DNA of 64,000 bases, from assembly GCF_000002985.6 (NCBI RefSeq), contig NC_003283.11:8184001-8248000 (forward strand), written 5' to 3'. Position numbers and translations under genes: made by a program. Below, in pieces: positions 1 through 64,000 of the stretch. The notes beneath the pieces were generated by a model that had not been told where the DNA came from, did no database searches, and worked only from the letters and a program-made list of their open reading frames with translations. The stretch's first letter is position 1; every line of letters begins with the position of its first letter. This DNA is from Caenorhabditis elegans. Its lineage: Eukaryota; Nematoda; Chromadorea; Rhabditida; Rhabditidae.

Positions 1-394
1 GTACGAAAAGAAAATAAATGAACCGATTGGTTCAATGGAGCCCGTAAATCGACACAAGCGCTACAGTAGTCATTTAAAGAATTACTGTAGTTTTCACAAC
101 AAGATATTTTGCACGTCAAATATGTTGCACAATACGTATGTATTCTCAGAAATTTAGTCTTCCCGTTATAACAATTTAGCAATGCTGAAAAATATATAAA
201 ATAAGACAATTAATTGTGAAATATCGCAAAATAAAAATACGGTAAGAATGAAATATTCAACTTCAAAACTCAATTTTTAAATTTTGGGAAATCTCTTTGG
301 AAGAAATTCGAATAGGTATGTAGATTTGCCAAAATAATGAAATAAAAAGTTATATGTGCCATTATTTTTAGAATTCTTGAATTTCTCCTTCCAG

Positions 395-1772
395 GCACGA
401 ATTTCTCTCCAAATCAGAGGCTGAGTTTGCCCTGAAACTACTCCATCAACAGGATCACTCTCAGTCTTTTGTTTTCTCACCAATTGCTATTTCATTGGCT
501 TTATATTCTCTATATGAGGCAGCTAGAGGTGAAACTCGTAGTCAGATTCACGATTGTCTTTTCAAAAATGCCACTGATGGAGAGATGGTAACACATTTTT
601 CAAACGTCTCCACCGCACTTTCAGCAATGAAAAAAGATCCTCAAGTGAAAATTTGCAATCATATCATATGCAGGTACTTAGGTTTCGTTTTGAAAATTTT
701 ATTTGAACTAACTTGTTTCAGAAATGGAATTAAAACCGAGTCATTGTGTTTAGATAAAGTAAAGTTACTTTATAATTGTGAAGTGTCATCACACGATTTA
801 GACAATGAAAAAGAAACTATAAAAACAATAAACAAATTGATACGAGAAAATACGGATGGACACATTAAGAAAATTAATACCAAAATAAGTATTGATAAAG
901 GTAAGTCACCATCATCATACTTAAAGTTTTAGAATTAAATGTTTAGATCAAGTTGTAGTATTTCTCAGTGCTGCATGTTTTGAAGCTCAATGGCAGAACA
1001 AGTTCCATAAATTATCTACTTCCAAAAAAGAGTTTTTCTGCACAGCAAACTCACACAGAAACATAAAATTCTTACACGCAACTGGTGCTAACAGAAAATA
1101 CTGTGAAAACGACAAATTCCAAGTTCTTAGTCTTCCATATACAGACAGTTCGTTTGAAATGACAATTTTTCTTCCAAAAGAACAATTTGGATTGGCTGAA
1201 GCATTGAAAACACTGGGGACGTCTACCATTCAAGAACTGAAGTCAAATGTTTCTAACTATCTAGTTAATGTAAGTGCTTCCATTAGTTAAAAAATATGCT
1301 TTTTATTTCAGGTTCAAATTCCAATATGGCGGAATGAAACAGAGATTGATCTGAATAGCACACTTCAGGCGATTGGAATAACAAAGATACTTAACGAGTC
1401 TGCTTATATAGGGAATTTTGCAGAAAATGTTCATATTTCAGAATTTATTCACAAGGCAATAATTGAGGTAACCAAACGTTTTTTAATAATTTTTCCAATT
1501 TCGTCTAGTTTCTTTGCATCGTTTAAGGATTTCTTCTATAAGCTATAAGATTTAGTTGTATGCTGGAAATGTTTGCCTAATTCTTGATATTAACTTTATT
1601 TTCTTCATAGGTTAACGAAAATGGCACTTCTCCTGCAACTAACACCAAAGTTATAACAAAACGATGGCGAGAGGAAACCGGCGAAATTCGAGATTTTATA
1701 GCAGACCATCCATTTTTATACACAATTCATTACAAGAATTCAATTTTGTTTATGGGTGTATTTGCTGGATGA
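395..1772 (+). CDS. Serpin-family protein, 5' exon not found
   Basis: Predicted exons 395-673, 722-900, 947-1269, 1312-1467 and 1611-1772. The protein has the serpin landmarks: SFVFSPIAISLALY near the N-terminus, a central sheet with NKFHKLSTSKKEFF, and the C-terminal DHPFLYTIHY and ILFMG signatures. AATAAA lies at 1791. The first exon found begins in codon phase 2 at HEFLSKSEAEFALKLL, and no suitable ATG with a compatible donor is visible upstream, so the initiator exon probably lies left of the window. Serpins trap serine or cysteine proteases through a mobile reactive loop whose hinge must be small and flexible. Here the hinge reads GTSPATNTK, with a proline where inhibitors have alanines, so inhibition is doubtful. 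No signal peptide is seen, as in the intracellular nematode SRP proteins. C. elegans srp-7 and srp-8 map here by memory; I cannot tell which this is. Confidence 0.85.
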
Positions 1773-2038
1773 TAACTAAATTTGACTATGAATAAAACCA
1801 CTTAATTAAAAAAAACATTTGTAAGTGGAGAAAAACTAGAAAAATGAATAAAGTTGTGAAGAAGATTCAAATCTTCTAATTCATAAAATCTTTACTCCAA
1901 GATGTCTATCCTTGATTTATCCAGTCTTCCGAGAATATGTGGCAGTTACTTTCTGGTTTTTGTCAGATCAAAATGCAGAAGATCTGCCTGCCATTTCTTG
2001 AACGTTTAAATACATTCATTAGATTGAAACATCGCTAG

Positions 2039-3319
2039 ATGGGTCCACAATATTCTTCAAAAACGTCGATTCTTCTAGCAATATTTGGAGCAAATCTACT
2101 TTTAAAAAGAACATTTGATTCTAGAGTAAGTTATTTATAACTTTTTGAAAGTTTTGATTTTATGAGCCACTACTATAAAATGAGCTTCAATATTTATTGA
2201 ACAATGTTTTTAAAGGATAATGTGGATTTACTACATAGATCAGCAGAATGTGTACAAGAAACAATTGAACCCCTCATGACAGGCGATTTGTGGAAGTTTT
2301 GGGGTCGTTTTCCGTATATTGTGAACAAATGCTCTCCATCTCTGAAACGAATAAAACTTGGAGAATTTCCTAATTCGGATGAATATAAATATCATTTTCT
2401 ACCACTTCACAAACTTCCGAATTGCTCGATTATTTCACTTGGAATTGGAAAAGATGTGAAAGCAGAAAAGAAAATGAAAGCATTAATGCCCAGCTGTAAC
2501 TTTTTTGGAGCTGATCCGGTTGATGAAGATAACAATGAACTTTTTTCAAGTTTTGGGAAATTTTTCAATATGGCAGTTGGGGATAGGAATGGAAGTTTTC
2601 GATCATATGTTCTGGAAGAAATTTATAGATATCAAGAAGTTTTGACAATCGATTTAGTTACGTTTATTAAAGCAAATGTGAGTTTTAAAAATAGAAATTA
2701 ATTTACTAGAACCTTTAAAACCTCCTTCGTAGGTTTTCGGCAAATTTAAATGAAATTTTATTTATTTTCATTTTTCACAATTTTTCTTGGTATTTTACAT
2801 CACTGCATAATGTATAAAATGGTGTTTTTTTTCAAAAAAAAACAATAATATCACATACTAGGTCCGACAGCAAACAATTGATCAACTTATGATAGATATT
2901 GAACATGCCGAGTATCCCGTGTTCCCTTTCATAGAGGAAAAGGGCCAGCTGGAAGATAATGGAATTATTGTTTGTCAGGTACCAACGTCATTCGAAATAT
3001 TTAAAGTTTACCTAATAATTTTCAGATTAACATTGAAATCCACAGCCCCATCGACGAAGATCGTGAAACGTTTGCCAACTTTTTGAGAAAAAATTTTGTG
3101 ACTCATCAGTGGATATTTATAAACTCGGAAATTCACCCATACTTCAAACATATCAGGTATCAAAGGATTGCCCAACAACTATAATTTAAGAATTTCAGAC
3201 TCTTCATGGTGAATGGAAGAAACCGAGAATGTCTGAAAAGATATTTTCTCAGTAGTGGAAAAAGTAGAAATACAAGAAAAACAAGAGAAGTTCATGTTGA
3301 AGATCATCTTTTTCAATGA
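2039..3319 (+). CDS. FkbM-type methyltransferase-like membrane-anchored protein
   Basis: Predicted exons 2039-2125, 2216-2677, 2862-2978, 3026-3156 and 3199-3319. The first exon encodes a hydrophobic stretch (SILLAIFGANLLL) that acts as signal anchor or signal peptide. The body has the layout of nematode Methyltransf_21 (FkbM) proteins: a glycine-rich SAM-binding strand (IISLGIGKD), an acidic strand-end (FFGADP), and the conserved MIDIEHAEYPVF motif in exon 3. In this family the DIE(H/G)AE motif sits after the SAM fold, so a methyltransferase fold is likely, but the substrate is unknown and these nematode members are not characterised to my knowledge. The start is chosen because it gives a hydrophobic leader that joins in phase across the GTAAGT donor at 2126. 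The next ATG (2204) lies inside intron 1. Confidence 0.75.
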
Positions 3320-3448
3320 ATATTTTAATTTAGGAAATAGGAAGTTTAATTGAAAGTTTTTTAACCTCTTCTGTAAATAAAGATGCATATAATAATAGAT
3401 CTTCTTTACCAATTTATTCCATAGAAGTTTATCAAAAAATGTGATTAT

Positions 3449-4467
3449 TCAAAATGTTGTTATTCTTCCAGGAGTGTGAATTGTTGATTTGTTTGCAATT
3501 GATACAACACTAAAAGCTTCCCTTTCTTTCCAGAACATCAACATTTGAAAATACGCCATCCTTATTTTTTTGTTCGTGAAAATTATTGTCAAACTGTTAA
3601 AGTAGCGTTTCCCACAAGGGTTCTGCCGGGTAAAAGGCTGGATTTTAACTATACCTTATCATATTTGAATTTGTATTTATTGAGACGATACATTGTAATC
3701 AAACTTGTTGCAATTCCAGTAAATGTGTCAATTGTGGTCAATGAGATAATGATTATTCTATGAAAATTGAAAGAAAGAAGACCTGAACAACAGCTAGGGG
3801 GTTTAGAAGCTATAGAGTGCCAGATGAAATATTTTCACACACTCCGAAATTTCAATAAAAATTTGAATTTTATAATCATCCTCCAGAATATAATTTTTTA
3901 GTAACTGACCAGTTTTTGAATATTGAGCCTGTGTTCCCCAATCCATAAAATAATATATCAACATCACAAGACCTCCAGGCAGTGTACAAATGAATGAAAA
4001 CATTGTTATGAAGATAAAATACGCTCTTATCGATGAATTGTCAAAGTACTTCAATTATTCTTTTAAATTCAAATACAAAACCGCTAGATTTAAGTTCTTA
4101 CCGTATTGTACCAAACACATGTTGCAGAAAGTCTGTTTACAGATAGAAGAATATTTCCTAAGTGGTTGAAAAATACTCCGTAATAAGACAAAACTACAAG
4201 GCAAGTGAAAATGAATATTGGCAGAAGTTGAGTATTATGAGTGAATTCAGAAGAGATAATTGTGAGACAATAAATACAATCGGAAGTTCCCATATAATAA
4301 AATATCAAAAAGAAACCATTTGCCTTTTTTGCATTTTTGATTACAATTATTAACAGAAAATAGTGAATAGTTACAGGAATACAAAAGCAACAAAGATAAT
4401 ATGGATCAAAAAGTCGCCATGTTTCAAAGTGACAATTGTTCACAGGAATTGAAGGTTTTGTAGACAT
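3449..4467 (-). CDS. Chemoreceptor-like GPCR lacking the TM6 exon (possible pseudogene)
   Basis: Predicted exons on the minus strand: 4467-4102, 4048-3910, 3782-3655 and 3622-3449. They encode TM1-TM5 of a nematode serpentine chemoreceptor of the Srg superfamily; the exact family (srg, srv or sru) is uncertain. Characteristic pieces are FETWRLFDPYYL before TM1 and NRLSATCVWYNT at the end of TM3. The downstream paralogue (4788-6116) has identical lengths for exons 2 and 3 (139 and 128 nt). Here the paralogue's TM6 exon is missing: exon 3 is followed after a 32-nt gap by an exon that begins midway through TM7 (NSLTIIFTNKKIR) and keeps the family tail ending GRITTF. The joined frame stays open (268 codons), but a six-helix receptor is unlikely to be functional. 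ATG 4467 aligns with the paralogue's start; an in-frame ATG at 4524 also exists. Confidence 0.6.
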
Positions 4468-4626
4468 TGTTTGATTTCCCTTGAAAAGAAAAACAAGAGG
4501 CTCTTCGCCTACGAGAAAACCCATTTTTGAACTCTATAATTATTTCCGCACAGAGGATTTGTTCCATATGATCTCTTCGGCAAAAATAAATATTCCAAAA
4601 TGAAATGAAATAAACTTGGCCGTTTT

Positions 4627-4733
4627 GGCTTTCCCACATTCCGCCTACTTTCTTGCCACCTTTTTGCCACCTTTTGTAAAATTAATACAATTCAGAAAAA
4701 GGTGGCAAAAAGGTGGGCGGGACGTGGAAAAGC
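4627..4733. repeat. Imperfect inverted repeat (hairpin element)
   Basis: Two arms of about 40 bases, one containing GCCACCTTTTTGCCACC and the other GGTGGCAAAAAGGTGG, are separated by about 20 bases (GTAAAATTAATACAATTCAG). The outer bases GGCTTT and AAAGCC also pair. Each arm contains an internal duplication of the GCCACC unit. It lies in the intergenic space upstream of the minus-strand GPCR gene. It could be a small palindromic MITE-like element or a transcribed hairpin; I see no target-site duplication that settles it. Confidence 0.7.
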
Positions 4734-4787
4734 CACAAATTTAATCTAAATTATCTATTGACCATGATTAAAATAAACATATAATTA

Positions 4788-6116
4788 TCAAAATACGGTT
4801 ATTCTATCGGAACTTGGTGCAACCAGAGTTGTTGATGCTCTGCTTACTGTTGTTCGGCACCGAGTAACATTGCCAGCTGATAGAATCAAAGTGAAATATT
4901 CTTTACGAATTTGTCGATTTGTGCACACAATTGTCAAACTGTTGAATGAGACCAAGAAGATTAGGAACATACGACTCTTAAATTATATTACAGATTGCAG
5001 TGTCAATCTTGCCCGATGTCAGCCAAAGTTTTATGTTCCATCTACGTTTGGACTGACTTAGACCTCAATTGGAATCGATTTACTAGATTTAACTGTCCGC
5101 CGTGTTGGAAACATAGTGACAACTTTTTTGCTGTTTTGGTATACTTTTCTTTGTTACAATAAAGTTTTCACAAAATGCCAAAAGAGTATTAATAACTCTT
5201 ACCAATTCATTCATAAATTGAGATTGTCCGGATACTTGAAAAATCATATCAATATTAAACATTGCAACTAGAACATCCGGAAAAATATGAAATGTTGTTA
5301 CCAAAAGGAGACTCTGAAATTGACAGTAACTACATATATTCTTTAGATTTATTTCACCTTATCGTAATTGATTTTATATTTTCTCAACCGATATAGAGTG
5401 AATAAACTTGTAAAAAAACTAATTAACGCATCAGTTATCATCATGACTGCTATGATAGTTCGATGAAAATTGAACGAATCCAAACCTGAAGAAATTACAA
5501 AAAATGCACATTTCACTTTTTAAGATTACCAGTCTTCCCGTATTGAGCACTTAAACTGTAGTCTTTAAAAAAATAAAAAATCATTAAAGTTCCTCCCGGA
5601 ATGGTTGCTATGAAAGATACCAATGAAATTATCAAAAAATATAACTTGATAAGGGGTTTGTCAAAATACTGAAATTATAAAATTTTTTTCATCGTCATTA
5701 AATTAGGAAGTACACAAAAACTACCTAAAAAGTGTGTTGAGCTTCAAATAACTTACAGTATTATACCACACCCAGGTGGCACAAAATCGATTAAGCGAAA
5801 GTAATCCATTTGAGAGTAAATTGAAAAATACTCCGTAATACGATGCTACCACGCAACAAACAAACGCAAAATCTGGCACCCAATTTGTATAATGGAAAAG
5901 TTCACATAAAAGTGTAACAACAAAATAAAAAATATCTGATATTCCCAAAATTGTAAAAATAAATAAGAAACTGTTATTTTCTTTCAGATGTGAAACAACT
6001 TTTAAAACGATAATATAGTGAATTGTAGCAGGAATGCAAAATATCAGATATAATGGATCATAAAGTCTCCAAGTTTCGAAATAAAAATAACTCGCCGGCT
6101 CTGTAGATGATGACAT
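4788..6116 (-). CDS. Serpentine chemoreceptor GPCR (Srg superfamily)
   Basis: Predicted exons: 6116-5757, 5668-5530, 5485-5358, 5313-5203 and 4976-4788, giving about 308 aa with seven hydrophobic segments. Exon 1 holds TM1-TM3 and ends in NRFCATWVWYNT. Exon 2 has YFDKPLIK then TM4 with a PGG turn. Exon 3 holds TM5 and ends YRLRKYKINYDK. Exon 4 is TM6. Exon 5 is TM7 (FLIFLVSFNSLTIVC) with a cytoplasmic NRQIRKEYF box, the usual seventh-helix end of nematode chemoreceptors. Reading through the exon 4 donor would instead stop at 5089 without a proper TM7, so the spliced form is preferred. Such receptors act in sensory neurons; the ligand cannot be inferred. The start at 6116 (MSSSTEP) aligns with the neighbouring paralogue; an in-frame upstream ATG at 6173 would add a hydrophobic leader. 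Confidence 0.7.
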
Positions 6117-6778
6117 TTTTATGAAGGGACTGGAAATTGAAATCATATAGAGCAACAAAACAATGTACGTCAATAAGATAGGTTGACTCTATAATTATTT
6201 TTAGTAGTTTTTTTTTTTGATTTCTCAATTTTTGGGACCAACAATTTTTTTTGGTTTGAATTTGTTGTATGATCTTTAAAACCCACCATTTTTGTGGTAA
6301 TTCAATTCACTTTTAAAACAAGGAACAATTTTTAATTTGTTCATGTACCTTGGAATGAAACCTATTTTATTGAAAAAAAAACGCCTTCTAAATAGGTCGA
6401 TACAATATATTGAGCTGCATAAGAGCACCTTAAAACAGAGAAAATTGCACCTGAAATCGCTTTCAGGCCATTAAAAAATAATGGTTTGAGAAAAGACTCA
6501 TAAGAGCTTTTTAGGTCTAGCGTTGATTTTATTAACTTGTGAACTTTATAGACTTGTGAACATTTTGAGACCGTTTCAAGATTTTTTTTAAAAACAAGTG
6601 AAATTGTTTGTCCAAATTAAAAATTTTCCGTGAACTTGGAGAAAATGCGTTCACTTGAATTTTATATTAATATTAAGAAAAAAAAAAGAAAAAACGATAT
6701 TTTTGAAAATTCGATCATTTCTCGATATCTCGAAACGATACTTTCTGTGAATAGCAACATTGTTTGGTTTGAAGCATC

Positions 6779-8002
6779 ATGTCAGCTGAACCATTGTGAG
6801 TTTCAAAGGACTTCCAAAAAAGGAGTTGAGTTGTAATGAGTCGTTATTGGGAAGGACTCCCACGCCCCCTGATTGCGTGCTAAAATCGTTTTCCTATTTC
6901 CAGCTTGTCGTTACCTTCAATCGCGTGATCAGCGTTGAGAGATTGGATGAGCGTTCGATTCCTGCAAACGCAGCCATTCGAAAGAAAGGATCTTCCGATA
7001 AAAGTGTGAAACCAAACGTCGGTTACATGTATTACAAACTTGTGCTCATTTATTTCCCACGTAGTAAACTTGGAATCAATGTGAAGTCGTATCAAAATGT
7101 GGTAGGCTACTTAAAACTGTATACTACTACTCGGTAAATCGCAACAGCATTCTGCAGGATTCGGCAACGTTTTTTTTTTTGAAACTAGACGCGGAGGAGG
7201 TGGGAGAGATTTTTGCACATTTCTTAACTTTGTCGAAGGTTCCGTAGATTGATGGTTTCACTAGGGAATTGAATATTATTTTTAAGTCAACAAAGTGTAT
7301 TCATTAAGCAACAAAGCGCGGTGTGTAGTGGAAAGCTGTTGCGACTTTCCGAGAATACTTAACATATAATATTTTTCATTTTAAAATCTATTTGTCCCAG
7401 GTATATGTGGAATCAACTGACAATACATGGGGCTCGACTACTCGTCGTTTCTTGTATCTCGGAGATGCCATTTTGAGAATTGATGACACTGAAATTCTAG
7501 ATCTTCCAACAACTCAAAATGCCCTTCGTACCGGGTTCTCGAAAAACGGTGTGGTAGGTTAATTGAATGTCTTAATTGCGTATAACATTGTGATTCAGGT
7601 AACAATTATTGTGGAGAGAGCTGTTCATCAAGAGTCCTACGCTTTCGTTCGATCTGTTATGGGCTTCAGTAAAGTTCTTGATCCAATGCTTCCACAAGAT
7701 GTCATTCAAACTTGCACGTATGTTTTGAATTCTAGAACTTTGAAACAACAGATATTGTTTAGAGCACGTTTGGCGTATCACAACAAACATGGATTCGCTG
7801 AACCAACACCAATTTTCAAGGGATATACAAAGTATTTTCATCTTATCAAGCTAACATTAATATTTCTTTCTACAGAGACTACAGCTCAGCTGGGCGGGTT
7901 TCAGTGACCAATACTGTCGAGATCAAAAGTATTCGTACTGAACAATTAAATCCGGAAATACTTCAAAACGTTCCTGATTTTTCGAATCCAGAGAATAAGT
8001 GA
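6779..8002 (+). CDS. PDZ-domain protein
   Basis: Predicted exons 6779-6795, 6933-7101, 7401-7553, 7599-7831 and 7876-8002. The conserved part is a PDZ-like fold starting at YYKLVLIYFPRSKLGINVK, continuing with RFLYLGDAILRIDD (the LGD..L.ID core) and SKNGVVTIIVERA. It is followed by a helical region (SKVLDPMLPQDVIQTC) and an acidic C-terminus. PDZ domains bind short C-terminal peptides; no other catalytic domain is visible, so an adaptor role is inferred. The 5' end is the weak part. The short MSAEPF exon joins in frame only to an acceptor at 6932, whereas a stronger TTTCCAG acceptor at 6903 would give a premature stop. If that acceptor takes a trans-spliced leader, translation would begin at the ATG near 7026. 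Confidence 0.7.
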
Positions 8003-8764
8003 ACTCGTAGAATTTAGATTTGAAATGAAGTAAATCATTTGCTAACAGCGAAATATTTTAAAAATAAGGTTTTCATAACAAAATGCTAAAGTAATACAAA
8101 ACAGAAAGACATTTTGAACTTCGTGGGAAAAAATTTGGTTATCGGAGCACAATTGTGTCTACCTCGTCGGAGTCATGATCAAAAAAAAATTAAAATCGAG
8201 AAATGTACAGAAATTGAGATCAGGGTATGAATTGAAAAAATAGTTGATGTAAACGATCAGCAAAATGGAGCCGATGAAGCTGTTATCGAAACTTTTTTGA
8301 CGATGGGAATGTCTTTTTCTGGAAAAATAATTTATGTTTAATTAGTGTTGTGCTGTAATGAATGCATCGTTTAATGAAACACTGATTTCTCATTCTTTGA
8401 ATATAATTATCTCGAATTCGAAAACAATACACACATAATTGGTGAGCTATGTATATAGTGAGCTCTATAAATGTAAAAATTGATAAGTTACGAATGTGAA
8501 GTTGAACAATGCTTGCTGTGATTGAGAGATACTAGCATTCGTATAGTAATCATAAAACACATGAATGACAAAACAAGTTCATATTCAAACCGTTTCAATG
8601 CTTTCCGTGGAATCGGGACTCTGTTTTTGAGAAAATTAATTTTTGAGAGAATAGAGTGTGAAAATTGGAGTTTTTTCAAATGGGCTACAGTTGTTACGGA
8701 TTTTTTTTACGCGACGCCTATTTGAGGCATCGACGGCGTTAAACAAAAACTTAAATATTTTAGT
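8003..8764. other. Intergenic, no gene seen
   Basis: This is the 3' flank shared by the convergent PDZ gene (+) and the four-TM gene (-). Open frames are short and lack splice support. I see no repeat or RNA gene. Confidence 0.6.
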
Positions 8765-11700
8765 TTAAATCATAAAATGTTTTAACAGTAAGTTTGAAAA
8801 TTGAACCAACTTACTTTCAGGTGACCTACTCATTTTGCTTCTAGAATGGCCTCCAGGCTGCCCATGATCGGACGATCTCCTCCTGTGATGTTTTTCTTTA
8901 TAAAACACAGCAACCTCGTCATAATGATCTCCGCTATCAACACTTCTATTCTTTTTCAGCGAAGGTCGCCGAGTGACAGAGGTTTTTTGAGATTCTCTGA
9001 AAATATTTTTCATTTATTTAGTCATTATTTTCAAAATATCCAAACACATGCAAGTTCAGAATGACTAGAAACTTAATTTTGAATTCTCTGTATAAATTGC
9101 AAAGACTTACCTTGAACTCTCACTTGATTTTAATTTAGCATATCTTTTTGGCATATTTGGTGAATCTTTAGATTCTGCATGATGAATATGTTCTTTGTGA
9201 TGATGTTCTTTTGTAGATGACATTCTTCTTAAATCATCTTCAATTCTACTCGTCCCTTCAGATGCTGTCTTTTTTACAGATCTTGGTTGTTTCTCTTTTT
9301 TCGGGGTTTCAGATAATCCTCTATTTACACGATGGGATACTGTGGAATTAGTCGAACCTCGTCGTTCTTCTGATCTTGAATTACTTCGATTCAATTTTTG
9401 ATTCGTTTTTGATGGAGATGGTTCTTTAATTTCATCTTCTGGAATCGGGCTTAATGGTGGTGTTTCAAGGGATTCAATTCTGTAATGATAAGGAATTTTA
9501 AACAAAGAGTCGTTTCATGACTTACCTTGCCAGTTCGACAGTATCCTTTTTTACGCTTTCACGTTTTCCAGCTTCAACATCAGTGTTCCATTGCACATGA
9601 AATCCTTTATTTTTCACTTCTTTCTTTGGATGATCATATTGTCCCTTGTACTGTTGGAATCCACCACCCCAGCTTGTCGTTCTCCATAATCCATTTTCTT
9701 TTGCTATTCGAACCCGTTCACTGCATCTTTCAAATGCAGATTCTCGACGGCGTCGGTTGTCTTCTATGTCCTAAAAGTCATAGTGCTTCTTCTACTGATG
9801 CAAATATTATTTACTTCACGTTTTTATCAAAGATCTTATTGGTCCAGTTGTTCTCACACACTCACTACAAATGTTTTAAAAACAACATTTGAGTTTTTCT
9901 CTTAAAAACATGTGTTCATTTTGTAGCAAATTCCAGACTTTTGATAAACTTATTTTTCAGTAAAATCTCAAAACTCAACATTCTTTTTCAACATCACATG
10001 TTCCATTGTTCCCTACTCATTTTCACTGTCAGTACTAACTCATCTGAAATCACTTTTCCCACTCCTTCACGAGAAAAACAAAAGCGTTCGAGATCAAATG
10101 AGTGGCGATAAAGAGAAGAAAACTTACGGCCAAGTATAAGCTACATCGGATCACTGAGGAAAACAAATAGCTTTGTAATGCAGCGAGCACTAGTAACAAA
10201 CTGGCCAACCACATACGTTCGAACATTGATTGAATCTGAAAGTGTTCTATGATTGACTTCGAAAAAACGAAAACATACCATAAACGATCGATGATGAACT
10301 ATTAGGTCACCATAAAAATATGAAAATGCATAAAGTACAAAATAACCAACAGAGAATAACAGAAAGACTGCTTGAACAACAATATGCGGTAAAATCAAGC
10401 AAGAAGTATCACTCGCTACTCCGCAAAATAAACAGAGAACGGAGAATAAAATTAGAACCATCATTAGTATAACAACGTAATCGAAAATGAGTGTGACGTT
10501 GAAATGATTGAATTGAAATATCAGACAATCCCGGAATATGCTGAAAAAATAAATTTAAATTTGTTTTAAATACATTTGTTTGTTGAAATCAAAAAAATTG
10601 AAATTTGTCTAAAGCTGAAGAAAGCCATTCTGAATTCAAGCATAAAGTCTTATTTGCGGTATTTCAAATTCAGTACATTTTTGTACATTTACTAATTTTG
10701 AGACACTTTTACTCTATAGTAGAATTAGCTATGTGCCCATTTGAAATGTTTTGCTCTTCCTCTTTCTTAGATTTTAGTTTATTTTACTGTCTCAAGTGCC
10801 ATATGTCGAAGTTAACAAAAACAGTACACTAATAAATATGTACATACTTCAAAATTAACTACTTTTTTTCCATTTTATTCACACTTTCCTGCTACTTTCT
10901 CTTTCAACAATATTTTAAAATTACTTTTTTGCACATGATGATGAATGCTGATTCTTCCATAACACTTGTTGTACTGCTCCAATAAGTACCGAAACTGCAA
11001 TTATCGCTTCAATAACTCCAAGAAACGCTGCTCCTGTAAGAAATGATAGTATGATGTTTGTGTGTAACAGTAGAACGAACAATTGCAAGAAACAGATGAT
11101 ACGTTCAATTAGTTAGGTCAGACAATGTGACAGGCGTGCGGTTGTGATTCGTTTGAGTGTGAACTTAGTGCAAATGTGCTTTTGCTTTAAATTGAATGTG
11201 AAGTAATTTATAAATAGATACTTAGTAGTACTTTCATACTTTACATCGTTTTTTGATCACTTTCAAGTTTATTGCAGCAAAGTCTATCGAACAAACTTTT
11301 TGGGTAAAAACGAAACTGCTCAAAGAACATAAGGCTTCAGGAATAAAATATAAGAGTCTCAGGCATATCAAGTTTTATTGTAGGTAAACGTATTTCAGGA
11401 ATTCAAAAATTGGTGAAAATAAAAACTATGGTCGTTCAGTATTATTTGAAAGTTGTAGTTTTTACAGATCTAATTTTGAAAGAAACTGGTTGAAGAAAAC
11501 TATTGGATTATGTCAATCGATATCCTTCTTAATTGGAACATTCGAATTTAAGCAAACATTTAGCAATCAACATTCGTTGACTTTTTGGTTTTTTCAACTT
11601 ATTGATCCTTTCAGAAATGACAACTTGTTATATCCACTTGTCAAGGCTTCTTTTCAAACATTTTTAGAAATGACTCACCTAGTTTGATGTGACACATGTT

Positions 11701-11802
11701 GCAACAAGTTCGGTTAAAGTTTTTCTGTCGAACAGCTAATTGGGCAGCTTCTGCTACATTTATCGGTTTAGTGGGGTTCACGGAGCCGAGCCGTTCCGTC
11801 AT
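8765..11802 (-). CDS. Four-TM protein with long basic, Ser-rich disordered tail
   Basis: Predicted exons: 11802-11679, 11033-10925, 10540-10279, 10235-10128, 9770-9526, 9479-9111 and 8996-8765. The N-terminus carries a CCNMCHIK cysteine pair just before TM1 (FLGVIEAIIAVSVLIGAV), then two adjacent segments around LILFSVLCLFCGV and VVQAVFLLFSVGYFVLYAF, and TM4 (MWLASLLLVLAAL). This order resembles LAPTM-like and related nematode four-TM membrane proteins. After TM4 comes a charged cytoplasmic region with RTTSWGGGFQQYKGQYDHP, and then about 200 residues rich in Ser, Arg, Glu and His (HHHKEHIHH, KHHRRRSS), predicted disordered with proline-directed sites (TPPLSPIPE). Function is unknown; the tail suggests phosphorylation or scaffolding. 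The C-terminus is uncertain: a GTAAGT near 8812 could splice to a tiny last exon. Confidence 0.65.
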
Positions 11803-12951
11803 TTTGACTCATGCAGTGGACAAGAATCAAAATTAAAAATTCAATTTCGAAGAGTTTCAGAAAGTTTGAAACACGCGTTTTAATTTCCGAAATAATTAGT
11901 CACATTTGAGTTATGGTCGAGACGAAGTACGGTATCTGAAATTTCAGAAGATTTTGGAAAATTCAAGGTAACAGGTGTAACAAAAAATAATAATCAAGTT
12001 CAAAAAAGTTTTATCATATAATCACATCGATATCGAGCAAAGGGTCTGTGGAGCCAAGTCTCTGGAGGTTTTCTCTAATGCTACGTTGTCTATACTCTCT
12101 CACAATCAAACACTCTCTAATATCTCACGGACCCGATGACAAAGAGGAGGACTCGTCGACACATGTGACAAACGGTGGCGGTATATCCAGTGGAGTGAAA
12201 TGTAGGTGATAGACCAAGAGTGAGAGAGATGAAAAAGAAAGAAGGTGAAGAAGGTACGAGTTGGATGATATCAAGACACAGAACGACAAGTTTATCTCTA
12301 TTAGCAAGGGTCTCCGGATGAGCAAAGAGTTAGTGATAAACGGAAGAGTGAGTGCCTCTCGTCGCAATCAAAACCAATGTTTTATCACCACCGGGCCAAG
12401 AAATGAAGAAGTGAAATGAGAGAATAAGCCGGGTAAGAAGGTTGGTATCCGGGTTGAGTCAAATGCAAGTCAAATGAGTGGATTAAGTTACAAGTCTTAT
12501 CACAGTTTGCTGTCTGGGATTTGAGACGTGACACTGCTCATGATTTGTGAGTTTTGGCATTTTCACAAATCAAACTAAAGAGTTGTAGTGTAGTTATTTA
12601 TTGCATGTGAAAATTACACTCGTTTTATGAACTTCCTTGTTGAAAACGTTCATTTTATGGTTACTGAAGATCAGTCTCTACAGAAGAGCATCTCAATTGA
12701 GTTTATACATTTTCAGAGTTTTGACTGGTTCTGTGGTTTTTTGTGAAACAATCAGGTGCATTGTTATATTTCTAATATTTCTCAGTTTTTATTAAAGGAA
12801 GAGCCAATGGTTTTTTTTTTCAGAAATCGGATTTTTGGGAACAGCGAATACATATAAATCAGTTTTTAGTTCATTCCATAAAAAACACAAAAAAAATTTT
12901 TTTTAATCAAACAAATAGTTTATTTATTTACTGCTGAATTCCTACACTCGT
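11803..12951. other. Divergent-flank intergenic region
   Basis: This lies upstream of the four-TM gene and downstream of the Rieske/FAD gene. It holds GA-rich stretches around 12200-12250, common in C. elegans promoter DNA. I see no supported coding exon or RNA gene. Confidence 0.55.
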
Positions 12952-15084
12952 CTATAGCAGAAGATGTCCCCAAGTGTGATCGCTGCTGCTGCAAGTTTAT
13001 TTGGGTAATTGCATTAATGTTTAAATTAAAACTAACTTTTTCAAATCCTTCAGAGTGACTTCGATTCCTTTTTTGAAAATTTCAGCGAACTGGGAGGCAA
13101 CACTGGATGGACCACCAGCAGCTACAGCTACGACTTTGTCTTTTCTTAAAGTTTTTACTAACATGAAAAATGTATAATTGTTCACTTACTTCAAGAAGTA
13201 TCGAATGAAAGTTCCAGTTTCAGGATCTCCATTAGTGTATTCCTTTGTGGATCCTTGATTGCATCCTGAGAACTTCAAACCAAACGCAAAGAAAAACAGA
13301 GTCCAAAAGTATGGAACAATAGGTCCAGGTTGAGGTTTTCCAACAATAGTGTATCCAAGATGTTGTCCTAAAATATTAAACATCGATAGTTAAATTTGAA
13401 TATCTTCTGGTTTACCATGTGCTTGAGCAGTTTGGAAGTGTTGAATATTGATACTGTCAATATCCCAAAGTGGGAGAGGAGCTGTGACAACATCACCCAT
13501 TGCGAAGATGTAGCTGATATTAGTCTGAAGTATTAGAGATTAAAAAAGCATCATAAAATAAACTAAACCCACTCTAAACTTTTCATCAACTTCAATGAAT
13601 CCTCTATTGTCCAATTTGATACCAGATCCTTCCAAAAACTTAGTGGCTGGGGTAACACCAATTCCACAAACAAGAAGATCTACATCAAGCTCTTTTCCAT
13701 TCTCTAAAATAACTTTTGAGACTTCTCCTTGATCGTTTCCACGAAGAGCAACCACATTTGCAGCCAGCTCGAACTTTACTCCTTTTTCTTCAAACTTCAG
13801 ACGGATTCCTTTACCAATATCTGATCCAAAAACTGGAAGAGGCTCCGGAGTATTGGAAATAACTGTAACTGACGCAGCTTTTTCTGCCAGAGCGGATGCC
13901 ACTTCCATTCCGATAAATGATGAGCCTACACAGACGACGTGCTTCCCAGGATGAAGGTTGGAAATTATGTTGGCTTCTTCTACTTTACGAAGGTAGCAAA
14001 TATTCTGGAAATTGCACATGTTTATATTTTTCAGATTTTCGTTTTACTCTCACTTTCAAATCTGATCCGGGTACTTGCAACTTTCTAACATTTCCTCCAG
14101 TAGCAATAATTAGTTTTGAATAAACAACAGTTTCTCCGTTCGATAAACTGACTTCTCTACTTTTATGATTTACTGCAATCACCGATGTTTTCAAAAGAAA
14201 TTTGACATTTCTCTCTTCGTAAAACGCATCATCTTTTCTCAAACGAATATCCTCTCCGGTTGCTGCTGGTTTCTGAAAATCATAGGTAATTTAGAAAAAA
14301 AGATTTAACATTACCTTAGACAGCAAGACTCTATCATAAGGCGGCAAAGACTCTTCTGAGATTACTAAAATTGGGGTTATAAGACCATTAAGTCGAGAAT
14401 GCTCAATGAATGTAGCTGTAGCTACACCACCACCGATAATCACAACTGGTCGATCATTACACTGCTTCATTTTTGGAAGATGTCGAATTCGACGATCAGA
14501 ACCTAGCTTCTTTTCAGTTGTCTTGATAATAAGGTTTCCATCGTTGACAGTAACCTGGAAAAATATAATTGTTTGATTACAAAAAAAGGACAACAAAGTT
14601 TAATCAGTCACCTCCAACTTTTCAAAAAAGAATTTGTCCAAAAATGCGAAAACAATAAATTTTTGGGTGCCACTTACCACATAAGAATGAAGACTGTCAA
14701 AGCCTGGATAGTCTTCAATATCTCCCGATCGAACATTAAAGCAAGCTCCATGAAGTGGGCACCTAATTCTTCCTTTTGCATATGTTCCATTCTCCAATGA
14801 GAAATTGTAATGAGAACACAATCCATTAATAGCGTAAATTCGACCCTCGTCGTTAATCACCAAAACTTTACGATCACGAACTTCGAACATTTTCTTACTG
14901 GAAAAAGACAATGTTATTTTTTAAATTTTCTTTTTAAAACTTTAGAGAACTGTTTTTAAAAAGTTGAAATTACTTACGTTCCTGGCGGTACATCTTCGAT
15001 TCTACCGAGAATTTCCTCCACTGCCGGAGAATCATCATTGTCACATTCCGGCTCAACAGGGGTTAGCCAATTGGCGAGAGCCAT
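12952..15084 (-). CDS. AIFM3-like Rieske/FAD-NAD(P)H oxidoreductase
   Basis: Nine predicted exons: 15084-14978, 14897-14678, 14554-14315, 14272-14054, 14004-13573, 13524-13416, 13367-13190, 13144-13037 and 12988-12952, all in phase, giving 549 aa. An N-terminal Rieske domain carries the [2Fe-2S] ligands as CSHYNFSLENGTYAKG and CPLHGACF (CxH...CxxH). It is followed by a two-dinucleotide reductase module: FAD-binding VVIIGGGVATATF, the ATGG turn (IIATGGNVRKLQVPG), the NAD(P)H-binding VVCVGSSFIGMEVASALAE, and FAMGDVV near the second FAD site. This is the architecture of vertebrate AIFM3 and of bacterial ferredoxin or rubredoxin reductases. It should transfer electrons from NAD(P)H through FAD to the cluster. 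No clear mitochondrial presequence is seen at the chosen start. Confidence 0.9.
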
Positions 15085-17807
15085 TGTTATTATACTGGAA
15101 TATTAAAGAAATGTACGTGTAAATTCGTTTTTTTTTCAGAAAATCAAGGAAAAGAATGATAAATAAACGTAGTCATCAGTCATCAATTTTTGTTATCAAT
15201 AAGAGTCTATAGATGAAAGTTTAATTGAAAAAACGTACAGTTTTCAAACTTTGTCCTAGAGGTTTCGGGCAAATTCTTCGTACAAAAAATAACAAAAATA
15301 TAAAAATGGGGCTACAGAGACCAATTGGAGCACTTTGAGTTGTAGGAACAAGAAAAAGGAAAAGAGAAGCACACGAAAGGCTGGGTCTATTTGCTAGGCG
15401 GCAAATGGAAATGCTGACAAATGCCTGACACTGGCATGTATCTAGGATAGTTGACCACAGAGAAAAAGAAACTTTGTGATCGTTACAATTTTTAGTTCAC
15501 ACCTTGTATACTTATTAAACTAGGGTAAAAGAAAGTCAAGGTGAAAGCCAAAAAATGCTTTTAAGTCTTGAAATACCAGAGCTTCAAAGAGAAAAATCAA
15601 CGAAGATGTGGGAAAACAACAACATATTTCAAAACATCCACGTTATCAGTTTTTGGTAAACAATATTTGTTTGCGTGGAAGGTTTTTGTAAACGAAGCGT
15701 TATTTTCTGAATTATTTTTTTTTTCTGATTAATCGTAATGGTTAGAAATGTTTTCGAATTTTTTATTTGAAACTATGTTTCTGTACTTACGGAAAATTTT
15801 CCAAAACGTTTAATTTTCAGTATGTCCAATTTATACATCAAAGACTCTAAACTTTAGATTTAAATCTTATTGAAATTAGTAAATTTTGAATGAAAATCTC
15901 GACAATAAACCACTAGAAGATCATCAAGGTTAAACGAAGTAAACAAGAAAAACTGGAGAAGAAAAAACGTCGAAACGATCAGTTGAAGGAAACATGATCC
16001 TTCATATTGGAACGAAACGCTCAAAAATCAAAATTTGTCGTTTGAAAGTTTAACCTTTAAGTTTGAAAATGATACGTCTTAATTGTTTTTTTTAAAAATC
16101 GGTATCACTAGCTTTAAAAAAAAGTGCAAAAACGTTAAAATGGAAAATCCCTTTTCTTGAAAACCGAGAGATGAAGAGAACCGAGACATACAAACAAAAC
16201 TCTCCGTAGAACGGCCTATGGTGACACTCACAAACAACAACATAATTGGGAGAATTGAGAGAAATAGTGGGAAAATGCGGAAATTTAGGAAAAAGAGGTT
16301 CAATGAACATATTTATAGAGACAATTGTTTTTGGACGGGAAAATGTGAACTTATGGGCTATGAAAATTTTTATAAAAGTACGATTACTTCCTTGCCGGAA
16401 TTTCAATTTCAAATAATCAAAGCTGATAATTTAGTTCAAAATAATATTCCACAATAATCATATAATGTTTAATTTTCAGTAGTTTCATTCGGGATAGTTG
16501 TAAAGAACAATTTTGTGAACGATAATTGCAAAAAAATCGTCTTTTATCCAAAAATCTCATGGCAAACAAAATTATATTTCAAGCTTGTTTTCAAGCTTTA
16601 GAATCACATTTTTCAAGCTTTAGAATCAAAGAATCAGAAATCATAAGAATTTCATTTTAAGCTTTGATTACCACATAAATCATTTGGTATGGATGAATGA
16701 TGCTTTTCGTTTTTTGGTTTTGTGACCATATTTTATGAGTCCACCGGAATTTTATAAAAGCTCGGGTCTCTGAAAAAACTGCTATAAGCCAAGCTGAACA
16801 TTCGCTTGAAACAAGCGTGAAATGAAGTATACTGTCAGTTTGTTCAATTATTAGCACGGCAGTTGGCTATTGTCATTGAAAGTGAATGTTTGAGTGAGTC
16901 TCTACGGATTGAAACTTTTTTTTTTGAAGTTTGATGAATGGTTTGTGAAACAATATTTTTGTGTCTCGTTTTTTATTTTATAAAGTCAAATATTCCAAAA
17001 GTCCAATAGTGAATCACAAACTTTGGTTTATGTTTTGCAGCATTGTGAAGAAGTTGTTATTAGTCTCGATGCCATGATGAAGCTACAATAGTCTTGGGTT
17101 ATAATAGGTGAACATTAAATTTGCCTGGGATGCTATAACAGAAATTTATGCAGGCCAAGGAGTTTCCGTGCCTTCGCAAACTTTTTTTTTCTACATATTA
17201 ATTCAATCAAAACTTATTTCTTATGTACATGCAAATTAAGTATTCAGACTCCAGTTTCCAAAACTATTATTTCCAGAAAAATGTCTGTAAAATAGTGAGT
17301 TTGGAATTTCTATCAAAATCTCTTTTCAGTTATCTTTATCATATTTCAAGACGTCATAATAATGATTCATCACTTATTCACCATCTTTCATTTTTTTTTG
17401 TCACACTAATGTTATTGTTACACTTCCTGTCTCTCATCGTCTCATATCTCTCGGATCTCTGTACTATATCTACTCTTGACCGATTCAATTCGCTCAACCA
17501 ATGTCATCTCACGATCAGTCTTGGGTTGAACTATCAACAAAATAACTATTTTCTTTTTTTTTTGTTTGTTTCAAAAACAAAAACTTGAGCCCAAATTTAT
17601 AGATTCTTGTATTTTTAAAGTTTATGATATGAATTATTTGGCTAGAAAAATGAATTATTTGAGCAAGTTAATGTTATTTTGCCATCAAAAACAATTTTTG
17701 TGTAAAAAAATATATTATTACCAAAATTTTCCTGCTTTCTTCATGTTTCATTTTTTTCATTTTCACAATTTTTTTTCACCTCGAATTTATACTAATTCCA
17801 TTTTCAG
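15085..17807. other. Large intergenic region between divergent genes
   Basis: This is 2.7 kb between the divergently transcribed Rieske/FAD gene (-) and the first TIMP gene (+). It is AT-rich, with long T and A runs. At about 16588-16630 an 18-base unit (TTTCAAGCTTTAGAATCA) occurs twice. Small open frames on both strands lack splice sites or family resemblance. A pyrimidine-rich tract runs directly into the TTTTCAG before the TIMP ATG, typical of an SL1 trans-splice site. Confidence 0.5.
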
Positions 17808-18469
17808 ATGCAAAATTTATCTTTATCTCTAGTCATTCTATCAGTTCTCATTGCTGTAACTCTTGCTTGCAAGTGTAGAGAGCAATCAACCAAGGAATCA
17901 TTCTGCAATGCTCACTGGGTTTCTCATGTCAAAGTGAAGGTCCGTGTAGGAAAACAAGGACTTCCAGAAGGATCCGAGAGAAAGGGATTGAATAATTTGA
18001 GATACACTGTGCAACATGTCGAGGTTTTTAAGGTAAGCGAGTTTGATTTATTTTACCCCGCAGGTGCTAAAAACTTACTGATAAGCTTATATCAGCGTTC
18101 TATACAACTGAAAGTAACATGCATTTCAAACTTACAGAAAAATGTTTCTATGTCAAAGTTTTTTTAATTTCAGAAACCATCCAACATGACAACTCTGCCA
18201 GATGAAATTTTCACTCCATCAGAAGCTCCAGCTTGCGGGCTCAAGATTGCCGCCGGTCATGAATATCTACTTGCTGGTCGTGTTGAAGGACCAAATGCTT
18301 TGTATACTGTTCTTTGCGGTCAAGTACTGCCAGATGACAGATCTCAAACGTCATTTGAAAACGTTCTTGAATGGAAAAATGTGAGTTGAAAATGCTGTTT
18401 GCTAAATAAATTGTTAACTTCCAGGTTCCACAGACATTGCAATCTCAAGTCAAGTCTATCAAATGCTAG
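17808..18469 (+). CDS. cri-2: Secreted TIMP/netrin-like (NTR) domain protein
   Basis: Exons 17808-18032, 18174-18380 and 18425-18469 encode 158 aa. A signal peptide (LSLVILSVLIAVTLA) is followed directly by the mature N-terminus CKC. This is the CxC start of tissue inhibitors of metalloproteinases, where the free amino group and carbonyl of Cys1 chelate the protease zinc. Only the N-terminal NTR domain is present; cysteines later in the chain (ACGLK, VLCGQV, final KC) would pair as in N-TIMP. The ATG lies immediately after a TTTTCAG acceptor, suggesting SL1 trans-splicing. AATAAA is at 18475. Its order next to an esterase and a second TIMP-like gene fits C. elegans cri-2, a TIMP-like gene linked to innate immunity; the symbol rests on memory of gene order and length. 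Confidence 0.85.
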
Positions 18470-19510
18470 AAAGAAATAAAAACGATTTTATTAGTATTTG
18501 ATAATAAAACTTTAATGAATCTGATTAAATAAACTTACAATTAATGAAAAAAACTTTTAAAGCGAAGCTATGATAAAACAAACGATATTTTCATGTGAGT
18601 GAGCAGAAGTTATTGTTTGTAAAAAATTGAAAGCATTATTTTTTCAATAATCGGTATTCGATAATCAGAGGGTGACAGATGTTTTCAGCTGTAAGACTAC
18701 AAAGGGTGAAAGTCTCACTACATGACTACACGGTCCCTATTGATGGCTACACTGAAATGGTTCAACAGCGCCATTCACATTTTCAGGTGTTCTATATATG
18801 TATGTGTTCTCTGCCGGGAATATTTTGTTCAAAACTTATAGCTTTAATCTTTGAATAAATCAAGAAAAAAATTCCTATACCCAACATCTATTAAAGTTAT
18901 CTTTGGAGAAAAATTTCATGTTTCAGGTTCCTGTTGAGAAAATGTTTCCAAATTTGCTCGGGTGCTCTGAGATCAGTTTTAAAATGAATAACTGTGTAAA
19001 ACTGTTTGAGTTTTCCAATGTTTGTCGTTGAAAACTGTCGTGGAATATTCATAAAAAAATTTGTCAACAACATTATGAACACGACTTTTTTATTCAAGCA
19101 CATTTCGCTAAAACCTTCTGTTTTTGAGTTCTACCGATTTGAATAAGTTTGCTAAATTGTCAAAACAAAATTTTGAATTCATCTGTAGCTGGATTATAAA
19201 TTTTATTCAATTCCCGTGTTCTCCCACCTTCTCATGTTCTTCTTGTCTTTTCACAAAGTAAACATAACACAATTATCACCACACATCTGACCCTTCTTTA
19301 CCTTCCCCTACCATCTCCATCTTTCTTCATGTATGCCTGGGCTATCTCATATTTGTTTGCAGCACAAATAACTTCTCCACCTTTCGGCTGCGTCTCTTCT
19401 ATACCGTCAGTCTCTCACCGTTTTGTTGCTCGTTTCCGACGTTACCTCCTTTCGTTCTGCTCATTTGCATATACCTGCCAAAGAGAGGTCAAGCCACTTT
19501 TTTGGAGCTG
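18470..19510. other. Intergenic with an unexplained GC-richer island
   Basis: Apart from the TIMP 3' UTR there is no supported exon. Positions 18665-18790 are clearly less AT-rich than the surroundings and contain several short self-complementary pieces, but no tRNA or snoRNA structure I can draw convincingly. The 19210-19500 stretch is pyrimidine-rich and probably serves as the esterase promoter. Confidence 0.45.
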
Positions 19511-21759
19511 ATGTCTTACATCTACCTTTTGCTAGGATATTTCCTAGTTTCACCAGCTTTTTGTGTTTCTAAGCCAAAAGTGACAACTCCATATGGTCCT
19601 ATTGTTGGTTTCGAGCACAAATCTACGGTAACCGGTTCAAAATATCATGTTTTCCTGGGAATTCGATATGGAAACCCACCGGATCATATCTACAGGTTCC
19701 AGGTACAGTTATTATTGTTTTTCTACAAAACAATTTCGAGTAAAATTTTCGAATTAAAAAAAACTGGTTTTGAACAAAGGAGAAGCAAACAACAAAATTA
19801 AATTGGAAATTTGAACTTTCGCGCAAAAAATTATATAAAGCAACAGTATTTTCATTGTTTTAGAAAAATGTTAGCCTAATAAAAATTTCGGAATTTGAGT
19901 CAACTTTCACTACGGAAACGTAAAAAAGGAATTTGGGAAACTTTTCAATTCAATTTATTTTTTTAAGGAAAAGACGATATTTCTTCAAATTTCAGTGTAT
20001 TTTTGCAGAAACCAGAACCAGTTGAGAAATGGCCTCACATCAACCATGATGCCACTCATTTCCGTGCTTCCTGTATCCCTTCACTCCGATCTGAGCTGGA
20101 GGAGCAGGTCAATTACAGTGAAGATTGTCTCTTTTTGAATATTGTTACCCCACCAGATGCTGTAAGTTTGCGAAAATAACAAAAAATAATCTTGAATATA
20201 AAATTTCAGAAAGAGAAAAAACTGCCTGTTCTCGTTTTTATTCATGGTGGTGGATTCCAATTCGGTGATACTTCAATGATTGGTTACCAGAAAGCCGCTG
20301 ATAACTTTGTGTCCAAGGATATTATTTTTGTTTCTATTCAATACAGACTTGGTCCACTTGGATTCTTTACAACTGGAGATTCGGAGATCCCCGGAAACAT
20401 GGGACTTTGGGATCAGACCTTGGCTCTACAATTCTTGCACGAAGTACTTCCTGACTTTGGTGGTGATCCAGATAGAATCACTTTGGCTGGTCATTCCGCA
20501 GGAGCTGCAAGTGTTTCAGCACTTCTCTATTCACCACATTCTGATCATTTGTTCAGCCAAGCTATTCAACTTTCTGGAAGTATCTTTTCCGAGAGCAACC
20601 TCGATAGAAATGTAGTGGATGATAGTCGAAAATTGGCCAAAGCAGCTGGATGTCCACAGGAGGATTCCAAAGAATTGAGAGATTGCATTGAAATTAGAAC
20701 AGTTGATGAGTTGTTAGATGCTATGGAATCAATTGTGAGTTTGGAGTTTCAAAAATTTTATCCAAGCATTGAATCGACCTTTAGATTATGCTTTTTTAAT
20801 TTATATGTTTCGTTTCAGGGTGAGCTTCTCCCTGGACCAAGAACTAAAAAGTTCCATCCTTACTTTGACAAGGACTTCTTCCCGTATGACGTAAGTTCCC
20901 GGAATCGATATATTTATTGACCTTTCATAAATATTTAGATTGAAAAAATGTCCCGAAAGGCGCCAAAGAAAAGAACAATGCAAGGTCTTGTCAGTTTGGA
21001 AAGTGGTTTGAGTGTGTTATACCCTGTTAAACTCGCTAAACTTCTTGGAGTTCCAAAAGAAAGCTGGTCAACTTATAGCAAGGATAATTTAGTAGATTTC
21101 ATCAGATCTCAAGGTATTTTTGTCAAAGAGTTGTTAACATATGTAATCAAAATGTTTTAGTTGCCGTTGAACAAGAATTTGGAACAGCATCTGCAAGATT
21201 CTCTGGTTTAGTCGAGGAATTCTACTTGAGTGGCCCAATGACTGGAAATTCGAGTTTTTACTTGAACGCATTTGCCAACTTGCTCAGTGATCTACAATAT
21301 AATATTCCAACTCTACATGAAGTTGAGCTCAAGCTCCAGCACGGATGGGACACTTATCTCTACATTATTGACTATGACAGTGAAACAACAAAAGATCCAA
21401 CTCATCCAATCAAGGGACCATTCCATGCTTCTGAATTGAGATATTTGTTCAATTTTAACGGAATGGATACAATTCCATTCAATGATAAAGACAAGAAGTT
21501 CGAGAATTACTTTGTGAACGCAATTGTCAACTTCATAAACACTGGAACACCAAGTACGAAAGCCTTACTGTGGCCTGCAGTTTCAAAATCTCAACCATTT
21601 GCCAATCTTCTTCTGAACGACAAACCATCCGTTCAAACATCATTCCGACAAGAAGCTTATGAACTTTGGCAATCAGATATCGCAAAAACTGTTGGAGCAG
21701 ATTTGATGAAAAAGAGACTACCAGCATCCAAAGCCACATTCCGTCACAGTGAACTGTGA
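19511..21759 (+). CDS. Secreted type-B carboxylesterase (cholinesterase-like)
   Basis: Exons 19511-19702, 20009-20161, 20210-20734, 20819-20890, 20939-21113 and 21161-21759 give 571 aa. After a signal peptide (YLLLGYFLVSPAFC) come the carboxylesterase-B landmarks in order: YHVFLGIRYGNPP, the EDCLFLNI signature, the oxyanion-hole IHGGGFQFG, the nucleophile elbow GHSAG (Ser), and the catalytic His in GPFHASELRYLF. The catalytic acid is probably the Glu in SLESGL, where active family members have DEG. All three triad positions are filled, so hydrolase activity is plausible. No C-terminal GPI or TM segment is seen. AATAAA is at 21967. It sits between two secreted TIMP-like genes on the same strand; spacing of more than 1 kb argues against an operon. 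From memory this corresponds to the K07C11 esterase gene. Confidence 0.88.
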
Positions 21760-23235
21760 CTAGCCATGATCCGACAGCAATTACTAAATCATATTACCAC
21801 TCGCCCACCTGTCCAATATTATCATGACGTGTTAACGCGAAACAGCCTCATTTATCGAATTGGTTACAGCCGATGAATTGAGCTCAAATGTTCATATATA
21901 TACGGTTACAACTTTAGTTTCTCATGTTTTTTCTTTCTGTTTATTTCTCAATGTTTTGAACGATTTAATAAATGTTTAAATTCAAGCATTCAAAAAATTA
22001 CAAGTTGGATAATAACACTGACTCTCGATTAATCAAATCAATCGTTTAAAAAATTCCATTTAGCTAGATTAATCGTTTCCTTGTGAGCTCACAGGAGAAC
22101 GATTTTGGATAACTGAAATAAATACGTTCAGACTTTAGAATACTTCTTGTACAGCAGAAGGTTCTCATTTCAACCTTAATTTTTATAAATTCGGAAGAAA
22201 CCCAGTAACTCAAAAGTGTGTCGTTATTTTATTTACGGCCACTACCACCCGCGAGCTTGCAAAACTAAATTTAGATTTTTCTGTTAATACTGGTTTTGTG
22301 GCATTACAGAAAAACTGTGATTATCAATTTAGATTAAACCACTCTCGGTATCCATTTTTTTACAAGGAAAGTTGACTTATCGAATACAATAGTTACAGTA
22401 TTGGATTTTGAACCACGAACTTCTTTCTAAAAAATTAAACTACGTGAACTGAAAAGTGACCCAAAAAACGTTTAAAAATCCTGAGGCTGGTCAAAACACT
22501 GTGGAATGAAAATGGGTTTATTATGAAGTGTTACATTTTCTACAAATTTGGGTTCCCAGGTGTCGTATTACTTGAACTGATTTAGATAGGTTTTAATAAT
22601 ATTTTTAAAATTTGATCTCCGTTTGTGTCCTGTTTCAAAAAAATTACTGCGTGTTTGCTGAACCAATCAAATAAATACCAACATTTCTCAATATATATTC
22701 TCGTGTTTAAAAGTTTGTGAATGGCATTCAGACATATGGTTGTCATATTTCATCTGTTTTTCTTTTAAAATATAAATCAACTCGCTCTCTTCCGGAAAAT
22801 ATAAAAACAACAACGAGATGGCATTAAAACGGATTATTATGACTTATTTCCACTGAAAAACGGTATAAAAGTTTGATTCAATTTCGTTCTTCCAAAACAA
22901 AGACAACACTTTTTTGAACAAAATGAACTGTCTGTAATGAACTTTTCCCCAAAATTTGCGATTTCAGTAAGTTCTACTTTTATCAGGTAAGTGTCCTATT
23001 TCTTTTTGTAATGGATGGTCAGGCAGTAAGGATGGATGTGGATGATTGAATGTCTGTCAATATTTATCTCTCTTTTTTTCATTTTTCTCTCAATATGTTG
23101 TTTTCTGTGTTTTCTATATGACGCCAAAAACAGGTCGCCAGTTGAACCTTTCCCGGCGTGTCCATTCATTTTTCGTTACTTTCCCTTTTTTCAATTAGCA
23201 ACTTTTAAAATATCTAAACACTTAAAAATTGCAGA
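21760..23235. other. Intergenic, no gene seen
   Basis: This holds the esterase 3' UTR (AATAAA at 21967) and AT-rich DNA with no splice-supported open frame. The last 100 bases become T-rich, ending in a GCAG just before the next TIMP ATG. Confidence 0.5.
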
Positions 23236-23913
23236 ATGTTAGCAGTTGTTTTCACGTTCCTACTCTGTCTCAGTTTTCCACAAAGTTTTGAGTCATGTAG
23301 CTGTATGGAATTTCAATCAGAGAAAGATGGATATTGCGCAACTTCATGGAGTGAGTCACAAATTGATATTAATCCAGCACTGTGTTATGTTGTATGTACT
23401 TATAAAACTAGGTTTTCAGTTTCCAAAGTGAAAGTCGTTTCGAAGGAAACTGATGGGCTTGGATTAATGATGTCATATCGATTGGAACATTTGAAAGTTA
23501 TCAAGGTTTTTTGGCAACTAATGAAACAAAAAAGTAACCACTATATTTTAGGCACCAGAAAACATGACTTTACCGGAGACAATGAACACTGCAACGCAAG
23601 AAAGTGCTTGTGGTCAGACTAAATTTAAAGTTGGGAAGCAGTATATTTTTGGAGGCAAGTCAAATTTATGCAAAAGTTTTCCGTAATCAAACCCGTAATT
23701 AAATTAGCAATCCATTCGATTGATTAAACCGTCCTTTAAAAAGTGATTCCAGGATCCTTGGCAAACAACGATTCTCTTTTGATAACATTTTGCGACTGGC
23801 GTGTTCCATTAAAATACATTGATGAGCCAAAACTCGAGATGAAGCCGACTTGGAAGAAGTTTGTGGATTCGGTTGGAAAATGTCCTCCACCACCTTCCCC
23901 GCTTTCTTCGTAA
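23236..23913 (+). CDS. Second secreted TIMP/NTR-like protein, with a GC-AG intron
   Basis: Exons 23236-23350, 23420-23505, 23552-23654 and 23753-23913 encode 154 aa. A signal peptide (VVFTFLLCLSFPQSF) precedes the TIMP-like mature start SCSC, with Cys-x-Cys offset by a few residues from the cleavage region. SKVKVVSKE, LEHLKVIK, ACGQTKFKVGKQYIFGG and FCDWRV each align with pieces of the upstream TIMP gene, so the two are paralogues flanking the esterase. The third intron begins GC rather than GT (GGAG/GCAAGT). Only this GC-AG splice keeps the frame that matches the paralogue. The C-terminus adds a proline and serine tail (CPPPPSPLSS). If Cys1 is not the true N-terminal residue, metalloprotease inhibition would be weak. 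Confidence 0.8.
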
Positions 23914-24336
23914 TTTCAACATTTTTTTTGTGAGCATTTGGCATTTTATTACAACATTTTCGAAGTCAATTGTGTGAAAATTTTCAAACAATAAGAGAGT
24001 ATTTGAAATTCTACTTTGAGTTTCGTATGCTTCAATTAAAGGTGTAAAGATGGGAAAGAAGAGAAATGAGTAAAGCCGTTGAGAGATGGTAAAAACGAAA
24101 ACGTAAGGGACATAATGGCATACTGTACGACATAGCAAAGAATTTAGGAACTGAAATCACATTAGAGAAGTCTAAATTTGAAATTGATGTAAGAATATTT
24201 TCAGATTAATGATCTTCAAAAAACTGGGAAAAGGCTATGATAAGGTCTTTTTAGGAATGTAGAAGACGATTGGGCGAGTTTGAATTTGGTTTCCTTTGTT
24301 GCATTGGGCAGCGTTGATAAATGTCTATAACATTCA
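23914..24336. other. Convergent 3' intergenic region
   Basis: This separates the second TIMP-like gene (+) from the convergent metallophosphoesterase gene (-). I see no further gene. Confidence 0.5.
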
Positions 24337-25753
24337 TTAGAATTCGTTTTCATATAATTTATAACAAACCGTATTTCCGTTGCTCAAGACTCCATGTTGC
24401 TCATGAACATGTCCGAAAATGTGATAAGCAGGTTGGATTCGTTCGACGGTTTTCAAAAGATCTCTGCATCCCCATCGTTCATCTCCAAACTGGTCGAGGT
24501 ATCCTAGAGGTGGTGTATGAGTAATCAAGACATTTGTGTCATTTGGAACAGCTTTCCAACACTCAGCGAGTTGTTCAGCTCGGTTTCGGTAGAAGGGGAA
24601 GCCTCGAAGTGGGTGGTAGGATGAGCCGAAGAACGTTACACCGTCGATCTGAAACGCATATAAATCAGCGAAAAAAGATTCAGACATGAGACTTTTCAGT
24701 AATTTCAATTTGTGTCTCTATATTCTCTCAATCAGATGCCTTACCGTTACACCCTTATCTTGGAGGTAAGTCACATTGGTCAGTATATTGTACCCATCTT
24801 CAGTTCCAAGCCCCTTATCAGCATCTTGCCGTTCTCCTTGATTCTCGTCATGATCAAATCCAAGTTCGTGATTTCCAGCTACAACGAGCTTGTATTTATG
24901 TGGAAAACGTGTCATTTCTTCATTGAATTTGATAAGTTCTTCTCGTTTTCCATTGTTGGTAAAATCGCCCGCATGAATGAGGACGTCGCCGTCAGGGACC
25001 TGAAATTTTCAGAAACTGGAAATTTTACAGTTATTTTTCTTTTAGAACCGCTTTTTTCAGTGTTTGTAGGAAACTCTAAATATTAATTCTTAAAATTAGA
25101 AAATGCTTGTTCATTTTGCTTTTATTAGATTTTTCTAGTGTTGTTGATTTTACAATATATCACTTTCCTTATAGTTAGAACAAAACTTCTTTCATTTTTT
25201 AATGTTCGTTTTATGCCAAATAGTCCCTTGAGATATTCTCACTCTTGACGTCAATCTTTTTTATTTAACTTCCTGGTGCTTCTCTCCATTCAATTTTCTT
25301 ATTTACCCCCAATTCCCTTGACGGCCATAATTTTCACATTTCCACCTTTAAATTATATTTAAAATATTGAGGAAAAACTAGACTCCTACGCTTTGAAAAT
25401 AAAACATCAGTTCTAATTGCAGTATCCATCAAAATCGCTTACCGTGACATTATGCAGCTGCTCATGTGTGTCTGAAATGCAAACAACTTTCAAATATGGG
25501 GTTCCATCAGTTGGTGGCGAATTAATCTCTCCAATTGCATTCTTTTCAACTATATTTTGCACTTTCGTATGTTTTATGGAATCCCACAATTCGTTCTCCG
25601 CATCCGGATCGATCCGCTGACTTTTGGCCTCCATCCACTGAGCCAACCAGCTGGAAATTCAGAAATACGTTTTAAAAACAAATGTTGTATAAAGTTGTGC
25701 GCGTACATTGCCGCACAGAGACTTTTCCAGGAATAAAATCCCAATAAATACAT
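24337..25753 (-). CDS. Metallophosphoesterase, MPPED1/MPPED2-like
   Basis: Exons 25753-25707, 25650-25443, 24999-24745 and 24648-24337 give 273 aa. The calcineurin-like phosphoesterase motifs appear in order: CISDTHEQ (DxH), HAGDFTNNG (GDxxxxG), VVAGNHELGFD (GNHE), ITHTPPLGY (xxH) and FGHVHEQHG (GHxH). These residues bind the two catalytic metals. Spacing and the NHELGFD and GHVHE wording match the MPPED/239AB class, reported to hydrolyse cyclic nucleotides and other phosphodiesters. The substrate here is not known. The first exon is short (MYLLGFYSWKSLCAA) and joins in phase to WLAQWMEAK; its donor (GCAAT/GTACGC) is weaker than the others, so the N-terminus could differ. Confidence 0.88.
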
Positions 25754-26564
25754 GTGAAATGGTATAAAGTTGAAATGTTGAATTTGACGAACTTTATTTC
25801 CTATTATTGTGTGAATTCTCAAAAAAAAACTGTGTTGTCAACAACAGCATTCTCAGAGAAAATGGCTGAAAAGCCAAAACATCAATTTTATAAGTGGTGA
25901 TGTCAGTACAGTTTAAAAAAATAACTTCCAAACTTAAAAATATTTGAATTACCGTATTTCCTCTACATATTAGTATTGCATTCAATTTTCAACTCTGACA
26001 ACTTATATCTCAGTTGTCATTTATTCTATTTAAAACTTGGCAACTAACAAAATATATGTCTGTTCTTTTTCTAAAGTTTGGAGTTTACTAAATCAGTCAG
26101 GTGCAATAGTTGTAGACGAAATACAGTAACTGAATTTTCAAACAAAGTTAGTTCTAATCAGTTCTCGCACTTTCTCTTTTTCTCTCGATATGATCAACTT
26201 AGCTAAATTGTTGGCTGAAATTGGGAGTGAAAATAAAACAAATGGAAAAAAGCATAACGGTTTTGAGTATTGCTTTTTTATTCGAACCTCTGAATGTGGT
26301 TATTGTCTAATTTCTAGAAGCATCGAGAAAGAAGCAGCTTCTATCTTCCTGGAATTCAGATTGGAGAGATAATACTCACGTCTCTACAGGCAAATACTAA
26401 TTACGCAAATACGCAACTCACGAATTCCATACTAAATCACAAATATGAAAAATTTACGAAAATTTCTTGAAAAATGATTTGTGCTGTCAACCTTTCAGTG
26501 TCTATTTTAAACTAACCAAATGGAAATCAATACAGTACCAATCGAAAAATGGAACATAGCAAAA
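25754..26564. other. Intergenic, no gene seen
   Basis: This lies upstream of the metallophosphoesterase gene. It is AT-rich, and its open frames do not join at convincing splice sites. Confidence 0.45.
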
Positions 26565-26867
26565 TCAGACGAAATGTTTTAGTGTCTGGCCTTTCTGGGT
26601 TAGGGTGGTAAGATGAGAATATCGAGAAATGAAATGACAGACGGAAAGTGCGCGCGACTCGAAGACGTCGTTGTCGTCTTTCAGAGCGTCCCAGGGGATA
26701 TGTTCGATTTTTGAGACACTCTCATGTGACTTTACTGCTCTTCGTTTTCTCTTTTTTATGTGGTTTGGTTTGAACAATGACAGACACGCCCCGACATTTC
26801 TCCAAAGAAAAAATAGAAAAAATGAAGGAAGAAAAATGCAAAATAGCAAGAAATATAAAGAATCCAT
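26565..26867 (-). CDS. Possible small single-pass membrane protein
   Basis: This is a 100-codon open frame. Residues 1-22 are strongly hydrophobic (YFLLFCIFLPSFFLFFLW), followed by a basic stretch HIKKRKRRAVK and a polar tail. An AG acceptor (CCCTCGTCAG) lies four bases before the ATG, which could take a spliced leader or join an upstream exon. I recognise no family. Two long frames on the opposite strand overlap it, so it may be chance. The C-terminal third could be intron read-through. Confidence 0.35.
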   Translation of the reverse strand: MDSLYFLLFCIFLPSFFLFFLWRNVGACLSLFKPNHIKKRKRRAVKSHESVSKIEHIPWDALKDDNDVFESRALSVCHFISRYSHLTTLTQKGQTLKHFV

Positions 26868-28814
26868 AGAACTGACGAGGGTAACTTACTCGGAATACAT
26901 GATTGTTTGGTATGTCCCAAGTTTGCAAGTTCAGAAGTGACAATACTGGCAATTCCGAATTTCGTTAAAGAAGGAATGGGGAAAATTAGCCTGGAGAGGA
27001 GTAGTAGGTGGAAGAGAAAGAAGTAAACGAGCAGATATTATAATAATATAGGATTATGACGAGGAGGCGACTACTTGTGGTAGACTCTCGTGTCCAACAG
27101 GTAATTCTAAATCTTCACAAGAAATACTTTCACGTGATTTTAGACGCATACATCTTTTCAATTTTATCTCTTTGGAAAACCCTTCTTAACTAGTTCTACT
27201 CATTAACAATGCTCTCCACTACTAATTTAAATGTAAGGATGTCTGATTTAAAGTTGCGACGATAAGCATTAAAAAATAGAGAGACATTAATTTTTCAAAG
27301 CACACAAAATTAGAGAAAATTAGAAAAACTTCTTTGATTTGAACAACCAATGTTTGGTATTTTTAACAACAACTGTTTAGTAAGGAATTTATGTAAGTCA
27401 AAAATTGTAGAAAAATATTCATTCTTGAATTTTCAGTAAATTAAAACGGATAAATAAAATTTCTCAAACGGCCCCATGAAGATCTTTTTGTTTTGGACAT
27501 TCTCATAATTTTCATGAACTAACTTAACTACATATATCAGTAGTTACTTTAAATTAACTTGCATTCTTCAAAATACGTAGTGATGTCATAATTTCTGCAA
27601 CGAAAAAGTCTGTCAGTTAAGGAATGCTTCAAAATTCAAATTGGAAGGAATTGGCATTTTAATTGAATTTCAAAGAATGTGTTCGTACTTTGTTCTTTGG
27701 GTTTTCTGGTAATTTGAATTCCATTCTATTGAATGATTTGACATTGCAGCCCCATCAATCTGGCAGAACAGAATAAAAAATTAACATAAACTGGATTTAA
27801 GTTTGTAGAAATCCCGTTACCATGCTAGTTTTGTATTCAACACTAATGCCCAATTGCTCATTTCAAGTGGATGATTTCCAATTTTCCCTGAGAAAAATTG
27901 ACACTTTACAAAACGAAATTTATAGAGTGTACAAGGTATAAAACTATAAGAAAAAATACAACTCATTAATTTTTTATATGAATCAACTTTATAGTTTTAG
28001 ATATCAGCTTGCTGATCACTTGCTCGCCTGAAAAGTTTGATGGAAAAGTTAGTACAACCTGAATGAAAATTCAGCAAACAACACGTGCAAGAATTATTCG
28101 GAAAACATTTGCAAACCAACTCGTGTCTACGAAAAGCCATTTTTTGATTTTTCCCAGTTCCAAGAAACAAATACAGAAAAAAACGAATGATACACTAATG
28201 AGGGGTAGGTCAATGAGACCCTAAAGAGTACTCATGAATACTGAGCCCACGCGTGGCTAATGAGTGTCCTCGACATGAATGAAATGATCAGAGTGAAATG
28301 AGACGATTTGACGTCATCAATATAAAAAACATGCTCGGAAAAACATAAGTAGAAAAAGAATTGAATGCGTCGTGAAAATGATGCCTTTAAACATATTTTG
28401 TTTGTTTTCAAAGAATTAATGGAAAGGAAAAGTCTTGGATATGCTACTTTTAAGAGGGCACACTTTTAGCAACACATCTCTAGTAGCCCATTTTTGGCAG
28501 GTGATTTCAATTATTTTCTGAATTCTATGAAAAAGCACGGTTCATAAAAAGTTTCGCTTGAAGATCTAACAATTGTTGATTACATTTAAATTAGACCGAT
28601 CAGAAAAAAAACACTATTTGCGTTTTTTAATATTTAGAAGTTTTTTTGTTTAATTTAAAACTATTTTACCAATTTTTGCATACAAATATCTTTCTAAATT
28701 TTTAATGAGAGTCAAAATGTGTAACATTTCATGTTACATATCTATGTATGGATTAATTGTTTTCAAAATATTAAAAACATTTCATAACCTAGAAAAAAGT
28801 AAAACTTCTCCCAG
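26868..28814. other. Gene-poor region
   Basis: This is nearly 2 kb of AT-rich DNA. A possible short first exon (ATG at 27209, donor at 27233) is discussed with the exon at 28815-29024. Otherwise I see no exon, RNA gene or clear repeat. Confidence 0.4.
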
Positions 28815-29024
28815 GAGGATAATTTGAGAGATCTCAAAATATTGTTGACTGTTATTATCTATATCAATTGTATACTTGTCTGCCATATTCTGTACAAGTT
28901 TGGCTACAAATTTCTGAGTTTTGTGAATTGCGAGAAACGTCACAGACAAGAACAAAAAACACGACATGATAACTGGAAGAGAGCACTAGAAATGGAAATG
29001 TATGGGAATAGTGACGGTGGTTGA
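28815..29024 (+). CDS. Candidate terminal exon of a small TM protein
   Basis: A strong acceptor (TTCTCCCAG) is followed by 69 open codons: EDNLRDLK, a hydrophobic helix (ILLTVIIYINCILVCHILY), a basic segment (CEKRHRQEQKTRHDNWKR) and a stop. AATAAA lies at 29060, consistent with a 3' end. There is no ATG before the helix, so an upstream exon is needed. The only phase-0 candidate I found is 27209-27232 (MLSTTNLN) with a GTAAGG donor, which would give a 77-aa protein. I recognise no family. This may be a real small membrane-protein gene or a chance exon-like stretch. Confidence 0.3.
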   Translation, partial: EDNLRDLKILLTVIIYINCILVCHILYKFGYKFLSFVNCEKRHRQEQKTRHDNWKRALEMEMYGNSDGG

Positions 29025-31758
29025 TAAGGAGAACATTATATTGTCTCTGTACTCTTTCTAATAAATTGATCTCTACTATTGTTCTTGAAATTTGGGTGAC
29101 CTTTTATCAATTTGATTCAAATAAATGAGTGTAAGTTAAGGTTGGCATAACAACTTGAAAGTTATTGTTTCTATTTATAACCATCACTCATATTAATGAG
29201 TATATAAAAATAATTTCAACAAGAACAAGAAGATTTTATGTAATTTTGCAGAAAAAAAACGTATTTAAAAACATTAAATTATCTAAAACAAGAAATTTTG
29301 GCAATGCTCATTGTTGCAGATTTTTGAAAAATTGTTAAGTACTTTCTTTTCAAAGTTTCACTTACACAACTGAATTAAAAACTACTTTCAAGCGGCTCAA
29401 TCTATAAGCACTACACAAAGTTCTTTTACACGACTTCTTAGACTTGTAACATTTTCTTGCATAAAATAAGAGCTAAAAAAATGAGCAATTGTTAATAAAG
29501 TTTTTGAAAAAAAGAAAATTAATTTTTAGCATTTATCTTTACTCAACTTTGGCACATTTCAACTTTGAACTCTAGAATTTTTTTAAATTTTTTCAAGATA
29601 CATCAATGGTACAAAATATTATTCCATCATTTACTTACACACACTGACTGCAACCCAATACCCAATAAGTATCATTTAAACCCAATAAGTATCATTTTTG
29701 AAATTTACGATACCTGTTTTATAACAACTTTGCCTATTTTTGAATATTATTGCGGTTTTTGGTTATTGAAATTAGTTATTTTTGAGCACTAATTAAATTT
29801 ACCAAAGATTTTTTGCGCACTAACCTGCTTAGTTGGTACTATTATAGTTAAAAATATATAATTTTTTATGACAAAACTATTTTCTTCTATTAAAAAAATG
29901 TATCATATTTCTAAAATTAAACTTACCTTATCAGAGATAAAAATGAAATTTGTGGAATTCTGGTGGACCTGAAAAATATCAATTCAGAATATCAATTACT
30001 GTTCAAAACAAGGAGGGCAACAGAAGAAAAGCGGAAATTCAATTTTGGTACACTTTTACAATAAAAATTGTGAAAAAAAGTATGAAAGACTAAGAATGAC
30101 CTCAACAGCTGGTTAAATAATTTTCAACGAACAGGAAATTCATATGTTTGACATGAAATGCTGTTAGATGTAAACTAGTGTTTGACCCGGAAAAAGTTTT
30201 ATTTGAAATTCAAAAAAAAACGGACTGAGCCTTCAGCATCGTATATGTTTTCTAACAATGAGTAATAGACTCAAAGTCAGCTGGGTGAGCTCAAGGTGAA
30301 AATGTCAATTGAGAGGCATAGTGGTGAACTTTGTAAGAGGAAGTTGAAATAAGTCAAGCAAAACTGCAAAATGTTACAACTGAATTATTAATATTAAAAG
30401 GAAAAGCGTGTATTTATGGGATAAAAAAGGAAAATGGATAACAAATAAATATCGACAGTTTTGTATTACTGAATGTGTTTTGAAAACGGAGTAGCGCCAG
30501 TAGGAGGTAGTATGTTGAAAATTACTCATGTAGGGTTAGGGTTACCAAATATTCAGTAAATCTTTACAAAAATTTTTCAAAAATAACAAGCTTTAAAAAA
30601 TGTCTTTGACTAAAAAATTTTGAAATATCTAGAACATTTTCGAGTGTTCAATTTGACTTTTTTGCCCGTTTTGAGATTATTTTGACAAGATTCCCACTTG
30701 AACTACTCCACTGTTCTGTGCATTTTATTTGGTAAATATTCTAAAGCTGTCAAATGTATACCAGATAATCGCATTTTAGATTCAGCGACCTCAATAACTT
30801 GCTGACCTCATTTTTTTTTGAGGATGTTTTTTGAGGGCGTTATGATTGTTTGACTACTGGAATTTCACTATTCACCAAATTGAAGTTGACTTGATTTTCA
30901 GAGGTAAAGCAAAGTGAGGATTAAGAAAAAGCACTTCTATTAGCATCACTAAACATTTTTAACGCTTAATGCTAGAAGATACACCGGATATGAAACTGCT
31001 TGTGCAGTCCAACAAATTTTGGAGGTGGATTAAGCTTCTAAACGACATCTTTAAAAATGAAACAGCAAAAAAAAACAAAAAAGGGCAACGTAGTCAAAAT
31101 AAACAAGCCGACTAAACATACAGATTGTTTGATCAAAAACATCAGGAGGCCAACCAACCTCATCAAGCAAACAACATAGTCTGAAAAAAACACGGAAAGT
31201 CTCCGTCGTAGTCTTCTTTTTCTCCATTCTCGCTCCAACTTCAACGTCTTCTTCTTCTTCGTCGTGCCTTCATTTTTCTTCTTTTTTTCAGAAGAGAGTG
31301 TGCGTCCTGGGACGTACACACAGACATAAACGGACCGAAGAGAGACTGGCGCCTCCACAGACACACATTTTATTTTGAAATGTGGAAAAAAGTAAACGAA
31401 GAAAGGAGGAAAAGGAGAGAGAGAGAGAGAATGAAGCAAATAACTTTTGTGCTCACATGGACACCTTCAATCTTCCAAAAAAAAAACTATGTTTGTTCTT
31501 ACTTTCCTGACAGAAGGCACATTGTTGCGATTTCATTGAAAACGTTCATAAAACGCAAGTATTCGAAAATCACCGGTTCATTTATTTACAGATAGATTGG
31601 AAAAAGAGGGTTCACACAAATATGCCATAGTAATGAAATGAGAAAAATTATTTAAGAAAGAGTGGAATGAATTCAAAAAATATAGGAAATTGACGTGATA
31701 GGCGATTGACGTCTAGCATTTTTCAGCTGATAGACATGACTAGTATTTTCTTTTAAAC
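29025..31758. other. Gene-poor region with short repeats
   Basis: No supported gene in 2.7 kb. A 17-base unit, CCCAATAAGTATCATTT, occurs twice (29661 and 29680). A GA dinucleotide run lies at about 31410-31430 and CTT/GAA triplets at about 31240-31260. The GA- and CT-rich block at 31200-31440 generates long but compositionally biased open frames that I do not regard as genes. Confidence 0.45.
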
Positions 31759-33712
31759 TCAAGCATTTTCAGATGATATTTCTTCCTCTTCCAGGCGAAC
31801 TGGAACCGATGGTTGACGAAGAATTGTTGGACGAATCGAGTGAATCGTGGATTGAACAGTGCTCTGAAATTATACAACTTTTTTTACTCACTCGTTGCTG
31901 AGGAAAACGGTAGAATAACTTTTATAGTGCAACTCGGCCATTATAGACACTTTTTCGCCAAACTTTTTTTTCAATAGCCGGGTTTATATGTCTCTAAAAA
32001 TGTCTCTAAGCTTGAGCCTACTTTTGTTCAACTCTTGCCAATATCTTTTCCGCTTGTTGAACAGCCACCAAAAAAGTTCGGTTAAAAGCGGGAAAGGTTA
32101 AATCAAAATTTAGCGACACATATGTATTGTGAAATGTGACCAATAGACAAGTATAACTATAGAAAGAATTTGTACTTTTTTTAATTTGAAATTACTACAT
32201 TATTGAAAGTACACCTTGATTGCAAAATTGCAATTCAAAGATCTGAATCCACTAGAAAACTCTCTTTTCTCTCAAAATACTTTTGCACTTTTTGATTGAT
32301 AACCGCTTTCTTCAAAATTCTTTGATCTTATTTTCTATCTCTAGGTGCACAGATTGAAAAGTTACTTCAATGTGGTTTTAATGCGATCACCAACCTGCTC
32401 ATCGGCTTCCGGTACAACGCTCAACTTCTTATCACTGGATCTTCTTGTTGATAGCGGTTGTTGCATCTTCTCAGCTGATACGACGTTTTTAATGAAATCC
32501 TGAATTATATTGAATGATTGAATGAATTAAAAAATTGTTTTTTTCAACAATTGTTAATAAACTCACATGTCGTATGTCTCCCTCTTCGCAACGAGCAATA
32601 AGTTCTTTGGAGTCTCGCGATTCACAGTATTTGTCTTTTCTGTAATATATGATACGTAACTTGAGTTTCAAAAGTATTTTCTGGGATATGATTGATTTTG
32701 AACAAAAAGAAAGAATGGAATTTTGGAAAAGTTTTACACTTTTCTTCCAATTAGGTTTTGCACCTAGAAATTCTAGCTAGAAACGGCTTTTGGCTATTCG
32801 GTTTTTTGAAAATCGGAATCGTATGCTTTATATGCTTTACATATGTTCTAAAACTACTATTTTTGGAATGTTCCAAGATGATCTGCTAGAAAACATCAAT
32901 TGCACTATATTTGAAATGTATTTTAAAATTTTTTAAAAATTTTTTTACATAAAAAAGGAAATTGGATTTAAAGAAGTGACGAGCTAGTTCTAAGACTACA
33001 ACCTAGGCACGTTCGTGCCCTACCTGCCTACAATGTAGGCGTGGCTCGCCTTCCCACTGAAGAAAATTACGATCCTTCCTTGTTGTTCATTTTTGAAGGT
33101 AAATTGCTTGTAAGTTACCTTAAACAGAAGTTTTGCTCTGTGTCTACATCTGATTAGTGCCAGTAGACACGCAGGTTGGCGTTTTCGTGCCTACGTGGAA
33201 ATCATAAATTTTCTTAAATGTTTCCAATTTTAATTGTTTGAAATTCGATTTCCTGTTTTTCAGTTAATTGAATTATTGCGGGGGGTTTATTGTGTTTGCC
33301 GATGCGTCAATCAACCGTTATCAGGAATGTTTGAGCTGGAGACTGATAAGATGATAAAACCGATGCTGTTTTACAGTTACTTTCTCAGAATTTTAATGCC
33401 TGGAACTCACCGAGAAAAAACAATTAATTTTAACTAATGGAAGAAAAACCATGATGTACTTAAGTTAGTAATCGAATTAATTAGTAGAAAATAGTTCAGA
33501 ATCTAGATATTTGTTTTCAAGTTTTGGTAAAAATGGTGATATTTTTTCAAAGTTTCATAACCAGTTCGAGGTCTTTGAGCTTACCTTCCTGACGTGGCAT
33601 TGACCATTGCATCAGGACAAATTGCCATTGATAGAAGCCATAAAAAGAACATAACACAACAAACTATGACGATGGCAATAATTGCCAATAATTCATTCAT
33701 CACCTGGAACAT
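31759..33712 (-). CDS. Small single-pass membrane protein, four exons
   Basis: Exons 33712-33585, 32639-32567, 32499-32395 and 31863-31759 join in phase to give 136 aa. Each exon is too short to stand out on its own. The N-terminus is a helix (LLAIIAIVIVCCVMFFLWLL) after a very short lead, followed by an NAT glycosylation-type site. Then comes a cysteine-containing polar segment (DKYCESRDSKELIARCEEG) and a long polar tail with RRSSDKK and a terminal acidic RLEEEEISSENA. The topology and function are unknown and I recognise no family. The start could be the ATG at 33712 or 33700. Reading through the exon 3 donor would end the protein at VGDRIKTTLK instead of exon 4. Confidence 0.6.
33000..33210. 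repeat. Dispersed-repeat-like GC-rich patch
   Basis: This patch, inside intron 1 of the small membrane-protein gene, is rich in variants of TGCCTAC and GTAGGC (for example GTGCCCTACCTGCCTAC and CGTGCCTACGTGG). These motifs are typical of dispersed C. elegans repeat families. I cannot name the family without a search. Confidence 0.4.
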
Positions 33713-34461
33713 GTTGGCTCGACGAAATATTGGAATAGTTCAGAAACGTGTGAAGTGGAATTCAAGAGTGAGTTGAGTATATAGATAAGACGGGCGGCGC
33801 CAAGTGTCCAGTACACGAAGACACACACTCACACACGATTAGTTCGCCTATTCAAGAAAGACACTTTTTTCCTTCGTTTTCGCATGTGATTTTTTGGCAT
33901 CTCTATTCAATTCCAACACAGCTGTCACTATACACTTTCTTGGCACGACCCAACGGGTCTCTACGATTACAGCAGCACTTGAACATTGCTTGACCGGAAG
34001 TTTTTTGGTCAGTTTACAACTGTGTGATAAGAAAAAAGCAAGCGACAAGAAAAAGAACAAGAAACCCAAGAAATAGAGCTAATTGAAAGCAGATGGGAAC
34101 TGAGAGGAAATGAAGAAAAAATGAATGGGAAAATGAAAATAACATAGTTTTTGTGCCAGGAATGAATGAAATGAGAGCGAGTCTTCATCGATTTTGAGGC
34201 GCCCTCCGAGCTGCTCACGCTATTTCTAAGTCTCTGTTCCTCTCAATGTTTTCTACTGTCTTGATGAATGCAAAGGATTTCCAGTTTTATTTTTATTTAA
34301 AGAAAGTAGGAAAACAATTGAAAACAAAAAAACAAGAATTGCACTTACTATCACATAATAAACCCACTTCAAAAGGTTAGAACCGAAGAAATTATAAAGG
34401 CAATAAACTTAAATAAATAAATAATTTAAACTATATGTGAACATAATAATTACAAACAAAT
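33713..34461. other. Intergenic, promoter-like
   Basis: Upstream of the small membrane-protein gene and downstream of cogc-6. A CA-rich run (ACACACACTCACACACG) lies at about 33821-33837. No exon is supported. Confidence 0.4.
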
Positions 34462-37204
34462 TTAAGCGAGCGATTCCGATTCGTTAGACGAAGGCGTATT
34501 CTCCTTCTCTTTCTCAAATTTCAGAACACTTTCCACATGTTCAATCGGGAGGTAGTGGAGATTTTCGTAGCCATTTGTTGGATTTCCGAGACGATCTACT
34601 ATCATTTTGTAGACTTTGAGGAATTCCAGTGTATTTCGTTCGCGAATTCTTTGACTGAAATTCAAAAATATGAAACTTTAAATTTGCATGAAGATATTTT
34701 TATGACATTTATTTACAAAAACTTATATCGTAATTTCACAAAATTTTGACATGCCTTCTTGAAGGCGCACGAAAAAGTTACGGTAGTTTTTTTTGTTTGT
34801 GGTTTATTTTAATTTACTTTCTCGTTTATTTTACTTGCATTTTTCAATGAACTTACTTAGTTTTTAGATAATTTTGTTGTTTTATTGTCATTTATCAGAT
34901 AAAACATATTTTAAATCAGTTTTCTCTTTTTTTTTCATGCTGATAAACAGGAAAAACTCACTTTTTTTTTGATTAGAAAATAGTTTATTTGTACTTTGAA
35001 AACCGATTAAAAATATTTTTTTAAATGTTTGTTAAATAATTTTAAAAAGTAAATTTTTTGAGTTATTTTTTTAATATACTTTTTTTAAATACTAACCGTT
35101 CTTCCGAAGCCAAAATTTGTTGGTCGATATCGTAAGTGTGGTCAGAGGATGCATGATTATGAAGGTACTGCGTGAACATTACAATAGCTTCCCCAACTGT
35201 GGTAGATTCCAAGCCAGGTAGAGTGGACAACGGCTTCTGAAATTATGATCCGAATTGTTTTTTTTTTTTTGAAATAAAGATCAGTACTATTGGAAGTAGT
35301 TTTATCTGAATTTGGAATTTTTGGAAAATTTCCAATTTAAATTTGGAAAATTATGAAAGTTTACTTCAAGTTTGATAAATTATTGCTAACTTTGAATCAT
35401 ATTCTATAGAATCTACTAACCTTTTCAGCAGGATTTACTGCATTGAACTTCTGATATAATTCTAAAATTCCAGATTTTTCGAGCATTTCCGATACTTGAA
35501 CTGACACCAATACGTCTGAATTTCCTTCGATCATCGCGTCAATCATTTCAATCTTCTTCTTGAACGCCGATATTTCCGAGATTGCACTTCTAATGACTGT
35601 TAAGCAGTTAATTGTGAACACAGAAACTTCAATATCAGATTTCAGACGAGTTGCACTGAGTTGAACCGTCTGAATAAGTGGTTCCAAGACATATTCGTAG
35701 ATCCTTTCTGGTTCAAGAAGAAGATTCAAATCTCCTGTTTTTACAGCAATTGAAATAAGCCCGTGATAAAGTGAAAGGCATTGCCGAACTTCTGGGACTG
35801 GAAGGAGATCATAGTGTGGTGATGTCATCTTTCTCATAAGTCCGTCCACGTGATGATTTATACCGGCAATACATACTTGACGAACTGTTTTGACGAGATC
35901 TGCGAGCATTATTGTAAAATAACTATCTTTTCGAATCAAAGTCTCGAACTTGTTTGCATAGAAAATTAAAATATTTCCCATTTTGAAAATTGTGATGGCA
36001 TTTTTTTCTGTCGACAGCAGTTGCTCTACCCTAATCTGTAAACTATTATCATATATTATAGTCCAATAATTTAAACTTTTTACCTTGAACGGCGAAGTCA
36101 AAGATTTCAGGCATTCATCAAGAACGATCGGAAGATTTTCTGCGGAACAAATTGAGCTGAACAACTGTTTTTCTTGCTCCGTGAGCTCGTGAATCGAAGT
36201 CAGCATATCTCCAACTGCCTTCAGTGGTTCTGCCAACCCTTCAGGCATTTGGACAGCCATTTTGTTAATTTCAACAAACTGATTGAGCAATTCTTGTGAG
36301 CGAGATGAAATGTATTGGTCTGAAAACTAGGTTAATGGTGAGTAGATTTGAAGAACTAAACGTACCAATGGCAAGCTGGAATACAGCATCATTCTGACTT
36401 ATGATTTTGAAAGCTTTAGAAAGAATTTGCTTTTTCTGATGAGAATCAACTGTCAGATTTTGAAATTCGCGTTTCAGATTGTTACAGATAATTGCATGGC
36501 TTCTTTCGTCAATTTTTTGCATTTTTTCCATCACTTCAAAAGCGGCAAGATGTCCTTGCTCCTGAACCATATTTCTGCAGTTCTCGCGAATTTCGTGGCA
36601 CCTCTCAAGAACTTTGAAGAAAAATTCCGATAGATGACCACTTTGTTCACATTCGTCTAATTCTCGAAGCTCTTCACTTGATAAAGAATAGTTTTCGAGA
36701 AATTCATTTATCATATTACAACGGCTTTCTATACTCGCTTTCTTCTCCTTCAAGCTTGCTGTTTTCTGCACCAAATCAACACTTTTGAACTTTACAGTCT
36801 CCATTTGCTTTGATAAATTCGTGCATGTGGAGTTCATTTTTACACAGAGCTCATCGAATTTTTGCACAATGTTATTTATCTGAAATAGCAGATTTAAAAT
36901 GAAATGATTTCAGGTTTATTCTAACTTTTTCGAACTCGCTCAAATATTCCTTGTTTAGTCTCAACTCGTATCGTTCTAGTTTATTGTGTAGTTTCCTATC
37001 AACATTTGAATCAAGGTTCATATCTTCGACCAGTGGAGTGATGAAATCAGCAATTTTGATGCAATCCTGTAAGAAATGCCATAAGTTTCGTTTGTAATTA
37101 ATATTTTAGCTGACCTTGTCATTATACAGCTTCTTTGCACATGCAGTAGTCACTTTTTCTCGTAAAGGATTGACTGCTGATGAAGTTTTATCGATTACTG
37201 ACAT
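34462..37204 (-). CDS. cogc-6: Conserved oligomeric Golgi complex subunit 6
   Basis: Exons 37204-37115, 37066-36926, 36879-36366, 36319-36084, 36035-35421, 35236-35097 and 34654-34462 give 642 aa, the usual size for COG6. The N-terminal third is coiled-coil (ESRCNMINEFLENYSLSSEEL), followed by the all-helical CATCHR-type body (HVDGLMRKMTSPHYDLLP, FKKKIEMIDAMIEGN). COG6 is part of lobe B of the COG tethering complex, which handles retrograde vesicle traffic within the Golgi and keeps glycosyltransferases in place. The gene starts head to head with air-1, with only 296 bp between the two ATGs. Identity rests on overall COG6 resemblance and position next to air-1. Confidence 0.88.
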
Positions 37205-37500
37205 TTTATTGATTCAAATTCACCGAATTCTGCGAAAAAAATCGCAGAACTCAGTGGAATAGAAAATGCAGAATTGATTTATTCGCAACGTGTCAGCAAC
37301 GACACTCCGAAATAACAGAGCGCGTGTTGTTTAGCAATGCCGCTCAACAACCCGCCAAGCAAAATTCATTCAAAGTGACTGCCTTTGTTCTAATTTTTGA
37401 CGTGTTCTTGAATTAGTCGCGATTTTCTTTTTCCTTTCTCATTAAATTTTTTATTCCTCAATTTTATTATAATATTTCAACTCGCAGAATTACATTAATC
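37205..37500. promoter_or_regulatory. Shared cogc-6/air-1 divergent promoter
   Basis: The 296 bp between the cogc-6 and air-1 start codons must hold both promoters and both 5' UTRs. It is less AT-rich around 37310-37360, where an ACCCGCCAAGC motif resembles an E2F-type site. The last 40 bases before the air-1 ATG are AT-rich. Confidence 0.5.
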
Positions 37501-39238
37501 ATGAGCGGAAAGGAAAATACTGCTCCTGTGATAGACGATCAGAAGGCCGAGGTAATTGTTATTAAAATTAGAAAGGCATCAATTCTAATCTTCAGGTTAT
37601 TTCACTTACGGAAGATAGCAGACCTCAGAGAGTTGACCAGGCAAGGGAAGAATCATGGTGAGAATAATTGATTTATTACTTTTACAATGTAATGGACTTT
37701 AGCTGGAGTCTTGATGATTTTGACGTTGGACGGCCTCTCGGAAAAGGAAAGTTTGGAAACGTTTTCATCTCTCGTGAAAAAAAGACCAAGCGAATCATAG
37801 CTTTGAAAGTACTCTTCAAAACACAGTTGCTTCAACTTGGAGTCAGTCATCAGTTGAAGAGAGAGATCGAAATTCAATATCATTTGCGGTATGTTTTCTC
37901 GAAGTCATCTCATCCAAATCAATTAATCAATATTATTTCAGTCATCCGAATATTCTCACTCTTTATGGATACTTTCACGATGACAAGCGTGTGTTCGTCA
38001 TTCTCGACTATGCCAGCAGAGGAGAATTATTTAATGTCCTCCAATCACAACCTGGACACAAAGTGAATGAGGTCATTGCCGGAAGGTGTGATTTTGTAGA
38101 TATTTCAGAAATATAGTAAATTTCCTCAGATTTGTGCGACAGCTGGCCAATGCGTTGCATTACTGCCATTCGAAAGGAGTTATTCACAGAGACATTAAGC
38201 CTGAAAATCTTCTTCTTGATTCGAAGCTCAATCTGAAGGTACGCGTATAAATATGGTTAACTAAGTACTCAAAAAGTCTTCTGCAATGTTCTCAGTGCAT
38301 CCTTTGGTTCTCCGAGCCGAAAGAAGTCACTAGCTGAAAAAGAGTTTATACTCTGATCACACAGTAACATTGCAATAAAAGCTTAGCTCGAGATGCGTGT
38401 GCCGTTCTGCTTTTAATGCGATCTGGTTCCTTTTCTCCTCGGGACAATTACCGTAAAAATTAAATTCAACACATTTTATGCATTCTTTCTAAAAAATAAG
38501 ACTTGTATTTCAGCTTGCCGATTTCGGATGGTCCGTCGTTGCTGATCACTCGAAACGCCATACATTGTGCGGTACCATGGATTATCTTGCTCCGGAAATG
38601 GTTTCCAATCAGCCACATGACTTTAATGTTGACATTTGGGCAATTGGAATTCTTCTCTTCGAAATGCTTGTTGGATATGCTCCGTTCGCCAATCAAACTG
38701 GTGATAAATTGATCGCCAGAATCAAGGAGTGCAAGATTTATGTTAGTAATTATGAACTAAATTTGTTAGAATCTTAATAAGCAGTTCTCCAACAGAAATA
38801 TGTGCATGAAGTGATGGTTTGGGTAACCATTTCATCTTTTCATGTCATATATCTCCTGCCTCTCACGGTTTCATCTGTGAGAAGCTTCAAAGAACTGCAA
38901 TAGAAGTCTAGCTCGAGATGCGTGTGCCGGTTTGCTTTTAATGCAATATGGTTCCTTTTCTCCTCGGGACAGTTCTCAAACATTCATTTCCATTTTGTTT
39001 CCCAAGTAGTTTCATCTAAATTGCTTCTTTTTTGCAGATTCCAAGTGTTGTGACTGACGGAGCTGCCAGTTTGATAAATGCAATAATCAAAAAGGAACCC
39101 CAAGAACGTCTCCCACTTGTTGACATCATGGCTCATCCGTGGATTAAGGAAATGAAGCAACGCGAAGACATTGAAGTTCCACTCTTCATTTCGACGCTCA
39201 CGAAATCCAGTCGCAATAATTCTACAGCCAATCAATAA
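37501..39238 (+). CDS. air-1: Aurora A kinase
   Basis: Seven exons, 37501-37551, 37596-37657, 37703-37888, 37942-38085, 38130-38238, 38514-38741 and 39038-39238, give 326 aa, the length I recall for AIR-1. The kinase domain is complete: GKGKFGNV glycine loop, ALKVLF lysine, [11 protein letters not shown] catalytic loop, DFGWS, the Aurora-type activation segment [15 protein letters not shown] with its regulatory Thr, and [12 protein letters not shown]-like subdomain IX ([12 protein letters not shown]). AIR-1 drives centrosome maturation, spindle assembly and polarity establishment. The short N-terminus replaces the long regulatory extension of vertebrate Aurora A. Introns 5 and 6 each contain an H/ACA snoRNA-like element. 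The stop codon lies inside an AATAAA (39234-39239). Confidence 0.97.
38282..38449 (+). ncRNA. Candidate H/ACA snoRNA in air-1 intron 5
   Basis: This is an H/ACA layout. A 5' hairpin is closed by TGCAATGTT (38282-38290) pairing perfectly with AACATTGCA (38366-38374). It is followed by an H box ATAAAA (ANANNA) at 38375, then a 3' hairpin and an ACA at 38444-38446, exactly three bases before the proposed 3' end. The 3' hairpin (AGCTCGAGATGCGTGTGCCG ... TTCTCCTCGGG) is nearly identical to the one in the next intron. It should be processed from the air-1 pre-mRNA and guide pseudouridylation; the target is not determined. Confidence 0.55.
38781..38974 (+). ncRNA. Candidate H/ACA snoRNA in air-1 intron 6
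   Basis: Paralogue of the intron 5 element. The 5' domain is closed by GCAGTTCT (38781-38788) pairing with AGAACTGC (38891-38898). It is followed by an H box ATAGAA at 38900, a conserved 3' hairpin, and ACA at 38969-38971 with three trailing bases. The closing stem differs in sequence from its paralogue but keeps full pairing, which supports a structured RNA. The 5' domain is long (about 118 nt) and seems to contain extra hairpins, such as GATGGTT/AACCATT and CTCAC/GTGAG. Confidence 0.55.
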
Positions 39239-40964
39239 AAGCTCTGTCTATTGTCCATTAAAGTCTCAACCTTTTCTACTTGTCTTTCCAAACAATTATC
39301 ATCTGCACTTTCCCTTCTTTAGAACCGTATATCATACGGCTACTAACTTCTTATTTTCGCTAATCCATTTAAGCAATTTATCCGTTTTCATCCTTTTGTT
39401 TCTTCTCACACTGACAACGAGAAGGATTTAAATTTATCTAAATCAATTATTCTTTATTTGTGTGTGTGTAAAATCATTAGATTCCCGTGAAAGTACTGTA
39501 TCGTGTGTTCCCGTCTGCCCCATTAATTTTTTCCCAAATTTCGCATCCAAGTGTCTCGATTATCACATAAACGATGGTGCACCTCTTTGTTCATTGGTTC
39601 TCAGAAGAAATACAATGCTTTCTGCTAAAAGCCAAAACTCAAACAGTGGTGGCGGTAAGTAGAAGGCTGCCGCCTTTTTTGGCACTGTTTTGTTCCGCCA
39701 AAAAAGTAGCATGGTATGCAAACATTATAACGAGTTAACACTACATTGGTAGGAGTGGGAACGTTTTTTGGAACAGCTAAAGTTTGAAACATAAAGCGGA
39801 GGTTTAACAACGTTAAGTGGTATCTGGCAGAGAGCCTTAAATATCGTACATTCGCAAAAACTTTATCCTAGCTAGGTGCTATGTGCTACATGAAAAATTC
39901 TAGTTTTTTCTGTACATTTCAGAATTTCAAAATTCGTATAGTACATTTTCCATATCAAATGAAAAAATCTGTAAATTTTGGAACCTCACTATGACTGAGT
40001 TCGTGCCGAGACCCACTCAGGAAAACATCGTGTGCCTTTTAACTGATATCTCAGCATTTCGTGAAAATACAATATAAACATTTCTTTCTAATGTTTAATA
40101 ATAACTGTAATCCTTGAAATGAACTGATCAATTAGATACTAGAATAATGCACAAAAATGTTTAATATTTGCGCGAATAACTGGTCGTTACCATCTGGTTG
40201 TTACATATCCGGTGATTACTAACCATTTATTTGATGGAGATTTGGATATATGTAGTCAATTTAGGTGAGTACAAACAAGATGACCCGTAGATATGCACTA
40301 GAGGTGTTTGTCAAGTGGTTGATTGGATATGACGATATTACGTTGCTCAATTTTTTGAATTTTTATATTTATCTGTTTTCATAAACAATTTAGCAGCTAG
40401 AAAAAAACAGTGACATTTCTCAGGTGTCCGTGTGTTCCATGCCTTCGAAATCGAAGAAAATCACGCAGTCGTTGGTGGAAAAGCAATGCCGTCACATGTG
40501 GACTGAGATGTACTAAAAAACCTAAGAATAAATACCGTATCAACACCTGGATTTGACAAGTTTATGTCAAAACAGTTTATTCTTCAGAAATTAACACCAC
40601 AGGAGTCTATAGGCTTCGAAAAGATTTGTGACGTCAGATATTTAAACCACGAGCTTCCACGACTTCAGATGTTAAAACACACCCGTGTAACTTCATCCTT
40701 AAATGGAATCATGGGTAAAACATTGTCAAGTTCAACTGCCTACAGTAACCAACAATCATATTCCCACCGGCTGGTTCCTATTTGGCAAAGTCCCATCGTT
40801 TCCCCCTAATAATCTCAACAAATACCTATGCAGCTACTGTTTGCCCCCCCCCCCTTGCCTTATAATAGGCGGAGCCTTGAGAGCTTTGAGATTAAAGAAG
40901 CTCTGCACGGACCAGTTACTTTACGGACCACGTACCGCATTGGTACAGTCACACTCGCTCGAGC
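39239..40964. other. air-1 to pax-1 intergenic region / upstream pax-1 sequence
   Basis: It contains a possible alternative pax-1 first exon at 39615-39654, a short GCC-TTTTTT-GGC / GCC-AAAAAA inverted pair at about 39670-39712, and an 11-base C run at 40844-40854. No independent gene is supported. Confidence 0.5.
39615..39654 (+). CDS. Candidate alternative first exon of pax-1
   Basis: ATG followed by 13 codons (MLSAKSQNSNSGG) ends in a consensus GTAAGT donor in phase 1. That is the same phase as the downstream pax-1 first exon, so it could splice to 41372 to give a shorter N-terminus before [13 protein letters not shown]. It lies 1.3 kb upstream of the other first exon. It could also be a chance match. 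Confidence 0.3.
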
Positions 40965-42037
40965 ATGAACTGCGACACCGCTCAACCGTGGATGATGTCT
41001 TCTTATCATCCATCAACAACATCTGATGTCTTCTGGACAACAACACCATCGTCTACTTCAACGACTCCAAGCTCTGATAATGGAATTCAACAATATTCGT
41101 CGATATCTACGTCATCGGGTTACGGTAAGTACAATTGTCTGTAATTCGGCTTTTCATTTAAGAATTACATGGGTTTTACATGGATTTTTTTAGTAACTTA
41201 TTCCACTGGCAGTGAAAACCTTTATAGATTCTTAATAATTAGTTACTATATCTTTAAAGAAATTGTCTGAAATCCTTACAGTATGAGATGAAAGTTAAGA
41301 CAATTCTTTCTAGCAATGAAATCAAGCTAATAGAAACTATCAGTATTATTTTTAACGCAACTTTTTATCAGCCCCTGCCAACTCTCCTGCCAAAACTGCC
41401 GAAGTTAATCAACTTGGTGGAGTTTTCGTAAATGGAAGACCACTTCCATTTGAGATGCGTTGTAAAATAGTTGAGCTCTCGAGACAAGGAACACGACCGT
41501 GTGACATCTCTCGTCAACTAAAAATCAGTCATGGATGCGTTTCGAAAATATTGACTCGGTTCTCAGAAAATGGAACAATAATGCCTGGAACAATTGGAGG
41601 ATCTAGACCGAGAGTTACTACGCCTAAAGTGAGTTTGAATCCGGCGTAGATTTTTCCAAAATTTTTTTTATTTTTTTCAGGTTGTTGAATATATTCGAAG
41701 TTTGAAGCGCTCTGATCCAGGAATTTTTGCATGGGAGATTCGAGATCGACTTATTTCTGCCGACATTTGCGATAGAGCTAACCTTCCATCAGTCAGTAGT
41801 ATAAGCAGAATTCTTAGGAATAAAAACGGAGGAAATAGTTCAAGCTCATCAAGCTCTCAACTTCGATACATCAGAGATCAGCTCGCCGAGCAGCAGCAGC
41901 AACAACATCTACAACAACATCAGTATATGGAATATAACAATAATGAATTAAATCAAATTTCTGGAAATCTTGATTATCAAGTTTCATCTTCAAATACACC
42001 GCCATCTTATGATTCATATCACTTTATTGCAAATTGA
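40965..42037 (+). CDS. pax-1: PAX1/9-type paired-domain transcription factor
   Basis: Exons 40965-41124, 41372-41628 and 41681-42037 give 257 aa. The paired domain begins at [19 protein letters not shown] and runs through [30 protein letters not shown], the linker ([15 protein letters not shown]) and the second helix-turn-helix ([33 protein letters not shown]). No homeodomain and no clear octapeptide follow, as in the Pax1/9 class. The C-terminus is low-complexity (poly-Ser, then a QQQQQ and HLQQHQ run) ending in YHFIAN. It should be a nuclear DNA-binding regulator. AATAAA at 42096. Its 3' end faces the BBIP1-like gene, with only 113 bp between stop codons. Confidence 0.93.
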
Positions 42038-42150
42038 ATTGATAATTGCGGAAATATTTTTTTTGGCAATCGTATGATTATGTAAAGTTGTACAAAATAA
42101 ATTAATTGATTGATTATTCATTAATGAGCGAATGTTCATGTAACATTTCG

Positions 42151-42852
42151 TCAATCATCAGCAGTCCAGACATCAGCTTCCTTTGGCTCAGAAGTTGATG
42201 GCCCTTCATTGCTCTTTGGCGACTCGGCCTCAGCAGACTCCGGAGTTCTCTGGAAATATATTTAAAAATTTCAATCGCTCATTTACAACACTGAAGTGTT
42301 AAAATTTTAATTAAAAACGTACCAGAATAGTACAATGTAATACCCTATCTGACTCCACTAATTACAAAACATGGTTTTTGGAAAATTTCTAAAGTTTCCA
42401 ACAAAAAAAACCAAAATTCTCACCGCCTTCTGTCCTTCTGGGACCTGAAGTCTCTCCATCTGCTCACGCTGCATTTTCTCGAGCTTCTGAGTAGTGATGG
42501 TCTTCAATGGGATAAGCTTTGGCTTACAGAAGATCGGAGTCAACGTTTCGTCCTAAAATTCATAAGTACCAACAGCAATTAAAATATATCAAAACAATAA
42601 TTTTCAAAAATTGAACATAAAAAAAACCGTACCTGGAACAAGTAGCACTCGTCGACAAATAACTTCTCTTCCAACTTCTCGCCTTGAGACATTACAACTC
42701 TAAGAAAAAATAATATAAATTATAATAATAATATAAAATAATATAATCGATTTTGTGCTCTCACTAAACCTTTCTTGTTTCTCGTTCTTCTCCGTTGCCG
42801 GGGCAACCTCTCCCTCGTCAACACCACCATTTAGAAAAGTGACCAGATCCAT
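42151..42852 (-). CDS. BBIP1/BBIP10-like BBSome subunit
   Basis: Exons 42852-42770, 42699-42633, 42552-42424 and 42249-42151 give 125 aa from the first ATG. Exon 3 contains CKPKLIPLKTITTQKLEKM, which closely matches the core of vertebrate BBIP1 (BBIP10/BBS18): CKPKL-(L/I)-PLK followed by LEKM. BBIP1 is a very small subunit of the BBSome, the coat that moves membrane proteins in and out of cilia. Translation could instead begin at ATG 42692 in exon 2, just after a TTTTTTCTTAG acceptor suited to SL1 trans-splicing. That gives 95 aa, close to the 92 aa of the human protein. A perfect RFX-type palindrome lies about 100 bp upstream of that start. The C-terminus is an acidic, serine-rich tail (ESAEAESPKSNEGPS). 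Confidence 0.75.
42794..42807. promoter_or_regulatory. X-box-like RFX/DAF-19 site
   Basis: GTTGCCGGGGCAAC is a 14-bp palindrome with perfect GTTGCC and GGCAAC half-sites and a two-base spacer. It fits the general RFX consensus RYYNYY-N2-RRNRAC, although C. elegans X-boxes usually have AT in the centre. It lies inside exon 1 of the long BBIP1-like model but 102 bp upstream of the alternative ATG, the distance typical for DAF-19 sites in ciliary genes. Confidence 0.5.
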
Positions 42853-42918
42853 TTCGAATAGGTGTGTCGTGAGCTTTTTCCAAAAGCACTAATTAGCGAA
42901 TTGAGAGATGCTGGAGAA

Positions 42919-43330
42919 ATGGTAAATAGGCACGTTGATGTTATTCGAAAAATTTTGAAAATATTATTCAGAAAACATGTGATATCATCTCCAGGGAGAA
43001 TGAAAATGTGGCTATACGACTGTGGTGATCATATTGAAAACAATTTTAAAAAACTTATGTTACAAAATGTTGAAAATGATTTCCATGATATGAAAACGAT
43101 ACTAGACGAAATTGGTAAGTGTAGGCAGATATAATGTTTGATACTAGGAACACGTGTCAACCGTATTCTCGGATATTCATGGATTACGAATATTTTTTCA
43201 CAGAAATTGCGATTAAAAATGATTTTGATGCCAAAATTTAAAAAAATGGGATTGCCAGGCTTTCAAGTGGTCAGAATACACTGGCAAAATGCCCGAGATT
43301 TTAGAAAAACTGTCACAGATCTGTAAAAAC
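42919..43330 (+). CDS. Weak candidate small gene upstream of the BBIP1-like gene
   Basis: An open frame with an in-frame ATG (near 42919) reads MVNRHVDVIRKILKILF, then FHDMKTILDEI. It ends at a GTAAGT donor near 43114 and could join at a TTTTTTCACAG acceptor near 43202 to end at FDAKI. The result would be a helical protein of about 77 aa. I recognise no family, and the AT-rich region could produce this by chance. Confidence 0.22.
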
Positions 43331-44518
43331 TGAAATCCACAAATTTGATCGTTGGAAGATGATACGAAAAATTGTGATTATGATTTTTGGCAACATACAA
43401 GAATGAGGTAACTCTAAATAAAAAAATAAAAAAAGAGTATGCCCTACTGAAATGAGATCCTACCAAGATTGAATACCTTTAGTCTAAGAGTCTAAACTTG
43501 AGAACTTCACCATAACTACGGTTTTGGAGCTCTAGATCTAGAGATAGTAAAGTTTTAGAAAATTATCATCTGGCAAACTGGTAAAAACATTCTGATAGTT
43601 TGATTTTGATTCTAAGAATGTAATTTCGAACCCTAATGCAGTCAACCACGTGTTCAAATTTCATTCGCTTGTAATACAGTGTGGAGTAATCAACAAGACG
43701 GGCTCGTTGTTCAAAACTAAAATTTAAATTCCATTATTTCTCACTCTCGTTTAATAATGGCTTCTTGAATTAGGATGAGATATTTTGAATTCAAAGGCTG
43801 AATTTCAAATCTTAAATATGAAACTAGAAATATTTAGCGAACTACGATTTTCGAGATCCCATGTGGATAGACTAGTGAAATTTGAACAGTTGACAGAATT
43901 CTGAACACGATGTAATAATCAATTTTTTGGTTGAAAGCATTTAGGTTCGAACACACATTCTTAATGCTGATATGCTGAATAATTTGAATCCAAAATATGT
44001 TCACAACTACGTCAACTGATCGTATTTCTAGACTCCAAGATTCAACTTCTGGTAGGCCTTTCTTCAACATTTATATTATCACCTCACGTGTTCATTTTCT
44101 CCTAGATCATAGTGCCTTATTGAAACTTTTAAATACTTTTTAAAACTCCTAGTTGTCAATTTTATGAACCACCATTATTTTTTCAAGACTTTTCAAAATT
44201 CGTTCTTTCCGAAAGGTTATTTGAAAGGTCTCTTTGTAATAGCTGATATATTTCTGAAACGAAAAAGAAGAAATATGAAAACACAACTTCATAACTTAAA
44301 ATATCTCTTGATAAAGAATGAGGGACAAATCGGAAAAATAAAATAAAAATAACATCCTTTGGTTATGTTTTGAAATCTGAAAACGAAAATTGGCGCCTAG
44401 CAACCGTCCAAATGGGAAAGAAAATTAGTGGTCGTGAATGAAAATGAAGAGAAGACCGGAGTTGAGATAGAAAACAAAGATTCTTTGATGTCATGCTATA
44501 AATATTTAATTATGGATT
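43331..44518. other. Intergenic 3' of rol-3
   Basis: No supported exon or RNA gene in 1.2 kb between the BBIP1-like region and the last rol-3 exon. Short open frames on both strands show no splice support. Confidence 0.5.
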
Positions 44519-47500
44519 CTAGACTTGACTGATGCGGCCTCGATTTGAAGGTCCACCACCGCCAGAGGCATTTCTGTAGACACGGCCGCCACCTGCTCCA
44601 ACTTGGACCCCAGGGAGTCTCAAATGTCCAGCAGAGTTCGTATGCTGTGGAAGTGTTCCACTACTACCAGCACCAGCAGGATTCTGATTCACTTCTCTTG
44701 AAAGCCCGGCCCAACTTCTACTCAAATTCAGCGATGGATTACTGCTCTCAAATGCATCATTGACTATGCCAATTCCTGGAGCAGAGCTCAATCTACCAAT
44801 TGGAGGGTCAACTTGGCTTGAAATTCGATTGGAAGATCCTGGAGAATACATTGATGATGAAGCTGAAAAATTCAGAACATTACAAAAATTTTTTTGTAAT
44901 CGGCCTCTGGTTTACAGCCATGGTAGCGTCATTAGTTATCAGACGGTAATTCGTGTCTTCACGGGCCTTCTAGTGTACGCCTAACACTATTGGGTAGTTT
45001 TTCGCCGCGCCCGACACTACGCGGGTTCCGCAGACGTCCATCGTTTGTGTACAAAAGAGGAGGAGTCGTGGGGAGCGAGAGAAGAGACGCAGAGAAGAGT
45101 AAGTAAAGAGCGGTGTGGGATAAAAGAAATTGGAGATCTGGATTTGCCAATTTAAAATTGTGACAATTTATTTTGCCTTAGCCTTTCTCATAATAATAAC
45201 TATAGGAATGTTCGAAAATTCAAATAATTTCCGATCCCCATTCTTGAAACCAACCTCCGTAATCCGTAGATTCGGTATCTTCTGAATGAATGCTCAATGG
45301 TCTCTGATTTCTAGCAACTAGATCATCCATCGAATGAATGGGATTTCTTAATTTCTCTTTTTTCATTGATCTTCCAATACTATTTTTGGCAGAGTTTCGT
45401 GCGCCACTTCCATTCCACATTGTTGCAGGGCGTTCGCCTTCTGAAAATACATCAGATGTATATTGACAACACAGAATTTAAAATTAACCATATGGATGTT
45501 CAAATCCTCCAAAACTTTGATTCAAATGTGATGGGGACGGTGGTTCTAAATCTCTTGTATCAATGAAATCTCTCATTCGATGGGATGGAGATGGAGGTTC
45601 ACGACTTGAAGTACTATCTTGTGATGCACTAAAATTCGTGTTGTCTGTTCCATCATTGAATTGAATTGGTTTATCATCCTGAAAGTATTCAAATATGTAT
45701 GTTCTTCAATTTCTTTCAAAGTACCTGACACTTTTGATCGTCTCTAAATGTTTCGAAAATCTTCAAAATTGTTGCAAAGTTTGCCCTTTTAGTAGAATCA
45801 GAAGTCAAACATTGTTTTATAACTTTGTATATCCTTTTCGATGGACAATAGGAAGGTATTGGTAGAACACTTCCATTTCTGACATCAGTCATAATTCTTC
45901 TATTGTCTTTATCTCCATATGGAACTTCTCCGAATGAAAAAACTTCGTAGAGAAGTACACCATAAGCCCAAACATCACTCTTTGATGAAAACTGGAAATC
46001 TTTCAAAACTTCCGGCGCCATCCAACGGACAATTTCCATATTTTCCAAATCCGAACGATTCACTTGTCCATTGCTCAACTCTTTCGACATTCCCATCTCA
46101 AGTTTAGTCACACCTGGCCGGCCGGCAAGAAGGCACTTCCGCGCGGAAAGATTCTTATGAACATGAGGAAGTCTAAAAAAATTCAAATTAGACCAACAAA
46201 AAGCTTGCTCCCGGTGAGGCTCGAACTCACGACCTTCAGATTATGAGACTGACGCGCTGCCTACTGCGCTACGGAAGCACGGAAAAGGAAGGCCGCCAGT
46301 GCCTAGAGAAAACTTAACCTACCTCTCAAGATAGTTCATGCCACGGGCAATATCCACAGAAATTGAGAGAAGATCGCGTGGAGATAATTCAGAACTTTGG
46401 TACTCATTTGGGGTTCTAAAATCAAACTTTTAGGTTTGATGAGAAACAAATAGCCTTACGATTTTTGAAGAAACTTCAACAAGTTTCCACCTTCCATGTA
46501 TTCCAATAAAATCAATTCCTGTCCAGGTGTAATGCAGACACCAAGTTCTTTGACGATATTCGGGTGATCGAGATTACTGAAAACGTTTCACTAGGAAAAA
46601 ATCCCATTCTAAATTTGTATGAAACTTACTTTAAAAGAATTGCTTCTTTCATAAACATCATTTTCTCTTGGAATGAATGATTCGGCTTCAACTTTTTAAT
46701 AGCAACTCTAACGTCTTTTTCCCAACTCATTGGTACTTCTTCAGCAGTACCACTATGAACAATTCCATATGCACACGTATCAATGTAATCATTGAAAGTA
46801 ACAGTACTGTAATTGACTACCGGAAGATCTGAAATTAGATTATTTAAAAAAAGTACGGTGTAGGACAACGAACTTCTCATTTCACTCTCATATTCTGGAG
46901 GAAGAGATTGATGTGAAGAGGAAAAATTCATATTGGCAACTACGTCAAGTCGAATACAATTTCTTTCGTCTTCCGCTTCACGTTTCTTCTGCTGTTGACG
47001 ACGGCGAGATTTCACTTAAATATTCTCAGGTTTTTGGACTTCTAGGAAAACTTAAACTTTAACCTACACCAAAAACAAGCCACTAAAATCATTGCTGCCA
47101 AAAGGAATATGATTGAAAGAAGCAGTAGATACGGTAATACTGAACTTGGTTCTTCTTCTTTCTCCTCTTTTTTATCTTCTGTATAAGCATAGGCTCCAAA
47201 TCCTTCAATATTTGCTGCTCTAATTCGAAACTCTGAAACTTCGGTCGATGATGTTGAAGTTGAAGATGTTGTATCTGATTTTCCGGGTCTCCACCATGTT
47301 TTCCATCCATCTAATCCTCTTTCAGCAATCTCCCATTCTGCGGTTTTATTAATTCTAGTCTCAACGGCATAACTTGTAATTGGAGATCCTCCATCACTCA
47401 TTGGTTCTTTCCAAGTTACAATCCATCCCTCTTCATCTTGCTTTGCTTCCACAAATTGAGGAGCTGTAGGTACTCCAGCTTTTGTTCGAGCTTGTTGCGG

Positions 47501-50500
47501 CAATTGGAGGTAGTCTTCTTTGAATGCTAGTACTTTTCCATCAATTGTATAGGTTCCTGTGTAGGTTGCCACAAATCGATAGTCATATGAAGTAGCTGAC
47601 AAAAGGTTGGTAATTGGTACAAGTTCAGTTGTTACATCTGGTTCAAATGATACATTCATTGGAAATTGCCATTCATTATTAGCGCCACCAGACTCCCTGT
47701 ACTGGACTGCAATTGAGCTTGGTCGATGCTCTGGTTCCAATCCATTCCATCGTAGAAGTAACGAAGATCCAGTAACATTATCAGGTCTCAATGTTCCTGG
47801 TACATCAAGAGTTCTAGCAACAGCTTCTGATGACACTGCATCGTCATCTTTCAGGATTGTAGCAGCATCCAGGTGAGAGATATGAGTAGCTGTTACCCAA
47901 AACTTGTACTCATTTGAAGGTCGAAGATTTGCAATTTTAACACGACATGGATTGATTAAGCAAGATGTTGTATCTGATGAAATGTTTGAAGAAACAGTTT
48001 CAGAAAGAGCAATGACTGCAATTGAAGTCGGTACAGAAATTCCTGCTGCTTGCTGTGAAATCTTATATTTTATCTCTGATATTGGAGCATTCAGCGTCTC
48101 TGGTAAATTCCAATACAGATAAACCGTATCTGGAGTAACTGGAATCGCATGAGGATCTCTTGGAGCGGATGGGTACCCAAACCCTGTTCGGAAAGATTTT
48201 GAAGCAGAAACTCCACTTGCTGGTGAATATCTATTGAGCCAAGTTACAGTTACATCATAGTCGGTTTCCTTGTCAAGAATTCCATTTTCCACGTGGATTC
48301 TGTCAGAGAAGCTTCTTACGTGCTTCACCTTATCAGTATTTTTCCGTGTAAAATATATTTCGTATTGGGTCTGTGGCATACTAACTTCTTGACAGGAAGA
48401 TGATGATGAGCTCTTTGTAACTTCCAAGAATGATCCAGTTTTCCCTTCGTTCACAATTGAAAATACAATCCCTTTTGAAGACGGAAGTTCGAAGCAAGAT
48501 CTTTCCGGATATGGTTGACTACTTTGACTGACCGCGAGTATTTGTTTCAGTGGTGGATTTGCAATAGTTATCGGTGTCACAGTGTCTTTCCCATAAATAA
48601 GCATTTCCGAAGAAGTGACAAATGCAAATAGTTTATCAGCAATTGCAAATGATGATATATCTTTGAGACCTTTATCTCCAAATTTGGTCCAATCAATTCT
48701 TACTTCGTTGCACTGTGAGTCTTCAGTAAGATCCACATATATCAATCCATTCCACGTAAGCGCATAAATTTTTGGTGAAGAAGCTCGATTCCAGGCAAAT
48801 TCAGTCATCATCCAAGTAACAGTTTGACTTGCCAAACATGATACAGTTAGTGCCAGATTAGCTTCAGTATTCTTGTTCATATCAAGTGCAAATAGTGATC
48901 CATTTTTGGTAAGCAAGTAGGCAGTGCTATTACCAGAATACGCATTAAGGGTTTTAATAGTTTGAACTTACTTCATAAAAGGATCATAAGCAAGCTGTTT
49001 TGCATCAGTCGCGGATGTTAGTTGAATCAACTTATGCGGGTTTAGAAGTGAAGTTGAAAGAAATGGCTCAAGAGATAACTGATATACATTTGTGCCTGCA
49101 ACAAATATTAAACGATTTCCGACCCAATCAGAAGTCATTGCATCAATTCGTGTTACATCTCCACCAATTGACACCTGAGAAGGAAGGATCGGTGATTTGA
49201 AATTTATAATTTTTTTAAAATAAAACCTACCTTATGTACTGTATTATCAATATGATTTGTATCAATCTGAACCAACACTGGCTGTGCAGACTCTCCTTCT
49301 TTCCTGACAGCGTACAAGTCTTCCCCAATGAATGCCATTGCTTGGTACTCTAACTAAAAGTTTATTTCTAAAAATTATATCTAACAGAAAGTATACCTTG
49401 ACTGGTTGTGCAACTTGCCGTGTCTCTCTTCTCGGTTCTTCATGAGCGAGATCATTAATTGATATCAGAGAATTTGTGGAATCAATTGCAAAAAGTTTAA
49501 CAAGAGGTTTAAGTTCTGAAATACTGCACAATAAGAACATATAAACTTCAGAAGCTTCCTTACCAGAACTGTCAATTGTGATCAACTCTGAAAAACTTCC
49601 AATATTCGTTGGCTCATTTGCAGCTGCTGCCTGACAAGACACTTTTCCAGATTTTACAGCAAATGAATAATGTGATTGAGAAGTAGTAACAGGTCCACCA
49701 ATCCAACTTCCATCATCTTTTGTGCAGTTGACAATGTACTGATAAGGTGTTCCATTCCATTCACTCGGAGGACCCCAGAAAAATGAAATGAGAGCTCTAG
49801 GACCGTCGACAGTTTTTTGTTGAGTTGCAAATATTCTCAATTGAGTTGGAGAAGTTGGTGGTTTTACTGGCGCTGTTAGTCCGGTTCTGTTGAGTACTGC
49901 TGTGGCCCACGGTGTCATTGCTTGCACAGAGACGTCAAATCTCTGCGCCGAACTCCAAGCTTCCAGAACTTCGGACGGGATTGTGAAGTTAGTTTCACTC
50001 TGAATCGTGATTATCGGTGGGTCTTGGCCTCCCATTTTTTCTCGAAAAATTGAAACTTTGAAGAGTACAGTTCCAGCTTCTAATGGTGGGGATAATGTCC
50101 ACTGAAGATTCGTTTTACTTCCATCAATAAATTTGATTTCATCACTGAACTCAATTTTGTGAGATATTGTTGCATATCGTAATGGTAGAATATGATCAAC
50201 TCTTTCCAATTCAGTCGCAACATTCACCACTTTCAGTTTTTTGTCAGTTTGAACAATGTGATTGTTTTTCGTAACAAGTATCATTTTGTCATGAAGAATC
50301 AGAAATCGACGAAATCTGAAATTTTTCTATTTGAATTTAGACAACGATTTAAATAAACTCACGGAACAATTGATGGAACACTAGCAATATCCCGTGGAGT
50401 TCTATTTTCTGGATCTGATTCCCAGAGAGTTATTGTTCCATTTCTTGCCTGTGTTAGAAAATGAACCATTCCGGTTGTATCATCACTTGATATTCCCATA

Positions 50501-53500
50501 ACTTCGGAACAAGCTTCCAATGGTTCCTCGCATGAGAAGTATCTGAAGCACAACTTTCGGAGATGCCTCTACATCGAACCTGTACTTACTCGAAATCAAA
50601 AGTGGTTGGCAGCCGGTAAGATGTAATTTTATAAGATGAAGCTATCAGAATGATAGATCTCGCTGGCATTATAGACATCATTTCGACAAAAAGTCCATCT
50701 TTGAAAGGTTTTGGTAAACCAGCAGTGTCATCCAAATATTTTTTGAATATTCCCATCCAAAATTTGTATTTTTTATTGTAAAACTAATTTGAAATTCAAC
50801 AAACCGAATGATCTCCAGCTAGATACACAGTTTTTGTGGTGTTATCCAGAACATGAGGATATTGAAGTTTTTCCACAATTTTTACAGAATCATCGGCAGG
50901 TATAATATTTCCCAAAATATCAACACTTATAATATCATCTGCCTGTCTTTTTGTGAAAACAAAGGGAACAACTGAAAAATTATACAATCAATTTTGTTAA
51001 TGATATGCAAGCTCACCGTCTCCTAAATCTGGGAGAGCTGTATTTGAAGTAGAAGTTGGTATTGAACAAAAGTCATCACTACATACTTGTACTTGTGCAT
51101 TGTATATGTTTCCAGGTGTAACGTCAATTTTCTATAAATGAATTAAATATCTTCAAACTGAAAAAGTTTACCCTACCATTTCAGTATTGGAGGTATATAT
51201 TTCAATTGGTGAAAAATCAGTGATATCTGGAGCTGTGACTTTTAGAAAATATGTGAAGTTTCTCCAAGAGCTGCCTTGTGCTTGAAACGGTAATGTGTTA
51301 GATTCATCCCATGACACTCTTGCTGTCTTATCTGATGTGAGCATTGCTATAGTGGAGACTGCGGTTATTCTTGGCTTCAGCAAAATCTCTTCCAGAACTC
51401 CAAACGACATAAGGGAGCTGGAGTAGGTAAATCTGAAAATAAATTCCAAAATCAAGTTGATGAGAGTGGGATTCGAACCCACGCCCCCGGAGGGACTGGT
51501 GCCTAAAACCAGCGCCTTAGACCACTCGGCCATCTCACCGTAAAAATCGGATTCCTGGGTCTCTTCAAGAGAACACAGTTGTTACAGGTAACCGACAGGT
51601 GCTAACGCGTAAGAGAGCGCAGACAGCGAAGGGAAAAGGTAAGAGACTTACTTGTTAGGTATGTCCTCTTCCGATCGTTGGAGGTTTTCAGCAAAAATGC
51701 AGTTCTCGTCTGCGTCGGTTTCCCCACACTTCTTTTTCATCCAATAAATTAGATCATTTTTTATTCTAAAATGTTGAATATCCGCGTAGCCCACGTCCTT
51801 GAAAATGTGAACATGATCCGTGACCGGATTCAGTGTCATCATGGACCCTGAAATTTCAAAATTTGACAGTGAATTTGAAAAATTACTAGAATACCATTTT
51901 GTAGAGCTGAATATAGAAGAAACTTGGAAACATCAAAGAAAATTCCATTGGAAGGAGACATATCTGAAATTTTAATTTTTTCGCTTTTCGAAATGTGTTT
52001 GGTATTTACTCTACACAAAATAAATGTTAAAAAATATTACCTTGAAGATATTGTAAACTGGCAACTGTTTCTATTCCTGTTGCATTGAATGCAACCATCT
52101 CAGTCCGATAAACTTTATTGTCGGCATTTAGTGTGTAAACATGCCTGAAAAGTTTTATTTTCCATTATTAAATTAAAAACTGGAATGAATTGGCTAAAGC
52201 CGGAGGGTCTCTACAGAACATTTTGAAACCAAATCTTTTGTCAGCCATTGACGAATCAAAAAAAAATCTGACCCATTGACTGAATCCAAAGTTATCTCCT
52301 TCGGTGCATTTAGAGCATCATTATTAACAATTAGCACACAATTCGGACTCTCCTCTGCCTCCATCGTTCTTAATTTGCATCGAATAATTCCTTTATCGTG
52401 TTGAACTGCATAAAGAGTTCTCTGGATATGGTCGATTTCAATTTGATTGATTTTTGTATCCATCTCTCCAACTGTTTTTAATTGAATAACAGAGGATGGT
52501 TGATCCTCGTCAGTTTGATTGGCAGACATTTGATATGTCCACAGCGATCCCTTTGAGCTTCCAATGGCAATGGTGGTATCGGAGATTCCAGCAATAGCTG
52601 AATATTTTTCTGGTATGAACAGCTATCAAGATAAAGACAAACCAGTAATTGTGTCATCCGTTGGTAATGGGAAGGGAATTACAGTAGCCGAATCTCCAAG
52701 AGCATACTGATCAATTTCACTTTCTAGGAGATGAGTTCCGTTTGAAAATATAAGACGGGAAGATGCAACAGAAACAAGTTCGATTTCAACTGAACAAATT
52801 ATTATTGAAAAACGGTGACAGATCAGAAAATTTGCGGTACAATTTAGATTCAATAAAATTGCATATGAAATTTTCTTACTATCTTTTTAAAAATTTCTTT
52901 CAAAAACTCAAAACTCACCCTGATTAACATAAAAATCCAGTTTAATTTCCACAAACGCCGTCGTTGCACCATGCTCATCAATTGCAGAAATTGAAGCTTT
53001 ACAACAATTATCTCTTGGAAGATTTGAGAATAAATGACACCTGGCAATTGATTCCTCTGTGTTGATTGTGTTATCATTCAGCGTCATAATTGTCAACTTG
53101 AATTTCGGCTGAAAGTTACAGAATTGGAATTAAATATTCATACTTTAGCGATCCTCTACCGTTGGTTGATTAGTCCTGTAGCAAACAGCTACTCGATCAT
53201 CAGAAAGTTGCAATTGTCCTATAACTTCTAATGTTGTTCCAGATTTTGATAATGGAAGATGATATGTTGTTGTTCTAGAAACAAGAACCTGATTCCGATA
53301 TGACAGTGCTAATCGTACTTCAACGTGTTCCCCGTGCTCAAAAGGAACATGAACTTCAGATGACAGAGATGAGTTTCTGAATGAATTCTGAGGAAGCGAT
53401 GTCCATCTCCATCCGAGAATTCCATTAAGTGGTTTTGTTTGGGAAAACCAGAAAATATCGGCATTTGCGATTTCTTTCAACTCTTCTGCTAAAGTTTCAG

Positions 53501-54351
53501 GGAACTCCCATTTCAGTTTCATTGATGTTTCGAGTACCTCCATGTTTACATGAACTTGGATAAGAAGCGCTGAAAATAACCGTGATAATTTTTATAAATT
53601 TAAATGAGAAACCTTGAGCCTGAGCTAGAAACGAAACAAGAACTGCTCTACATCCCTGTTTACAGGCATTCGACACAATTCCTTCTTCTGAACATTTCAC
53701 ATCACATTTAGATTCTCTTTCATCTACATCTTCACATCCATGTCTACACTGAAAAATAAATTTTTGACAAACATCACAACACGGTATTCAGTTTTTACTG
53801 ATGAAGTTCATGCACTACCAATAAAGTCAAGAAGTTCTCTTTTCCCTTGAGGATTTTTGAAAAGATCTGTTGAAAGACTTGATTTTTGTTATATGCTGAA
53901 AAAAATTGTGGAGCATTTGGACCAAACTTTTCTTCACATGGATAAAACCCCTAAGTTTACATTGAATGGAATCAGCTGTTCTTCATGAAAATTCTCAGAA
54001 GGTGATACACAATACTGTATAATTTCTATAAAGGAATACAATATTTCAAAATATCAGTTGTTGAAATAAATTAAAACATGTTTTCTTAAAATCTTACCGA
54101 TGAAATTCTACTTGAGTAATTGTATTCAGCAAGACCCGTCCAGTGAACTTCACCCGAATCAAGTGGATATGCCTGTGAAATATTTTTGATTATCTGAATA
54201 TTCCTAGCATTCTTACCAAATTCCTCTCCTCACATTGACTTTGGCATGTTTTTAACGATGAGGAGAATACGGTAGCTGATTTCACAACATCATGGAGGAG
54301 GAAGAACAACAAAAACAGAATAGCAAGTGATCGGAGGTGCAAAGAAAGCAT
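44519..54351 (-). CDS. rol-3: ROS1-like receptor tyrosine (pseudo)kinase
   Basis: I could join 29 exons in phase from the ATG at 54351 (signal peptide [15 protein letters not shown]) to 44519, about 2538 aa. The ectodomain starts with cysteine-rich segments ([19 protein letters not shown]) and alternates fibronectin type III modules with YWTD-type propeller blades ([20 protein letters not shown]), the ROS1/Sevenless plan. The long exon 48926-47068 carries several FN3 repeats and the TM helix ([20 protein letters not shown]). The kinase domain spans 46828-45725. It keeps the VAIK lysine, a helix-C Glu, MAPE and [11 protein letters not shown], but has HKNLSARKC for HRDLAARN and EMG for DFG. The tail repeats EPPSPSH twice and has two possible ends. 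In C. elegans rol-3 is needed for seam-cell and cuticle morphology. Two tRNA genes sit in its introns. Confidence 0.93.
44863..45254. other. Last rol-3 intron with a GC-rich insert
   Basis: If exon 28 is spliced at 45255, this becomes the last intron. Its middle (about 44930-45120) is far richer in G and C than the gene around it (TTTTTCGCCGCGCCCGACAC, then a purine-rich run), as if a repeat or transposon fragment had been inserted. I cannot name it. Confidence 0.4.
46207..46278 (-). tRNA. tRNA-Met (CAT anticodon)
   Basis: Acceptor GCTTCCG pairs with CGGGAGC (one G-T). The D arm reads TAGCGCAGTAGGCAGCGCG, the anticodon loop CTCATAA gives CAT, and the T arm is GTGAGTTCGAGCCTCAC. It is 72 nt without intron and probably the elongator. 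It lies in a rol-3 intron, on the same strand as the host gene. Confidence 0.93.
51459..51539 (-). tRNA. tRNA-Leu (TAG anticodon)
   Basis: Acceptor GGTGAGA pairs with TCTCATC. The D arm is GGCCGAGTGGTCTAAGGC, the anticodon loop TTTAGGC gives TAG, a long variable arm typical of Leu follows, and the T arm is GTGGGTTCGAATCCCAC. It is 81 nt without intron. It lies in the rol-3 intron between 51652 and 51432, same strand as the host. Confidence 0.93.
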
Positions 54352-54958
54352 ATAAAGAAGAGGATGAAGTCGTCATGTACAGGCTGTCTTCTCCCGATAC
54401 ACAGATCATTTGCACGTCCTCTTCTCTCTCCTCCGGATCAATTCCTTTGGATGTCTGCGTCTCTTCGTAAGATCTTGATCTCTATTCATGTAATCAATTG
54501 AATATCATTGACAACGACATCACATCAACATTTCTTCTTCTTCTTTTGTCTTTTTTCTTCTTTTCATGCTGATGATGCTGTCATTTGAGTGCCCTAGATT
54601 ACTCAAACACTCGTAAATTTTTTTTTAGTTTCGGTTTCCGTTTTGAATATTATCAAAGTTTGATGTCACCTTTTTATTCGTGTTTTCTTCAATAATATGG
54701 ATGCAATTTACCGCAACTTCTCAATTAACTTCACCAACCTTCCAACACACATTAGTCTGGGTAACTTTTATTTCTGAAATTGTATTTCTTTAATTTCTTG
54801 TTTGTTTATTTATTTTTCAAAAAACTTATATGTGCGACATTTTCAACAGCGAATTCAATTTGTTTGGCTTTATTAATGGAAAATAAACAAATAAAAAGTA
54901 TAATTTAAAAAAATGATGGAACGAGTTTTCGTAAATTGAATTTAATGAAAAATGCATT

Positions 54959-56274
54959 TCAATGTATCCTTTCGAAAGAATTTATCAGACTTCTCATCAA
55001 GTATTTTTCGATTTTCTTGAAATCATTAAGTAACAACAAGTTAACTACCGATTGATCATATCTAAATAATTTGGTTTTGTTATTATCCTACACTAAAACT
55101 AACCTGTAGCAATTTGCATGTAGACGCTCTCGGCTTTTATCAAAATGACATTTCAGTTGAGATCCAGGAGGGTTCATACAATTCTCTGTAAGTGAACAGA
55201 GGACCCACCTAAATTTTGATCAAATTTCATTATTTTAAAATTAATATTTTCCCCCACCATTTTACAATTTTCAGTGTATATTTTGTTCGAACAACAAACA
55301 TATTTCCCGGTCCAATTTGACGTTCTTGTTGTAGAAGTTGAATGGAGTCGGATGGAAAATAGGATAGTAGGTCTGAAAATTCAACTTAAAAATTGTTAGC
55401 TTAAAAAATACTTACCTGGATGTAAAACATCGAAGTTACTGTGATCAGTTTCTCGGAAAGAAATCAACGACGAGTAATAATCACTTATTCGCTTTGAAGC
55501 GATTTCTTTGAATAATTTGCTGATGACATCAGGTTTTATCATTTTCATATTGGCATCAATCCACCAAATAATTGGAAATTCTCTGAGTACCTCAGCTAAT
55601 ATTAATCCTTTGAAGTGATACTTCCAATTGTTCACGAAGTTAGGATAACACGAAGAATTGAACTGTCGGAATTCTAATTTTTCATCTTTGGGCAACGAAT
55701 TAACATAACTTGTGCTCAGATTTAGACCATAAAGGATGTATTTCTGATATGGATAAAATTTTCGTATGGATTCCAACGACTTCAAACTATAGTTGAAATG
55801 ATCATCGGAAGTTGCAGAAACAAATATTACTTCACTTTCATATTTCAAACTATCAGATATTTTTACAGCGTTGGTAGGCTTTCCTATCAATTCTGAAATT
55901 AAAATCACCAAATTTTACATACTTTCATTGAGAAAACCTACCCAACTTGTATAATGTATCCAACAAACCACATTCAAATTTTTTACCAATGGAGCTAGAG
56001 TTTTGAGGGTCTATATAACAAAAGTTGTCATATTCACCATGCTTTTTGGACCAACACGTGCATCCATAATCATCAAAACTCTCTAACTTTTCAGTGTTCT
56101 GAAAATTCAAATAATAAGTGCGCTATTTGGAACTGTACTCACAATTTCTCTATTAGGCATAACACGCAATAAAATCAAGAAAATTGTAAATATTGATCCA
56201 AGTACGAGGAGGATTGGAACTCGAAATAATTTTTTAATGGTTAATTGAGACAATTTCTGACGTCGTTTGTGCAT
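54959..56274 (-). CDS. DUF1647-family type II membrane protein (copy A)
   Basis: Exons 56274-56143, 56098-55942, 55892-55416, 55372-55258, 55208-55104 and 55061-54959 give 362 aa. A short basic cytosolic end (HKRRQKLSQLTIKK) is followed by a signal anchor (VPILLVLGSIFTIFLILL). The luminal domain carries C-x-C and CYIDPQNSSSIGKKFEC, then VIFVSATSDDHF, KYILYGLNL, EFRQFNSSCYPNFVNNWKYH and IIWWIDANM, and ends in NCMNPPGS and CYRYDQSVVNLL. These are the conserved blocks of nematode DUF1647 proteins. The WWxDA block resembles the metal-binding acid site of GT-A glycosyltransferases, so a Golgi glycosyltransferase role is possible but unproven. This copy lacks the separate 61-nt exon (SHSNFATLF) of copies B and C, whose equivalent is fused into exon 3. 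Confidence 0.82.
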
Positions 56275-57011
56275 GTCGAGTAATGAAATTGCATAGAAAA
56301 ACTTTCAAGCTAGTTGCTTGGAAACGTTTGAATATTGTTTAAAATAGTATCGTCAATAATTTAAAACCACGTTGGTCACTTGTTCAACATTTATGTTTTT
56401 ATTATTTAGATGAATGAAAAAAACATTTCAGATGTATTTGAAACGACTTTTTGACATAAAAATTCATTTTACAAACATGACAAAAACATCAAAAATTCAA
56501 ATAATAATATAACAATTTAAATTCTACTAAAAATGTCTCTATGTAGTGATGAGCATTAGAAGATTTAGTACGGATTGATCAAATCTAAAATGAACGCTTA
56601 AAATATTGTGCGAAAAGTTTAATGTTTACCTGACACAATTGGCAAATTAATTATACCTGAATTAGTTTAGTAAGTATCAGATAATGGTTAATCAGTTCAT
56701 GAAATCAGTTAGTGAGAACTGCTTTAATTTTTTTCAAATATACTAGCAGAAAATAAACAAATAAAAAGTAAAATTTAAAAAAATAAAATAAAAACTCAAA
56801 ATGTTCCTTTTGTTGCTTGCTAACAAAAGCATGTATCTCTCTCTCTCACACAAAATAGACTACTTAAAAGACAGATTCGTAGTAATATCTTCCGAAAAAA
56901 CATTTTCGTCCGTGACTTCTTTTGAAAATTAAATCAACAATTTATTAAAAACCCGAATTTCGAAATAGCACGCCCGGACAAAAAATTGCAAAATAATATA
57001 AGATTGGCACT
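56275..57011. other. Intergenic between DUF1647 copies A and B
   Basis: AT-rich DNA with a CT run at about 56838. No exon remnant of the neighbouring family was seen. Confidence 0.5.
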
Positions 57012-58887
57012 TTAAAAGTAAGATCCAAGTTTTGAATGATATTTTTTATAGTCTTGAAATTCATTCAGCATCAGTAGGTTGAGCACAGATTGGTCAAATC
57101 TGAAAAAATTGTTTCGAATTCAGATATCAGTAAAACTGTACCTATAGCAATTAGCAAATTGAGTATTCCTATCATTATCTGGAAAACGACAATAAACTTG
57201 AGCACCTGGTGGATTCATACACTTCTGGTCAAGGGCACACAGGACCCACCTTAAGAACAAATTATTTAAAAACAAATTTATATGTGATTTATCTAAAATA
57301 AATATTTTAAAGACTGACCATTTTACTGTCTCAACAGTGTATTTGGTTCTTGCAAAGAAGATAGTGTTTGCACCCAGCTGGGCTCCACGATTAGGATCTT
57401 TCAAAAGTGATATGGAATTTGTTGGGAAAAACGTTAATAACGCTGCAAAAAACATTACATAAAATATTTGTTATTTGTTACTTACATTTAAATAAAGTGG
57501 CAAAGTTGCTGTGACTTGAATGAATGAAAAAGTATATAGGGATTTGCTGAAAGTACAGAAGAGTTATTATGTTTTCAAAAAATTTCACTTACTACTCTAG
57601 TATCAGTTTTCTTAGAATTTTCAGATAATTCTTTTGAAAATGCTTCAATAAGCCCAGCAGTTTTAACTGAAATATGCGCATCCATCCACCAAATGTATTC
57701 ATACTCCTTCATAACTTCTGCCACAATAAGTGGCTTAAATCGATATTCCATCCAATTATTTGTATAATCTGGATATCCACTAGTGTCAAACACACGGACT
57801 TCGATTTTCTCAAACTTCTCTTTTAATTGACTTATACACGTCTCTTTGAGACTCAAGCTGTATAATATAAACTTTGCATTTGGATACATTTTATAGACTG
57901 AAGAAATGCTGTTCGTCGCTTGCTCATAGTGATTATCCGATGTTGCCGAGACGAATACAATGTTTTTAGAAATTTCATCTGTACTTTTGAAATCTACAAA
58001 TGGTCCAGGGTTGTCAACGAGATCTGAAAAAATGCTTGATTTTCATTAAATGTTTTCGAAATTGTTTTGCTTTAGAGAATCGTTCTTAACTAAAATTGAA
58101 CTATAAGAAATCTATCAAAAAAAATGTTGGTATATTTTTCACTACTAAAGAGTTTCGCAAAATTACTACAAGGGTGAACTTTTGGAGATTTTTGCCAAAT
58201 TCAAAAGTGTCTGTGAACAGGAAAATTTTCTGGAAGTTTCTAGAAAAAAAATTAGTTTGGAAAACTCTGAACATTTTGACCAATTTCATAACAGATTTTT
58301 CAATAAAACTATAAGTTTCATACTTCACTACAAACTGTTCTACAAATTTAAAGTTGCGAGCAAAGAAAGTACGGTTTTTGGGTTTTTAATTTTAACTTAA
58401 ACTCACTTAATTTCTCTAAAATGGGTAAGTGTCCACAATCAAATTGTTTTCCAATGGAAGTTAAATTCTGTGGGTCTGTATAACATAAGTTAATATGTTT
58501 TCCAGATTTTTCCGATTTGCAGTCACAGCCTGGTGAAGATCTTTGTGATGCTGCGATTTGAGATTGGGCTGGTTTTGATTCAGATGAAGTATTGATAACT
58601 TTTGATGATCTTTGAGGTTTTTCATTTGATTTGACCAGATTACGTGGATGTACTTCAATATTCTGAAATTTTATAAATCCAAATATTATACTGCAAACAT
58701 ATTTTTGTAAAAATATAAAATATTTTATCTGTGATTATAAAAAATAATGGATTTTTGTGCTGTTCAAAGTTGCAGATTTGATACTTACCTCATAATCGGT
58801 AACCTCACTATAGTGTGATAAAATCAAAAATATAGCTAAAGTGACTCCAATGACAAGTATCAGTTTGTCACGCATCGGTTTTCTCAT
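57012..58887 (-). CDS. DUF1647-family type II membrane protein (copy B)
   Basis: Exons 58887-58789, 58662-58407, 58023-57593, 57546-57486, 57442-57319, 57249-57142 and 57099-57012 give 388 aa. The N-terminus is a signal anchor (KLILVIGVTLAIFLILSHY), then a Ser/Pro/Gln-rich stem, then the DUF1647 domain: CYTDPQNLTSIGKQFDC, IVFVSATSDNHY, FILYSLSL, DTSGYPDYTNNWMEYRF, YIWWMDAHISV, FIHSSHSNFATLF, CMNPPGAQVYC and CYRFDQSVLNLLMLN. Exon lengths 431, 61, 124, 108 and 88 match copy C exactly, so the two arose by tandem duplication. An in-frame ATG upstream at 59001 would add a second hydrophobic stretch; 58887 is preferred because it matches copy C. Likely secretory-pathway enzyme by topology; substrate unknown. 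Confidence 0.85.
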
Positions 58888-59769
58888 TATGAAAAATCCT
58901 GGAAATTTGCATTCGAAATCGGCAGTTGAGAAAAAAAACGAGCACATAAAAATATTCAAAGTTGGAAGGATAAGATGATTACGAAATGAAAAAAAAATCA
59001 TGGGAAAGAAACAAACTAATCACTTTTTGTATAGTTTATAACAGTCAAAATAGCTTATTGGACAGTAACTCCGCATTGTAAAATAAATACTCACATAAAA
59101 ACTGATAATGTGTATCAATTGAAAAGGAAAGGCTTATAAATGACGTATCGAAAACTTTTCCCATACGAACTATCACTTTTTTCATGGACTTTTCAGGTTT
59201 TGAAAAAAAAAAATTAAAAAACTGATCCTGATTGAAATTACATTCCAGAATATCTTCCAGGAAAAATTACTGAAAATAGGAAGTTTCAAAAACTTTTTAG
59301 GTTCAATGTTCACAGCTGACATGTTAAATTTAGTGTGTCTAGAAAAAGAAGAACATGTAACAGGGCAAGAGCAAAATCAGTCGCACCTTATACACATTTA
59401 TAGGCAAACTTTGTTATCATTTTGTGGTTGATTCATCAATGGGAGTTTCCTCGTACACTTTGAGTTTATCTATTAAAAAGGATGATATATTGATTTTTAT
59501 TTTAGAATGAATTTTACTAACAAATGACTTAAAACAAAAGCAGTTTTCGAAAATTTTCGTAGTCATGGATTTGAATTTTAAAAAAACCCATAAACTTTCT
59601 GCCAAAGTTTATGTGAGAAATACATGAAACAGAGAAAAATACACGCTTTATCTTTTTTTTGTTATACCTGCGGAAAAAAAAATTGTGTATTATCTGTAGA
59701 GAATGGAAACAATTTTATAGACAAAAAATATTTAAACCCGAAAGAAACATGAAATTTGTTCATAAAATT
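58888..59769. other. Intergenic between DUF1647 copies B and C
   Basis: It contains one minus-strand frame (59417-59605) with no family resemblance or splice support. Nothing else is recognised. Confidence 0.5.
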
Positions 59770-61241
59770 CTAAAAGACTGATCCAATTTTTGATCGATAC
59801 AGTTTATAGTCTTGGAAGTCGTTCAACATCAGTAGATTTATCACAGACTGATCGAATCTGAAATTAAATTTGAAAGTGAATCCATTAATTTGTTAGCTTA
59901 CCTGAAACAGTTTGCAAATTTAGTATTCCTATCATCTATAGCAAAACTACAATACACTTGAGCACCTGGGGGATTCATACAATTCTTGTCAAGTGCGCAG
60001 AGGATCCACCTGTTAATAATAACAATAGTTGAAAACAACCACTGATCAAAAATACCATTTGAAAGTCTGAATTGTATACTCAGTCCTTGAAAAAAACATT
60101 GTATTGGCACCCATCTGACCACCAAGATTGGGATCTTTTAATAGAGGAATCGAATTTGATGGGAAGTAATCTAACAAATCTGAAATTTGAATAATTGATT
60201 AAAAACTGAACTTGAATAGTTTTTAGCTACCTGTGAACAAAGTCGCAAAGTTACTGTGACTGGAATGAATAAAATAGTAAATTGAAATAGGCTGAAACAA
60301 TATTTACCAATTTTTAAAAATTAACAACGATGCACTTACAACTTTAGTAACTGATTTCTTTGTATTTTCTGAAATTTCCTTGAATAAATTCTCAATCATA
60401 CCAGGTTTCTTCACTGAAATATGTGCATCCATCCACCATATATTTTCATAATCTTTCATAACTTCTGCTAGAATCAATGGCTTAAATCGATACTCCATCC
60501 AATGATTTGTATAATTTGGATATCCACTTGTATTGAAAACACGAACTTCGAGATTTGAAAACTGTTTTTTGATAGTTTGGGTATAGAATTTGTTAAGTCC
60601 AAGACTATACAAAATGAATTTAGCATTATGATAGAATTTGTAAACAGAGCCAATTGAATGTGTCGCCTCGTTGAAATGATTTTCGGAGACTGCGGAGACA
60701 AATACCATATTTTTCGAATTTTTCTCCGAATCCGCAAGATCCACGTATGGCCCGGGATTTTCAACAAGATCTGAAAAAAATTAAAAATCGGTTCGGAGTT
60801 GAATATTATATTACTAAGTTTTTCTAGGATCGTCAAACTCGCACAGTCAAACTTTTTGCCAATTGAGGTTGAGTTCTGCGGATCCGTATAACAGAAATTA
60901 TAGGATTTTCCAGTTGTTTTAGATATACAATTACAATCCACCGGCTCCACTTTTGCCGCTGGGGGTGGAGTTGCGACGTGTGGTGTTTTAGTAGATGACG
61001 TGGAAATGACCCTTGATGCAATTCGTGTAGTTTCTTGTAGCTGTTCAGTTTGTATTGCTAACCGAGGAATTGCTACGGTGTCCTAAAATGCATAGAAATT
61101 TTAATTATTGGAACTTTAGTTATTCAAAATAATAAAAGTTACCTTATAATCTTTATTTCTTGTGTAATGTAAAGAAAATAAGAAGCCGGAAAATGTCACT
61201 CCAAGGATAAAAAGAAGCGGACCTCGCATTGAATTCTTCAT
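59770..61241 (-). CDS. DUF1647-family type II membrane protein (copy C)
   Basis: Exons 61241-61143, 61082-60815, 60770-60340, 60291-60231, 60179-60056, 60009-59902 and 59857-59770 give 392 aa. The signal anchor is PLLFILGVTFSGFLFSLHY. A Thr/Pro-rich stem (TKTPHVATPPPAAKVEP) precedes CYTDPQNSTSIGKKFDC, MVFVSAVSENHF, FILYSLGL, NTSGYPNYTNHWMEYRF, NIWWMDAHISV, the SHSNFATLF exon, CMNPPGAQVYC and CFRFDQSVINLLMLN. Five of seven exons have the same length as in copy B. The stem region differs most, as expected for an unconstrained linker between membrane anchor and luminal domain. Confidence 0.85.
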
Positions 61242-62270
61242 GTTCAGACAGCCTGAATTTTTGTTTAAGATCAATGTAATAAAAGAATCTCAAGATTAAA
61301 TATCATTCGAATGAATAGATAACCAATGACGAATATCAGAAAAGCCCTAAAGTTGGTGAATAGGCGTTATTTCTGCAGATGTCAGCTACTACGTCAGAAT
61401 GCATTTTTTATATTTCTGCAAACTTGCAAGAAAGTGACCTTTGTTAAGAATGTACCCGAAGTCTTCGGGTTAGTGAGGTTTGCTATGGAACAATTAATTA
61501 ACCATTTGAAGGCCCGAGAGAAGCTTACCAGTAAAAGGGACGTTGAATTCGAACAAAACAAAAATTAGAACTGATTTGTTTAGACCACCCCAGTTTACTT
61601 GAATTCGTGGGTAGTATGTCCGTGGGAAGGTCAGCGTCGTTTTAATTTTTAATTTTCGAATTATATTTATGAAAAATCACTAAAAATTCTTATTTTGAAC
61701 CACCCTCATTTTTAAATGATCTTTCGATCTATAATACTTTGACATGACTACACAAAAAAAGGTATTTACAAAGAAAATATGAAGCATGCAAAAAAATGTT
61801 CTCAGTCTCTCCGGCGTAAGATCGACATCTAAAATTTTGAATTTTATGGAGATGACAAAGAAAACGTTCGGAAAAAAGGCTTGCGCAAAAACCAACACGT
61901 TAGAACACAGATCAGCATCACAATATATTCTTGCTCGACGAAACATAAAGTGTTTGGAAAACTTTTGAAAATGGCGGAGAATGGCTTCCAGGGCAACAAA
62001 GTTACTAATTTATGAGCCGTCTCTTATTCATTGGGAAAAAACTGCGACAGAAAAAACCGATCACCTAGAATCGAAAAGAAGAGTGTATGGATTGTGCTTA
62101 CTATTAGAAACAATAACGACATATCATTTTAAAAATTTCCCAGTGTACTTTTCCAACCATTAATACACATGTTGTGCTTAATTTTAATCAATTATTCAAG
62201 TCCTGCAGTGTTTTTGTTTTAAGTCGGCACATTTTTCAGAATATCCACAGCAACGCTCTTATTTGATCGA
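61242..62270. other. Intergenic; only weak open frames
   Basis: Plus-strand frames at 61326-61568 (ending MEQLINHLKAREKLTSKRD), 61786-61968 and 61981-62163, and a minus-strand frame at 61680-61946, have no recognisable domain and no good splice links. They could be decayed gene or transposon pieces; I cannot support any as a gene. Confidence 0.4.
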
Positions 62271-62450
62271 ATGACATTTCAGCCTGTCTACATTGCCGCA
62301 CTCTTTATACTTTTATTTGATTATCAGCTATCTGATTCTAAAATTAGAAAAATTGATAATGTTTGCAAGCGGGGTAGTTATTCGATCAAAAATTTGTTTC
62401 AGAATTATGGAAGTTTTCAAGCTTGTCTTCAAGAAACAGATATCATCTAA
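62271..62450 (+). CDS. Possible short secreted peptide
   Basis: A 59-codon frame begins MTFQPVYIAALFILLFDY, a good signal peptide with predicted cleavage before DSKIRKI. A short mature chain follows with two cysteines (VCKRGSYSIKNLF and FQACLQE). The C...F..Y.....C spacing faintly recalls nematode secreted-domain families, but I cannot assign it. No intron is needed. Transcription support cannot be judged from sequence, and downstream frames on both strands have no clear relation. Confidence 0.4.
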   Translation: MTFQPVYIAALFILLFDYQLSDSKIRKIDNVCKRGSYSIKNLFQNYGSFQACLQETDII

Positions 62451-63480
62451 AACTAAAAATACTTATCGAAAGATCGAAAGAGGGGTTCGGAACAACAGAC
62501 CTTCCACAGTCGTACACATTTATTTGAAAAAAAAAGAAAAAAATTCTAACTATAAGTCATCAGTTTTCTCAAATAAAGTTTCAAATATTTTTGCAAATCT
62601 AGAGAAAGCAACTCATGCAATTCATGAATGAAGCTGTAAATGTACCGTATCTTCTCTCTGTTAATCAATTTCTCACGAATTCCCGCATGTTTAAGCATTT
62701 TGAGAGTAGAAGCTATTACGATATTCATTTTGAGCGATTTTTTGCTTAACGTTTTGCATATTTTCAAACGTTCTCTGGATGCACGAAAATGAACCAATTT
62801 TGTTTCGTAATTCGAAAAATGATGTGCGAAAAACAATGACAAATTTTTATCGTAGAATCTCAACCGTTAATCATGCCCACTGTCTTGAAACCGCGAAAAT
62901 AAGTAAACTATTCCTTGAATTATTACTAATTTCAACTGAATACCAAGAACAAAGCCAGAAACGTGGTTTAAAATTCTATAACAATGAAACAAATAAATGG
63001 TCTATTCAAAAATATTCCTTTTCCTCCACCTACTCACAGTCAAATTCAGTTTTTAATTGTTGATGGATCATTTGTTTGTGCAGTTGTTACAATTGGATAT
63101 GATATTGAGAATTTGCGGGGAAAAATGAGATACTAATATGCAATTCACCGGAAAGGAGGCCTTTGTTTGAAATAAGGATTTAAAAGCTGAATAAATACAA
63201 GACAAACTCAATTCGAAACTGCAAGATTACAACAGATCGGAATCATATTTCCGGGTTTATGGTTGTAAACCATGGAAGTTTTTTTTTGAATGCCTTACAA
63301 TTTATTCCAAAATACCAATTCATAAAATTGTCAATAGAAAATCATATACAAATATTTGAAGTGTCTTGAAAACCTTTTGATAGGACCTATACAGATTATC
63401 GAAGAAACACGTTTTCTTTATAACAGTGTCACCAGCTTCTGCCACAATTCAAATTGCCCTCCGGAACATGCGCCGACATG
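62451..63480. other. Intergenic; unassigned open frames
   Basis: A minus-strand frame of 105 codons (62546-62863) and a plus-strand frame of 94 codons (62779-63063) overlap. Neither shows a domain, signal peptide or splice sites. They are probably chance frames in AT-rich DNA. Confidence 0.4.
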
Positions 63481-63564
63481 CCGTCGATAGCTCAGTTGGT
63501 AGAGCGGAGGACTGTAGAGTCAGTGGGTATCCTTAGGTCGCTGGTTCGAATCCGGCTCGACGGA
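63481..63564 (+). tRNA. tRNA-Tyr (GTA anticodon) with an 11-nt intron
   Basis: Acceptor CCGTCGA pairs with TCGACGG, with a following A as discriminator. The D arm is TAGCTCAGTTGGTAGAGC, and the T arm GCTGGTTCGAATCCGGC. Anticodon GTA is at 63514-63516. An 11-nt intron (GTCAGTGGGTA, 63519-63529) one base after the anticodon must be removed to form the AGGA/TCCT anticodon stem, as in other eukaryotic tRNA-Tyr genes. A T run follows the gene as terminator. Confidence 0.95.
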
Positions 63565-64000
63565 ATTCTTTTTTCCATTTTTAAATGCGATTCATCAATT
63601 TGGGTTTAAAATCTATATTTTTATTGAGTATGTAAAACGTTGACTGATTGACTTGAATTTAAAGCAATGTTTTTGAAAATGTACTTTTTCATATGCACAA
63701 TATAGACGTCGCAATCAGTCGAAATCAAGTTATTCTGGGCTGCCGAAAAATTAAACAATGTTGCCCAATCTACGAGTTACAATACCTGTTTTTAAAGCAA
63801 AATGTTGTTGTGTTCATTATACTCTTCTACAGTTCCAAGAAAGTATAAGCAGCCCAAATGAAACTTATTGAAAAGCTTTCAAAAATTGGGGTCAGTGAAT
63901 TTACTGCATTTTTATGTCACAGTCACTCATTGAGATTCCTACACAGAAGGTCATCATTCCCAGCCTTCGATGAGTAGGAAGCGTCCTGTTAAACACCCGC
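63565..64000. other. Right edge, no gene seen
   Basis: AT-rich flank after the tRNA-Tyr gene. No exon is supported up to the window edge. Confidence 0.5.

Follow-up and report, generated by a model that had tools for sequence, protein, structure and literature searches.

The gene at positions 42151-42852 on the minus strand of the window, the 64,000-nucleotide stretch of Caenorhabditis elegans DNA analysed here, is best explained as an orthologue of the BBSome subunit BBIP1/BBS18 with a DAF-19 X-box, whose main ciliary product would be a protein of 95 amino acids starting at an internal ATG at 42692. We assign this reading as a whole a probability of about 0.66. The protein family, the palindrome, the distances around it, the collinearity with solved BBIP1 chains and the layout of a paralogue were observed directly. 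In the proposed mechanism, DAF-19 (RFX) would bind the palindrome at 42794-42807 and turn the gene on in ciliated neurons, with transcription presumably starting between the palindrome and 42700. The 95-aa protein would then be translated from 42692, the mRNA being trans-spliced to SL1 at 42699 or else carrying a short leader rich in A+T, and would fill the BBIP1 place in the BBSome. Exon 1 of the longer gene model would be a lineage-specific N-terminal extension, which, if used, would be supplied by a second transcript starting above 42852.

Gene model and protein family

The long model comprises four exons on the minus strand (42852-42770, 42699-42633, 42552-42424 and 42249-42151), and the spliced coding sequence translates into 125 amino acids. 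Exon 1 is joined to exon 2 in frame, with the last base of the acceptor AG at 42700 and the first base of exon 2 at 42699. Intron 1 (42700-42769) is 84% A+T and would serve as outron or 5' leader if transcription starts below the X-box. The internal ATG in exon 2 corresponds to M31 of the long form, and its translation confirmed the 95 amino acids given in a preliminary description of this DNA. The CKPKL-PLK-LEKM core was likewise found where it had been placed, in exon 3 (CKPKLIPLK...KLEKM; the numbering of exons begins with the long exon 1), while exon 4 encodes an acidic tail with a WTADD end and contains the stop codon.

The 3' neighbour of the gene, in tail-to-tail orientation, is a paired-box gene (PF00292, 4.1e-59); a COG6 gene and a protein kinase, presumably Aurora-like, are found further along. 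We regard this neighbour as pax-1, which was cloned from K07C11.1 according to the available text of PMC2920861, and therefore take the window gene to be K07C11.10, a name derived from its neighbour, and identify it with the K07C11.10 of PMC551537 and PMC10917524.

The Pfam family PF14777 (BBIP10, 'Cilia BBSome complex subunit 10') matches the long form with an E-value of 5.9e-12 and 45.4 bits, compared to a cut-off of 26, and the short 95-aa form with 8.9e-13. At E-values up to 10, the Pfam scan of the window protein yielded BBIP10 only and no chaperonin (Cpn60/TCP-1) domain. When the protein was compared by phmmer with the BBS18/BBIP1 chains of solved BBSomes, values of 3.9e-07 and 6.1e-07 were obtained for 6vbu and 6xt9, which we take to be the bovine and the human chain, respectively. 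A third phmmer match, to a ubiquitin factor at 0.094, was taken as noise. No relatives were found in the bacterial and viral collections, as expected of a nematode gene. The Pfam match and the solved chains bear out the proposed BBIP1 identity, and on sequence grounds the gene almost certainly belongs to the BBIP1/BBS18 family. Its protein is accordingly a predicted member of the BBSome, in which BBS18 sits between BBS4 and BBS8 (PMC10356136, in the section available).

The alignment with 6xt9_J runs without gaps from M31, the internal Met, with identity at 18 of 55 positions. The aligned Met is residue 70 of the 139-residue 6xt9_J chain, in which a tag or extension precedes it; a form with a short N-terminal extension is also known for the reference human BBIP1. 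In the alignment with the 6vbu chain (69 residues), residue 42 of the window protein is paired with residue 12, which places 6vbu residue 1 at position 31. In the preliminary description the near-human size of the 95-aa protein had served as an argument for the internal start. This argument is loose; the telling point is the spacing from Met to CKPK, which is 28 residues in the window protein and in 6xt9_J alike.

The palindrome and the X-boxes of other bbs genes

We take the X-box consensus to be GTTNCC-NN-GGNAAC, with ten fixed half-site positions. All ten are matched by GTTGCCGGGGCAAC at 42794-42807, the minus-strand codons of which read V-A-P-A-T. As described earlier, this perfect palindrome is located in the coding part of the first exon (42770-42852), where it starts 45 bp inside the long reading frame (ATG at 42852). 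The gap to the A of the internal ATG at 42692 is 101 bp; the previously given value of 102 bp is the difference between coordinates. An X-box range of 60-160 bp above the start codon, taken from the available part of PMC551537, includes the distance to the ATG at 42692 and not that to the ATG at 42852.

The exact match GTTGCCNNGGCAAC occurs in the window at 42794-42807 only. In the genome (100,286,401 bases) it was found at ten places including this one, while the reversed control gave none, and from the genome count the chance of a match in a given 100-bp stretch is calculated to be about 1e-5. One of the other nine (C5:3115770-3115783), centred on AT, is part of an open frame of 121 codons, in which it would be read as VAMAT. 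In 20 sampled stretches, a half-site score of 10/10 was reached at 0 of 199,740 positions and a score of at least 9 at three. Matches with up to three mismatches number 10 in the window, no excess over shuffles (mean 9.55). Two further window sites score 9/10 (23437-23450 and 61984-61997). Because of these two and the three among the sampled positions, a score of 9/10 is by itself too common to carry much meaning, and position matters. The weight of the palindrome is carried by its position beside the BBIP1-like gene.

For comparison, bbs-1, bbs-5, bbs-9 and bbs-2 were located with PF14779, PF07289, PF14727 and PF14781, and their upstream DNA was read. The control set consists of these four genes, bbs-4, osm-12 and bbs-8 lying outside it, and the start codons were assigned from open frames in this analysis. 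The gaps between X-box and ATG are 85 bp in bbs-1, 80 bp in bbs-2, 51 bp in bbs-5 and 67 bp in bbs-9, so that the 101 bp of the window gene exceed every control gap. Each control site scores 9/10, compared to 10/10 in the window, and has AT at the centre of the palindrome, where the window site has CC/GG. The claim that the X-box is spaced from the internal ATG like a promoter element is supported by the controls. Above the ATGs of bbs-1 and bbs-2 no splice acceptor was seen by eye in the immediate vicinity, and SL1 trans-splicing of the window gene is therefore possible but not needed.

The expression pattern expected of an X-box gene is found in print. The available text of PMC551537 places K07C11.10 at rank seven of the mRNAs enriched from ciliated neurons and reports a GFP reporter in ADF, ADL, ASE, ASG, ASH, ASI, ASJ, ASK, AWA, AWB, AWC, PHA and PHB. 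These are 13 amphid and phasmid neuron classes, and that text lists no other cell, in agreement with the ciliated-neuron expression that had been predicted. From the same source, X-boxes lie about 100 bp above start codons, and according to the accessible part of PMC1794439 every C. elegans bbs gene studied carries an X-box, with expression confined to ciliated neurons.

If the palindrome were instead a chance string of codons (V-A-P-A-T), the gene would be driven by something else. This would fit the nine other perfect palindromes of the genome, at which no BBS or IFT gene was recognised by eye, and the open frame around that at C5:3115770. However, a match expected at about 1e-5 per given 100-bp stretch would then have arisen beside a BBSome gene near the expected distance, and the ciliated-neuron expression reported in the consulted part of PMC551537 also argues against coincidence, which we regard as very unlikely. 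The symmetric motif could also serve a divergent plus-strand ORF, since it lies 111 bp above an ATG at 42919. This ORF has a non-coding score (-7.6 bits over 65 codons), no other genome match at E-values up to 10 and no family over its Pfam cut-off, which makes such a role extremely improbable. The frame at 42919-43113 and beyond can be spliced to a 77-aa protein. Function of the palindrome at 42794-42807 as an X-box of the BBIP1-like gene is very probable, and DAF-19 would be the factor that uses it.

Exon 1, the paralogue and the start codon

The coding content of exon 1 was scored with a codon table built from 38 long open frames, which came from 20 sampled stretches of 10 kb each. The score obtained for exon 1 is 10.6 bits over 27 codons. 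This is at least as high as 87.5% of 273 windows from long frames and was reached by only 0.28% of 2891 open short-ORF windows. Of the alternative frames in the same region, both on the sense strand are interrupted by stops, and a single antisense frame is open, at 1.6 bits. A slightly different codon table gave exon 1 a score of 9.2 bits. After 5000 dinucleotide shuffles 1256 sequences stayed open, 5 of which reached this score; when the palindrome was kept fixed and only its flanks were shuffled (5000), 66 of 2238 open shuffles did so. A hexamer (codon-pair) score is negative for exon 1 (-5.4) and also for the certain exon 3 (-4.2). For this reason, and given the small training set of 8,033 codons, it was taken as uninformative. 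Since the codon score is rarely reached by shuffles or short-ORF windows, exon 1 looks translated, or was until recently. The suggestion that the long ORF might be a modelling artefact is not supported, given the coding-like codons and the in-frame join to exon 2, and the 125-aa form may be a real isoform.

Splice sites were scored with a model seeded with the C. elegans consensus, which kept 26 of 32 candidate introns and is too small to decide; an unseeded model converged on noise and was dropped. The donor of exon 1 scores 3.08 bits, a value as low as in 3 of the 26 model introns, and donors as good occur about 12.7 times per kb per strand. The acceptor for 42699, 7 nt above the internal ATG, is weak (4.53 bits) and falls under all 26 model introns, yet no better one exists between 42690 and 43150. 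Splice strength favours neither the long nor the short form.

A whole-genome search with PF14777 found two places over the cut-off, exon 3 of the window gene and C5:20500265-20500381 (32.3 bits, minus strand) on chromosome V. The latter belongs to a paralogue with three exons and 111 amino acids, the junctions of which fit the consensus by eye. It is 40% identical to the window protein over 98 amino acids. According to our reading of the alignment, its two introns lie near introns 2 and 3 of the window gene, within one residue and about four residues, respectively, and the positions of its Met and of M31 differ by a single residue. Nothing in the paralogue corresponds to exon 1. No good X-box lies within 300 bp of the paralogue's ATG (best 7/10), indicating that the BBIP1 family does not need an X-box. 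A site with a 3-base spacer was rejected, as it scores 7/10 and a score of at least 8 is found in 338 of 2000 random stretches of 300 bp. The layout of the paralogue is the best evidence within the genome for an ancestral start near M31. Together with the alignment to the solved chains, the lack of exon 1 in this gene upholds the internal Met as a start that is likely ancestral.

These results bear on two alternatives to the internal start. The 125-aa protein may be the main product, transcribed from above 42852, with the X-box acting inside the first coding exon and its 14 bases serving both as codons and as RFX site. The coding-like codons of exon 1, the in-frame junction and a possible further acceptor (first exon base 42910, score 3.88) would agree with this, but the X-box lies below the ATG in none of the four control bbs genes, M31 is where the alignment with the paralogue and the solved chains begins, and the in-frame donor is as weak as noted above. 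We consider the long form as main product fairly unlikely. Alternatively, two promoters may produce both forms, an X-box-driven short ciliary form and a longer one with broader or different expression. Such an arrangement would account both for the coding-like exon 1 and for the evidence that points to M31; it is at odds with a published reporter listed in ciliated neurons only, though both promoters may have been included in it. Two promoters appear possible, if on balance doubtful. This alternative is compatible with our preferred explanation, and the odds given to the two overlap; they are set apart by the predicted second transcript.

The internal start is favoured because the solved chains align to M31 without gaps, the paralogue lacks exon 1 and the control X-boxes lie 51-85 bp before the ATG. 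It is probable that the start at 42692 gives the main ciliary product. Several observations count against this reading, namely the coding-like exon 1 with its in-frame join, the weak acceptor at 42699, the paralogue without X-box, the CC/GG centre, the 101-bp gap, the nine other palindromes at which no ciliary gene was recognised by eye and the extra 9/10 sites. The normal dye filling of K07C11.10(tm3304), stated in the part of PMC10917524 at hand, is to be added to these. Taken together, the BBIP1 identity, the X-box distance and the internal Met of the original interpretation are supported, while its artefact reading is not.

Published accounts and comparison with known systems

According to the available portion of PMC10917524, K07C11.10(tm3304) mutants show resistance to both ivermectin and moxidectin, and dye filling is abnormal in the five other bbs mutants of the table. 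Mutants of bbs-1, bbs-2, bbs-8, bbs-9 and osm-12 are listed there as ivermectin resistant, those of bbs-4 and bbs-5 as susceptible. The reading of K07C11.10 as a BBSome subunit fits the resistance of the first five. The same source calls K07C11.10 an orthologue of the chaperone BBS10, and the label is repeated for two Teladorsagia genes in the text seen of PMC11801625. In contrast, the window sequence is BBIP1-like and not chaperonin-like. In the parts consulted, PMC1794439 names three human BBS genes that lack a clear orthologue in the worm, BBS10 being one of them, and PMC10356136 describes the CCT chaperonins of this pathway as not conserved outside vertebrates. The 'BBS10 ortholog' label is for these reasons most likely a confusion with 'BBIP10 / subunit 10', and the identity proposed here corrects it, since the ivermectin-resistance gene looks like a BBSome subunit.

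K07C11 does not occur in the main texts of PMC1794439 and PMC10393296. A literature search (elegans/Caenorhabditis) did not find a worm gene under the name bbip-1, bbs-18 or bbip-10, and the accessible accounts of BBIP1 in PMC10200814, PMC4493597 and PMC10356136 do not describe one. Published X-box scans, as far as their available descriptions go, covered 60-160 bp (PMC551537), up to 2,000 bp (PMC1794439) or 700 bp (PMC10393296) above annotated start codons. Because only DNA upstream of annotated starts was covered, a site in a predicted first exon escapes them. If the internal start is true, the DAF-19 regulon gains the eighth BBSome subunit of the worm, and over-long first-exon models may hide further X-box genes. 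A BBSome gene with an X-box is already known as a kind. As far as our searches of the literature go, the exonic X-box, the paralogue without recognisable X-box and the likely mislabelling in print are new.

In Teladorsagia circumcincta, the excerpted PMC11801625 reports two 'k07c11.10' genes about 0.6 Mb apart on chromosome 5 in an ivermectin-associated region. Going by this pair, the possession of two BBIP1-like genes may be widespread among nematodes of this group. The two C. elegans genes might also differ in control, the RFX site of the window gene doubling as codons and separating isoforms and the paralogue lacking a recognisable X-box, an idea that we hold to be decidedly unlikely. If true, two BBIP1 genes could allow the linker subunit of the BBSome to vary between cells or conditions.

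The window protein resembles BBIP1/BBS18 (PF14777) in the CKPKL-PLK-LEKM core and in the equal distance of this core from the start Met in the aligned solved chains. It differs in a longer acidic tail, and the long model adds 30 N-terminal residues with the X-box inside. Compared to the X-box (DAF-19/RFX) promoters of bbs-1, bbs-2, bbs-5 and bbs-9, the half-sites are common to all and the site is placed within about 100 bp above a start codon. The window site is distinguished from these X-boxes by CC/GG instead of AT at its centre, by its location in a predicted coding exon and by a gap of 101 bp instead of 51-85 bp.
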